A stretch of DNA of 64,000 nucleotides from Hysterium pulicare CBS 123377 (Eukaryota > Ascomycota > Dothideomycetes > Hysteriales > Hysteriaceae), in the NCBI GenBank assembly GCA_000467715.1, contig AJFK01000721.1, forward strand, positions 34,408-98,407. The letters run 5' to 3'. Made by a program: the position numbers and the translations under genes. The notes under the pieces were generated by a model. The model worked only from the letters and a program-made list of their open reading frames with translations. It was not told the origin of the DNA and made no database searches. This document shows, piece by piece, positions 1 through 64,000 of this stretch (positions are counted from its first letter, which is position 1; each line of letters begins with the position of its first letter).

Positions 1-760
1 GGGCGCCTCTCATCACACTGTCGCAGTATTATGAGTTCGAGGTGGTGGTGAATCGAGAAAAATCTTACCTTAACTTTCCTTATTCTACATATATCACATT
101 TTCCGGTTCGTGTCATGATGGAAGAACTAGGATAGCAAACAAGATGGCGTGGTAGTCGAGAAGCTCCCTAAGTGAAGGCGCAGTACTGAATTGCATGCTG
201 GTAAGAGGATGAAAGGTGTATAGGTACAAAGAGGGGAGAAATGACGGCACGATCCGGCCGTGTAGGGAGGACTCTTGTAAATTTAGATAGAGAAGCCAGG
301 ATTAAGGACCCTCATAGATTCATCGATATAAAGCATCGTTCATCGTCACTGTAATTATATCTTTAAGCTTTATTGATTCAAAGTTTGAGAGCTGAGGTTG
401 GGAAAAGCAAGCCGTCAATTCTTACTAAGCCCGAGATTTTTAATCCCGAATAGGAAGCTAAGAGCGAACATGTGATCGCTTGGACTTGCTTCTGTTTAAA
501 CTCATCTCAACCTGGGGAATTGTAAGACTGGAAATACAATTGGTACCGCATTATGGCAATGAGAACCATTCCGGCATATAGATCATGCAGGGAGTAGTAC
601 ATATGTGAATGTTAAATCAGGGTCAGCCCTAACTATGTTGGGTAGCAGAAGCGAGCGGACCCTTAAATTGCGAGAGCCAAGAACGCGTCGTAAGAAAGTT
701 GACCAGCTTCACAGCTACGGGCAATCTCACAACTCACGAATCGTTACTCCTTTCACTACC
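1..760. other. Left-edge intergenic DNA
   Basis: No reading frame with coding character, RNA gene or repeat was recognised here. It presumably holds the promoter and 5' leader of the transporter gene that follows. Confidence 0.5.
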
Positions 761-778
761 ATGCAGCGCTCCCAATGA
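761..778 (+). promoter_or_regulatory. Five-codon uORF overlapping a main start codon (ATGA)
   Basis: An ATG with A at -3 opens a five-codon frame (M-Q-R-S-Q) whose TGA shares bases with the ATG of the transporter CDS (ATG at 775, TGA at 776-778). The main ATG has C at -3, a weaker context. The arrangement could allow termination-reinitiation or dampen translation. The transcript start is unknown, so it may not lie in the mRNA. Confidence 0.4.
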
Positions 779-2508
779 ACCGAACGCGTCCGTTCACTCG
801 TGCTGGCAACAACTTCTTCAAACCAGCCTTCCAATACCTCAATCTCTCCGGCTCCTCCTCGTCCTCTAAAAAGTCCTCGAAACGTCGCTCGAACTCCGCA
901 AGCTCTCTCGATGACACAGATACCTCTGACATAGAACGTTACGCTGCCATGGACACAGCTACCTCTCGAGCTTCGCATAGTTCGAAAAATTCCTTTTCAG
1001 AATTGCAAGCGGGCGTCCCGCTTATAGACATTTCGAGGACTCCTTCCCCCTATCCTCGTTCACGGAGCGCTGCGCAGAGTGAGGACGAGGATGAGGAGTT
1101 TGAGCCTCCGAGTAGCATACGTCCGCTAGTGAGCAGCGATGTTGGCAGAGGAGGTGCGGGATTGTGGACGTGCATCCGGAGACCTGGTGGGTTAGGCGGA
1201 TTTTTCTTCGGGACCTGGCTGGGTTGGCAGATATGGGTTGGATTATTGGTTTTTTGGGTGGGCGGCTGTAGCTTTGGTCTGTTGCTCATGAATCGATTCC
1301 TTCTATTAACGGGAGTGTACAAGTATGTATCACAGAAGTTCTTCGACGAAGCCAGCATTAACTGAATCTAGATTTCCTTTCCCATGGACTGCAACGTACG
1401 TCCAACTTGTACTTACGCACATCCTTCTATTAGGCTCGGCAAGCCTTACACGAGTTCTTGGAGGACCGCTTAGGAAGCTCGGATTCGGTGCTGCAGTTGC
1501 ACCGTCCTTACCTGCAGCTCCACCGGGTGGGGCCTACAGAGGAGCAACGAAGGGCGGACTCCGTATATTAAATTTTGGCCGATGGTTGGCAAATGGCACA
1601 GGAGGAATTGCTGGAGGAGGTATATTTGAGTTTGACAGGCATGTTGCAAGGCAGGTGTTACCGCTGGCTGTTGTCTATCTTGGGAAGGTGGTTCTCAGCA
1701 ATATCTCATTCGCGTAAGATGATGTTGTCTCCTTTTTGGCTGGATAACATTCCATTCTGACTGAAGCTACAGGTATGCACAGTTCCCGATCTACCAACTT
1801 TCTCGCATAGGTGTCGTACCCCTCGCCCTCATCTTCTCAGCTTTGTGGCAAAGAGAGACCTACAGCACGTCAACCCTCTCCTCCGCGCTCATCGCAACAT
1901 TCAATCTCCTCCTCTCCAGCATCCGCCCTCACATTCGTGTTACCTGGGAAAGCATCGTTTTCGGAGTCATCTCGTCTGTCTTTGTGGCTGCATACCCCAT
2001 AGTCCTCCTGAGCACCTACCGTAAACTCGTTGGTGGCCTTGTCCCTCAAGGAGATGTGCTTACAGGCTACCCGTCCAATTCGTCGGACGAATCCTCCTCC
2101 AACCGCGAAGAAACCCGCGCATACTGGCGCGCCCTACACTATACCTCCCTTATCTCCATCCTCATATTAACACCCGTCGTTCTCTTTTCCGGTGAAGTCA
2201 GCAACATTCTCCGCAACTGCTATATTCTCGATGTTCCGTTCTTCTGGTTGTTGACGTGGTGTGGTGCTATTGGTTCATGGTCTGTTTTTGCGAGTTACCT
2301 GCTGTTGATCAAAGCGACGAGCCCGCTTACGGCGACCTTTATTGCTGTGCCGAGAGGTGCGTTTCAGCTGGTTATGCTGAGTTACTTCAAAATGCCTGTG
2401 CATAGTTGGGTGGGAGTGAGTCTTTGCTGGGTTACCAGCTTGTGGTTTCTGGCTGCAAGAAGAAATGAGGGAAGGAGTTTGGATAGGTTGAGGTTGGAAG
2501 GCAGGTGA
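775..2508 (+). CDS. DMT-superfamily nucleotide-sugar/triose-phosphate-type transporter
   Basis: Exons 775-1322, 1372-1713 and 1773-2508 join in phase to give 541 residues. The introns are 49 and 59 bp, and the first has GTATGT and a TTAACTGA branch-like site. The first ~180 residues are Ser-rich and acidic, likely a cytosolic tail, with one hydrophobic segment near their end. The rest is a chain of hydrophobic segments with features of the SLC35/TPT fold: WTATYVQLVL, an SNISFAYAQFPIYQLSRIGVVP segment split by intron 2, and a C-terminal TATFIAVPRGAFQLVMLS stretch. Members exchange nucleotide sugars or related phosphates across Golgi/ER membranes, but substrate cannot be told here. A short uORF overlaps the start codon. 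It could be a GDP-mannose/GDP-fucose-like or orphan SLC35 carrier. Confidence 0.8.
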
Positions 2509-4780
2509 TATAGCGCTCCAGGAGCGAGGACTACCTCCAACCTTCCAATTCTCGACAAAGCGTTCAAGAGATGTACATATCAGTTCTGGAGACCTGAAGC
2601 GTATATTTCGGCATTGGGACGGCGTAATATTTTTGCTTGAGCATCAGACTGACGACTGAGATAATCATAGAAGTGTTTTCTTGGAGCTTGGCAAACAAGC
2701 TAGGACCCTATTCATTTTCACTGTATATGGCTTTGCTTTGGGAGATAACTTTAAGATCTTACCATGGTCATCAGCTTTGGGGGAAGATGAACCATGGAAT
2801 GAACGGCTGCTGCTCCGAACAACGTAACCCAAATTATTACAGGGAGCAGGCATATTAATCTGAGCCCAGTTCACCTTCTTCCTTTTTGCTGCATCTCCAC
2901 AACATCAGCCTCACCGCTATCCCCTCAATCGCGGTTTCAATTGGTAAAACATCGTAAATACAACTGTTACTTTCGTCTATTCTCTCTGCTCTAGAGACAA
3001 AAGGACCGCATCCCCCTCTAACTGGAGCAAATGTGGCTCTCGTCGATGATACCTTCCATTGACATTACTCTCATACCGATGAGAGAGTCAGATCCAGAAC
3101 AGCGTGTAGCATCTCGGGGTCTCTCCTAGTCAGGTTCAATCTATTTTTCTGCATCAACGGCATCTCCCCCTGGCCAAGATCGTGGGTTCCGCACATTTCG
3201 ATCGCTGATCGTCCCACCTCTACATTTCCAGCCTTCGTTCGTCCCGTCACCCCAATTCAAGTCTTTCACTCCTTCCGGCTTTGAATTCTCCGTGAATCTC
3301 CTCTACGGGGCGGTTTTGTCTTATCAGAAGGAGTTTTCTGGGCATTTCTTGGAAATATTGAATGATCGACGGAGGCTAGCCGAAATGGGGAGGTCAACTT
3401 GCTCCACGGCCTTTTATGTTTAACATCAGCATCTTCCGACAGTCAGACGACTGTAAAGAAGCTCGCTAGAACTACTTTCTATTATACTACCTACTCTCAG
3501 CCAGCTAGAAGTGTAAAGATAACCGCCACGTCGAAAAAGGAAGGCCAGAGTGAGCATTATACTTCGGTGTGGTCAAGTCCTCTAGGATTAAAGCCTCCTT
3601 CCTCTCTATTGGCCAACTTCCAAGCACACTACTTGCAGCAGAGGGTTGCTGATCAGGTCACAGGATAACACATCTGTGCTGCACATCTTCCGAACCTTTC
3701 CATGCCCCCCAAAGACTGGCCCTTTAGCTTATTTTCTGCTTCTCGCCGGATTGACGCTCTGAATCCAGGGTCAGACGGCGAGAACAAGATCCGTCACTGC
3801 TGAGCGTACCAAAGTCTCCATTGCGTTCTTGGTTCGGCCTATAGGTTGTGTTCCTACCTTGAACAGTGGAATAAAGCCTTAACCCCTTCAGTCGATCTTG
3901 CTAAGGAGAGATGGCCTTGCTAAGCGAAAGAGAGACGGCTCGTCCCGTTCAACGTCCCACGGATTGTCAGGGTGTGGCGTTTGCATATCAGGATTCTGTT
4001 ATACCTGCAGCCTGATCGCTTCTTAATCTGCACTACCCGGTGCAGAGCATCTGGTCTTTGGCAGTCCAGGTCAATAGCTATCGATGTTCTCAGCCTTGAG
4101 CCACGGAATTGAGCTTAAAGAGAGAATTATGCTGGCGTCACTGGTGTGTGGGGAATTTTGCCGGGTCAAGCTATCGGCCTAAAATTGGTTGAATGCTTGA
4201 CTAATCTTCTAGAACTCACCGTTGCTGTCTCAAGCAGTCTTCCCATGTCAAGGGAAGGCTTATCGGGACTGGGGTTCAGGAACAGCTTGGCATCGGTGCA
4301 GTCAACCTGTTACACTTCACAGCTGCCCTAACTCTACTTGCCAAGACGTGTGCCTTGAACATGTATCCCGCTGGATATTCCACTCCGCTGCGAACTGCGT
4401 CCGAAACCGGTAGGATAGCAATTTATCCTGCTCGTGCCAAGGCCATCCATTGTGAAAACCTACAGCATTCCCACCCGGGCCAAGAACAATCCCACCATGG
4501 GCTTTCTCACATTCCCAATCATGAAGAACTCGCCATAGCCTCACCATTGACGGAATTGAGCTACTGCGTATCACCTCCCTAGCTTGGAAGGAACCAAGAC
4601 ATCTGGTCGTCCTTGAGCTGCCATTTTGCTATTCTAAAGCGCCGTTGAAGTGGGATTATCTTTGGTGAACAGTTATACTTTTTGAAGCCGAGTGCGAACG
4701 GATAACCTAATAAGGAATGTCAGGTTCACTTAGAGTGCCTGAAGCTGATCGCCACCAGAGTAGACCTAAAAAACCTAAAT
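2509..4780. other. Long intergenic region
   Basis: About 2.3 kb between convincing genes. Several 60-90 codon frames exist on both strands, but none has splice partners, a recognisable motif or a good start context. No repeat or mobile-element feature was recognised. It may contain decayed sequence or long UTRs. Confidence 0.4.
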
Positions 4781-4787
4781 TATAAAA
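4781..4787 (+). promoter_or_regulatory. TATA box of the subtilase gene
   Basis: TATAAAA lies 120 bp upstream of the subtilase ATG. A pyrimidine-rich stretch (TTTCTCTCTCTTGG) follows before the start codon, as is usual for strongly transcribed fungal genes. Confidence 0.5.
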
Positions 4788-4900
4788 GGTGAAGGATATT
4801 TCTTCACCTGTTCTGATAGCTTCAATCAAACTCATTTATTCATTATTTCAAAGAACTTTCTCTCTCTTGGTTCCAGTAGCCTCTACTTCAATCACCAGCC

Positions 4901-6295
<1,395 letters not shown>

Positions 6296-6743
6296 GTTTC
6301 AGGGAAGCATTGTAAAGAGGGCATTTGCATGGGGATGATCATGTGGCGATTATGGTATGGCTCAAGGTCCTTGAAAGGGTTTTCAAGGAGATTTTCACGA
6401 TTTTTCTCTTTTGTGTGCTTTGCATCAAGTCACATATTCCTTCAGATTAGACATCTTTCTTTCAATATATTGCTCTTGCAAGTGTTTTTGGTCTAAACTC
6501 CTGGTGAACTTTAAAGCATCATTCTGGATCACGCATGTGAATCCGCTTTGAGAAGTTTGTCATAAGCAAAATATCTGCTCATTCCTGTACGACTTCCTTA
6601 GTCGAGAAGAGAGATTCACACTACCATGAACGTAATCTAGGTGCTGTAAGCTATCTTCGGTAATTACTTCCTATTTTTCATATTGATCCTATCCTCTGGT
6701 GGTCTCACCAGCAATACATCTTCCGTCCACTTGAAGCATATTG
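6296..6743. other. Intergenic, convergent 3' ends
   Basis: Spacer between the subtilase (+) and the NWG-E gene (-). It must hold both 3' UTRs. No other feature was seen. Confidence 0.5.
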
Positions 6744-7679
6744 CTACCATTCAGTGCCCCAAACGCCGTCATACTCAGCAATATAACTAACAACCCTAAC
6801 AACATCACGCGGCTGAACCTCCACCCCGCCCCTCTCCCTCACAGCCTCAACCAACATCGCCCGCACGCTCTCCACCCGACCCTTCGTTATCTCAGATAGA
6901 GTCGCCAGTCCAGTAGCCAACGAGTTTGACCACGCAGTAGGTTTCACAATCGTTGGAATAAGCTGGTCTTGCTTGATATGCCAGTTCTTCTCGATCATTT
7001 GGACGCGGGTTTCGCGGCTGTAGTGTCGGATTGGGTTTGTGGGTGCGGAGTGGGCTGGGCGGCGGTTTTTGAATTTTCGATCCGCCAGGAAGGATTTGGC
7101 GTTCGAGATGGCTTGTTCTTCGGTATAAGTGATTGAGGATGGGAAGCATTCGGGCTGAGGAGCGGTATCGGGAACATTAGGCTCGTCGGGCATGGCATGG
7201 CTTTGTGTCGTCCCTGATTTTCCCCTCCGAATCCTTCCCAAAGCTATCTCAATATCTCGACTCGTAATCGCGATGATGTGTCCGTCTTCGTCTTGACGTC
7301 GTTCCTCCACCGCATTAACCATGAACTCCTTCGCCGTTCTCAAATCTCCTTTCGTCTCTCTCGACAGAAACGCCAACTCTTCCAATACTTGAAAGTCCCA
7401 CGAGCAAGGATTCGAGAGTCCGTACATGCCCTCTTGTCCAAGGATAGCGCTTCCCATCGTCCACCAAGAAGTCACGATCCAAGGCCGATAGGCTTGGGGG
7501 ATCGCGTCGACGAGGTCACAGGCCCAGTTTTGGCGGATTTCTTGCATGTAGGTTTCGCGTAGAGCCTGGGATTTGGGAGGGAGCCATGATGGTTTTTCAT
7601 ATAGGTACGCAGGCAAGCCGTCACCGAAGTCATAGTTTAGTGGTCTCTTTAGCCGCGTATGAGGGCCAAAGGGAAGCAT
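6744..7679 (-). CDS. NWG-family protein E, two tandem modules
   Basis: Single-exon frame of 311 residues with a proper ATG. I do not recognise a named domain. It contains two copies of the module found in the genes at 47.9, 57.0 and 58.8 kb. Copy 1 spans about residues 44-150: EIRQNW at 47-52, then RP, ELAFLS, FMVNAV..R and S-RDIEIAL. Copy 2 spans about 228-298: MIEKNW at 228-233, then TGLATLSEITKG, MLVEAVRER and RDVVRVV. The linker is Pro/Glu-rich. No signal peptide or membrane segment is visible, so it is probably intracellular. Unlike A, C and D it has no terminal mini-exon or helical tail. Function unknown; the duplication inside one protein supports a discrete fold. Confidence 0.75.
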   Translation of the reverse strand: MLPFGPHTRLKRPLNYDFGDGLPAYLYEKPSWLPPKSQALRETYMQEIRQNWACDLVDAIPQAYRPWIVTSWWTMGSAILGQEGMYGLSNPCSWDFQVLEELAFLSRETKGDLRTAKEFMVNAVEERRQDEDGHIIAITSRDIEIALGRIRRGKSGTTQSHAMPDEPNVPDTAPQPECFPSSITYTEEQAISNAKSFLADRKFKNRRPAHSAPTNPIRHYSRETRVQMIEKNWHIKQDQLIPTIVKPTAWSNSLATGLATLSEITKGRVESVRAMLVEAVRERGGVEVQPRDVVRVVSYIAEYDGVWGTEW

Positions 7680-8333
7680 GGTGGGCTATTTATTGATGTT
7701 GTGAAGCGCCGAGGGGTCTGATTGAAGAATGAGAAGATTACTTTGCCTCGCTTGTCTTTGCGCGCGTGGAAACGGATGAAGGACGCTGACGTAAGAGAAG
7801 AAAGGTGGTCACCACAAACTACCAAAGTGAAAATCATTTGATCTTTCCTATTTTCGAGAGGATGAATTGAGGATTGAAAGTGAAGGGAAGACGTTCGCTA
7901 ATGTGTATTTTCAAGCCATCTAGACCAAGCTATCAGATGAAAGGGGTATTGTCAAATTATCACATACCATAAACAATTTCCATGCTCTTCTCACCAAGGA
8001 GTCACCTTTTCATGTCATAAGTATAAAATTACGTTAACATCAGATATGGATTGAGGAAGCAATCATCTACGGAACGGAGAAACATCCAAATCCCTATAAA
8101 CACCTTGCTATGCCCCCGAACCTTGGTGAAACTCCGCAGGAGTAGAAACTGTGAGAGCGGGTATACAGATTCCCGTGAATAGCGATAAAGTTCAGTCTAG
8201 TAATGTTGTCGAAAAGAGTATGGGTTGGTATATTGTAGATGCTGCCCAAGAGAAGGGTATGTCGGTATCCTGTAGCTATTGTTTGAAAAGAAGTCTTGGT
8301 TGCTATCTTGACGATGTTGGTTTGGATGTAGAA
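7680..8333. other. Intergenic region
   Basis: Upstream of NWG-E and downstream of the SYLF-SH3 gene, both on the minus strand. A 7.7-7.85 kb frame antisense to nothing was judged noise. No other feature seen. Confidence 0.45.
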
Positions 8334-9787
8334 CTACCCAGTCTCGACATAGTTGCTGCAACGCGTCAGTAAGCTTTACTTTTGTGGAGGTGCGAACTGC
8401 GAAGTGCGTACCTTGGGAATATTCCCTCACGCTCCCCAATCCTCCCCGTCCACCAATCCGTCTCATTGTCAGTCCTCTTGATGATAGTGATAACTTCTCC
8501 CTTCTTGAAACCCAAATCTCCCGGCTGGTCCGGCTCAAAAGTGAACTTAGCAACTGCCTGATCTGCTCCCATAGTCGCCTTTTTCCCTCCAAAGACTGGC
8601 TTGGGCGCCGTGGGTCTGCTGGGCTTTGGCTTATCGCTGAAGCTATAGTCATCGCTGAAACCTGTATTACTACGCGTACGACTCTCCATTCTGTCGAAGG
8701 TCTCGCCAGGATTAGCTCTGGTGGTGAAAGAGCGGTTGATACCGGCCTGGGTAGGTGATCGGTCATAGACGTCGTCGGCCCACGTGCTTGCTCGCGAAGG
8801 TTTGTCGCGGTAAACATATTCGTCATCCTGACCGACTGATCCCGTACGGTTCGATCTGACGCCCTCGCCCATGGCTGAGCCTCTCCTCCCTTGCCATACC
8901 ACATCCTCATGCGCTTCGTCATACACTGGAATGTCATTGTACATGGCGTCGGCGGATGTGCTTCCTGCAACACCGGCAAAGACTCTTGAGTTCAGAACCC
9001 GCATGAGGGGTTCTGCAGCCGGAGGTACGCCCACTTGTCCGCTCAGCAATTCTCTGGCTGTCCATCTCCTTCCGTAGAGTTTCTCGTTCGCATCTCGCCG
9101 CTCAATGATGGCACTACCTTCCAAACTGACACCAGCAAACAATCCCTTTGTCTTGCTGTAACTAAATATACCAGCTACACTCTTCAAGCTTGCGGCGCCT
9201 GCCGCTTCTGCGTTGCGTCCGACCGGTCCAGCTGCTATTGAGACATTGCCTCCAAGTGTGAGCGATCCGGCTTGGGCGAAGGTTTTGACGGCGCTGGCGT
9301 CATTCAGAATGAAGACGAAATCGGTAAGTTCGAATCCGATCTGACCGCCGAAACCTCCGCCTACGGTTCCGATAGCGGTGGGTGCGGACCACGTTCCGTC
9401 TGCAAGGCGAGCAACGACGACGCCGGAGCCAAAACGAGCCGTGCCCAGGAAGCCAGCCTTGAAGACTGTGAGAATTGCAAGACCCTATTATGAGTAAATG
9501 TATTAGTACATGATCGTTTCAGCCTCGAGTTGCGGGACTGATGGTCTGTGCCGCAATGTCTGAGTTGGAGAGAATAGAGTGGATTCGTACCTTTGCATTT
9601 GCGAGGATCTGTGGAGGAATTATCTTGTCGGGTCCAAAGGCTTGTCGAGGATCCACGAATGAAGCAAGAATCTTTCCAGTCTTCCTGCATTCGCCTGGGG
9701 AAATGTCAGCGGGGTTGCAGGAAATGTGGTAGCGAACGTCTTACTCCTCATAGAAGAGGGCAGAGGGTTGTTGAGCCCCATAGGCAT
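8334..9787 (-). CDS. SYLF (DUF500) plus SH3 domain protein, Ysc84/Lsb3 type
   Basis: Exons (minus) 9787-9745, 9694-9591, 9484-8412 and 8355-8334 splice in phase to 413 residues. The N terminus MPMGLNNPLPSSMRSECRKT leads into the SYLF domain (about residues 15-220), with QAFGPDKIIPPQILANAKGL, the glycine-rich GGGFGGQIGFELTDFVFILN and GLFAGVSLEGS. A disordered Ser/Asp-rich linker follows. The C-terminal SH3 domain contains AKFTFEPDQPGDLGFKKGEV and DWWTGRIG, and ends EGIFPSNYVETG once the last intron is removed. Yeast Ysc84/Lsb3 bind actin and phosphoinositides at endocytic sites through these domains, so a role in actin-patch endocytosis is inferred. The final 22-nt exon is essential: without it the SH3 would lack its last strand. 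Confidence 0.92.
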
Positions 9788-10697
9788 CGATTTGGCTCTG
9801 ATCTGGAACTCTGTTAAAGAATTGCGTAGGGTAACCAGAAGTGTTTTATGGAGGAGGAGGGGCGAGGTCAGGCAAGCAACTTGTTTCGTTTCGGATGACG
9901 CGGGTTAGTGGCGCAGCTTTGAGCTTTGAGCTTTGATATCTTGGCGAAATTGTATACCCTCAAGTAGTTGGCTTTGACAACGATAATGCAGAGAATTTGT
10001 TAATTTGGTCGGGTGCTATCACGTAGTCTACTATACAGTGCTCTGTACTTCATACAACTGGCTAAGTATATGCCACTCACACTGGGGTGTAGCAAATTGT
10101 TAGACGCTGGGCCGGGTATTAACCTCTTAACAACCCTTTTTGCTGAGCGCACATAGTAGCTGAGCTTGGTATTGCGATTTCAGGAGAATATCTAGCCCTC
10201 AGCGGATGTCGAAGCTGTTGTTCGCATAACCTTCTGTTGTTGGCTGGAATCTCTCTGGTTTCTTGGATGGCTTTTGCTGTCATGTCTCTTTCGGATACTC
10301 GAGCTTCGTCGTACCTCTATCATCTAACAATCGATTTGTGTATACTATATGTCTATCCGAGCACGCTCGTACATTTATCTCCACCGAAAAGCCAAGGTCA
10401 GGATTCTCCACCTATAGAGAAGTGAATGCAGGTGACGGGACGGTCACTGAGGTGTATGATAGACACTAAGATATTCTCGGCTAGTGCGGGGCTCGCTCCG
10501 TTGATGCCCCCACCACTGACCAAGGACAACACAACCGTGACAACGCTGCGAAGAGCCTCAAACAACGCATTCACCTTCATTCACCGCCTTAAAACATTTA
10601 TCCTGCGAGCCTCAGAAATACATCCTTTTCCCACTGCATAGTATTCCTTCATCCTAGACACTCCATCTACTCGGAACGCTCTCTAGCAATCTCCAAT
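9788..10697. other. Divergent intergenic region
   Basis: Lies between the SYLF-SH3 gene (-) and HBS1 (+) and must contain both promoters. Short pyrimidine-rich runs occur before HBS1. No convincing frame or repeat. Confidence 0.45.
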
Positions 10698-13568
10698 ATG
10701 CCTCCAAAGTCGGGCCACCAAAGAATGAAAGCCGTTGGCTATGAGGATGACGATGTTTACAGCGACGAGGATTACTCTGAGGAGGAAGGAGATGGTTAGT
10801 AGTTGTGTGGTTCTAAATGAGCAGTAAACATAGTAATTGTCTATAGGAATGAGTCCAGAAGACAAAGGTGCGACAACACTGCATTCCACTAGCTTCTTAC
10901 TTGCACACCGTTCTCACTACCTATTCCACTCTAGAACAAATGCGATTAGGCACAATAAGGGTCAAAGAAGCTCTAGGGTCAGAAACATCAGTGCCGGACA
11001 CAGAAATACAGGAGTCTCTATGGCATTATTACTTTGACGTGGACAAATCGGTGACGTATCTAAAGAGTATGGCACTCATCGCTCATCGCGCGTCTCGACC
11101 TGGAGCTCATGAGAAGCTAGATAAGCACGCACCCAAAAAGGCTACCGCACAACCGAAGACACAGAAACCAGTGTCAAAGTTTGATCAAGCTGCTGGTGCT
11201 GCTGCGAAAGCACAAACAAAAAGCGCGTCAGGTGAGCCTATAATTTCCTACACTCGTGAACAATATGAATGTGCTGCCCTCCCTCCCGGCCCGGAAACTG
11301 GTATGTAATACTGTCGTCTTGTATCCCCGCAGGTCCATATATCCAGACTATCTTCGAGTTCAAATGGATCTTAACTCTGTTCAGGAGAAGTTTGCTCATA
11401 TCCGGTTCCTCCATTTGTTTCGATGAATCATACGCCTCTCTCCGCTGCCGAGTTCTTCAAAGATACTCCTTGGTTAAACGTGCCTCTACAGCGACTTGGA
11501 AACATAATTGTGGAGCCTCTATTCCCTCGCGGCGGACTGCTTGGAGGCTCTTCGAAACCCTCGAAACTTGCTGCTCTTGCTGCAGCAAGGAAGAAGAAAC
11601 AGGAAGAGGCGAAGCAGGGGCCCGCGCCATCTTCTATTGGAAAGAGTCAAGACGCGGAGGCGGACAAAGCTGTGGCACTCCTTAATCGGCTGAGTGTTAA
11701 GGGAAAAGAGAACACCCCCAATGGTACGGGGCATGGAGGCCTTTTAGCACAATCGAAGCCCCTAAAACCTCCCCAAACCAGGTATCCAAGTCACAGGAAA
11801 CCACCAAGCCCGCCACCAGACAAAACCCGAGAGCAGCCTGAAACGGTGGAAGTAAAAGTTGCGCCTCCCGTAGACGTTCCGGACCTTCGGGCTAGTCCTT
11901 CAATTTTCGCAACCACCATGCTTGGATCCAGCCGTCCGGAATGCCGGAAACAGTCACAGGAGGGCAGCTTGTTTTCGTTGCCATATTCACATGCCAAAGC
12001 TTTTGCTGACTCCAATCCTTTTTCAGGGCCAAGCCCCGATGACATTGTCATGAACGCGCAGACGAAAGGTGCGCTGCATGGCTAGATTGCTGGCACCCAA
12101 CTCTAATCCATACTAGGAAATAAAGCTAAGAAAGGAACTTCCAAACAACCTGCCGGGGACAAAACAAATGGCCTTGCGGACTCTGTATCGTCACTATCGG
12201 TGGAAGAAACATCTAAAGTAAAGAGCAAAAATCTGAATGTATTAGAGGAATTCGAGAAGTCTAATATGAAAAGGATGGCAACTTTCGTGGTCATTGGTAA
12301 GATCGATAAACCAGGGCTTGATAGTTCGCTTTGCTTACGAGTTCATAGGCCATGTCGATCATGGGAAAAGTACACTTATGGGCCGGCTGTTGTATGATCT
12401 CAAAGTCGTTGATCAACGTTCTATCGACAAACTCCGCAAAGAAGCAGAGACCATCGGAAAGTCATCATTCGCCCTAGCATGGGTAATGGACCAGACGTCG
12501 GAAGAACGAAGTCGAGGAGTAACAGTAGATATTGCAACGAGCTACTTTGAAACAGAGAAAACGCGGTTCACAATTTTAGACGCGCCAGGGCATCGCGACT
12601 TCATCCCAAATATGATATCGGGTGCTAGTCAAGCCGACTTCGCGGTCCTCGTCATTGATGCGGGTACCAACAGCTTCGAGTCAGGGCTTAAGGGCCAAAC
12701 AAAAGAGCACGCATTACTAGTACGAAGCATGGGTGTGCAGCGCTTAGTGATCGCAGTAAATAAAATGGACACTGTATCCTGGAGTCAAGCTCGGTTCGAA
12801 GAAATATCACAACAAATGTCCGCCTTCCTAGTCTCTGCATCCTTCTCTCAGAAAAACCTCACCTTCATCCCCTGTGCCGGTCTCACAGGCGAAAACATCA
12901 TTCGAGCACCACCAGAAGGCACAGTACCCGGAGACTGGTACCAAGGCCCCACACTCGTCGAAGCCCTCGACGCTTCCGAACCCGCAAAACGCGCTCTAAC
13001 CCTCCCACTCCGCCTCACCATCTCCGACGTCTTCAAAGCCGTCATCACGAGTCCTATCTCTATATCCGGTCGCATCGACTCCGGATCTCTCCAAGTCGGC
13101 GACGTCATCGTAGCAATGCCATCCGGCGAATCCGCGACAATAAAAGGCATCGAAGTCGAAAGCGAGCCCGTAGATTGGGCCGTCGCAGGTCAGATCCCAA
13201 CACTCCACCTCACAAACATCGATCCCGTCCATCTCCGCCTCGGCGACATTATCTGTACTCCTTCGTCGCCCATCAAGAACATCAAGTCCTTCACGGCTAA
13301 GATTTTGGCTTTCAATCATGTTTTACCGATGTCGGTGGATGTCTATAGAGGAAAGCTGAATGTGTCGGGGAAGGTGACGAATATGATTGCTGTGCTGAAT
13401 AAGCAGAGTGGAGAGGTGGAGAAGCGGAAACCGAGGGTTGTAAAGCCGGGGTCTGTGGCTAGAGTGGTGGTGGAGTTGGAGAGGGATATGCCATTGGAGA
13501 AGGGGGTTAGGGTTGTGCTTATGGCGGAAGGGAGTGCGGTTGCGGCGGGATTGTTGGAGGGGACTTAG
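10698..13568 (+). CDS. HBS1: Hbs1-like translational GTPase (ribosome rescue)
   Basis: Exons 10698-10794, 10847-10867, 10935-11300, 11385-12068, 12117-12296 and 12349-13568 give about 855 residues. Exon 3 may instead end at 11231, since both donors keep phase 1, giving 832. The acidic N terminus (YEDDDVYSDEDYSEEEGMS) and IQESLWHYYFDVDKSVTYLK are the Hbs1 N-terminal domain. Disordered linker follows, with PRGGLLGGSSKPSKLAALAA and SPDDIV. The GTPase domain starts at GHVDHGKST, with DAPGHRDF, NKMD and the EF1A-like beta-barrel domains to the C terminus. Hbs1 acts with Dom34/Pelota to split stalled ribosomes in no-go and non-stop decay. The [37 protein letters not shown] arrangement separates Hbs1 from eEF1A and eRF3. 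Housekeeping gene. Confidence 0.93.
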
Positions 13569-14099
13569 TTGCGAAGAGAGACTTTTTAAAGAGTAATACA
13601 GCAGCTGGACTCCTATATCCTAGAGTTGGAAGAGTGAGGGTTTCTTTTAAGGTCTTAATACTCACCGAGCCTCCCTATTCCCACGCCACAGCTGATCATG
13701 TTTTTGTTTTCGAATTCAAATCTGACAAGTCCCGTAATAGCCAAATGTTGAAGTGGTCGTTTGATCTGAAAGTACATACTTATTGGGGGTATAGGATTAA
13801 GGCAACAACAGAACAAACAAAAAAGCCATTGTAAAAACCAGACAACCCACCAACAAGGGCAGAATCCATCCATCCATCCATCATTTCTCCATCTAACAGT
13901 ACACACGCATACATCGAATCCTATGCAAAAAATGCAAGCTCATAACCTATCCTATACACCATCTCGCTCGTTCACTCATTCACTCATTCGCTCGCTCGCT
14001 GGACAACAGTAAAAAACCACTTATTTTTTTTTTTGGCTTTTTCTTGGGAGGAGAGTGGCATGTTCCTCTTTTTTTTTCCGCATATATGCTTTCTAACCT
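13569..14099. other. Intergenic region with microsatellites
   Basis: Contains an (ATCC)n run near 13864-13882, a CTCATTCA/GCTC-type run near 13960-14001 and poly-T tracts near 14022-14035 and 14070-14078. It holds the 3' UTRs of two convergent genes. No coding signal. Confidence 0.55.
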
Positions 14100-15082
14100 C
14101 TATTCAGTTCCATCCTTGCCGTGTTCAAAAATCGGGTTATCATCCAAGGGACCAGAAGTAGCCGACATGCCCGGTGCAGCGGCCGTAGTGGGGAGCGGGG
14201 GAGCAGCCGCGGGAGTGGGAGTGGGTTCCGGTGCTTTTGTCTCCGCTACGGTCTCGCTTGTTGTTGTTGGAGCGGGAGCAAGTGTTGGATCGGTGGACTT
14301 GCTGGCGGTTGTGGGTTCTGGAGCTGCGGATGGAGCGGCTGGTGTTTCGGCTGGGGTGGGGTAGTAATGTTAGTTGTCTAGTTGGTGAAGTCTATGAGAA
14401 GATGATGATGAAGAAGAAAGTGAAAATGAAGATCCTGACAAGAGGAAATGTGACAAGAGAAATGGTGGCTCATGGAGCAGAGGTGAGGGTCGAGTCTTGA
14501 GGAAGGCGTCGGTGGAAAGTCGGCAGAGTCGGAAGGGATCAGGCACTCGAATCCCAAAATGCGTAATAGGTAGAACCGTAGAAGGACAGACACTAGATGT
14601 CTATCCATTCCAGCTCAGCCTGGCCGACGATTCAGGACCTCAGTGCCAAATTCCAGTATGCCGACTCATCACGGCGTGTTCCCTCATCCGGCTCTCAACC
14701 TCCACCTCGACCCATCTCCACTGTCCACCACGGTATTTGCATCTAGAAGAGAACTCGACTCACTCTCAGTAGCCTTCTTGATGTCGGAAAGGGCCTTCGC
14801 CTCCTCAGGCTTGAGGTCGCTCTGAGCTGGTATTGGGGCCGCCGGTTCGGCTTGCTTGACCTCCGCAGATGTAGGTGTCTCGCCGGTCATAGCAGGAGCC
14901 GGTGCTTGCTGAGGAGCCGGAGCAGAGGGCGCGGTCTCAGTGGGCTTGCTGACCTCGGCATTCGATGAGGTAGCCTCGGTGGTGGGGGTTGCGGCGGGCT
15001 TTTGTTCCTTGTTCTTCTTGCGGAGGAACATGCCCTTGAAGGCCTTCTTGACCGTATCCACGGCGTCGGGTGCTGAAGACAT
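14100..15082 (-). CDS. Small Ala/Pro/Thr-rich protein of unknown function
   Basis: Proposed exons (minus) are 15082-14722 and 14350-14100, giving 203 residues. Start chosen at MSSAPDAVDTVKKAFKGMF because the upstream extension looks like leader sequence. The N terminus is a basic amphipathic stretch (KKAFKGMFLRKKNKEQK). The rest is low-complexity A/P/T/E-rich with one more ordered patch, LKPEEAKALSDIKKATESESSSLLD. The tail is PLDDNPIFEHGKDGTE. The 3' splice site is strong (ACTAAC followed by CCCCAG), but the donor (A|GTGGAG) is weak and the intron, 371 bp, is far longer than its neighbours, so an internal exon may be missing. No family recognised. The basic N terminus could bind membrane or nucleic acid. 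Confidence 0.5.
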
Positions 15083-15917
15083 TGTTGTCAGTTGGGTGTT
15101 GCCTTGGCTGAGGTGTAGCTCAAGTCGGTGAAGGTAATGCTCGTTTGGAAATGATTTGATAAATGGAAGAAGCGGTGTCTTGTATACAAACCGACTCGGG
15201 TTGATGTGTTGTTGGTCGATCGAGAGTAGAAGCTGCACTTACGGATTCCAGGCATGTTGACTGTTCAAATGAGCTGACTCAAGCTTCAATGATAGCTAAG
15301 CTGACTCTGCAGACAATACAACAGATGCTGACTGAAGTAAACAAGTACGAGGACGAATGGTGGACGGGAAGATGACGGAGAAGATGTCGTGTTCAGAAGT
15401 CAGACCTAGTGAGGCGTAGAAGCCGTCGAGAAAGCTCCAGCGGCTCAAGATATAACGGCAGTGTTTGGGTTGCCGCACCATAAGAAGTGAAGTTGAGCCA
15501 GGGTCCAAGCTTGGGCCCACGGCGGGCCAATGTGCCAACCCCCAGATTTCTGCACCAAAAGCAACCTCTCTTGCGTTATCAGACTCTATTTTTAGGTCTA
15601 TATGACATGCAGCACCTACGCTATGGGGAATCGATCGTCTCGGTTTCATCTTTGCATAATTAAATGTTTCAACCTCTGAAGAATGTGCACGTCTCATTCG
15701 CAGCCCTTTACCCGCACAAGCACAGCCTCGTCCTACCATGATAGCCTCCGTAACACCTCAAACAATGTTGAGTGAGTAATCACTCATTCCCATAACTCAC
15801 AACAACAAATGTGGAACTCCCCAACGCTTGTTTATTACACTTACTCCGCCCCAATGCAATGCATATTCAACCCCTTCAACATACAGGTGCGCCAATAATC
15901 ATGTCAATACCTCAAGT
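15083..15917. other. Intergenic region
   Basis: Upstream of the A/P/T-rich gene and downstream of PTPA. A 147-codon minus-strand frame at 15296-15739 was judged spurious (no motif, odd composition). Otherwise nothing seen. Confidence 0.45.
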
Positions 15918-17524
15918 TTAGTCTTTTTTGTCTGCCCAGGGAGCCCGAGTGCTTGGTACCGTGCCCAGTGTCCTCGAAGGATCCCCGGATGCTCCCGGCT
16001 TAGCCCATGGTGCAGTAGTTGTGTTGCTAGTAGATGATAGTGGGGGTAAGGGTGTTGATGATGCCCAAGGTGCTTTCGTAGGCTGATTTGGACCATCCGG
16101 AACTGGCACTGGTGCTCTTGAAGGAAGCCTTGAAGCCCATGGTGCTCCAGTACCGCTGGAAGGTTGCATATTCGCCGACCCAGATGCCCACGGCGCCTTC
16201 GTTCCCTCTTGCGTTGAGTCTTGTAATGGATTTCTCATTGGCGCGTTCCTTGATTGTGCCGTTGAAATAGACTTCGGCGGCTGGTTTGATGTGTGAATGG
16301 AAGCAGCAATTGGAATAGCTGCAGGATCCTTCTCCCAGGAAAAGAGCGATCCAAAGGGGAAATGTTGTACTACTGGGAATTTAGAAAGGACCTCTGCGTT
16401 GTACATTTTGAGCATCCCCTGTAAAGGACCATGTTAGATGATATTTCATTTACCTTCATGTTGTGTACATACCTTGTTAATCTTAGCCCACCCAGCTTTA
16501 ACGCCAGAGATATCAAAAAGAATGGGGCTATGCTCCCAGAACGGGCCCTTTTTTACGTCGTAGATGAAGCCAATTGCACTGAAGTACATATTCTGTTGCC
16601 GTTCTCGCTGAACAACACTTGCCTTAGCTACATCAGGCGGGTTAGGGGCATCCGGTAAAGAGCCTTCAGAAGCTATATCCGCCGGGCTGGAAATTGCTGG
16701 AGATAACTGTGCAGATCCAAAAATGTAAGGGAGAAAAGAGTGATCGTCTAAGCCCCAAACGCCGTGGGACCCTGCAGGTTCCAAGGTATAGGTTAGGATT
16801 AGGCGTCGTATGAGCTCTAAATAGCTGTGACACGTCAATATGACATGTTCGAGAAGAAACGACGCGGTGTAACTTACGGTTCAATGACTCCAAGTACGAT
16901 GGCTCGCTCTTGTACCCCTGGTTCAGCTTGTGGAAATGCCCCAAGCTTCCATAGACAGCCCAAGAATGCTAGGAAGCTAAGTTCGTGACCCGTGCCATAA
17001 TCTAAACGCTGCGAGCTACCGAAACTGCCTAGAAGATAAGCTTCCAGCTCTGTTCTTGCAGACGCTTCCCCTTCGCCCCCGGCGCTTAATGTTAGTAAAT
17101 CCGCTGGAAGAAACTGGTCCAAGAGATTTGGTATTCTCTCCCTGACAATATCATACCATCTCCTGAAGCTGATATTGCCGAATCTGCGTGGTCCAGTGTC
17201 TGGAGGAGCTTCCTCGATAATGCCATTTAACGTTTGTAAAAGTTGAGCAAGTTTTTGAATGATTGGAGCAAGAGGAACATCCTCATCTTTCAACTCCCAT
17301 TTTCTGATCGTCTCTGATTTTGAGTTCTCTCGTCTGACCTTACGGGGGAACATAGATGCGTTCAATTGGAAGATGAACGTCATAATATCGCTGTAAGCTT
17401 TGCTTGTAAGAAAGAATGACACATCGTCGCCATCATGAATTTGTTTTACAGGAGCAGTGAACTTGTGCCCGTCTTTGAGATCTAGAGTCGTTAGGGATTG
17501 ATGCGGGATTCTTGCTTGGGCCAT
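15918..17524 (-). CDS. PP2A phosphatase activator (PTPA/Rrd1-type peptidyl-prolyl isomerase)
   Basis: Exons (minus) 17524-16878, 16824-16473 and 16418-15918 give 499 residues. An in-frame ATG 47 codons earlier (17665) exists, but homologues usually begin near [15 protein letters not shown] signatures are clear: [56 protein letters not shown] and the [29 protein letters not shown] end of the fold. Family members act as PP2A/PP4-type phosphatase chaperones and prolyl isomerases, affecting metal loading and holoenzyme assembly. The last exon adds about 110 residues of Pro/Ser/Thr-rich tail with five A-P-W-A repeats, ending RAPWADKKD. Transcribed divergently from the SAP/Myb-like gene. Confidence 0.93.
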
Positions 17525-17731
17525 TGTGTAGATAGAAAGGATGGTGGACTGAAGACGTGGGGAACCAATATAGATTAGCGGAGCCTTGGCTGAAGCTAGC
17601 GGCGTGACGGCGCGTTGACTCGTTAGCCCTGGCGACCAGCCATCCGCTTTTACCTCCCCAGACATTCACTACTTCTACATAGATGTAGACTCAACAATTA
17701 AATACATTTACGCAATTGATACGAGGTCAAG
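17525..17731. promoter_or_regulatory. Short bidirectional promoter
   Basis: Only 207 bp separate the start codons of PTPA (-) and the SAP/Myb-like gene (+), or 66 bp if PTPA starts at the upstream ATG. Both promoters must share this DNA, so the genes may be co-expressed. No TATA box is evident. Confidence 0.45.
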
Positions 17732-20406
17732 ATGGCCAGACTAACCAAAGCTCCTGTTAGTAAAGGTATGTTAGAGGTGCTATAAAACAATCGAATCAAT
17801 GTCAGGTACCTCTTGCCAGGGCATGGTCCTGAAGGAAGGTATCTTGTACAAAGTCACAATGTTATTGCCTCCAGAACCTCCGAAGCTTTACTAACAAAAC
17901 TGTCTAGAGCCCCTAGACCCATCTTCTCAACAGCTTCTTGCAGAGTCCAGTATGGGAGCCGCCTATTCCAAAGTGGACGTCACTGATGCCGTTGTAGCGG
18001 CTGCTTTAGAACACGAGCTACTACACCTCGACCAGTTACCGAAAGAAGTACAGCACGCAAACTTGCTCAATGCTGCCCAGAAGTTCACATCCCCGAAATC
18101 CACTTCCCGCAAGCCGAAACCGGACGGACAACCCTCATTAGCTCCCCAGAAAGCAGGGAAACTCAAAAGACCTTCTTTTCAGGCGGAAGACCTCGCAAAG
18201 AAATCGAGGACGCGAGGAGACATATATGCACCTAGCCCCGATCCGGAGCCACGCGAGAGGATCAAGCGCACCCATGAAGAAAGTGGAAGCGCTACAACGA
18301 ACACAAAGCCAAAAGCTCCTGCGACACGAAACCCCAAGAGCAAAACCGCAGATGTACAGAATGTAGAGGGTCATAAAGAGGCTTTGACTGAGTGGAATAA
18401 CCCGAAGTATCCTATCTATAATATAAAGGCAGAGTGTGTGAGCCGAGGATGGTGGACTTCAGGCATGAAAAGAGCGTACATGGCCGAAAGGCTACTTGCA
18501 GAGGATAGAGGCGAATGGCAAGAGGAAGTTCAGGGGAACCAATCATTGGAACCAACACACAATCTCCAGGCACCCCTTGACCCGTCCGCGAGTCCAAGTA
18601 CTCCTCAGCGGAAAGCCAAGACGACTAAGGAGTCTGAGGGCAATGTGGATCCACCGCCAAGCGGCGGGTACCGGAAAAGCGGTCGTCTTGCTGGAGAGAA
18701 GGCCGATCTAGAGTCCATCAACTTTGACATAACAGTGGAAAAAGATGCCAGAAAGAAACTTGCCGAGAGATCTAGTGCAAAGCGGGCTTCAGATGAACAT
18801 CAAAATGCAGACGAACGGCAACCTCAAAAGCGTATTCGATCTTCCCGTCGTGTCCTCACACATCCTCAAGTTGTCATTCGCACTAAGCCAAACGCCAGTA
18901 GAATAAAGCCGGCACAAGAAGAGGAAGAAGACGAACATATGGCTATACAAGAGGAGGATATTGGTAGCCCTACAACGAGTGGACACCAGGAGCGTGCTCC
19001 AACTGCCACAAATGCGAGGGATCCTAAATTGCCTTCATCGAAGACCAAGAAGAAGGGCAATGCGAAGTCGAAATCTACAGCCCCAGAGTCATCCAAGTCT
19101 GCACAGGAACCAATTGAGAAACCAACAAACGGAGTAAGCCAGCATGAGTACGAAGAAGAAGAAGGAGATACCGAAAGCGCCGCGAATGAAGACATAGCAA
19201 CAGATGACGAAGATGAAGATGAATACGATGAACCCGATCTCCTGGGCGTGAAACTTGATGTTGAGAAAATCTTCGAGTTTGTTAGAGATGGTCCTTGTGA
19301 AGGACGCTCAAGGACAAACACTGTGAGGATGATACGTGTGGCATGTCGGAAAGCCCATGAACTATTTCAAAGTCGAGCAAAAGATGGGATTGAAGTAGAT
19401 GAAGATCAGCTCGAAGACACCCTCAAGAATATCCGCAAAATGGTCGACGTCCTCAAAGCGAGCCAAGAAAAGAAGAACAAGAGCTATCTAATCCAGGATT
19501 CATATGCCAGGGGCTATCATTCGCTCGCCTGTCTCTTCAAAGCTATGTGGAAGCATTACACGTATACCGCGACCGAGGACTCGACTAACGACTCAGAGCT
19601 AAGTCTTGATGCCATAACGAACCTCACATTCTTCAGCCGCATGATCATCGGCCTGGAAGACACAATCAAGACCTGGGGCCTAAAACCCACTTCCTCGGAC
19701 GGCCTCATCAGACCAGTTCGAAACGACTTCATCGCCCCTCTCCGCAAATTCCACGCCTCCTTCCTTAAAGAACTCCGTCGCGTAAACAAACAGCGCGAAG
19801 CCCTCGCCGCCCGCCGCAAACTTCAAGAAACCCAACAACGCCGCCAAGAGGAGGCAGCTCGGAAAGCCGAAATCACAAAACGAGACCGCCAGCGTTGGGC
19901 CAAGTGGCAGGATCTCCATATTGCGCGCATGCTGTGTGAACCTGATGTCAGTCTACACGATCATTTGACGATCTCGCGGAGTACGAATTGTGCGGAACTC
20001 GACGCGAATGGCGACACTTTCGAGCGTGTACGTGTTTTCAAAGAGCGCCCTGGACCGTTCCGACATATGAGCTCGCCATCCGAAGGGTCTGAGTGGACGG
20101 ATAACCAGAGCGAGGTGTTGGTTGACGGGTTGAGGAAATATCAAGGTGAGCCACTCCTACTACCATCCACCCTAGAACCACTCTTGTGTTCTTTGTCTGC
20201 CATCGCTAACTCTATACGCAACAGGTCCCTTCGTCTTCGAAAACATCTTCGCGAAATACTGTAGACAACAAGGCCCGCTCCGCCGTTTCAACGTCGAGGA
20301 AATCACGCAGCAAGCCGCTTTTATACGCTCTATGCTTGTTGAATACGATAAGAAGCATGGATTGGAGACGGAGCAGTGGGTTGGGAATATACCTGTTTTA
20401 CCTTGA
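17732..20406 (+). CDS. SAP-like and Myb/SANT-like nuclear protein, function unknown
   Basis: Exons 17732-17765, 17806-17838, 17908-20145 and 20225-20406 splice in phase to 828 residues. The two small 5' exons extend the open frame to MARLTKAPVSKG. The middle is long, charged and disordered, with basic clusters (QPQKRIRSSRR) and an acidic run (DDEDEDEYDEPD). A SAP-like segment lies near YPIYNIKAECVSRGWWTSGMKR, about residue 210. A helical region DVEKIFEFVRDGP..RMIRVACRKAHELF follows the acidic run. The C terminus, WTDNQSEVLVDGLRKYQG-PFVFENIFAKYC...LRRFNVEEITQQAAFIRSML, has the spacing of a Myb/SANT-like domain. A chromatin or telomere role is plausible by inference only; no named family was recognised. 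Confidence 0.8.
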
Positions 20407-21040
20407 TGCTGTTTGTTTACTGTGGACGGCTGTGGTTGTTTCTCTGGCCAATCTTCAGAGAGATTGGATGTGTGGCGTTTAGGAAGCGATGGGAAGTGGA
20501 GAATGGTGAATGGGGAGTCAGGATGTAAACGGGGGTTTTCTTATTGTGATAGTACGATACCCGAATATGTTGGTAGTTTTTTCTTTACTTTGATTTCACG
20601 AGATCAGAGCGAACTGATTAATGGATATTATTCATCTAGCCGGGTCGATTGTTGTGTGTGTTTTGTGTATCTATATTTACTAAGGCCGTTCCAAGCCGTA
20701 AATGAAATCTGACTGAGGGAAAAAGATAGAAATTCAAAGAGAAGATTTCTACAATCTGGTATCTAAGAGAGGAGGAGGATAAAGAAAGATCTAAATCGCT
20801 GAATAAGAGCAAACTGATCCTCCAGTCTAGATAAGTATCGAGATGAAGAAAATATAGTATTACCTTATTCCAATCCTCAATCCCAGGTATCCAACTTAGA
20901 TATATAGCAAGCTCCCACATGACACCAGCGCTAAATGTACGATCAAAGAGAGTTCCTCCTTTTCATATATACCCCCAAGATAACAACCCCAAATCCAACC
21001 CGATCCTGTCTATTACATTACCACCACCTTCCACTATCAA
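20407..21040. other. Intergenic, convergent 3' ends
   Basis: Spacer between the SAP/Myb-like gene (+) and the calpain gene (-). No coding or repeat signal recognised. Confidence 0.5.
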
Positions 21041-24000
21041 TTACCCCGATCTATCCTTCTCCACATTCGCAACTTCACTCCCCACAGCCCTCAAAAGCGC
21101 CGCATCGATATTATTCCGCGTCCGCAACGGACTCGTCGCATCAGCCGCCGAATCATCAACATCTAGATCCTTAACCTGTCTCTTCTTCCGCTCCGCTGAA
21201 TCCGGTCCCGCGATCTCGATCTTGACATCTGTGTCTTTGGAGAAAACTCTCAATCCAACGACACAAACGGCGTTCCAGGGGTCGCGCTCGAACTCGTCTT
21301 CTTCCTCTTCGGCGTGGTGACGGCGCGCGACGTCTTGTGTCGTCTCGTAGAAGCGGTAGATGCGTGTTGCGTCGTCGTCGTCTTCGTCTAGGTCGCTGGA
21401 AGAGGAGTCCGGGCCGTCGAGCTCGCTGTCCCAGCTGTCGTCATCTGTAAGGTCGGAGACGGAGAAGCCGTTGCCGGCTTGGATGGATGCGATACTTGCA
21501 CCGTGGGTGACGTGGATGCCGGGCCGGACGCCTGGGATGGGAGATAGTGTGGCGCGACGGGATGGAGCTGGTGAGGTTCCACGACGGTTTGGGTTGGGCG
21601 AGAAGGGACGTTGGGATGGTGTGCCGGGACGTGTGCCTTCGTCGGCGTTGGGATTTGGGGAATCTGTCGTTTCGTTGTAGCCATCTCTGCCGTTGTAACC
21701 GTCTCTACCATTGTAGCCATCTCTACCATTGTAGCCGTCTCTACCGTTGTAGCCGTCACGCCCCTTGAAATCCCCAGGCATGTTCTGGTTGTATCCGTCT
21801 CGGCCCTTGAAATCGCCTGGCATGTTCTGATTGTAGCCTGAACGACCCTGGAAAGCTTCGGACATATTCTGGTTATACCCACTTCGGCCTTTGTTGTACC
21901 CACTGCGACCACCAAACCCACTTGGGCTTGACGAGCGTTCACGCGAGACAGAGCCAGTACCAGTACTTGCAGCCCTTTGGTGCGCTGCCACTGCAGGATG
22001 AACAGGTTTCGGTTCGGGGTCTCTTGAAGCTCGGTCTGAAGCGCCTTCTTCGTCAATGTTGATGCCAAGGCCGCTCATGTCTTGAAGCTTCTTCTCAATA
22101 TGCTGGATGGACTCGACAGGCATGACTTGTCCTTTCGACTTCTTATCCGCATTCTTCAATTCCTTCTTCTTTTGTCGTAGCTTGGCCTGCTTGCGAAGCT
22201 TTCGTCGCTGTTCGTGGGCACGTTTTAGCTCAGCCTTCTTTCGTTCCTTTTTCTTTTCTTTCTCGCGCCTGTCTTTGTCCTTCTCTTGCTCTCGAAATTG
22301 CCCTTTAGCATGAGCAAGGTCATAGCTCAGACCGATTGAGAGTAGCTTCTCTCTTCTCTTCGCACATGTGGCACGGATGATCTCTTCTGGAGTTGGGTTG
22401 GGAAATCTAGTTGCCTTGATCTTAAGAAGAACAGTGTAATTGCCGGCTTCCAAGTCCAGTTCGGTGCTGACGGATCGTTTCATATAGTAAGTGCCCTTGC
22501 TACGGACGATATACTCTTCCTCGTCGTCTTTGTGCAGACGGAATTGAAGGTGAAATTCATATTCGCCTTCTAATCCTTGGAAATATCGATCGTCCAGTTG
22601 AGATAGAACAATAACCACTGGGCTTGGCTTTGAAAGATTGATCTTGAACTTGGTGTCCAGGTAGTCAACGGACCAGGGCACATTGACGCTTGTCCATTGT
22701 GTCGAGACTGTCCATTCCGGTCCGAAAAGTCGAGTTCGATCGAAGTGTTGGTAATTTCTCAGGAGATCTTTGTACGAGATCCAGAATACCTAAGTAAGGG
22801 GTAAGTGTTTGCTCAACGTGAAATGCCTATCGACTTACACCATCGTCGCCGAACTTGTGGTTCAGCTTCTGCATCCATTCTGGCGTCCATTCTTCTGACC
22901 CATCACTCCATGGTCCATTCCATTCCGTCTTGCCCCAAGGATTTCGAAGTTTCAGGAGGCGTTGGCCGTCAACTTCTCTGGCTTCCATGATGGAATAGGC
23001 ATGTTTCTCTTGGATGCCTTTTCTTTCGCCGTAAATACCTCCCATTTGTCCACAGCCAAAAAGGAAAGTCTTGTTGACGTTCATAAGCTCCTCTCTCCAG
23101 AACTTATCCTTGTCCAGGATATCCGTGGCAAAGACCTCTGAAGTTACACCTCCAGTGAGATCCTCAATGCCTTCGCTGTATTCTGTCAGCGGAGCCATAT
23201 CAGTATCTGAGTTTTCAACTTACCCAACGAACCCGCCATCAATAGCAGAGTAGTCTCCGTGCGCCTTAGCGTAAGCTTTTTCCAGCAGCGGTAGCCATGT
23301 CTCATTCGGGTCACAGCATTGAGCAAAGTATAGTGCCCTCGAACCAGTCTGCATAACGGTCCGGTATTCCTCCTCTGGGCTCTTCCGATTTTGTAATTCC
23401 AGCCATTGATATCGTCCGAGGGTGGCCTCGTCGAAATCTTCTTTGATGAGATAGAGCTTGTCGTCGATGACTTCAGAGATCCATTCGCCATCTGACTACA
23501 TTAGCGAGGTTCTAGAAGGTCCTTGTGCACGGGTACCTACCTCTGTGGAACACGAAACCGTAGACGCCGACCTGTTCGTCTCGGGCAACGCACACTCTCT
23601 GGATAAGCCCTTCCTTGTTACTCAGTGTGCATAGAGCTGACATGAACCAGCAATCGCCATCATTGCCCTGTCGGACATCGTTTGCAGTTGCGCCTTCGAT
23701 GAAGAATCGGGGTGTATCGAAGATGTCCTATGGCTCGTTAGCGAAATGCAACGCTGCACAGGCTGGCTCTGTTCCAATGTTACCTCGATTCTCTTGACCG
23801 ACATGGGCTGAAACGTGGTCGTGTCCTCGTTCAACGCGGTCAAACAGTCTGGGGGTATCTCTGGACACATTTGTGATCGCTTGAAATCAGACTCGATGTC
23901 GAAATGGGGATCACGGTATTTCTGATTCAGTCTCCGACATTCTTGAACAATCTTCTTGACCTTCCTCTCGCAGACATCGACTGCCTCTTGGTATGATGCG

Positions 24001-24275
24001 AGGGCATTCTGACCGGGTATGGCGCCCTTGGGGGCGTGGGCAGCGGCTCGTTTGGCGTAGAGATTGTCTGGAAGAATGGTGAAGATCTTGCCGGGATGCT
24101 TGGTGGTGAACTTGTTCCAGAACTCGTCGATGCTCTTCTGGGGCGCTTGTTTCTTCATCTTGAGTTTGGGTCGAGGGGGAGCTTCCTGGATCATCGAGGG
24201 GGCTCTGGAGGGAGCTCTGGATTGGTTCCTTGTGTTGTTATTGAAAAGGTCGATATTAGAAATCTGCGACGCCAT
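21041..24275 (-). CDS. Calpain-family (C2) cysteine protease with C-terminal repeats
   Basis: Exons (minus) 24275-23784, 23727-23541, 23491-23224, 23175-22839 and 22789-21041 give 1010 residues. The catalytic core is intact: Cys190 in NDGDCWFMSAL, His374 in EKHAYSI and Asn394 in LRNPWGKTEW. The calpain GEWISEVIDDKLYL and GGFVGEGIEDLTGG segments are also present. After the protease comes a beta-rich C2-like/CBSW region (PWSVDYLDTKFKINLS onward), a long basic coiled-coil (REKEKKKERKKAELKRAHEQRRK), then tandem repeats rich in GRDGYN and an acidic DEDDDD stretch. Calpains are regulatory cytosolic proteases that make limited cuts. This one is not the PalB type, since no MIT domains were seen. The protease half is firm; the tail is low-complexity and variable. 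Confidence 0.92.
21674..21900 (-). repeat. In-frame coding minisatellite (GRDGYN, 18 bp; and a 42-bp unit)
   Basis: Inside the calpain last exon. Five or more 18-bp units encode G-R-D-G-Y-N in tandem, preceded in the protein by 42-bp units encoding variants of GRDGYNQNMPGDFK. Because unit lengths are multiples of three, copy-number change keeps the frame. Confidence 0.8.
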
Positions 24276-24747
24276 GGTGAGTAATGGCACAACGGAGACG
24301 AGGGACAGAGGGCGGCTGAGGATGGAGGGCCATGGTGCGGGTGCAATTGACGACTATATGCTTGTGCAAAGGATCATGAAGGTTGCGGCTGATGCAACGC
24401 CATGACGGCCGACAATTCTTAGAAACAACAAGTGGGGCCCACGCCCGCTCAGCATGGGTCGTCGGCGCAGCCGTTTTGGGGCGGCATGGTGGACCAAGCG
24501 CCATCTTGCTGGCCGTAAAACGCTGGGCAAGCAGAGGCCGGCATCATTGGGCCAGTCGAACAAAAGGCGGAGAGATGCCTCGACTGCCTCGCAGGCAACG
24601 AACCATTCGTGCAGGGAGCATGCGCTGACCGAAGCCGCGACACTATCTCTGCCTTGCCATTGCATTGTAAACTCATTGGGAGAATGGCAGCGCAGGAGAT
24701 CAGTCTCGACGAATGAACAGTTGCTTGCCGTGTCGTCCCACGCTGAG

Positions 24748-24853
24748 GTAGGCCGGCTTCGATATCTCAAGCTGGAGTAGGCCGACTTCAACATCTCAAG
24801 CAGAGGTAGGCCGACTTCAATATCCCAAGCAGAGGTAGGCCGACTTCAATATG
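24748..24853. repeat. 29-bp tandem repeat, about 3.7 copies
   Basis: Units start at 24748, 24777, 24806 and 24835 with core GTAGGCCGACTTCAA and a CAAGC..GAG end. Copies differ by a few substitutions. Confidence 0.85.
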
Positions 24854-25321
24854 CACCTGTTGTAGTTCACTCTCGAACAGCACCTGATAGCATCGGATGC
24901 AAGCCTATCCTTTCCGGTGGTTGCTGACATGCATGCTTCACAGGGCTGCTCACGAAGTCGCCGATGGACCTTTGCGACCAAGGCCCGCTAGACCATATCC
25001 AACCACGAGGCTTTCGCTGACCGCCAGTCGCAACCTTGACCTCGCGCATCGGATTCATGACTCCCAAACAACAGAAGATGCAAGTGACGCTGTCTAGTCA
25101 TCCCAATGCACGTCTCCAATGCGAGAGAGTGACACCCTGCCTTATCTCACCGGCCGGTAGATTGACAGCAGGCAACGGAAAAGTGCAAAAAGGGATATTG
25201 CAATCTGTTCAATCGTCCTCCAACTCGTCTCGATTAGGAAAATCTTACCAACCCACCATACGTAGCAGGCTCTTTTTTTTTTGGCAATTGCATCGTGTTA
25301 CTCCAGGCAGAAGCTCATGGC

Positions 25322-25714
25322 CTACATACGCCCGAGGCCCAGAGTATCACGCACGTGTCCAATGACGATTGGAAAAGTAAGTCGATGAAAGGTTACAGTC
25401 TTGGCTGGAGAGAAAGCACCGTGCTTTGGTGGAGAATCAGCCTCTCTGGGAGCAACCTCAAGAATCCATTGACCAGCAAGGAGCGCACAATACTGCGATC
25501 GAGCAGTTCTTGCCTCCTTCGAAGCAAGCTTAACAGGTTGTCCACGGTCCCGACAAGCCGCACATGTCTCACTCAGCCCACTTCTCTGGAATACCAGGCC
25601 TTCAATGCGAGGAACCATCGGCTGTCCCTGCATAAGTTCGTACACATTCAACAGTCTGACTCCGACAAAGCTGCCAGCTCGGAGCTGAACCGATCCTTCA
25701 CCTGCTACATGCGT
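25322..25714 (-). pseudogene. Possible gene remnant
   Basis: An open minus-strand stretch without an in-frame stop encodes a protein-like sequence including LLNVYELMQGQPMVPRIEG and a C-A-A-C-R-D-R-G motif. It has an acceptor-like TAGCAG upstream but no identifiable first exon, and no family was recognised. The antisense strand also has a frame, so it may be chance. Confidence 0.2.
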
Positions 25715-26254
25715 CCCGCTACACCACTCCGGCCCGGGCGTGGATACTCAGCCCTACAGAGATTATCCCCACACCTCCACTACGCATCTCTCACCGATGG
25801 CCCAACGTTCAAATCCCAACGATATTGAATATTTCGCCAATCTAGCCAATGACGATTTTGTCTCTGCCTTGTCCTACCAAATCTATATTTATTCTATCTT
25901 GTGTTCCCATGATCGAAGGACGATTCTGCTTAGGATGCATTGACGTTTTCACCCTTGCTCCTTGCTCCCTCGTCATATTACATGAGATCTTATGCGAAAC
26001 GCGGCTTTTTCCGTCGTGATGACCTGTTTTGACATCCCGGAGCATGTTTCATACCCTACTATTTTATTATGATTTGCTAGGTGCCTTAATCAGCTCATAT
26101 CTCTAGGCTTCAAAGGTCCATGTTCAACTACTAGAAATCAGGCGGTTTTGGCGGGAGAAGGCTCATTTCAGTCATAACAGTCTCAAAAGCCAGATCAAAA
26201 GGGCACTAGCAACTCACCTCCATAGCCAAAAACTCTTCCAAATATAGAGCTCGC

Positions 26255-26595
26255 TCCTTCCACTGACGGCACAACTTCAATCCTCTGAACAGCCTTGCCG
26301 TCCCAACCTCTCAGCTTCGAAATGCTTCACTAAAGCGTCAGTCTATGAATCATCGTCAGACTATCCCCCTGCCAGTGAACACTCTCCCGCTAGTAAGCGC
26401 TTTGCATCTGAGAATGCGATAACTTTGCAAGACTACATGGATGCGGATAGCATCAATGTATTCAATAACCTTCTTGGTGGTCACCACCCGCGACAAGCAG
26501 TTCACAATTTTGGGACCGGGAGTATTGTTCAATTCCTCGTGGAGAGAGATTTTGCGGCATGGATAAGCAATCATATAGAAAAGCAAGCCATTTGA
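26255..26595 (+). pseudogene. Possible orphan exon or gene remnant
   Basis: An open stretch following TATAG, ending in TGA, encodes a plausible soluble segment (ITLQDYMDADSINVFNNLLG ... FLVERDFAAWISNHIEKQAI). No upstream start or matching exon was found and an overlapping minus-strand frame competes with it. Confidence 0.2.
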
Positions 26596-26848
26596 AGACT
26601 TTTTCTGAGTTCCGTTTTCTCTAAGATGACTAACTAGAAATAAGGTAAAAGGGACTTTCTGAAAGGCAAGAGTGTTACTATCGCCTGAGACTACCTCATC
26701 CCCGTCCCAATCCCCCTCAAGACCCAAACCTAAAAGCCATATCCCCCACCAAAACCTTCCAACGCAAGCCAAATACCTCAACTCCAATGTCTCGCTCCGA
26801 ATACCTAAACCATTACTTCCCTCCCCTCAAAGCGCAATCCCAAACCCG

Positions 26849-28722
26849 TTAAACCCTCTCCTCCGTAACAGCAGTCTCCTTCTCCCGCAACTCCTCCTCC
26901 AAAATCCTGCCCTTCTCCGTCGCAGCCTCTCCACCCACCAACGCGGCATCGCCATCGAAATGCTTGGCGATTTCCTCGAGCGGCGTGTTTTTCGTTTCGA
27001 TGTAGAAGAAGAAGACGAAGACGAGTTCGAAGGCGAGCCAGACGCACTATAACATTCACCTTTATCAGACTCTAGCCTCTAGTCTGATTGGAAATGAAGA
27101 TCTAGGGGCGACTGAGGGAGGAAAGGGGAAGACGAAGGAGAGTATGAGGTTTACTCACGTATACGATGTAATACCGCCAATGGATATGATTTAGAGCGAT
27201 TGGATTGACGTAAGTGTTGAAGAAGAGAGCGAGATCTACGAAGGCGAACATGATGCACATGCCCTTTGCACGGAGAGAAAAGGGCAGGATTTCCACTGTG
27301 TAGCCGACTAAGAGGCCCGACCAGGCTGTGTTGTAGGCTGTGTAGTAGAGGTAGATCATCTAGTAACATGTAAGCAGAGTCTTGCACGCATCTCAAAACC
27401 GAGAATACTCACAGCAACAACAGCATTCCCATTCGCCTTGACTTTCGTAGCATCATACCGCTCCGAACAAATCGTCCACACAATAAAGCAAACCAGCATC
27501 CCACCCGTCGAAATAAGAAACAACTTCCTCCTCCCGATCTTATCGACAAAGAAACACATCGTCGTAGCCACGATGCAATTCCAGATATTCAGACATCCAT
27601 TAATCACCAACTGCGTATTCGAATCCGTAATCCCAATCCCATCCAGCACGCCAGTGATATAATAAGACACAAGCCCGTTCCCAGACCACTGCGAGAAGAT
27701 GCCCGCGCTGACGAGGATCAAAACGCGATGTCTGTTCCCCTTGGTCCGGAACAGCTCGAGCCACGAGTTTCCCTCGAATTCCTTCTCGATGCGGATCGTT
27801 TCTTTGATTTCGGCGTACTCGAGCTGCACGACTTCGTCGTTTGCGTTGCCGCGCGCGTGCACGTGCGCGAGCACTTCTAGAGCCTTTTCGGGCTGGTTCT
27901 TCGAGATGTACCAGCGTGGAGACTCGGACACGAACCACACGCAGCTGATTTGGAGGAGCGAGGGGAAGGCTTGCACGATGGATGGAATTCGCCACGACCA
28001 TTGGTTTTGGATGTGGTTTGTTCCGAAGGTGAGCCAGGCGGCGATGATGGAGCCGATGTACCAGGTGGTGTTGTAGATTGTTGTGAAGATGGCGCGGTGC
28101 TGGGGATGGCAGATTTCGGTGATTAGGAGGGGGGCGGAGCCGTGGGCGATTGAGACGCCGAATCCGAGGAAGAAGCGGGCGGCTATGAACATGTGGAAGT
28201 TTATGCTACAGCTTTGGAGGATAACGGCGAAGATCCTAGGGCTGGTGTTAGGGGTGTGCAATGAGAGGAAAGGGAGAAGTGCTCACATGATTGACGAGCC
28301 GATGAAGATGCCAAAGCGTCTACCTAGTCCATCTGCTATGTACGGAGTGATAGGTAGGCCAAGCAATGAGCCTAGGAACATTATACCGCTGAAGAGACCT
28401 TTGATGGATCCACCTGGGTTATGCATATCTAGACTATGGTAAGCCTATCAACATCGCAGTCAAATATACAATTTGTCACTTACAATTCTTGAATTGCTCC
28501 AATGTGAGAAGACCATTGACCATGGATCCATCGTAACCATTGGTAGCCTACGTAGACAGTGAGAAGGCATTCAGTATCAGAATCAAAGTCATGACTTACG
28601 CTGGTCAGAACTACAAAGAAGAGGAGCAAGTAGGTCTTTCTCATTTCCGGAACCGCATACCATGACACCCTTGGGAACTCCCGTCCCGCGAGTCTGAAGG
28701 TACCAGGGCTCGCTTTCTCCAT
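26849..28722 (-). CDS. MFS sugar transporter
   Basis: Exons (minus) 28722-28600, 28547-28484, 28428-28287, 28235-27413, 27359-27159 and 27046-26849 splice in phase to 516 residues. Sugar-porter marks are present: NGYDGSMVNGLL in TM1, DGLGRRFG after TM2, ARFFLGFGVSIAHG, ESPRWYISKNQPEKALEVL, DKIGRRKLFL and the YTVEILPFSLRAKG sequence. The tail ETKNTPLEEIAKHFDGD is cytosolic. It resembles the fungal hexose/lactose-permease-like group, with about 12 membrane segments in the plasma membrane. Substrate is not predictable from sequence. The 5-intron model is supported by phase at every junction. Confidence 0.9.
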
Positions 28723-30198
28723 AATTTCGAGTATGAAGCTTCAGCGAATTAGTTCTTATACTGAAGCACTAAAGAATCAGCGGTAAGTCTGAATAGATGA
28801 AGCTGCGGGCCATGAACCCTTCATATATCTGCATTTCCTGCATCTCGATAAAACATCTAGCCATTCAAGAGCATCCTTAAGGCCAAGATCATTTTAACCG
28901 CGAACCTTTCCAATATCCCGTGTGTTGGAGACATTCCAGAAGCTCCAGAAGACTTCTCCACTCGAGCGTATCCAAATGTTTGCCTTAAGCTTCACAATAT
29001 CGAGCAAGGATTGAATGCGAATTGGAATGCCCGAGGCTGCGGGTGTGGTCACTGGACCTCAACGTCAGCCGGTTAAATACTAACGGTGGCTGACGGTTGG
29101 CTCAACTCACGGACTTGGGACGGGAACACGACTAGGCCTTGAGGCGACTCGACATGGATTGCGATCTTGTAGGCAACTCGCTAGATACAGAATATGCACT
29201 GATACGAATGCTTATCCAGGGCGGTCAGATCCTTTGCATGCCATTCGGATCAAAGGAAGGCGTTTTTGGTGATCTGGAGGGCCGCTTTGTAAGCAGGTGG
29301 TCATGCAGGAGACGGTTATACAAACTTCTTATTTATGGATATCTTTGTGTTGGTGCTTTTGGCTTTGGACGCTAGCCATGCGGAGAACGGGTATAACTGT
29401 GGAGATTGGTGGGGTTTTTCATCTGTTTCCCACAGCCTTCCCGGGTTCGTGGTCGCACGTGGAATGCCGGCTCGAAGGTCCGTGTCTGAAGCAGATATTG
29501 AACCCAACTGTCAACGTCCGCTGACCGAAGCTGAGGCTTAGAGCGGGGGGTAAGTGTGCTCGACGTGCGTCTGAAATTCGAGGGGGGTTATCTTCTAATT
29601 CTCTCGATCTTCCTTCCTGACGGCATTTACAAGTCAGATTTCAGGGACTGGTAAGAATCGCTTGGAGAAGTGGGTAAGCTGGATGTATTACAAATGAGAG
29701 GTGTACGAAAAGGTGTAAGCTGATCAAAGCAGACTTCGGCTTCGGGACAGCTCGAAGCTAGGCCCGATTAGCTCTAAAGGCTGACTGTCTCAACGTCATG
29801 CGGTGTCACCAATGTGTAAAACAACAAGTATCCAGATACCTAATATTCGTTGTGGATGCTAATGCAAACTGAAAAGCTTCGCCTAGCTGAGACTCAGGAT
29901 AGCCTGCATGTTCCATCATGCCTATGAAGATACCAAATGATAACCATACCAATTGATAGAAAGGGTTTTCCCAACCAACAACCCTGATCAGCAACAGTTT
30001 TGAGCCAAGCAAATCGACATGTTGCGTAGAAAAGTTCCTGCATCCTTCCACGAGCACATCAACTGTTGCCCAACCCTAAGCGTTACGCTGTTTTGCAAAG
30101 TGTTCCCCAAAAGGAAATGAACAAAATGAAAGAAAAGAGCACGGGAGAAAGGGAGAGATAAGAAAAGCCAGGGTAGACTGTACTAGTCAGGTATCCCA
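28723..30198. other. Intergenic region
   Basis: About 1.5 kb upstream of the MFS gene and downstream of the dynamin-like gene, both minus strand. Short frames on both strands (for example 29139-29375 and 29806-30057) show no motif or splice context. No repeat or RNA gene seen. Confidence 0.4.
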
Positions 30199-33100
30199 TC
30201 AGCAAGTCAGTTCCATTTCGTCCTCATCAACTTGAGATGAATAGGTTGTTGGATGAAAGCCGTTCATGCTGGTGCCCGGTTCTAGGTACTTGCGATCCAG
30301 TTCATCGATGCACTGCTGGCCTTCAAGCAAGGCCTGCTTCTCCTTCTGCAGCTGTTGACGCATGCGCTCACGTTCAGGATTTGCAGTTAGAAGCTGGGTG
30401 CACCTATCTCGGCCTAAATGGTGTAAGCTTGATTTCGGAAAGATCAAACGTCGAAGGCAATACGAACCATTGTCGTCAAAAATTTGCAATCTGGAAGTGA
30501 GCTCTTCCTCCAGTACTGTACGCAATAACTCGAAAAGTTTTGATTCTATTCTCATACAAATCTTGTCAAGAAATCTGTTGGAAGAAATTTCGTAATAGGC
30601 TCGAACTTTGGAGAGTGTCTCTATCTCGCGATGGTATGGGTCAGTGCTGAGCTGTATCTTGACATTAGAATCCCTCTGCAACTTCTCACGGTCGTTCTGC
30701 GACAGTATCTTGTTGGTTGCTTCTTCCATCTCTTGAATGTAGACTTTCATGCGAAGCTTCAATCGAGCTTCCTTGTATTTGCCCAAGACTTCAGCTCTCT
30801 CCAGATTATACCACTTCTTATTCCCGAAGTATGGGCCTTTGTTTTCGTCCTCCAGTGTATCTTTACAGAGGGTGACTTTGTGCTCCGAGAAGTGAAGCAT
30901 CAAGAATTCCTCAACGATGTTCCACGACTCGCGATATAGGGCCGTCTCTTTCCATTTCCCAAAGCAATTCTCGAAAATTCCATAGATATGAGCCCTTAAG
31001 GTTTTATCAAGGTCTTGGAAAAACTCATCTGCAGGTTCATTCCAGTGAGTTAAGCAAGAAAGCATTAGGAACTCTATAGCCTTCGGATGTACTTCGTCTC
31101 GCATCTTAGAAGCCGACATGTTGTTCAATATTTTTTGAACTTCATCCAATTGGAATTTCTTGGCGAGTGGATGCTTTTTGATACTCGCAACTTTGAGAGT
31201 CTCGCCTTTGATGGCGGTTGATGCCATTGGTGATTTACCGACCGAGTTTGGAGGTGCATCTAATTTTCGTTTCTTGTTTGGCGTCGCCATTGGAGTCGTC
31301 ACAGCACGAACGGGACATGGTGTACTATCATCATCATCATCTGAGTCGATCGTGATGCAGTCGCCGGGTTTTCCCGGAGAATACCCAAACTGCGTTCGGC
31401 TACCACCGTAAAGATCACGATCGAGGTAGCCTTTTGTGATGATGAGGGTTGGTTTGAGGCTCTGAAGGTTCTCCGAAAATTTCTCTACAAGAGAATCCCA
31501 TTGGAGGCGCCATGCGCTGGTGGATACTTCGCCGTCTAAATGTTTCAGCACCTGGTTGGATACTTCGCCGTCCATGTCTTTCTGTACCTGGACGGAGAAA
31601 GCCCGTAAGATATTGCTGATGATATTGGGAGCGTTGTGAGTGGGTGGTTCGGGGATATTCTGCAATTTCGCCTCGATCACGCGCAGCTGGGATGAGATTT
31701 GCTCCTTGATATCAGGTAACGCCTTTAGAGTATGGGCAGCTAACTTCTTTGATAAGAAAGTTTGCAAGTTTCGAGTGCCGAATCGATTGCGATAATCCAC
31801 AAATGCTGTGCGCCAAGGTTCTTGGGTATCGAAGAAGTCTTCCTCGAGATCGCGTGCTTCGGCATGGGTAATGCCTTGGTCTAGCTCAACCTGAGAAGGC
31901 TGCTTAGTCACAAAGTATCCGTGGCCCAAGGAGAAGGAGTGCCCATCGAGCATTGCTTTCCACCCGTGAAGTGGGCTCCCTTGTGGTAAACGATCTGGCT
32001 TGGTGAGGACACCTATTCTGGTTAGTTCATGAATATTCTGCACCCAGTGAAGCACTTACCAATGCACCGATTTTCGGCCCCTATGTGCCTTGCGAGTTTG
32101 CTTGCGCTTGACAGGTGGGCATCCGATTCCATGGACATCGCTAGCAATACTAACGCATCTTGGTCTTGCACATAATCTTTTACAAGAGTCTTGACCAATT
32201 TCGGCAGATAATCGTTCTTTCTATCTTCCACCTGGTTGATGATACCAGGCAAGTCAAAGAAGCTAAGGTTTGGTGCGTCTCGCTCGGAGATGTCGATGCA
32301 CACTACGTTTGGCGAGAATTCTGTCTGGGAATTGAAATCGTCGACATTCCTCAGGTTCGGGTCAGTAGCAAATCTCACAGGATCTTGGCCTGGATTGAGC
32401 GTGGCCAGTTGGGCACGCCATACTGGTAATTAGTTAGCATTACTGTACCAATATGCACGCTTGAGGGATTGCAAGTAAACGAGACTTACTGAGATCTCCC
32501 AGGCCTTTTTTTGAGTGAGTCATAGCGAAATCAATTTCAGTCGGCAAATCCTTAAGTTTCCAGTTGTGAAACGGATTAGTTTTGTCGGACCTGCCCGAGG
32601 AAAGATCTCCATAGTAATCGTACGCTTTCCTCAGGTAGACTTTAGCTTTCCAAATAGCGCTAGGTTCTTCATCCGAAGCGAGTTTAATAAAGAGCGGACA
32701 TCTGGTGCATGTACCGGCGTTCCTAAGGGACTGTCAGTGCCACTCGGTGAAGCCACAATGCGTATCATAACATACCTAGGAACTTTGATGCCTGATATCC
32801 CCTCAATCAGGCTGGATTTTCCAGCCGATTGATCACCTAAAACAACCACCTTCGGTAGAGGGATGTGAAGCTTCGCCAATCCTAGAGCTTCTAGTGTAGT
32901 AATTGTCGACACCAAATCTTTGACGCCTTGGCCTACAAGTCCTACCTCGCTACCAAGTGTTATGCTGGAGTCACTGCGACGGTGGTGTGTGCCTGTTCAT
33001 ACCATTATCCTCTGAAACGCAATCCGTGGTGCGGGGTGAGAAACGTAGAGCACCGCTTGAGTGATGAGCCCAAGGCACAACTCAATGCTTACCTTTGGGT

Positions 33101-33333
33101 TGCAGAGTCAAGTGTTCGAGACTCATACTCCGGCTATTGTCTCTCGTAGATTCCGTTGCGCCTGGTGTAGCCTGCTGAAAAGACGCGGACTGGTTCATGA
33201 GGACGTTCATTGAGGGATCTTCGATTGTGCTCCCACTGCTAGTCGGTATGGTGTCCCCTTTAGGTCCGGTTCGCTGGTTTGCGCCAGTTTGGGTGGCTCC
33301 TCGGCGGCCACCACGGCCTCTATTCCCAGCCAT
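30199..33333 (-). CDS. Dynamin-like (Mx-type) large GTPase with nuclear-type signals
   Basis: Exons (minus) 33333-33093, 32992-32776, 32722-32490, 32422-32060 and 32012-30199 give 955 residues. The N terminus is an RG-rich start (MAGNRGRGGRRG) and about 100 disordered residues. The GTPase domain has the P-loop GDQSAGKSS (133-141), TCTRCPL, FFDLPG and TKPD (355-358). A stalk region with long helices follows and the C terminus matches the dynamin GED position (LSKVRAYYEISSNRFLDKICMR). Inserted in the stalk, near residues 571-603, are ITIDSDDDDD, like a SUMO-interacting motif, and NKKRKLD, like a nuclear localisation signal. No PH or transmembrane domain. Fungal genomes carry many such Mx-like paralogues of unknown role. 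The second intron acceptor (TATGAACAG) has a weak branch site. Confidence 0.88.
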
Positions 33334-35084
33334 AGTCACTGAATCCCAGGTCTGACTGAATGCGGCGTCAGTAGGTGACTTCACGTCTTCAACGCAAGAG
33401 CGAAGATCAAAGACAGAGGTTGTGCGGCGAGGATGAATACTTACAAGACGATGTGGCGACGGGTGAGAGGTGAGCGAAGAGTGGAAAGTCAAATAGAAGG
33501 AAGTAAGGCGGACCATGTAAGATTCAAGTGAGCGAAGAAGTGGTCTGATTGAACTTGGAAGGTGAAATAAAAGCCATGGTGAAAGTCAGTGCTTTATATA
33601 TTCCGCCCGGTGAAAGAGTTTTCGTCCTTCGGCGTACCACTCCGGACGCTAGAACTGGGCCTTGATAAGAACGATGCCCGATACTGGTTCATTTTGAGTG
33701 AATCTGTGAACAAACACAAGTTTAGAGTTTGGGGTCTCTAATCTGTACCAGAAATCTAGGTGAATACAAGATTGAAGGTGTTAATACTGTTATCTACCAC
33801 AAGGAAGCTGAAGAGGCTTCATTGCATTAGCTGGGACGCCGGGGGAAACTAGGCAGCAACCTACCTCCAAGCCCCAACAATAGATGGCAGAAATCTCGAA
33901 AGAATCAAGGGAAAAACTGTAGGAAGCTGTGAAATCTCGTTGAAGCTAATTCCCAATACGAATGCAGGAGTATTGGAATGACTCACTCCTATAGCTTGTC
34001 ACACATTCGGAAATGAAAAGGAAAAGGCGGTGTTGAATGGCCGATAAGACTCGAGCATTTATTGTAGATGCAAACATGGTGTTGTGGACAGGCCAGCAAG
34101 CTTTCCAGCAAAGGAATACAGAAACATGTGAGGTTACCACAACTTCTACTCGAACTCCCTAGATGGGCATCGGGATCTTGCAGAGCTGTATTCAAGCCAT
34201 GTCTCACGATTCGTGTGCATCTAGGAATCGAGGGCGTTGACTGGCTCGCCGGAGCCGGGAGAACGCGAGTTATCACATTTTCATCTATGAGTGGACATCT
34301 CCTCCCGTGAGAACCATGTAAGTTTGATGGCGGTCTGCAATATCGACTTTTTATCTGGATAACGCATGAGGCAAAAGAATGATACGGAGTTGATCGATGA
34401 TAAGAGGGAGGAAAGATGAATGTGAAGAGACAGGCTACTGCTGGGGGATGTGCCTGGCCGCCAAGGCTTGATCCCAATTTGGGAGTCCCTGTTAAAATTG
34501 GAGCTCCACAAGGTCTGCCCCTAGGGACCACCTTCTTTACCACCGGCCTACCGAGCCAAGTTAAACTCTGGGAAGAGCATAAAAGCAAGTTGCTATCGTG
34601 AAGGTCAGTCGGAAATCAGGATATAGAATGGGATCTTCCAGACTTGTACTGGCAAAGGAGTTTACAGTACAACGAAATAATGACACCTATTGTGCTCCAA
34701 ACATCCGATTCGAAATCGGGCTGCGCTAGCTCAACTATATCAATCTAAAGACACGACACTGTTTACGAAGGTTATCGGGTTAAGCAGGGTGCTCTAGGTA
34801 TGATCGCTCGTTGAATCTGAGTGAGACAAACTAAAGGGCGTCAAAGGAAGTAAGTATTCTTAGATATCGAGCACAGAGAAATCTGAATATAAACGCCGTG
34901 ATCGTAATCTCATGTCATATCGCATCGCATCGTCAAACCTCTCTTAAAACCGAAACGCCAGCGGAATCCCTAGGGACCAGTGAAGTCAAGAGTGTCCATG
35001 CCCTGCGGAAAGACGGCCGCCTTCCATAGCATACAGCCACCACGCAACGCTAGGTAAAAACAGCAGCTGCAAAACGCCATGGGA
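33334..35084. other. Long intergenic region
   Basis: About 1.75 kb upstream of the dynamin-like gene and downstream of the BTB gene (both minus). A 199-codon minus frame at 33989-34588 lacks protein-like character and was rejected. A tRNA T-arm-like palindrome near 34710 could not be folded into a tRNA. Confidence 0.4.
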
Positions 35085-38083
35085 TTACAAGTTCCCAATG
35101 ACGACCATGAATCTCAACTTTCCATCCCCAGCCATTCTCGTCGATTCTCCTGCTTCGCTCGCCTCTCCGCCTTCCTGTCCACCATTCAACACAACTTCAT
35201 CCAACATTAACGTGCTACTCTTCCATCCCCAACTCTGACTGAAATTGAACCTATCTGGCGCACTTTCATACACACTCAGCATTCTTCCGCCCTTTGAAGG
35301 GCTATATATCTTAAAGTACGTCTTAATCTGTGGTCGAGCATCTACATAGGGCGGAAGAGTCGAGGTCGCGGCACGGGACTTGCGCGGAACGAGTAAAGAG
35401 AGACTGGGATTTGGATATATGGTTTCCGGGTCGTCGTCTTCTGAATCCGAACAGTAACCGTCCGAGTGAAGCGGGCTCGAAGTAGAGTAGGTGTAGGAAG
35501 GGAATGCGTTATCGCGGTCGGAAGGTGGAGAAGAGGAGACGAAATGTTGGAAGCTTTGGAAATTTTGGTTTGAAGAGGATCGACCTTGCCTCCTCCGCGC
35601 AAGAGCACTAGTGCTATTGAACAGAGGATTGCGTGAACCAGTTGAGACAAGTGTAGCATCAGCATCTCCACCACTACCGCTTGTGTCTTCCTCACCTGTT
35701 TGGTCGGCCTGATCCATGCGGTTGCTGCTACGTTGAGTGCGTCGTCTCTCGCGTCGCTCACTTCGTAGTAGCATTTCGCGTTCTAAGAGCCCAATTCGTT
35801 CGTCCACACTGCCGACGCTGTGCTGTGCAAGTCCGCCGCTTGCAACCACCTCCTCTGCCTCTCTCTCTTTGGCGCGGTGGAGATATACACCCAGTTGAGC
35901 ATTTTTGGCCGAACGAACCTTCTGGATGTAAATGTTCCACAGGGAGCCAGCATAGAATACGGTGCGAGAGTAGACCCTCTTCTTCTCTTTCAAAAGACGA
36001 GGATTGGGAAATTCGGCAGAGAAGCGGAACGGTGGGAAGTTGGTATAAGAAAGCGGGCTAGGTTGTCCAGCATTGCTTCCACTTGCGGATGTAGGACGGC
36101 CTGGGTTGTCAGAACGAGTATTGGGATTCATCGCTGTAGATTGAGAGGATGCAAAATCAGTGGCCCACTGGACATCTTCTGGTTGCATTGTTGCAGATAA
36201 ACGAGTTGCGTGCCGTTGAAACGAGCTCGAGGTTGTGACAACAGGGTCTGCGCCATTACCAATTACAATGTTGCAGTCGGAGCTTGGAATCCAGAATTTG
36301 CGTGGTTTACCGTTGCCATCCCAGCTTCCAGAGTCCATCGGCTCGTCGTCCTCGTCTGGCGTGCAATCGCCCTCCTTCTTTTTCCCCTTGGAAGAAGATG
36401 GTTTATCTTTGTCTTTAACCTTCGCCAGTGCGGTCCTCTGAATTAAGAGCTCCTCTGCGGGCTGACTCAACCCTAACTCCAATTCAAGATCATCGGCATT
36501 CAAGACCTTCTGACGCAATTCCATCTGCTGCCATAAAGCATCTGATATGACCTTTTCTGGCATGACTGGTAATCCGAGTACATCCCGTACATTTCGAATG
36601 AATTGCAACTGTTCGAAATCGAGATGGATGTAATGAATTCCTTCGTCAAGGAGGACTAGTAAAGGCTCAATGTCTGGATGTGTGTAGAGTGCAACCCAAT
36701 CATGATGACTATCCGGCATCGGGCGGCTGGCAGTCATGGAATTCTGACGATAAACAGCGTCGAAACGAACAGCCATCAGAGAAAGTGCATCTGGAGCCTT
36801 GGCAGGCTTTCTCCTTCCCCGTTCAATAAGCCCTGCCTCGATGGCTTGGTGACGAAGCCGTCTATCTAAAAGACGTTTAGCGAGAACCCATCGATCCCAT
36901 TCACTATCCACGAAAAAGCCATCACCGGCAACGATTTCCCTGATGATGTCGCCGGGAATACCATCCCAGAACTTGAGTGCCATTTCCCATCCGTTGCGGC
37001 AAAGCATAGCCTTGGCAGAGGCTAAGATCCTGTCACCAGCTCGACCGTAGTAGTTTGATGTCATGATCCGGATTAATGGGGACAATGTATCTGGGCTCAT
37101 CCGACGAAGAATTGAGTCGATGCTCGAATTGACCAAGTCTTGCATCTCCAACCAACAGCCCGTCGCGAATAACCCAATTGCTTCCGCATCTTCTTCTTGT
37201 GAAATGTCGCAGCCATAGAGTCGTTTTAGTGCAAGCTCAAATGCTGATTGTGTAATACTTCGGTCGACCTCTTCGGGATGTAGGGTCACTTCTTTGGCCC
37301 TGCTTTCAATCCACGGTCCGGATAACGCAGTGCAGAAGAATTGCGCTTGGTCGAGAATTATACGATGGAGAGCATATCTCTGTCCAAAAGCGATGACGGT
37401 TATGTCAGAATGTCGACCTTCAAGAAGTCCCCGACTGAACAAGTGACCTGGGAGGGAGCCAGACTCGGAGGCTGTTAGGGCACTCATGTTAGCCTTGTCT
37501 CGGCCTATATCAAGATGGTTCACGTACAGCGTAGATACATTGGGCCTAGAGATTGGGTATAAGATGATGTTCGCGAAGCCATTGGTGATGATTGTGCAGC
37601 AAAAAGTCGACTTAGCGTCGTCACAGGTGTATAATCACGACCTTCACCAGAACTCCGGCTATCGACAGGTGTGGTCGGGTCATCCGCATCTTTTTGAGCC
37701 CTCGAAATCTGAGTATTGATTTGGGTATTCGCTAAGTTATCGTCATCGAATCGAGCCGTTCTCCTCGCCATGGCCGCTGAGCCTGCAAGCGCGGCTAGCG
37801 TTCGAGGTGGATTGGAGGGTGTCCCGGCGCCGATAGCTGCTCTGGGTGTGTCCGCTGTGTTGGCCGTGGATGATGAAGGTACCGAGGAGGCGACAGAAGG
37901 GTTGGCTTGAGAGAATAGGCTGGTACGAGAGGAATTGCTAGGCACGGAACTGGGGTCTTGAGCTCCATCAAAGCTCCAGCTTAGCCCTTGAGATTGATCG
38001 TTCGAATCCATATCAAACCCGTGGCGTTGGAGATCTTGTACATGCTCTTGTTCATCACTTTGCTCTTTACGGGTGCTCATCAT
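35085..38083 (-). CDS. BTB/POZ domain protein
   Basis: Exons (minus) 38083-37528 and 37471-35085 give 980 residues. The intron (GTACGT ... GCTAAC ... CTAACAG, 56 bp) unites two frames and makes the N-terminal Ser-rich region continuous with the BTB domain. The BTB fold starts near residue 193: LPGHLFSRGLLEGRHSDITV, FGQRYALHRIILDQAQFF, TQSAFELALKRLYGCDI. A BACK-like helical region follows (LVNSSIDSILRRMSPDTLSPLI). Disordered Ser/Arg-rich sequence and a C-terminal beta-rich domain (VYSRTVFYAGSLWNIYIQKV ... YFKIYSPSKGGRMLSVYESA), conserved in my recollection of germ-cell-less-type fungal BTB proteins, complete it. Such proteins often serve as Cullin-3 adaptors; that is inference here. Divergent from COX15. 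Confidence 0.88.
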
Positions 38084-38469
38084 ATTCGGCAAGGCTGCTG
38101 CTGAGCATTACGTAGGAAGCAATATCCTATGTGGCAGTGGCGGTTGCAATCAAGCGGGGTACGTAAAGTTTCAGTTTGCCAACAGGTAGGCGAGACAATG
38201 TCCTGGATTAATGTTGTGCGTGTACAGGCGTTGATAGAGAGGGAGTAAGAAAAATGAGGTGGGGATGTTGGCAGGAATAATGACGGAGCACACGCAGACG
38301 TATATTGCCATGGTGGTTGCTGATCATTCGGCTGCGTAGTGGCCCTTGTGATAACGTTCGCTGACACTTGCAACCAAGACGCAGGGTCCAACGCCGAGTA
38401 GCGCCTGGCTTCGAACCAAAGCCAACGCGCATCATCAACCTCTTCTCCATCAGCCCTCTCGCCTTAGCC
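38084..38469. promoter_or_regulatory. Divergent promoter region, BTB gene and COX15
   Basis: 386 bp shared by two genes read in opposite directions. No TATA box or distinctive element recognised; must hold both transcription starts. Confidence 0.4.
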
Positions 38470-40045
38470 ATGGCTTCGATATTTCAAGCCTTTCCTCTGC
38501 TGAGGAGAGCGGCTCCTCGGCTGTCTCGGGAACTCTTTACTTGCCGAGCATGCGTCAAACCTCCTCTCCGCACTGCTGTACGACCACACATCAAAAGTCT
38601 ACGCCGGACCCCCGTTCTACAAGCCATCAGGTCGCAGTCAACACAGGTTCCTAGACGCGCCGCTGACACTGCCTCTTCGAAAACAGGAGCCTCAATTGAG
38701 AGCAAGGTGGTCGAGCCATCCGCCAGATCCAATGCGAAGTCGAATTCCTTTCCCAATACGAGCGACAAAGTCGTAGCATATTGGTTATTGGGCAGCGCAG
38801 CGAGTGTCTTTGGCATAGTGGTGTTTGGGGGATTGACAAGACTTACGGAATCAGGGTATCTAGCCATCCATACCTCACTGGACCTTTAGCTGACGTACAT
38901 GCAGCCTCAGCATCACAGAATGGCGTCCTGTCACTGGCTCCTTACCTCCCATGAATGAAGCTGATTGGGAAGCCGAATTCACCAAATATCGCTCCTCCCC
39001 CGAATTTGCACTGCTCAACCCGAATATGACACTTCCAGAATTCAAACAAATATTCTGGATGGAATGGGGTCATCGGCTATGGGGACGAGTGATTGGAGTT
39101 ACCTTTCTCCTTCCAACCATATACTTCATAGCGCGTCGCAAAGTCTCTGTACCTGTGGCGTGGAAACTAGTTGGTATTTCCGGATTGATAGGCTTCCAAG
39201 GAGTCATTGGTTGGTGGATGGTTAAGAGCGGCCTGCATGATGACCTTTTCGCCCCCGGAAGTCACCCGCGCGTCAGTCAATACCGGCTCACTACTCATTT
39301 GGGAGCCGCCTTCCTGGTCTATGTTTCAATGCTCCTCTCTGGCCTTTCAATTCTCCGCGAGCGATCCCTGCTTGCCAATCCAGAAGCAGCGCAAAAGCTG
39401 TTTGCGACTCTCAGTCTTCCTCACCTACGGTTTTTTCGCCGCTCTGTAGGGACGCTCTGCATCCTCGTTTTCACGACGGCCATGTCTGGTGCTCTCGTTG
39501 CAGGTCTTGATGCTGGTCTGATCTATAATGAATTTCCCTATATGGGCCTAGGTCTCACTCCGCCCAAAAAAGAACTCTTCGATCCGTTCTATAGCCATGT
39601 ACCGGATCAATCTGACCTTTGGTGGCGTAATATGCTCGAGAACCCATCGCTTGTTCAACTTGACCACCGGATCCTGGCCACGACGACATGGACCGCTATT
39701 ATGGCTTTGTTCGCCTATACGCGATTTTCGCCTCGTGTTCGCCCTATCCTTCCACCCAAAGCCAGGAAGGGCGTAATCGGAGCGGTCCACCTCGCAAATA
39801 TGCAAGTGGCGCTTGGTATCAGTACTCTGATCTATATGGTCCCAACGTGGCTAGCTGCTTTTCACCAAGCAGGTGCACTCGCTCTCCTGACTGGCGTGTT
39901 GGTGCTCGGCAGTCGCATTTCAATGCCCCGTCGTGTTGTGAGGTTGGTGCAGCAAGCTACAAAAAGGAGGCCTACAGCTCCAGGTCCAACGGCAAAGCGC
40001 GGTGTCGGTCCTGCTGTTGGCGGCATCGAACAAAAGCAGCTGTAG
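38470..40045 (+). CDS. COX15: Heme A synthase, mitochondrial Cox15
   Basis: Exons 38470-38855 and 38905-40045 (49-bp intron) give 508 residues. The first ~90 residues are Arg/Ser/Ala-rich, a mitochondrial presequence. Cox15 marks follow: [23 protein letters not shown] across the intron, MNEADWEAEF, FWMEWGHRLWGRVIG, RVSQYRLTTHLG, LDHRILATTTW and FHQAGALALL, which supply the conserved heme-binding histidines. The enzyme oxidises the C8 methyl of heme O to heme A in the inner membrane for cytochrome c oxidase. ATG at 38470 is preferred over any upstream non-ATG extension because it starts a good presequence. Essential housekeeping gene. Confidence 0.96.
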
Positions 40046-40512
40046 AACTGCGTCTTCTCATCTGCAGCAAAACTGACTGTACCTGTATAAATTAGACTAG
40101 ATATCTGTAAGTATTACTCTGTAAGCTATATGTACATATTTTGAAAAAGATCCCAATTCAATCCAAAGGTCTTCTCATTTCCGGTCTCAGGTTGGCTCGC
40201 ATTTGGCTAGCGCGTCATATCCACCATACACCCGTTTCACGATTCGCAATGCGTGATTCAACACTAATAGCTGAACGCCTGTTTGGTCCGATCTGGAGAG
40301 AACCCCGCGTTTGCGATGGACCCTGTGGCGGTTTAAATGTTGTCATTCCTAAACGGGTAACCCGATGAACTTGACGATCAGCATTCTATCATAAACGAAA
40401 GCCCATGGTAGAAAATTATATGCTAATGCATATATCCAATTTCAAGCAATATTGGTATTTCCAGTTTTTCTTTGGGTTCAAATTTTTAGTTTCATTCAAT
40501 ATCACCGACTGG
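40046..40512. other. Intergenic region
   Basis: Between COX15 and the transketolase-like gene (same strand). The frame of the next gene remains open upstream to 40405 but the extension is aromatic-rich and unlike coding sequence, so it is treated as leader. Confidence 0.5.
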
Positions 40513-42731
40513 ATGCCTTCAGTAATTAATTCAACAAGATACGGGGAAGCCACGGTCAATGGCCTCCTCAAACACGAGTTCAAACCTACAGCACCATCGG
40601 ATACAAGCAAAGATGACCTGCAGCTGGTACTCCAAAGCTTCAGGCTGCTCATCGCGGACCTATGCGAACAATTCAATATGGGACATCCTGGTGGGGCGAT
40701 TGGTATGGCAGCAATAGGAGCTGCGCTTTGGAAGTATGCTATGAAATATGCTCCTCACCAGCCAGACTGGTTTAACAGAGATCGTTTTGTTCTATCAAAC
40801 GGTAAGGATCCATTCTCGACGAAGATGAACTCAGCTAACGAAAGGTTTCAGGTCATGCATGTTTATTCCAATATACGAACCTGTACCTAAGTGGTTATAA
40901 GGCTATGACATGGGAGCAACTGAAATCTTATCATTCAGAACGACCGGATAGCTTATGTCCTGGGCATCCTGAGATCGAACACGAGGGCATTGAACTTACA
41001 ACCGGACCGCTGGGTCAAGGAATCGCGAATGCGGTTGGCTTGGCTATGGCTACTAAGCATCTGGCAGCTACTTTTAATCGTCCCGGATATGATGTTGTCT
41101 CAAACCATACCTGGTGTATGGTCGGCGATGCTTGCCTTCAGGAAGGTGTTGGATGCGAAGCATTCTCTTATGCCGGGCACCTCAAGCTCAACAATTTGAC
41201 CGTCATCTACGACAACAACCAAATCACATGTGATGGATCAGTAGACCTAACTAACACAGAGGACGTCAATGCGAAGATGCGAGCCTGTGGTTGGGATATC
41301 ATTGACGTCGAAGACGGTGTCAATGACGTCGAGGCCGTCGTTGCAGCGCTGGAGAAGGGACGAGATCCGAGGCGAGAAAAACCTCTGTTCATCAATGTCC
41401 GAACCATCATTGGAGTTGGCAGCGCTGTAGCAGGAAAAGCGGTCGCGCATGGAGCTCCACTCGGAAAAGACAATGTGGTGGACATGAAGAAAGCATATGG
41501 TTGGGACCCGGACAAGAAATTCTACATCCCCGATACCGTCAAAGAGTTCTACGCCAGTCTCCCCTCACGAGGTGACCGCTGGGTAGAAGAGTGGCAGGAT
41601 CTCCTCTCTCGATACGGCGAAGCTCACCCTGAGCTGTCCCAGGCTTTGCAAGATCGCATGGCCGGCAAGCTTCCAGAAGGCTGGGAATCCATGATCCCGA
41701 CTTCTTTCCCTACGGACGCAACACCGTCCCGCAAATCCAACAATCTAGCAGCATCCAACCTTATCTCAAACATCCCTACCTTCCTGGTCGGGACTGCAGA
41801 CCTAACACCTTCGGTCAACTTGACCTACCCTTCATACGAGATCTTCAATCCACCCTCATTGACCCCCATCTCCGGCGCCAAAGGCTCCTATGCTGGTCGC
41901 TACATCCACTTTGGTATTCGCGAACACGTCATGTGCGCTATAGCAAATGGCCTCTCAGCTTTTAGTCCTCGCACGATCATCCCGATTACCTCCAGCTTCT
42001 TCATGTTCTACATCTACGCAGCACCAGCTGTCCGAATGGGCGCACTGCAACACCTTAAAGCCATTCACATCGCTACGCATGACAGCATTGGCGCGGGTGA
42101 AGATGGACCTACGCATCAGCCTGTGGAGCTAGCAGCACTCTATCGCGCCATGCCTAATATACTATACATTCGACCTGGTGATAGCGAGGAGGTTGCTGGT
42201 GCGTGGAAGGTGGCAATTGAGTATAATGGCGGGCCAACAATGATTAGTGTCAGTCGGCACGCTATTCCGCAACTGAGCGGTCTCACGAAACGAGACGGAG
42301 TGGCAAAGGGTGCTTATGTGCTAATGGAGGAGAAAGATGCGGATGTTACGCTCGTGGGAGTTGGTGCTGAGCTTTCGTTTGCCGTCAATGTCGCAAAGCA
42401 TCTGAAAGAATCGTCGACTCCTATTCGCGCAAGAGTCGTCAGTTTCCCCTCCCACAGATTGTTCAGCCAACAGCCATTGGAGTATCAACGAGAAGTTCTG
42501 AGGAGGAATGACGGTATTCCAACTGTGGTCATCGAACCCTACGTCAGCCTGGGGTGGGAAAGATACGCAGACGCTGGTATTAATATGAAGGGCTTTGGAC
42601 ATAGTTTGCCAGGCAAGTACATCTATCAACACTTTAACTATATGACCGAAAGCATGGCGGAGAGGGTAACAAATTATCTGGGCGATTGGAAAGAGGGAAA
42701 AATTGGCAGAGGAGAGTTTGTTGAGCTTTGA
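40513..42731 (+). CDS. Dihydroxyacetone synthase-like transketolase
   Basis: Exons 40513-40801 and 40852-42731 give 722 residues. Thiamine-diphosphate enzyme features are complete: MGHPGGAIGMAAIGAAL, TTGPLGQGIANAVGLA, the GDA...NN cofactor motif (VGDACLQEGVG ... YDNNQITCDGSVD), FGIREHVMCAIANG with the catalytic Glu, and GEDGPTHQPVEL. The VGDACLQEG and LKLNN..VIYDNNQ(I)TCDGSVD wording resembles methylotrophic-yeast dihydroxyacetone synthase more than housekeeping transketolase (VGDGCLMEG). The likely reaction moves a ketol unit from xylulose 5-phosphate to an aldehyde, perhaps formaldehyde. The C terminus ends FVEL, without an SKL-type peroxisome signal, so cytosolic location is likely. A sugar carrier and a hydrolase follow downstream. 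Confidence 0.88.
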
Positions 42732-43365
42732 GTGAGACATCGAACATACGCCAAGTTTTGACAGGTTATATGAGTTGTATGACTATATATATATTGTTCG
42801 TTTTATAACTTCTTGAATATGCTCCCATTAACTATCTCGACTTCCTACTTTCCCCCCACTTTTTTTTATTCATATGAAGCCCTCCTAAGACAAACAAGCA
42901 TAACGTCCATGAACCGCCTTTCAGTGATTTAAAAAGTCTAATGCCATGACTCATTCTCCATTCTCACGCTCCCACAGCGCACGAGTCAAGACGACAATTT
43001 CGGGTTCCCCATTTCGGAAAAGCTCCCCTTGACGTCATGCATCTCCACCTCTCCCCCACAACCTCTCTCCAACTTTTCCCCGGAAAGCGTTATTCCCGCC
43101 GATCAAGCGGAATAATCTCCGTAGCGAAAAACAGTCGGCAGACCTGTCTTTGATATTCATTCGCTGAATAGTGACAGCGGCAACTCTGCACCATCCTTAG
43201 CCCGACTAGGTACAATTCCACCGTCTGCCAGGCGAGAAGCGGGATGGCGAATCGACTCTTTTTGACGGGGTCAGTAATATATACATAAGATGGGAGTGCC
43301 GCCAGTAGTAAGACACCATTCGCGAGCTTCTTTCATGTTCACTTTTAGAGAAATCTTAAAACAAT
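42732..43365 (+). promoter_or_regulatory. Promoter region of the sugar carrier
   Basis: 634-bp spacer between two same-strand genes. A TATA-like AATATATACATA lies near 43273-43284, about 85 bp before the transporter ATG. No other feature. Confidence 0.4.
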
Positions 43366-45173
43366 ATGCCTCATTACAACCTTTTTGGCCGCGGTTTTAA
43401 ACTGCGGGCTGCTATTACTATAGCTTGCCAAATGGCTTTCGTGCTCTTTGGCTATGATCAAGGCGTTTTCAGTGGGATTGTTGGGAACGAGGATTTCTTG
43501 AATACGTTTGGACATCCTGGAAGTGGACTCGAGGGTATCATTGTTAGTATATACAATCTGGGCTGCTTCACCGGCTGTATTTTCGCTTTCTTGTTCTGCG
43601 AGAAGACGGGACGAAGGTTGGCGATGTGGATTGCTATGTGCTGGATCATTGTGAGTTCTTCCCTAACTTCATTGAGTAACGAGAACATGGCCAGACTAAT
43701 TTCAAGCCATAGACAGGAGCTATCCTTCAAGCTACGGCTTTCAGTGTACCGCATATCATGGTCGCTCGGTTCATCACTGGCATTGGCACTGGAATCGAGA
43801 CTTCAACTGTTCCAATGTACCAGTCCGAACTATGCGAAGCCGGAAAGAGAGGACGTCTCGTGTCATCCGAGCCACTCTTCGTCGGCGTCGGAATAGAGAT
43901 CGCATATTGGTTCGATTATGGAATGAGTTTCACCACCGGTTCCATCGCTTGGCGCTTGCCAATCGCCTGTCAAATGCTCTTCGCAGTTGTAAGTTATCGC
44001 TCCGCTTTTTAGACACCTATCAAGAGTCGCCTAACGATCATAGTTTGTAATCTTCCTGGTGTTCGGTCTTCCGGAGTCGCCTAGGTATCTATACCAACAT
44101 GGCCGTAATGAAGAAGCACTGCAAGTTCTTTGTGATGTATACGATGGTACCCCTGACAGCCCTAAAATCGCAAAAGAACAGCGAGAGGTGCTTGAAGCAC
44201 TGAAGATTGAGCAAGAGCATGGTGAATATAGGTGGTCGCAACTGCTCAAGCGCGACGAAGTTCAGACGGGTCGCAGGGTTTTACTTGCTTATGGAATGCA
44301 ATTCATGAACCAGATGGGTGGAATAAACCTTGTTGTGTAAGTTCATTCTTCGCTTTTCCATTTGAAGATCTGGAAGTGATGATGCTAACTGGTGTAGGTA
44401 CTACATTACTTCTGTCCTCCAACTTAATGTCGGCCTAGATCGTAACCTGTCATTACTGTTAGGCGGGATTATCAATCTCATGTTTTTCATCGGTTCCTTG
44501 TTCCCCACTTTCTTCCTAGATCGATTCGGAAGACGTCGACCGATGATGTGGGGATCCTTCGGGCTGGGTGTCTCAATGATGCTCATCGCCATCCTGCTGA
44601 GCTTCCAAGACCGCGGAGGAAGCGTAGCCAAAAGCACAGCATCAGCTAGTGTTACTTTCTTCTTTACTGTAAGACTTCAAGCGCACGCAGTAAAAATCTG
44701 ATACTGACAATAGCTAGTATATGTTGATATTTGGAATGACCGCAAATTGCATTCCTTGGGTCTACGTCCCCGAAATCCTGCCACTACACGTCAGAGCAAA
44801 AGGAACAGCCGTCGGCATTTCCAGTAACTGGATCTGGAACTTCTTCGTCGTAATGGTGACGCCGACACTGCTTAACAACCTCAAGTGGAAAGGCTATCTC
44901 ATCTTCATGGTCCTGAACTTCGCTTTTGTACCCTTGGTATACTTCTGCTATCCAGAGACGACCAATCTGACCCTTGAGGAGATTGACTGGTTGTTTTTGG
45001 AAGGTGATGTCGTTAAAAGGAGTAAAAGAGTACAAAAGGAAGGATGGGGGAGAGAAGAGGGGTGGGGAAGCTTTTCGAGGCAGGGTGGAGTCGTACCCTC
45101 CACGCTGCAGGCGGGTAGCTTGCAGGAGAGGGAAGGGATAGTGATACGGAGAGGAAGGATGTCCCATAGTTAG
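43366..45173 (+). CDS. MFS sugar (hexose/polyol-type) transporter
   Basis: Exons 43366-43650, 43713-43988, 44044-44336, 44398-44668 and 44718-45173 splice in phase to 526 residues. Motifs of the sugar-porter family are visible: FVLFGYDQGVFSGIVG in TM1, CEKTGRRLAM, VARFITGIGTGIETSTVPMYQSELCEAGKRG, PESPRYLYQHGRNEEAL, MNQMGGINLVVYYITSVL, DRFGRRRPMM and PWVYVPEILPLHVRAKG. Twelve membrane segments fit. The C-terminal tail after PETTNLTLEEIDWLF is basic and glycine/serine-rich. The location next to a dihydroxyacetone-synthase-like gene suggests a shared carbon-source role, but co-regulation is not shown. Confidence 0.92.
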
Positions 45174-45583
45174 TACTGTTACATGGCAGATGCTGTTATT
45201 CGCACAAAACAGCGAAGCCGATTACTTTGATGGATCTTTACAACACTATAAGCGTCATTGCGTATCCTCACCATGCCCTGAATGGAGACTATGGGCAGTA
45301 TTTGAGCTCGACAGATATATGTGATGTATGGGCTGACTAAGAGCTAAAGTGGGATGCCCACTTTTCAAATTGGGTTAGGGGGCATTAAGTAGAATAAACC
45401 TCGGCTCAGGGTTCAAGGAAGCTCCGTGTGCAGGGCTCTGAACCTCGCCCTGGCTACTTATCCTGACGAGATGAAGCAGCCCGAGCAATGAAACACCCAC
45501 CTCCATCTGCTTCTATTTTCCATCGTGCCCCTGATTGAAGCCTTCTGCCCATCCCATTTTTCTCGCAAGGTCAGTCGAGTACC
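45174..45583. other. Intergenic region
   Basis: 410 bp between the sugar carrier and the hydrolase gene on the same strand. Nothing else seen. Confidence 0.5.
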
Positions 45584-46781
45584 ATGGCTATTCTCGCTTA
45601 TCACCCCTTCAAAGGACTTTACGGCCTTCTCGCCGTCGGCTTCGAGCTTGCCAGACTGCCTCTATGGCTTCTGAAGTACTTTACCACATATGGTCGCCAG
45701 AACCCCACTTGGAGCTTCAGAAAAGCTTTGGGCGTACGGATTGTCTACTCGTTCATCTACCACCTCGCCGTGGTTGAAGCAAAGACCCCGCTACCTCTCG
45801 AACCGGGGAAGGAGAAGGGGCAGTTCACTGTGATTGAGCCATCCTCTTCTGACCTGTATAAGGGTGTATTGAGGTCGAATGAACATGTCACGCCCACCAC
45901 CATCGGCGCGACATGGTATCCCACTCCTCTGACTGTCGGTGCAGATACAGATTTAGTCAAGGTTGTTCTCCATATTCACGGCGGAGCTTTTGTCGTAGGC
46001 GATGGAAGGAAAGAGGTATTGTGCATTTAAACTGTCTCTTAATTAGTTTATATACTAATATATCGAAATCGTCTAGGCATCCGGCTACCTCGCGAGTAAG
46101 CTCTTGAAGCATAGCGGAGTCACCCACGTTTTCGCCCCTCAATACCGTCTCTCAACTCTTCCGGTGTCCAAAGCTTCAAATCCCTTCCCCGCCGCCCTCC
46201 AAGACTCCCTTACTTCCTACCTCTATCTCCTCAATACTCTCAAGATTTCTCCCTCGAATATAATACTTTCTGGAGATTCTGCAGGAGGAAACCTTGCGAT
46301 CGGTCTTCTACGCTATATCGCTGAGTATGGATCGGATCTCAACATTCCCGCTCCATGCGCTGCTTGGTTGTGGTCTCCCTGGATCGCCCCCGCCTCTTCA
46401 GCGACGGGTGCTTTCGTATACGAGAACAAGAACTACACAACCGACTACATTTCCAAGCCTTTCTCGGAATGGGGAACTCGCGCTTATGCCGGTATCTCTG
46501 GTATTTCGGTGCTATCCTCACCCTATATCTCATGTAAAAAGCACCCATTCAAGACGAACACGTCCGTCTGGATAAGTACCGGAAGTGCAGAGGTTCTATA
46601 CGAGGAGGACTTGGAGTTTGGTGAGCGGATGAAAGAAATACCGGGGAATAATGTTACTGTGGATGTTGAGGATCAGGCGCCGCATGATATTCTTGGTATG
46701 GGGAATCTTTTGGGATTCGATACTGAGGCAACGAACTGTGCTAAGAGAGCTGGCGAATGGTTGAAGGATGTCAACGCGTAG
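45584..46781 (+). CDS. Alpha/beta-hydrolase fold esterase (HSL/abhydrolase-3 type)
   Basis: Exons 45584-46015 and 46077-46781 give 378 residues. A hydrophobic N-terminal stretch (GLYGLLAVGFELARLPLWLL) may anchor it to a membrane. The oxyanion motif HIHGGAF lies just before the intron, and the nucleophile elbow is GDSAGGN after it, as in the hormone-sensitive lipase family. The acid and histidine are probably in LYEEDLEFG and APHDILGM near the C terminus. The reaction is likely hydrolysis of a carboxylic ester of unknown substrate. Similar enzymes sit in secondary-metabolite or detoxification contexts, but no synthase is nearby. Confidence 0.88.
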
Positions 46782-47902
46782 TGAGCTACTGGCTGATGAT
46801 AGGCATGAGAGTTTCAGGTTGATTTTAGATGGCGCCGTGTAGACCGGGTAGTACTTCTGCTCCCTTCGAATTTTCTGAAATACAAACCTATATCACAAGC
46901 CATAGTGGCAGCTGTTTTGGCGAATCTGTTGGGAATCTTCTAGTCGTATGATTAAACAACAGTAGAAAACAGTGGTGAAGGGCTATAGCAACCACCTCAT
47001 ACCCTTCCACAAGAAATCACGGCTTCCAATCAGAATTCCCCACTTAAGCCACTTACCGAACTCATCGTCGCCGTTTACGGAGCATTATTCCACTAACCGA
47101 AGATATCAGTCTCAACCTAACATGACCGAGCGTCTTCCACTTGAAAGGTCCATGGGTCCAACCCAGAGCTGGAATAGCTTCAGGGCAACGAGATTAACTG
47201 GATAAGGTATGCACATTGTCAAATCCAAAATCTTTTTCATCCGCTGTATTCCATCGAAAGGGACATTGGTCATCTTGCCGGATCTCATACCCTTCTCACC
47301 GCTTAGCAATTGTTACTATTCATATGCACTGCAGCGACGAATTAGTCGTACATCTATGAACTCAATTAACTTGATGCATGCATCTAACCGATTAGTGTAA
47401 CATCCCATCCACTCACCAAATCGACGCACGGTAGGAGAGCTACCATCATTCATGCGACAATTCTCACCGATTAGCATTTCTCGTTGTCTTTTCCTGGTAC
47501 TTGTCTCCTAGTTTTCCCAATTGACACTCGTCCATTGAACAGAAGCAGAAGTTGGCAGTCTTCAGCTGTTATCTTGTCTCATCACGCAAGACATGAGCAC
47601 GGTAAACGGGGAGGCATGCACGTATCCGACTTTTGATCACGGACACTTGGTAGCTTTGTTCACCGCTTGTCGTACTTTTTCTTTGGAAATCTGTCCTCTT
47701 GCTCTTTCTATTCATCTTCTTTTCATCATCTTTATGTCCACAATATTCATTTGCACGCACAGGCGTAGTGCAACACGAACATCATTCTTCTCTACTATTC
47801 AAGAGTGAAATGTCAAAGACAAATCCTGCTTCATTTTATTTCAAAGCTTTTGTTTATCATAGAAGATCTCACGCCGCCCCCTTGTACTTCAAGACCTCCA
47901 GA
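46782..47902. other. Intergenic region
   Basis: 1.1 kb between the hydrolase and NWG-A. No frame, repeat or RNA gene recognised. A pyrimidine-rich stretch near 47680-47740 may belong to the NWG-A leader. Confidence 0.45.
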
Positions 47903-49430
47903 ATGAGACAAGACACCACGGGTTTGCCACTCGCAGGGGACCAGCAGACAGGAGTCCCATATCCGGGAGCCTTGCCATCATTAAGCGGAGAAAAGTTGGC
48001 TTCGTTGCGCGATGATATGAGGGCGCGAGGATCCCCATATTGGACACGGTCAGTGTAAGTGCCCTCTCCAGCGCGACGCCAATCCACATATGAAACTATC
48101 TGACCGCTTGAGGGCCTAGGGCTTCTGATACAAACAATGTTCGTTCGTACGATACATCACTTCAGAGCGAACGGACGTATCATAGCGGATCTCCAACGCA
48201 GACATCACCACGCCGAGGTGGTATTGCTGATAATGCCCTCAACTTTCAGCAGCACAGAAATCTCGAACACCCTTCACCACACCTTCATAACGAGAGCACG
48301 CAGTACCCAGAGTCACGGTCCCTACGACCTCATCTCCAAACCACTCCACAACCGACCGTTCGTAATACCCCAAATGACGAATCGGGAATTCATGAGCCAC
48401 AATCCCATGAACAGTCACCCGAACTCACGTATTCTGCTTCTGACAGGTCGTCATTAAAAAAAGCTAAATCTAAGCAAAAAGGACGCGAGAACCTCGTGAA
48501 AGAAATCGAGAACAACTGGGGTCCTGGGGCCCTGAAAAATATCGTCCCACACGACATACGGCCTAGATTAAAACATGATCTTGGAAAGTCGTACGGTTCA
48601 CGATGGCCGTTGGTCGTCCTTCAACGGCTTCTACGGCTTTCAAGGTGCTCGGATGACTACGATTTAATACGAAAACAGTTGGAAGACTCTGTCAGTCGTA
48701 GAAGAAAATCCCCAAAGACAAAGCATAAACTCTGTATCACGCGTCAAGATTTAGATTGGGTTACAGCTGCAATCAATGAAGGTTGCGCTGTAAGCGTTGT
48801 AATTGATCGTTTAAGACCGGAAAACAGTGATTCGAATACTGCCTCGGCTCGCCATACGTCTCAACTTCGGAAGAGACCCACGAAAGTAGCACAACGACAT
48901 CATACACCTCTTTCACCCGCAAGGACGGTAGCGTCGCCCTTAGATGCCAGCATGCGAGGTGTTTCGGCACAAAACGCAATACCGGCAGACCCAGGAGTTT
49001 CAAGTGACGAGGAGCCACTGATAAGGGCTCATGCAAGACAAGGTCGTGGAAATCGTCAGAACGGTCTATACGCCGCAGGCCAGATTTCCGAATCAGCGAT
49101 CCAAAGCCCGGAGGGTAACGCGACTCCAGAAGCCCGACTTGCCATCAAGCCGGACCCAGAACTATCCATGAATGCTTATTTGACCCCACTGACTAACGCC
49201 ACCCGTCGAGCCCGCCAGCAACGGTCCAACTCCCCGGATTATATCGAGCAGGCGCTAATAGCACGGCGCGATGAGGCGACAAGGGAAAGGGAATTGCAAG
49301 AGTATCGAGTCAAAATGAATTCGTAAGGATACTCCACTTCGTTGATTGCTAATCGTTGAATGAAAACTGATCTTTTCGTTCCAGGAAGCCTGGAAAGAAG
49401 TACAACCCTGTTCCAATTGACGACGACTGA
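47903..49430 (+). CDS. NWG-family protein A
   Basis: Exons 47903-48054, 48120-49322 and 49385-49430 splice in phase to 466 residues. No methionine occurs in frame in exon 2 before the module, which supports exon 1 as the start. Residues 1-170 are polar and low-complexity. The NWG module spans about 177-285: EIENNWG at 179-185, then RPRL, LQRLLRLS, V-SRRR and ITRQDLDWVTAAINEG. A linker with SSDEE, GRGNRQ and AIKPDPELS leads to a helical segment (QALIARRDEATRERELQEYRVKM). A phase-2 intron precedes a 46-nt last exon that encodes YNPVPIDDD. Close architecture to NWG-C and NWG-D. No known domain, signal peptide or membrane segment; likely intracellular, possibly nuclear given KKAKSKQKGR. Confidence 0.78.
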
Positions 49431-50407
49431 ACCTACGAGCTGGAGAAACCACTGCAGTTTTGATGAACATGTGATTGGACGTCTGAATGAGAGATAAAGT
49501 TGGACCGTGGATCTTCAATACTCTAACGAATGGGATGGACGGCATTTCTGCGGATATTTGGAGTATAGCCAAGAGGACGAAGGTCTAACGGAGAAAGAGC
49601 TCTTGGCCCCTGAGGAGTTGATAGAGCGGCGTGTATTCGAAGTATGACCTAAAAAGGGGAAGTCAGAGGCGTGGGAGTACTTTCAGCATTCTTTCCTCTG
49701 GAGTGAATCTCAAGTCCTTTTGTATGTCAAGCAAATATTAACAACCATTTGAGAGTACACAGCGATACGTTACTGGGGTCGCTAACTACGTTATATTTTT
49801 GAGTTCTTTTGTGAGGTTGATCTTGTTAGAAGGAGACTCCAAGGCGGACCTGACAAATAGCGTTCTGGTGAATCTACTAAGGAGTAGCAGGAGGGTAGTT
49901 GATGACTTTTGTGGGCTTTTGAATCCCTGAGATTCTTACGCAGTGCTGAATTTCCCATTGATATGTAACATGCCCAAAATGGCTTGTGTAAACTTGTAAG
50001 CCATAGTTAGTCTATTAACGAGCTTCTGTTGGGACACCTCCAGTTTCACCTCCGCCATATATCTTGACTTAACTGCATCTTACTACATCCAGATCTTACC
50101 TCACCTCATATGTATCTACCTTTTTGACCTTCACCTTCGCTCAAAATCTTTCACTTATAATGATACCACTTCTATTCAATCTAATTCATCAACCTCATCC
50201 TATTCCTCATCGCTCTCTTCCTTACTTTAGGTGTCCGGAGTGGTTCGCCGTATTGATTGCTGCCCCGCGAACCTCACAAATTTCGCTGTCTACGGGTTCG
50301 AGTGAGTCCTTTCGATATACTCGAACGCCCAGAAGTGAGTCGAGCATCATGCAGTGCTGACCAAGATGGGATATGACTGACGCTGTCTTACAGGTTCAGA
50401 CCTAAAG
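49431..50407. other. Intergenic region
   Basis: 977 bp between NWG-A and the truncated copy NWG-B. Its right part carries splice-like signals of a 5' leader (a GTGAGT at 50302 and CTTACAG ending at 50393) comparable with leader introns before NWG-C and NWG-D. Confidence 0.4.
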
Positions 50408-50575
50408 ATGGCCGACATTTCCGATGGTGACCCAAAGACTTGGACGATGAAGAGAAAAGAAGGTTTCCTAGTCGAACTCGAGAAGCACTGGGGTGCCAAT
50501 CCAGTCGAAACCTACGTTCCCGAAAAGCATCGTCCTCGCCTCAAAATCACCGCCGATGTAAACACCGTGATCTAA
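50408..50575 (+). pseudogene. Truncated NWG-family copy B
   Basis: A 55-codon frame starting at an ATG 15 nt after a leader acceptor encodes the first part of the NWG module: LVELEKHWGANPVETYVPEKHRPRL. It stops at TAA before the L-x-x-L-x-x-LS half. The W-G-A-N start is closest to NWG-D (NWGAN). Nothing resembling the rest of the module is recognisable downstream, where the secreted-protein gene ends on the other strand. It is either a decayed duplicate or, less likely, a short expressed protein of the head region. Confidence 0.6.
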
Positions 50576-50838
50576 GTGGTACCTACGTGGTAGTTGCGGT
50601 GGGGAGCGTTGCCCAAAGACCCGTACAGCTGTTGTGGGGACCAGCCAAGGTGTCAACACAATTGTTGAGCAACGATACAACGGCTCCTTTCACAGCCAGC
50701 AACCTTAATACCAAGCCCAGCGCTCCTAGCGCTTCTAGATTGATGCCAAGATGTCATCTCGGCCCTTGCAAATGTCTGTCAACGTGCTCAACCATGACAA
50801 AAAACCCGCAGGCAGATAGGCCTCTCACATCCTCACTA

Positions 50839-53544
50839 CTAACCAATTAGCAGAGTATTCTCCGTGATGTTTGCATCGCGCGACCCAATCTGCTCCGCTA
50901 AGTCTGTGCATAGCGCCTGCAGTTCAATGTCCTCCCAGACGTCGGCACCCGCAAGTTCTGGCGCGAGTGCCATAGCCAACGCAGTAAGACCGTCGACAAT
51001 AAATTCGCAGACAAATTCATTGAATGCGGAGGTACCATGGCCGATCTCGTATGAGAGTTGGATGTTCATGTGGTTGGCGTATGGACCATTGCGGCGGTTG
51101 CCCAAGATGGGATCTGAATGCCATGTTAGAGATGGACAAACGAAGACCGGGGACGTGCAAACTCACTGACATGATCAGGCCCTGCACAAACCGTCGCCTT
51201 GTAATGACACTCCGGCGGCGGCGGCGGACTGCAATTGTCGCAAAGTGGCTCCGGAAGCGCGTATCTAGGGTTCAACCTCCGCTCCTCTCTAGTCATCAAA
51301 GCGCGCTCGACAATACCACGCTTCACGATACCCGTCCCGCACCCAGACGCAGTAGGATCTTCGGAATCCTCGTAGTCGACCTCCTTGCACGACTTGGAGA
51401 CAGCTTGCTGCCACGATGCGACCGCTGCGGCGATCATCTGATCCCGCTCCTGCGTGCTGTCGTAGTGGCTGTCCTGAATAGTAAACTTAATTGTCTCTTG
51501 AGTCGGCTCGTTGCCGACGACCGTCTCAACGTTGTCGAATTCTCCGGGCGTTTTTGAGTCGCATGTATTTAAGTTGTCCGGGCAGAGAGCCTTAAGCTTG
51601 TTAAAGAGGTCTAAGCGGAGATCGGCACCGCCATTCTTATTATTCTCATCGCCGATAGGGACGGAGTTGTTAGAGAGGAAGACAGTAGCGGTCGGGACGG
51701 CGGGAGTGGTGGGTGTACATCCGTTGACTGGAGTTGTTGCGCACGAGGGCGTGTCAGCGATGCCGCCGACGAGGGTGCATACGTAGCAATTGGTGGTATA
51801 GACCTGTGACTCGATAGTAATAGGGTTAGCTACACTACTCGTTGGCATTGCGGTGTATGAGCAGGACTGGGACTCATCGGTCGCGTCGGAGATCGTCAAC
51901 AACGGCAGAGTTGTAGAGCCGCAAACGCAACCTCGTGCATCGATACCTTGATCGGGATCCCCGTTCTGCAAAGAGCAAGATGGCATTGCTGGAGCTGGAG
52001 TTGTTGGGGGCGTCGTAGTTGGACTGGCAGTGGTACTGAACTGGCAAGCGCTGGCGTCGCGTTTCACTTTCTTCATGGGCCGAGCGGCGAAGTTCTTGTG
52101 CAGTGTCTGAATAGACGAGTCTACGTCGCCCATGAACTTTTCGAAGTCCGCGGTAGACTGAGGAATGAGGTCTCGAAATTCAAATAAAGGCGCTGTGCGG
52201 TTCAGTTTGAACATCTTCTCGACCCGAGTTCCAAGGCCACCGATGGATTCATCGTACTGTTTGTCGAAAGTCGTCAACAAATCTGGGCTTGGACTGCCTT
52301 TGTCGATACCCTGAATCCATTCCTTGATACTCAGGGTGATAGGAATGCCTTGTTTGGGAAATTTGCCGATATATTTGTATTGCAGACCAGATACAGTTGG
52401 ATTGCCTCCGAACTTGACACCAGGTACAGGGTTCTTGACCGTCCCAGTACAGTAGTCCTTGTCGATACTGTATGTTGTTAGCTAGGCAAGTGAGCTGTAA
52501 AGCCACCTCGCTTACGTACCTGACTTGAAAGTCTTTTTTCGTTAAGACTGTTTTGTAGCATGCGAGTGTGTTGAAGATATCGAAGAGCTCGTTGTCAGCA
52601 GGAAAGAATGACTTGACTGCGCTGTAAATCGTGACGAATTCCGTTCGTGGCATGAACGGAATCCACGACTTAGGACTCATCTCCTGAGTGTTTGGATCGT
52701 CCGGATCTACCGGCTTGTTCGCAGCCTTTGCGTAAGATAAGACCAGAGTACAGAACCCAAGCACTGCGTCATTGATCTTCCCAAAATCGACTTTTAGCGA
52801 GAGGTCCTGGAAATGATATTTGGTGACTAGATGAATGTTCTGGCCTCTAGAGATACCAGTGTCGCCATTGAGGATGTTCCTGCCTTTCGTTACGCCTTGT
52901 ACATTCTCTTTCATCAAGGAGTATAGCGCTTCTAGAGGCATCGATGAAGTGATTTGAGGAGCCCACGAAATCTGGTCTTTGTTCGTGTTTTCATTAAGGT
53001 TTCTGACGGTCCAAGGATCTGAGCATTGCTGGTAGTTCTCAATGGTAACCTGATTTGTCGGGGTTTCACTCCAAGGCGTCCAACTCGCCTGCAAACGTTA
53101 ATTGCGTCAAGGTTGGAGCCCATTCAGCGAAATACTTACCAAGTCGTCATGAGCTGCTTTGCCAGCGGCTGCAGCGCTCTCATCGCCGACTTTAATGTTC
53201 CTGCCATCCAAGACATACTCCGCGCTGAGTTTCCCCTGGCCTTGTTCGACAGAAGTGTCTACTGAAAGCACAAAGTTCGTTCCAGAACGGCCCTGAACCG
53301 TCTTGCGTTTTGCTAGAAAGGTATCTTCGAGGCTGCATTTATCGTTTGAAAATTGGATATGGAGAGTTTCAAACTCTGCTCCGATACCCGCGTTTCCAGA
53401 AGTAGTAGGTCCATCGTTGAGCTCGACCAGTGCAATCTCCTCATACGCTTCGTCACAACCAGTGGGAAGTGCGCGTGGAGTTATCGAAGGTAATACAGCT
53501 GCTTTTGCGGTAAGCACAAAAGAAAGAAAAAGTACGGAATGCAT
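50839..53544 (-). CDS. Large secreted protein with chitinase-associated-like C-terminal region
   Basis: Exons (minus) 53544-53140, 53088-52520, 52467-51167 and 51113-50839 give 849 residues. Residues 1-16 are a signal peptide (MHSVLFLSFVLTAKAA). The N-terminal half is unrecognised but globular. A Thr/Pro-rich linker (TTASPTTTPPTTPAPA) separates a C-terminal half with paired cysteines: GDPDQGI-ARGCVCG, TLPLL, SQSCSYTAMP, YVCTLVGG, LSNNSVPIGDENN, ALCP, and AAVASWQQAV ... SGCGTG. From memory this half resembles the region found after the catalytic domain of fungal subgroup C (LysM) chitinases. No GH18 catalytic motif is present. A KR site (VKRGIVERA) lies near the end. Role unknown; possibly a cell-wall or antagonism-related secreted factor. 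Confidence 0.72.
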
Positions 53545-54540
53545 GCTAGGTAGCTCTGCTCATTGAATAGCAAAAAGCTCTTACGGCTGGAGAAGAGAGA
53601 ATAGACAGGATTTAGTTTTTGATCAAACAAGCAGCGGAACATGCAGTATATATACGCCCTCCCAACGATGGTTAACCACATTTCCCAATTCCATGAGAGC
53701 GTTGATTAGGATTAACCACCGTGCCGCTCATGAGCCGTAGAAAGTTCCTGGAGGATGCTTGAGGGACTGCACACCAGTCTCGGTGCTCTTTTTTGGACCT
53801 GACCTATGTGGCACGAAACATCATCGAGTGTTTCAATATGCTCTCGCCAGAAGGCCACGTTGGAGGTACAGTTGTGAAGGCAGTGTTGGAATTTCAAGGG
53901 TGTTAGATTGAAACAACATTGGAGCCAGATAAGAGGCACAGAGGCACAGTTGTGAAGGCAGTTTTGGAATGTAAAGGGTGTTCTCTTCTTCAACATCGGA
54001 GCCAGATAAGAGGCACAGTTGTGAAGGCAGTGTTGGAATGTAAAGGGTGTTCTCTTCTTCAACATCGGAGCCAGATAAGAGGCACAGTTGTGAAGGCAGT
54101 GTTGGAATGTAAAGGGTGTTAGATTGAAACAACATTGGAGCCAGGTAAGAGGCACAGTTGTGAAGGCAGTTTTGGAATGTAAAGGGTGTTAGAATAAAAC
54201 AACATCGGAGCCAGATTAGAGGCACATTTGTGGAGGCAGTTCGCGCACACAGTTACAGGAACAGGTAAAAATGACGCTAGCTGAGGTGAGTTCTTGGCGT
54301 GGTCAGCCGAGCTGTTACCACCTATGTGCTTAGGAACGTGAGCACCTCGAGTCCCACCAGATCCATCGGATTCAGCCTTGCCTCCAACATCATCGAAAGG
54401 GACAAGTGTCAAGAAGAAAGCAGCAAAATTTGGCGTCGTTTGATTTTTCCATCAGCATCGACATCATCCTTGATTGCTATCAGTTACTCGCTGAACAACA
54501 CGATCAATAACAACCTTGACTAGAGACAAACTAGGTCACT
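53545..54540. other. Spacer carrying a minisatellite
   Basis: Between the secreted-protein gene (-) and the F-box gene (+). Mostly occupied by the 69-bp repeat array. Open frames across the array are a by-product of its multiple-of-three period. Confidence 0.6.
53867..54240. repeat. 69-bp tandem repeat, about 5.4 copies
   Basis: Units begin ACAGTTGTGAAGGCAG at 53867, 53946, 54015, 54084, 54153 and (as ACATTTGTGGAGGCAG) 54222. Spacing is 69 bp except the first (79 bp), where GAGGCACA is duplicated. Two versions of the middle alternate: TTAGATTGAAACAACAT and TTCTCTTCTTCAACAT. Confidence 0.92.
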
Positions 54541-55986
54541 ATGGCTCTCACGAACCTCCCACCCGAGCTTCTTGACATCATTGTCGAATACTCTCTACCA
54601 CAGAGCTTCGAGAACTTGGCAACGACTTGCAAGAGAATCTATGCGCGATGCACACCATTCATCAAGCGCCACAACGAGCTGCGCTCCCGCTTCCGAGATT
54701 TTATCTACTACGCTCACGCGCGCGATAGCCTGGTGGCCGCTTCCGACCTCATCGAACTCATCGCCGCTGACCACATCGTTGCGCGATACATTCGAATCGC
54801 AAACCTTGTAGAGGACAGCAAGTTCCTTCGCCATCTACGTGTCCGTAATGAGCCACCGAAGTCCGTCCCAAGCATTGAGGACGGAGGAGTCATTGTCCAA
54901 TTGTTTGCCAACTCTACGTATCTCCGGCGTGCCCAGCTAGACTGGAGGGAGTACTATTCTACGTTCGCAGAGGACGTCAGGGAGATGCGCTATTCGCAGC
55001 ACGGCAGTGCCTTTCTCCTGACGCTGCTCGGTGACACCAAGAACCTCACCATACCAAGTTCATGGAAGCCGAATGCCGCCACGAATCAGCTGCTCGATGT
55101 ACTTGTCAAGGAGGCTACGCAGTCCAGCTCTCAGTCTTCTGGTCTTCGGTCAGTCACAAGTTTCCTTGGATCATTATCGAGATCCGAGACTGAAAATTGG
55201 GACTTAAGTTGGGCGAGGCCCTTCCTCGCTCTACCGCATTTGAAGTCGTTTAGCGGTCCTGGCAGTTTAGCAGTCGGAGAAAACCCTAGAAGCCTCGCGT
55301 TTAGAGGTTCGCCTCATATCGCAGACACACTTGAAGCAGCTCATCTAGGTGGCTGTTGTATTGACGACGTAGGCATAACCGACTTCCTCAAGCACACACC
55401 GCGCTTGAAGACATTGAGGTACTCGCACAGCACACAGCATGACTATCTTCCTCCAGACTGGGATATCTGCAAGTTTATCAACGCAGTAGCGCGCGAAGCT
55501 GGAAGTCATCTTGTCGAACTTTCGGTAAAGATCCTTGAATTGCGCGGCTCTATCCTCCCCGGCAAGGCATCGACACGTAGTTTCCAGAAGCTAAAGAAGT
55601 TCGAGTTTCCTCTGGAACTTGCCACGTGTAACATCATTGCCGCGGGTGTCACAGGGAGCATTGCTACCTCGTTGCAGCGCTTCTTCAACGGCTCGCTGGA
55701 CCCGTTCGTACGCGACTTGATACCCACTTCAGTCACGCATCTGTCGTTGCAGTCCGAAGGAATGGGCCATCATAACAAATCTCTTAATGCCTTGTTCCGT
55801 CACTTTCGTGCGGTACGCAGATCTCAGCTGCCTAATCTCCAAGAGGTACTTATCGCCTGTAAACAGGAGGCGGATAACGCCTACAAGCAACAGTGCAACA
55901 AGATCGTTGCGGAGGGTGATAGAGAAGGTGTGGTTGTGCATTTGCAGGCGTATGAGTATTCTGGTGTATTCAACTGGGATGGGTAA
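54541..55986 (+). CDS. F-box protein
   Basis: Single-exon, 481 residues. The N terminus is an F-box: LTNLPPELLDIIVEYSLPQSFENLATTCKRIYARCTPF (residues 3-40). The rest is leucine-patterned without a clear repeat family (LPHLKSFSGPGSL, TPRLKTLRYS, VTHLSLQSEG), as in fungal F-box proteins with irregular LRR-like tails. F-box proteins recruit targets to an SCF ubiquitin ligase through Skp1. Target unknown. ATG is the first in frame, 20 bp after the last upstream stop. Confidence 0.85.
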   Translation: MALTNLPPELLDIIVEYSLPQSFENLATTCKRIYARCTPFIKRHNELRSRFRDFIYYAHARDSLVAASDLIELIAADHIVARYIRIANLVEDSKFLRHLRVRNEPPKSVPSIEDGGVIVQLFANSTYLRRAQLDWREYYSTFAEDVREMRYSQHGSAFLLTLLGDTKNLTIPSSWKPNAATNQLLDVLVKEATQSSSQSSGLRSVTSFLGSLSRSETENWDLSWARPFLALPHLKSFSGPGSLAVGENPRSLAFRGSPHIADTLEAAHLGGCCIDDVGITDFLKHTPRLKTLRYSHSTQHDYLPPDWDICKFINAVAREAGSHLVELSVKILELRGSILPGKASTRSFQKLKKFEFPLELATCNIIAAGVTGSIATSLQRFFNGSLDPFVRDLIPTSVTHLSLQSEGMGHHNKSLNALFRHFRAVRRSQLPNLQEVLIACKQEADNAYKQQCNKIVAEGDREGVVVHLQAYEYSGVFNWDG

Positions 55987-57031
55987 CCCTATGCTATTGG
56001 TCGGCCGATTTCTGTCTCAGAAGGAAGGAAGGCATTACAATCTTGCAAAAGTCTCGAGGCTCTGCTGGCATCACTTCTTGCAGCTATCGACCAGCTGCAT
56101 AGTGGCTGAGGTTGTAGTAGCAATTGCGAGCCTCCTCGTCGAGATGATAGTCTTTTACCAAAAGGCACGTATGGGATATAGATTCGCGGGCAGTGTAGTA
56201 TCGTGCTTTGAACTTCCCCTATCGGGCAAGTATGACTACTTGCTCCTACTTCCGCGCCCATCCTTCAGTGCAGTTTTCCCTCATTGAGTTTCTCACCATG
56301 GAGGCTGTAAGTCTTACACCGACCATCAGTCAAGACTGCCGTCTCGTGCGTCAAGCCCGGTCGCAATCACGTGATGATGCGGGAGATTGCTTCGAACCGC
56401 CTCTCTTGTCCGACCGCCTCCACGCCCCCGGCCACGCTTGGAATCATGCCTCTGATACTACGTACTGGCTAGGCTATGTTGGCACCCAGTGTTCTGCACA
56501 TCTGACCGTGAGGGTTGAATTATCTTTTCAGCCACCATTGGTGCATAGAAGACACTATCATGAGGATTGGGGAGTCGCAGCCTGAGCGAGAGAGGCTATC
56601 AAGTCTTTCACTTGACCAGATTTACCACCTTCACCTCCGGTACGTGGTTAATGTGACTCACTGAGCCTTCGAGCCCTCACCTTTATTCTATTTATACTTC
56701 GCCTTTCAGCCCCATCTTCTTCGGAGTTTTACTTCTACACCTTACTTCTTCTACTTCTTCTTCTTCTTCTACAATTACAGCTTGAAATCACACGCGAAAA
56801 CATTCTCTCAAAGAATGCGATTGAGCACTGAGCCCTGACAGCTTCGATCAGACCTCCTAAGAAATACTGTTATCGTAGAAGCACAAAAGGTGAGCTTCTT
56901 TGAGATTAGGGTTGAATTTGAAATCTTACTAAGTGTTTGTCATAGTGCGGCTGCCAGTTTCTATTCCTGTGATCTCATTGGCATCAGAGCCCACAGAGTC
57001 CGCCTCTGAGTCCGAGCATCCATATTCTACG
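55987..57031. other. Intergenic region and NWG-C leader
   Basis: 1 kb. Contains a (TTC)n-type run near 56741-56771 and a probable leader intron of NWG-C (GTGAGC at 56890 to CATAG at 56945). No separate gene recognised. Confidence 0.5.
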
Positions 57032-57942
57032 ATGTCCAGAAAGCAGCAGGGCCTGAAAGTGATTGAGAAGAATTGGGGACAAATGTGGCTCGAGAATTAC
57101 TTCAGGGAAGCCAACCAACCTCGCGTTGAGTATACAACAGAACACGACAGCCCGCTCGGCACAGCCGACAAGAACGGATACACTTTGCAGAAGGCCGTTT
57201 TGAAAGAGCTGAGAGGGCTTTCACAAGAAGAGCAGAACGCTCAGAAAGTCAGTAAAGGATTCGAGGAGGCCGTTGCCTACCGAAAGAAGAATACCAATAG
57301 CAAGGGCCTACGCGTGCAGAGCGGGGATGTGAAATTCGTGAGGCAGGTCTTCAAACGTGGAATGACCGTCAAACAATACCTTGAGAAACAAGGAGTTGTA
57401 CCATCATTTACGACGCCTCCTACTCGTTCTCCGATGGTTGACGATCGCGGCAATCTTGCAACGACACCTGCCGCCATTGGCGACAACACGACCGAAGCAC
57501 ATCAAGAGCTGACCACGACTGATTCAAACTTCGAATTCTTGCCTACCAAGGCAATTACGGCATCGAATATCACAGCGCAGAAGCTTTTCAGTGATCCAAT
57601 ACGTCCTGGAATGCCAACAGCTCCTCCCAGTCCCGAGCCGGTTGAACAGAAAATCAAGCAAGAGCCCGTAGAGTCTGTGACAACTTTTCGCCAACACTTC
57701 ATTCAGCCGCTCAAACATAAGTATGATGAAGAGCGTGTCCTGAGGGCAAAAGTTGCACACGCCAAAGCCATAACGAATGAGAAACTCTGCGAGGTTCTGT
57801 TAGCGGAAAGCATTGCCGCAAAGTCAGCCGCTCGAAACGCGTAAGTGCCACTCACCGTCATGGCTAGACTCATACAAAACTGACTTGACAACGTAGACCG
57901 GGAGGTTCGGAAAACCCGTGGGAGGTGGACGATGGAGATTAG
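57032..57942 (+). CDS. NWG-family protein C
   Basis: Exons 57032-57840 and 57897-57942 give 284 residues. The module is at the N terminus: VIEKNWG (residues 10-16), QPRV, LKELRGLS, FEEAVAYRKK and QSGDVKFVRQVFKRGMTVKQYL, to about residue 120. A polar linker with IKQEPVES leads to a helical C-terminal stretch (VLRAKVAHAKAITNEKLCEVLL). A phase-2 intron then precedes a 46-nt exon encoding PGGSENPWEVDDGD. The frame stays open upstream of this ATG to a leader acceptor at 56945, but without another ATG. Intracellular, function unknown. It shares all parts of its plan with NWG-D 0.8 kb downstream. Confidence 0.78.
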
Positions 57943-58785
57943 AGTGCAAACCCATTCAACGTCTCTAACAGAGAAAAGAATCGTATCGAACAAGGATGGT
58001 AAATGGTCACTTAAATATCTGATTACAATGGGGGCATGCTGGGTTCTGGCGTTTTGCATTTTGCTTTCACTTCGGAAATATGGTAGATCCGAACATCTGG
58101 GCTCTGGAAAGATGGTTGCTGAAATTTGGCGGATGCTTCCATTTCCTTTGATCTTCTCATTTCCCCAATCTCTTCCCCATTTCTCTTCCTCACATATCTT
58201 CCCCGTTCCTGACATTTCCAACTCAAGTAGCCGGGGAATAGCTAGAATGAGATAATACACAATACGCTTCTGCGATAAAATATATTTAACGGCTCAGTCT
58301 TCTCATCTAGGCTCTACGCTTTTCTGATGCCACAAACAGCGTCGGTAGAGATTTGGAAGGAAGGTTGAAACACGAAGGGACGAGTAGATAACAATGTAAG
58401 CTCACCTAGAACCTGTCACCTCTCCATTCTCCACCCATCTCAAATCGATCAACCGGTGGATCTCACAGTCATGCACCCTGCCTCCTCACTACATTCATTA
58501 CTTCTTTCAGTTCTCTGACTTGACTTTTTTGCCTTATTCTTTCGAAAGCCACAAGCTCACTATCTACTCAAACGCCTTCACTTCATTTCTTCTCTATTAG
58601 TCGGACCGTCATCATCTATTATCGCCGGGGCTCTACAGCTTATCACCGTTACATTCGCCACTATCTACGGCCTCATCACCCAAAACACTGCTTCACTCAA
58701 TTGTGAGTCTTTCACTCCTAAACAGAGGGTCTTAAGTAAGCTAAAGGATACTTTTTATGCTCACTGTCGACTTCCAGCAATTGGT
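57943..58785. other. Intergenic region and NWG-D leader
   Basis: Pyrimidine-rich toward its right end. A probable leader intron runs from GTGAGT at 58703 to CTTCCAG ending at 58777, eight bases before the NWG-D ATG. Confidence 0.5.
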
Positions 58786-59656
58786 ATGAAGAAGAACCTG
58801 GTTGCTAAGATCGAGCGCAACTGGGGCGCTAACGGAGTCCTTAAATGTGTTCACAAGCGGCTTCGACCTGGAACCACGAAACGCATCAAGAGATATCCGA
58901 GCGGGAAACAAATACCCTTCAAAGACGACCCGACCACGTGGAGAGTGGACTTATTGGAAAGCTTGCTGGAGCTTTCGCGCCTGACTCAAGATACCACGCA
59001 GATCAAAGCCGACTTTCTTGTTTTCGTCAAGGTGTGCAATAGAACAGAGTTATTAGACCAAGATGTTGATTTTGTTCGGGACGCCTTTCTCAAAGGATGC
59101 CGCACCATTGACCATCTTACGGAGAGATATGGACTGCGAAGTCGTAAACCGTCTGTTGGGCGAACTGATGAGTGGAGTGACGACGATGACGCCAGCGAGG
59201 GATCGGAATCAGGGGAACGCAGGACTGACGCTTTAGTAGGTGGACGTGGAAACCGTCAGTCAAATACAAGGGGTTCTCCGAACATGGGGGAACCAACTGT
59301 GGAGCAAACGGTGTCAACCACTACGAAGCCAGGAATCGACCCGAACCCTCAGAGTAACCACATTGGAAAGCCGATTGGGAAGAACACAGAGGTGAAGGTT
59401 GGGATTAAAGAAGAGTCCAGGGATAAAGTAACCAGCAAGAAAAGCAGCGTGGCTATGCTTGAACGCGAGCTGAAGGCCGCAAAAGCAGAAGCAGCAGCGC
59501 TGAAGGCTGAAGCGGCCGTGGCAAAGCTTGAATGCCAGTTGGCAAAGATGAAGGAGACAAAATCAAGGTATGAGTGACTCCAAGGCGGATTGAGATTGAT
59601 ACTAACTAGATGCGTCCAGCTTGGGATCTCAGAATTCTCCACTTGCCATAGATTGA
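58786..59656 (+). CDS. NWG-family protein D
   Basis: Exons 58786-59567 and 59620-59656 give 272 residues. Module at residues 8-115: KIERNWGAN, RLRPGT, LLESLLELS, FLVFVKV, DQDVDFVRDAFLKGCRTIDHL. The linker has EWSDDDDASEGSESGE, GGRGNRQ (shared with NWG-A) and GIKEES. A clear coiled coil with heptad-like A/K/E pattern (MLERELKAAKAEAAALKAEAAVAKLECQLAKMKET) follows. A phase-2 intron (GTATGA ... ACTAAC ... CCAG) separates a 37-nt last exon encoding LGSQNSPLAID. The coiled coil suggests oligomerisation. No known domain. NWG-B looks like a truncated relative of this copy. Confidence 0.8.
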
Positions 59657-60283
59657 ATGCGTGCTTTTGTGGTTGCATATGATTTCTATAATCGGTGACT
59701 AGACATTGCGGACGCCTCGGGGAAAGGCTGGTTCATTCGTGTCTCTATTTTAGCTGGTTCTTTTGGGAGATCCGAGACGGCAACGTAGCACCAGCATGCT
59801 TATACCTAGCTTACTCTTTACCAAGCTAGCATGGTGTTCGATTGGGCCTCAGGAAATGCGGGGATTGGAGTTAGTGGTCCAATGCTGAATGAAAGGCATC
59901 TCATCTCCACTGTTAATGCATTCTTTTCTCTGTAAATGTTTGAGTTATCCTAATGATGATGTGCCATTCGGTATGCAGCGTACGCAATCCGTGACTGTGG
60001 CTACGCACTTTCGAGCCACTCCAATAACAGCTTAGTCTGGATATCTGCTAGAGCTATTTTCCTATCTATCTCAAATTAGGGGTTAAGATCTTAGAATCCG
60101 ATGATATTGTCTAGTGGTGCGAACTTACTTTCATCCGTTTCCCACAGCTCAAATGCTCCATACTCGCGACACCATTGCCACAACAAAGGATCAAACTCAA
60201 CTTCCCAAATTCCCAAATTCCATTCCTAAACCTACAACTACCATCTTAAGCCATTTTCTCAACCACCCCCAATCCCATCCCTC
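59657..60283. other. Intergenic, convergent 3' ends
   Basis: Between NWG-D (+) and the caspase-like gene (-). No further feature recognised. Confidence 0.5.
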
Positions 60284-61657
60284 TCAATCCACCTCCTCAC
60301 AAACCGTCTCCACATACTCATACGCCCCATCCCCAGCCTGCAACATCGTCCACACCTCCACCGGCACAAGGATCGTCACCACCGTCCCACTCCCCATCCC
60401 CCACGCATCCCTAAGCTCCGCCTTGCCAGAAAGCGCCAGCTCCTTTGGCCATTGCATGTCAAAAAGCGCCGGCAAAACCTCCCCAATGGCCCCGTCACAC
60501 ACCTCAAAAGCATCGCTCAAGTGAATAGAAAGCAGAATCTTTGCATACGTACCCTCTGTGAAAAGCGCCGAGCTTGCTTCAGTGCCGCGGACGGAGTCCG
60601 AATCTACCATCTCAGTGTCTAGGATAGCCTCTTGGAGAGGGTCTGTGTGCTTAGGTGTAGGCATAAGGGTGATGCTTTGAGTGGCATTGCCAGAGAAGTG
60701 GACTGGAGCATGCTGCTCCGAGCTCGCAACAGCGTCGCCGTACAGGCTTGCGAAAAGCTGCGCTATGGTGGTGGGAGCGCTGTGGCAAGATCAATCAGCC
60801 TTCGTACCACTCCTCAAAGCCAGTTGCCCACACGGTAGAGAGAAGGAAAAGAGAACATACCCTTGAACCTGTTTCAGTTTCTCTAGCATAGCCTCACAAA
60901 GATAACCCTTGTTCTGGCCATCTTCATCTTTCTTCCAGTAGCTCCCAGCCAGCATTTCATGCTCTGAGCTTCTTCCAGCAGCCTCCGCAAACGTAACTGG
61001 CCTCTCGACTCTAAAGCTCGGATCGACTTTGCTCCCAGGCGACAGCTCCATTTGAGGCCCTACGCAATGCGCATCATAGACATATAGCAAATCCCCTTTC
61101 AAACCAGCCTCGAAATCCTGCTTAATAAAGCTCCAGTCAATCTGCAGACCACATTCCAAGCGCTTGGAAATGAGGTTTTGATGCGGTCTCTCTAATCAGC
61201 GACCTTGCTTTCATGAACGTAACGGAGGTCAATTGTGATATACATACCCCCAGAAAAGACTTTGACTTCCCTCTCCAAATGCCATGTATCCGAAACAAAT
61301 CAATATGATCAGGTTCTCTTCGCCGTCGCGGACGTCTTTCCATGCTGCTAGATACTGGAGTATGATATTGTAGAGCGCCTGCTGATCTATCTTCTCGTCA
61401 AACGGTATCTCGTAGTAGTTGGTGTTGTATAGGTAGGTGTCGCTGAGGTACTTGAGAAGCTCATCTCGCATGGTGCGTGGGCCGGGGCCGATCTTGGACC
61501 AGCTGATGAAGAGGACGAAGACGTTACGGTAGGGATCGGTGGCTGGCTGGCTCGCGGTGGCGGCGGATTTCAAATTGTAGGTAAATCGCTGGAAGGGAAC
61601 GCGGGGACGGTGGGTGCGGTACGCGTGAGAAGGCTTGAGAAAGGCGAGTGAAGACAT
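60284..61657 (-). CDS. Degenerate caspase-like (C14/CHAT-type) protein
   Basis: Exons (minus) 61657-61248, about 61187-60861 and 60779-60284 give about 410 residues; the exon-2 acceptor could shift by a few bases. The first half has an alpha/beta pattern: VFVLFISWSKIGPG, IILQYLAAWKDVRDGEENLIILICFGYMAFG, IDWSFIKQDFEAGLKGDLLYVYDAHCVG and EHEMLAGSYWKKDEDG. This order resembles fungal caspase-like domains, in which a Y-[AG]-G-H-G loop supplies His and a L-L-D-C-C loop supplies Cys. Here the His loop reads CFGYMAFG (no His) and the Cys loop reads YDAHC (Cys kept). It is therefore probably non-catalytic. The C-terminal part (ILLSIHLSDAFEVCDG) is beta-rich and unknown. Homology is judged from pattern only. 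Confidence 0.62.
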
Positions 61658-62312
61658 GTTGACGATTTCTATCGAGAAGGAACGATGCTGAGAGGTTTAC
61701 TGTGAATCGTGATATGATGGTGTAAGTGAGGTCGTGGAAGAGAAGTCACGAAATGGGTATTTGTGTGTGGAGGGAAAGTTCGGGTAGTTTGGCGCTTGTT
61801 TGTTTTGAGAATTTTCATGGTGAAGAGCATCATGACAGGTGGGGTGATGGTGAAGAGGTAAGAGAGGGTAAAAAGTACGACGAAGTGAAACGAGACAAGA
61901 AATAAGAACTCGGATTACCGTTCTGACGTCAAGACAGGCATTCTCTGAAATCCTCTCAAGGTATAAAGATTAATCTTGGTGAAGTCTATTCAATTGCCAT
62001 TTGTCTCTCCAAATGTCCCGGATGCCATATTGGTCTCGATTTAGGCCCTTGAAAGCATATCAAACGCTGTATGAAACGGAAAAGACGACGCCAAAATTGA
62101 ATATATGCATGACACCCTGTTCTCCTGTTCTCCTGGACTTACACATACTTGAATATCTACGGAAGTATACCCCATGGTATCGTAGACAAGAAAAGTAATT
62201 AGGAGAACGCAAATGCAACCAAATTATTTCTTTTGTATGAGATACATGATCATTTGTTTACAAAAAGAGTGTAAGTAGATGTAGGAAAAGACAGCACCCC
62301 TTCAAGTAAAGT
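61658..62312. other. Intergenic region
   Basis: Between two minus-strand genes; holds the promoter of the caspase-like gene. No coding or repeat signal. Confidence 0.5.
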
Positions 62313-63302
62313 TCAAAGACAAGCCCACTTGAGACTACTATACTCATCCATCGGAATCTTGAAATATTCTTCATCAGCTTCAGTAGAAGTACGCGATCTC
62401 CACTCAGGTTGATCAACCTGCCATCGCGCCGACAACTTCCGATTCCTATTATCAATAATGATAATACGTTGGACCTTCGAAATACGTTCAAGCTTCCGGT
62501 AAAATTTCGATCTGTAGTGCTCGGGCATGAGGGCCAATTCCATGAGCGGTTTAGAGCCGTAGGCGAATTCGAAGAAGAACTTGTCGGCGCTGGGAACTTT
62601 TTTGAATATGGCGGTGATGGAGCACTCCAAGACCATTAATGTGTCGTCTAAGACTTGGGTGTAGACCATTTCGGACAAGAAGAGCCCGAGTCCAAAAAAT
62701 AGTCCTTGGTGGAAGTAGAGGTCATTTACATTTGCGTAGAAGATGCATTGCTTGATGCGCTGCAGAATCCTGGGGTTGGGCTTCATGTGACTTCGAGTCA
62801 TCATAACCGTCCTGTTCTGGCTATAGTTGGTCATGGGAGTGAGCTCGACGACCAGCTTCGCCTTCCGCACGATCGCATCCATGAATTCGTCGTATAGTTG
62901 GTGATTGACTAGAAGTAGACTAGAAGGATATTTTTTAGATAGCCGGTAACGGACTTTAAAGCTTAAGAGAACGCCGAAGTCCTCTGCGAGACGGGGTTCG
63001 ACCAAGTCACGTGTCGTGAAATCCTCCAGGCAGTTTTCCAGTATCGTGTCTCGTATCTCGCGGGGAAGCCTCAACAATCTAGATCTCATCATGAGATTAT
63101 GGGCGTTCAGATCGGAGGTCTTAGGAGTGGTTGCGCTCGTACACTTGGCGATCCTTCGAGGAGCTCTGCGGGCGGATTTACGTTTTGCGTTGATTTTGCG
63201 TTTCGTCTGCGGATTGGTTTGAGAGAGGTTCAGCGATGCAGAGACGTCTCTACGTCTAGTTTGCGATGCCAAACGCAGTGAACGCCTTGGTGCTGGAGAC
63301 AT
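62313..63302 (-). CDS. F-box/2EXR-like protein
   Basis: Single-exon, 329 residues. A basic N terminus (PRRSLRLASQTRRR ... KRKINAKRKSARRAPRRIAK) looks nuclear-targeting. The core begins MRSRLLRLPREIRDTILENCL (from residue 72), the opening typical of the large ascomycete F-box-like/2EXR family. It continues with SLLLVNHQLYDEFMDAIVRKAKLVVEL and a helical C-terminal part. Members are expanded in ascomycetes and mostly uncharacterised; the opening may bind Skp1. No close functional assignment. Confidence 0.78.
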   Translation of the reverse strand: MSPAPRRSLRLASQTRRRDVSASLNLSQTNPQTKRKINAKRKSARRAPRRIAKCTSATTPKTSDLNAHNLMMRSRLLRLPREIRDTILENCLEDFTTRDLVEPRLAEDFGVLLSFKVRYRLSKKYPSSLLLVNHQLYDEFMDAIVRKAKLVVELTPMTNYSQNRTVMMTRSHMKPNPRILQRIKQCIFYANVNDLYFHQGLFFGLGLFLSEMVYTQVLDDTLMVLECSITAIFKKVPSADKFFFEFAYGSKPLMELALMPEHYRSKFYRKLERISKVQRIIIIDNRNRKLSARWQVDQPEWRSRTSTEADEEYFKIPMDEYSSLKWACL

Positions 63303-63829
63303 AGTGAACAGGTAATTGTGAGAAGTGGGTAAATTGAGGTAAGAGGTTTTCGAATCCGCAAGGGAATGTACAACTTAAGCAGCTTCGTTTTGTGATCAAA
63401 ATGGATGTGAAGTGATAGAAGTGAGGAGGAGTGTTAGAAGGATGGGGCTGGAATTTGATTTTGAACGGGTGGGGAGTCATGTTCGACTCATTGACTCTTT
63501 TGTCGTCAACGGTGACGATAGCGTGTAAACCAGAACCAAAGAAACTAAATTAACAAGAACTTAACGCAAAAAATTAAAGTAACACTACTACATTATTTAA
63601 TAAAATTAACTATAAATAAGAGCATTAAATATAATTACTGCTTACGCGTGGTTGAGCTTAACTAAACTCTTTTTCAACGGGTGGGGAGTAGAACCATGGA
63701 TGAGGTGATGCAATGGCGGTAATCCGTGGCCCGTGCAGACACGACTTCGACGCCAAAGCACGTGCAGCCACCCTTACGCTCCTCTCCAGATCATCATCAC
63801 TTCTTTGAACGCATTAGAAACCTCATAGA
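63303..63829. other. Intergenic region with AT-rich island
   Basis: Between the 2EXR-like gene (-) and a possible gene at the right edge. Contains an AT-rich block flanked by direct repeats (listed separately). Confidence 0.5.
63464..63689. repeat. AT-rich block flanked by 14-bp direct repeats
   Basis: AACGGGTGGGGAGT occurs at 63464-63477 and again at 63676-63689. Within the 198 bp between them, bases 63541-63640 contain only 19 G or C by count, far below neighbouring DNA. It could be a small insertion with a duplicated target or a decayed element. No terminal inverted repeat was seen. Confidence 0.5.
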
Positions 63830-63980
63830 ATGGCTAACATTTCAAACCTCCATTACTCAAATTCGCTGCCAATAATCTGGATTATTTACAGTGTCGAGAG
63901 GACCCGCTCATTCTCTACCAAATCGACCTCTTACTTCGGGAGGACTATATTGAAGAAGAGTTTGCAAAGCTCAATCACGC
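63830..63980 (+). CDS. Possible first exon of a gene cut by the right edge
   Basis: Two overlapping plus frames reach a GTAAGC donor at 63981. One starts at ATG 63830. The other, without an ATG, reads DPLILYQIDLLLREDYIEEEF, which is more protein-like. Either a short exon pair or chance. The rest lies outside the window. Confidence 0.25.
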
Positions 63981-64000
63981 GTAAGCAGTGATTATATTTA

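What the first reader, a model, noticed from the sequence alone, without database searches (positions are those of the whole stretch)
47903..59656. A clustered, unrecognised protein family ('NWG' module) in five loci
Genes at 47.9, 57.0 and 58.8 kb, the truncated frame at 50.4 kb and the two-copy gene at 6.7 kb share a module: h-x-x-I-E-x-N-W-G, then an R-P, then L-x-x-L-x-x-L-S, an F/M-x-x-x-V-x-x-R helix, and a D-[VLI]-x-x-[V]-x-x-x-[F/I] segment. Sequences are otherwise strongly diverged, so the family is duplicating and evolving fast. I cannot match it to a named domain. Three members lie in a stretch with other accessory-type genes. This is the best candidate in the window for an undescribed system.
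Basis: partly seen in the sequence, partly recalled or inferred. Interest (0 to 1): 0.85.

Follow-up and report, generated by a model that had tools for sequence, protein, structure and literature searches.

The report
Undescribed fungal helical-domain gene family
A fungus carries a small, very divergent family of genes that share one helical domain absent from the domain library checked; its predicted shape resembles the helical lid of AAA+ molecular motors, which suggests a protein-docking part, but its job is unproven.

Summary
The window has six copies of one 85-115 aa module in five genes: A, B, C, two-copy D and truncated E. Leave-one-gene-out profiles recovered 13 of 13 left-out genes (whole-protein E 1e-29 to 5e-10); the best non-member scored 0.2. 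Searches of the same 37.2 Mb genome found nine more genes: at least 14 genes and 17 modules, five of six contigs being numbered 476-485. Pfam has no credible match.

Best reading: intracellular adaptor proteins using a lid-like domain, freed from any ATPase, as a docking surface. A real family without a Pfam entry; function is inferred, and no other fungus could be searched.

The parts
47903..49430 (+). Gene A, 466 aa, exons 47903-48054, 48120-49322, 49385-49430
   Evidence: Splice sites GTAAGT/CCTAG and GTAAGG/TTCCAG read from the sequence; open model; no transcript data
48484..48786 (+). Module A
   Evidence: Leave-one-out E 9.7e-16; model pLDDT 83.3; coordinates
50408..50575 (+). E, truncated copy: short open frame with helix 1 and the R-P segment (50450-50572), then a stop
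   Evidence: E 0.0003-0.014 with profiles that never contained it; matches profile positions 2-31 of 106
57032..57942 (+). Gene B, 284 aa, exons 57032-57840, 57897-57942
   Evidence: Splice sites read from the sequence; open model
57038..57364 (+). Module B
   Evidence: Leave-one-out E 5.3e-10; coordinates
58786..59656 (+). Gene C, 272 aa, exons 58786-59567, 59620-59656
   Evidence: Splice sites GTATGA, branch-like TACTAAC, GTCCAG; open model
58786..59100 (+). Module C
   Evidence: Leave-one-out E 4.5e-10; coordinates
6744..7679 (-). Gene D, 311 aa, one open frame with two modules
   Evidence: Leave-one-out E 1e-29; nearest relative F on contig C480, E 4.9e-25, 32% identity
7218..7562 (-). Module D1
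   Evidence: Leave-one-out i-E 8.6e-17; groups with F1, bootstrap 94
6765..7019 (-). Module D2
   Evidence: Leave-one-out i-E 3.7e-10; model pLDDT 91.7

Best explanation
The module is a self-contained four-helix domain laid out like the C-terminal helical ('lid') domain of AAA+ ATPases: helix 1 (the I-E-x-N-W-G helix), a loop of variable length that carries the R-P, helix 2 (W...L..L..LS), a short T-x-G hinge, helix 3 ending in an R present in 16 of 16 copies, a variable loop, and helix 4 (D-V..V). Unlike a lid it stands alone, with no ATPase core found. It sits on proteins without a hydrophobic N-terminus (A to D), followed in A, B and C by a low-complexity linker, a charged helical-looking tail, a phase-2 intron and a short acidic end. 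Proposed mechanism, inferred: the domain is a docking surface for a partner protein and the tail brings copies together, so the proteins act as intracellular adaptors whose docking surfaces have diverged after old duplications. Shown: the family, the gene structures, the predicted fold. Inferred: docking, oligomerisation, cellular place and any partner.
Confidence: 0.4

Rival explanations
1. The module is a histone-fold relative: helices 2 to 4 pair with another copy in a handshake, and the proteins are chromatin or transcription-linked dimerisers.
For: The T-x-G ... A-V ... D-V pattern looks histone-like by eye. Two of the 50 Foldseek rows shown for D2 are nucleosome entries and a viral histone tops the viral list at E 0.53. 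Histone folds and AAA+ C-domains are proposed to share ancestry by domain swapping (PMC1847821, part 1 of 4 of the text read). M has a CCCH zinc finger.
Against: Both models break helix 2/3 at a hinge (D2: helices 32-45 and 49-63), as in C-domains and unlike the continuous histone helix described in PMC1847821. Histone rows have rmsd near 12 A. Net charge runs from -5 to +1 in 10 of 16 modules.
Confidence: 0.15
2. The family is an unrelated new helical bundle whose likeness to AAA+ lids is convergent; its role is something else, for instance binding RNA or DNA through basic loops.
For: No significant structural or profile match. A, B, C and H2 modules are basic, net +8 or +9.
Against: The neighbour lists are dominated by one fold. 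Ten of 16 modules are neutral or acidic, so a shared nucleic-acid surface is unlikely.
Confidence: 0.3
3. The genes take part in self/non-self recognition: diversified intracellular proteins in one genomic region, as with other lineage-specific clusters.
For: Five of six contigs lie in numbers 476-485 of 596; 2 of 2,000,000 random draws do as well. HET-domain matches lie on C483 and C485, which carry members, and on C486 to C488. Lineage-specific genes cluster with HET genes in Neurospora (PMC10684091, abstract start in the listing only).
Against: At least 150 HET matches are spread over the assembly, C4 to C596. Contig numbers may not follow chromosome order. No polymorphism data. Modules on one contig are hardly more alike (26%, 18 pairs) than others (23%, 102 pairs).
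Confidence: 0.1

Closest known systems
C-terminal helical (lid, C-) domain of AAA+ ATPases: proteasome Rpt6, p97, FtsH, PAN, RuvBL
   Same: Helix order and hinge; 69-77 residues aligned at 2.6-4.2 A among the VIA rows shown
   Different: No ATPase core found; no beta-bridge in the models; no sequence-profile link to FtsH; variable loop between helices 1 and 2, about 80 aa long in K
Stand-alone C-domain-like N-terminal domains of DNA polymerase B subunits (alpha p68, epsilon B, archaeal DP1)
   Different: No sequence match; no polymerase-subunit phosphoesterase part found in the family (Pfam). Their docking role is recalled, not read
Histone fold
   Same: Similar helix pattern and proposed kinship with AAA+ C-domains (PMC1847821)
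   Different: Helices 2 and 3 are separated by a hinge in both models

Membership tests
AAA+ C-terminal helical (lid) domain | Four helices in two helix-strand-helix units joined by a hinge | tested here: inconclusive
   Helix order and hinge present in both models; structural matches weak
AAA+ C-terminal helical (lid) domain | Short parallel beta-bridge between the two units (PMC1847821) | tested here: not met
   DSSP shows no strand or bridge in either model; models only, no solved structure
AAA+ C-terminal helical (lid) domain | Sequence-profile similarity | tested here: not met
   hhalign with 80 FtsH sequences: probability about 0.1, not placed on the lid. The FtsH profile is narrow (Neff 2.7); wider lid profiles were not available. 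Pfam scans list no AAA_lid family
AAA+ ATPase | P-loop ATPase core in the same protein | tested here: not met
   No AAA family in Pfam scans. Isolated P-loop-like strings occur in D and in an H2 open frame without such a domain
DNA polymerase B-subunit N-terminal domain | Polymerase-subunit sequence family | tested here: not met
   Pfam lists no such family for the proteins scanned; shape alone is similar (2keb)
Histone fold | Long continuous central helix, obligate dimer | tested here: inconclusive
   Monomer models show a hinge; a swapped dimer was not modelled
Secreted effector | N-terminal signal peptide | tested here: inconclusive
   Highest 11-residue hydropathy in the first 40 residues of A, B, C, D is 0.54, -0.20, 0.38, 0.02: no hydrophobic start in these four; a simple measure, no dedicated predictor, other members not measured

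The most novel reading that the evidence does not exclude
A fungal lineage has detached an AAA+ lid-like domain from its motor and multiplied it into a regional family of docking proteins, some joined to a ubiquitin-like-looking N-terminal domain (G, K) or a zinc finger (M), so that fast-diverging adaptors plug into AAA+ machines or compete with their lids.
Probability: 0.08. Interest if true: 0.75.

Novelty: new variant of a known kind. Interest (0 to 1): 0.42.

Why it matters
If right, a domain known as the lid of AAA+ motors, and as a rare stand-alone part of DNA polymerase subunits, has become the base of an expanded fungal gene family. That would give a name and a testable role to genes that the domain library leaves blank. 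If only the family is right, it is still a clean new domain entry with module limits, gene structures and a predicted fold.

Tried and rejected
Pfam at loose thresholds: 11 names, each on 1 of 15 modules, best E 0.0049 (MTHFR_C); taken as chance. The 15-module alignment left out G, E and the first part of K; the G module, E and further open frames of J and H2 were scanned later with 0 families, K. PDB sequences: 0 hits with the 5-row profile, 7 weak hits with the 15-row profile, best E 0.05, a coiled-coil match.

A DNA pattern for E-x-N-W-G in the own genome gave 24 places against 11 for the reversed pattern; 3 of 24 are family members, all in the window. With the consensus, 17 of 18 places are known members (16 modules, K in two parts); the other, C104 (E 0.48), has at best 3.4 bits against the profile and was dropped. 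C425 (E 0.43) and C543 (E 2.2) were dropped: C425 is not listed and C543 scores E 4.6.

FtsH lid profile: negative. Ubiquitin-like N-terminal domain in K, G and C512: looks so by eye, but no support in the PDB profile search (best E 0.28, topoisomerase IV) or Pfam (one hit, DUF7194, E 0.069). Viral structures: best E 0.53. Viral contigs: no relative of D or A; those scans reach close relatives only. SUMO-like I-K-x-[ED] sites: their number per protein is not clearly above shuffles. Literature: 'NWG motif', 'NWG domain', 'NWG module' in 0 papers; 'AAA lid' with standalone, fungal, paralog, unknown function in 0 papers. The species was not identified.

Full report
Setting. The window is bases 34408-98407 of contig C483 in an unnamed assembly of 37,200,777 bases in 596 contigs and ends at the contig end. 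The genome has at least 150 HET-domain matches, which from recalled knowledge is typical of filamentous ascomycetes. The species was not identified.

Noticed in passing
window 53863-54241: Tandem array with a unit of about 69 bases, 4.3 copies, 91% matches, between a minus-strand gene and an F-box-like gene.
   Followed up: no
window 54538-55986 (+): 483 aa open frame with a weak F-box-like start (Pfam E 0.0064, below cut-off); a second weak F-box-like frame lies at 62316-63374 (-) (E 0.0034).
   Followed up: no
window 51129-53559 (-): Three adjoining open frames that look like one intron-bearing gene with a hydrophobic start by eye; no credible Pfam match.
   Followed up: no
G000:C512:38814-39095 (L069): A 761 aa open frame holds a stretch 60-65% identical to the N-terminal domain of family gene K; the consensus search lists no module on that contig.
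   Followed up: partly
L047:124-1755 (+), contig C476: Family gene M has a CCCH zinc finger between its two modules (Pfam zf_CCCH_4 E 2.4e-5, below cut-off).
   Followed up: partly
G000:C483:9418-9858 and G000:C485:86902-87387: HET-domain matches on two contigs that also carry family members.
   Followed up: no
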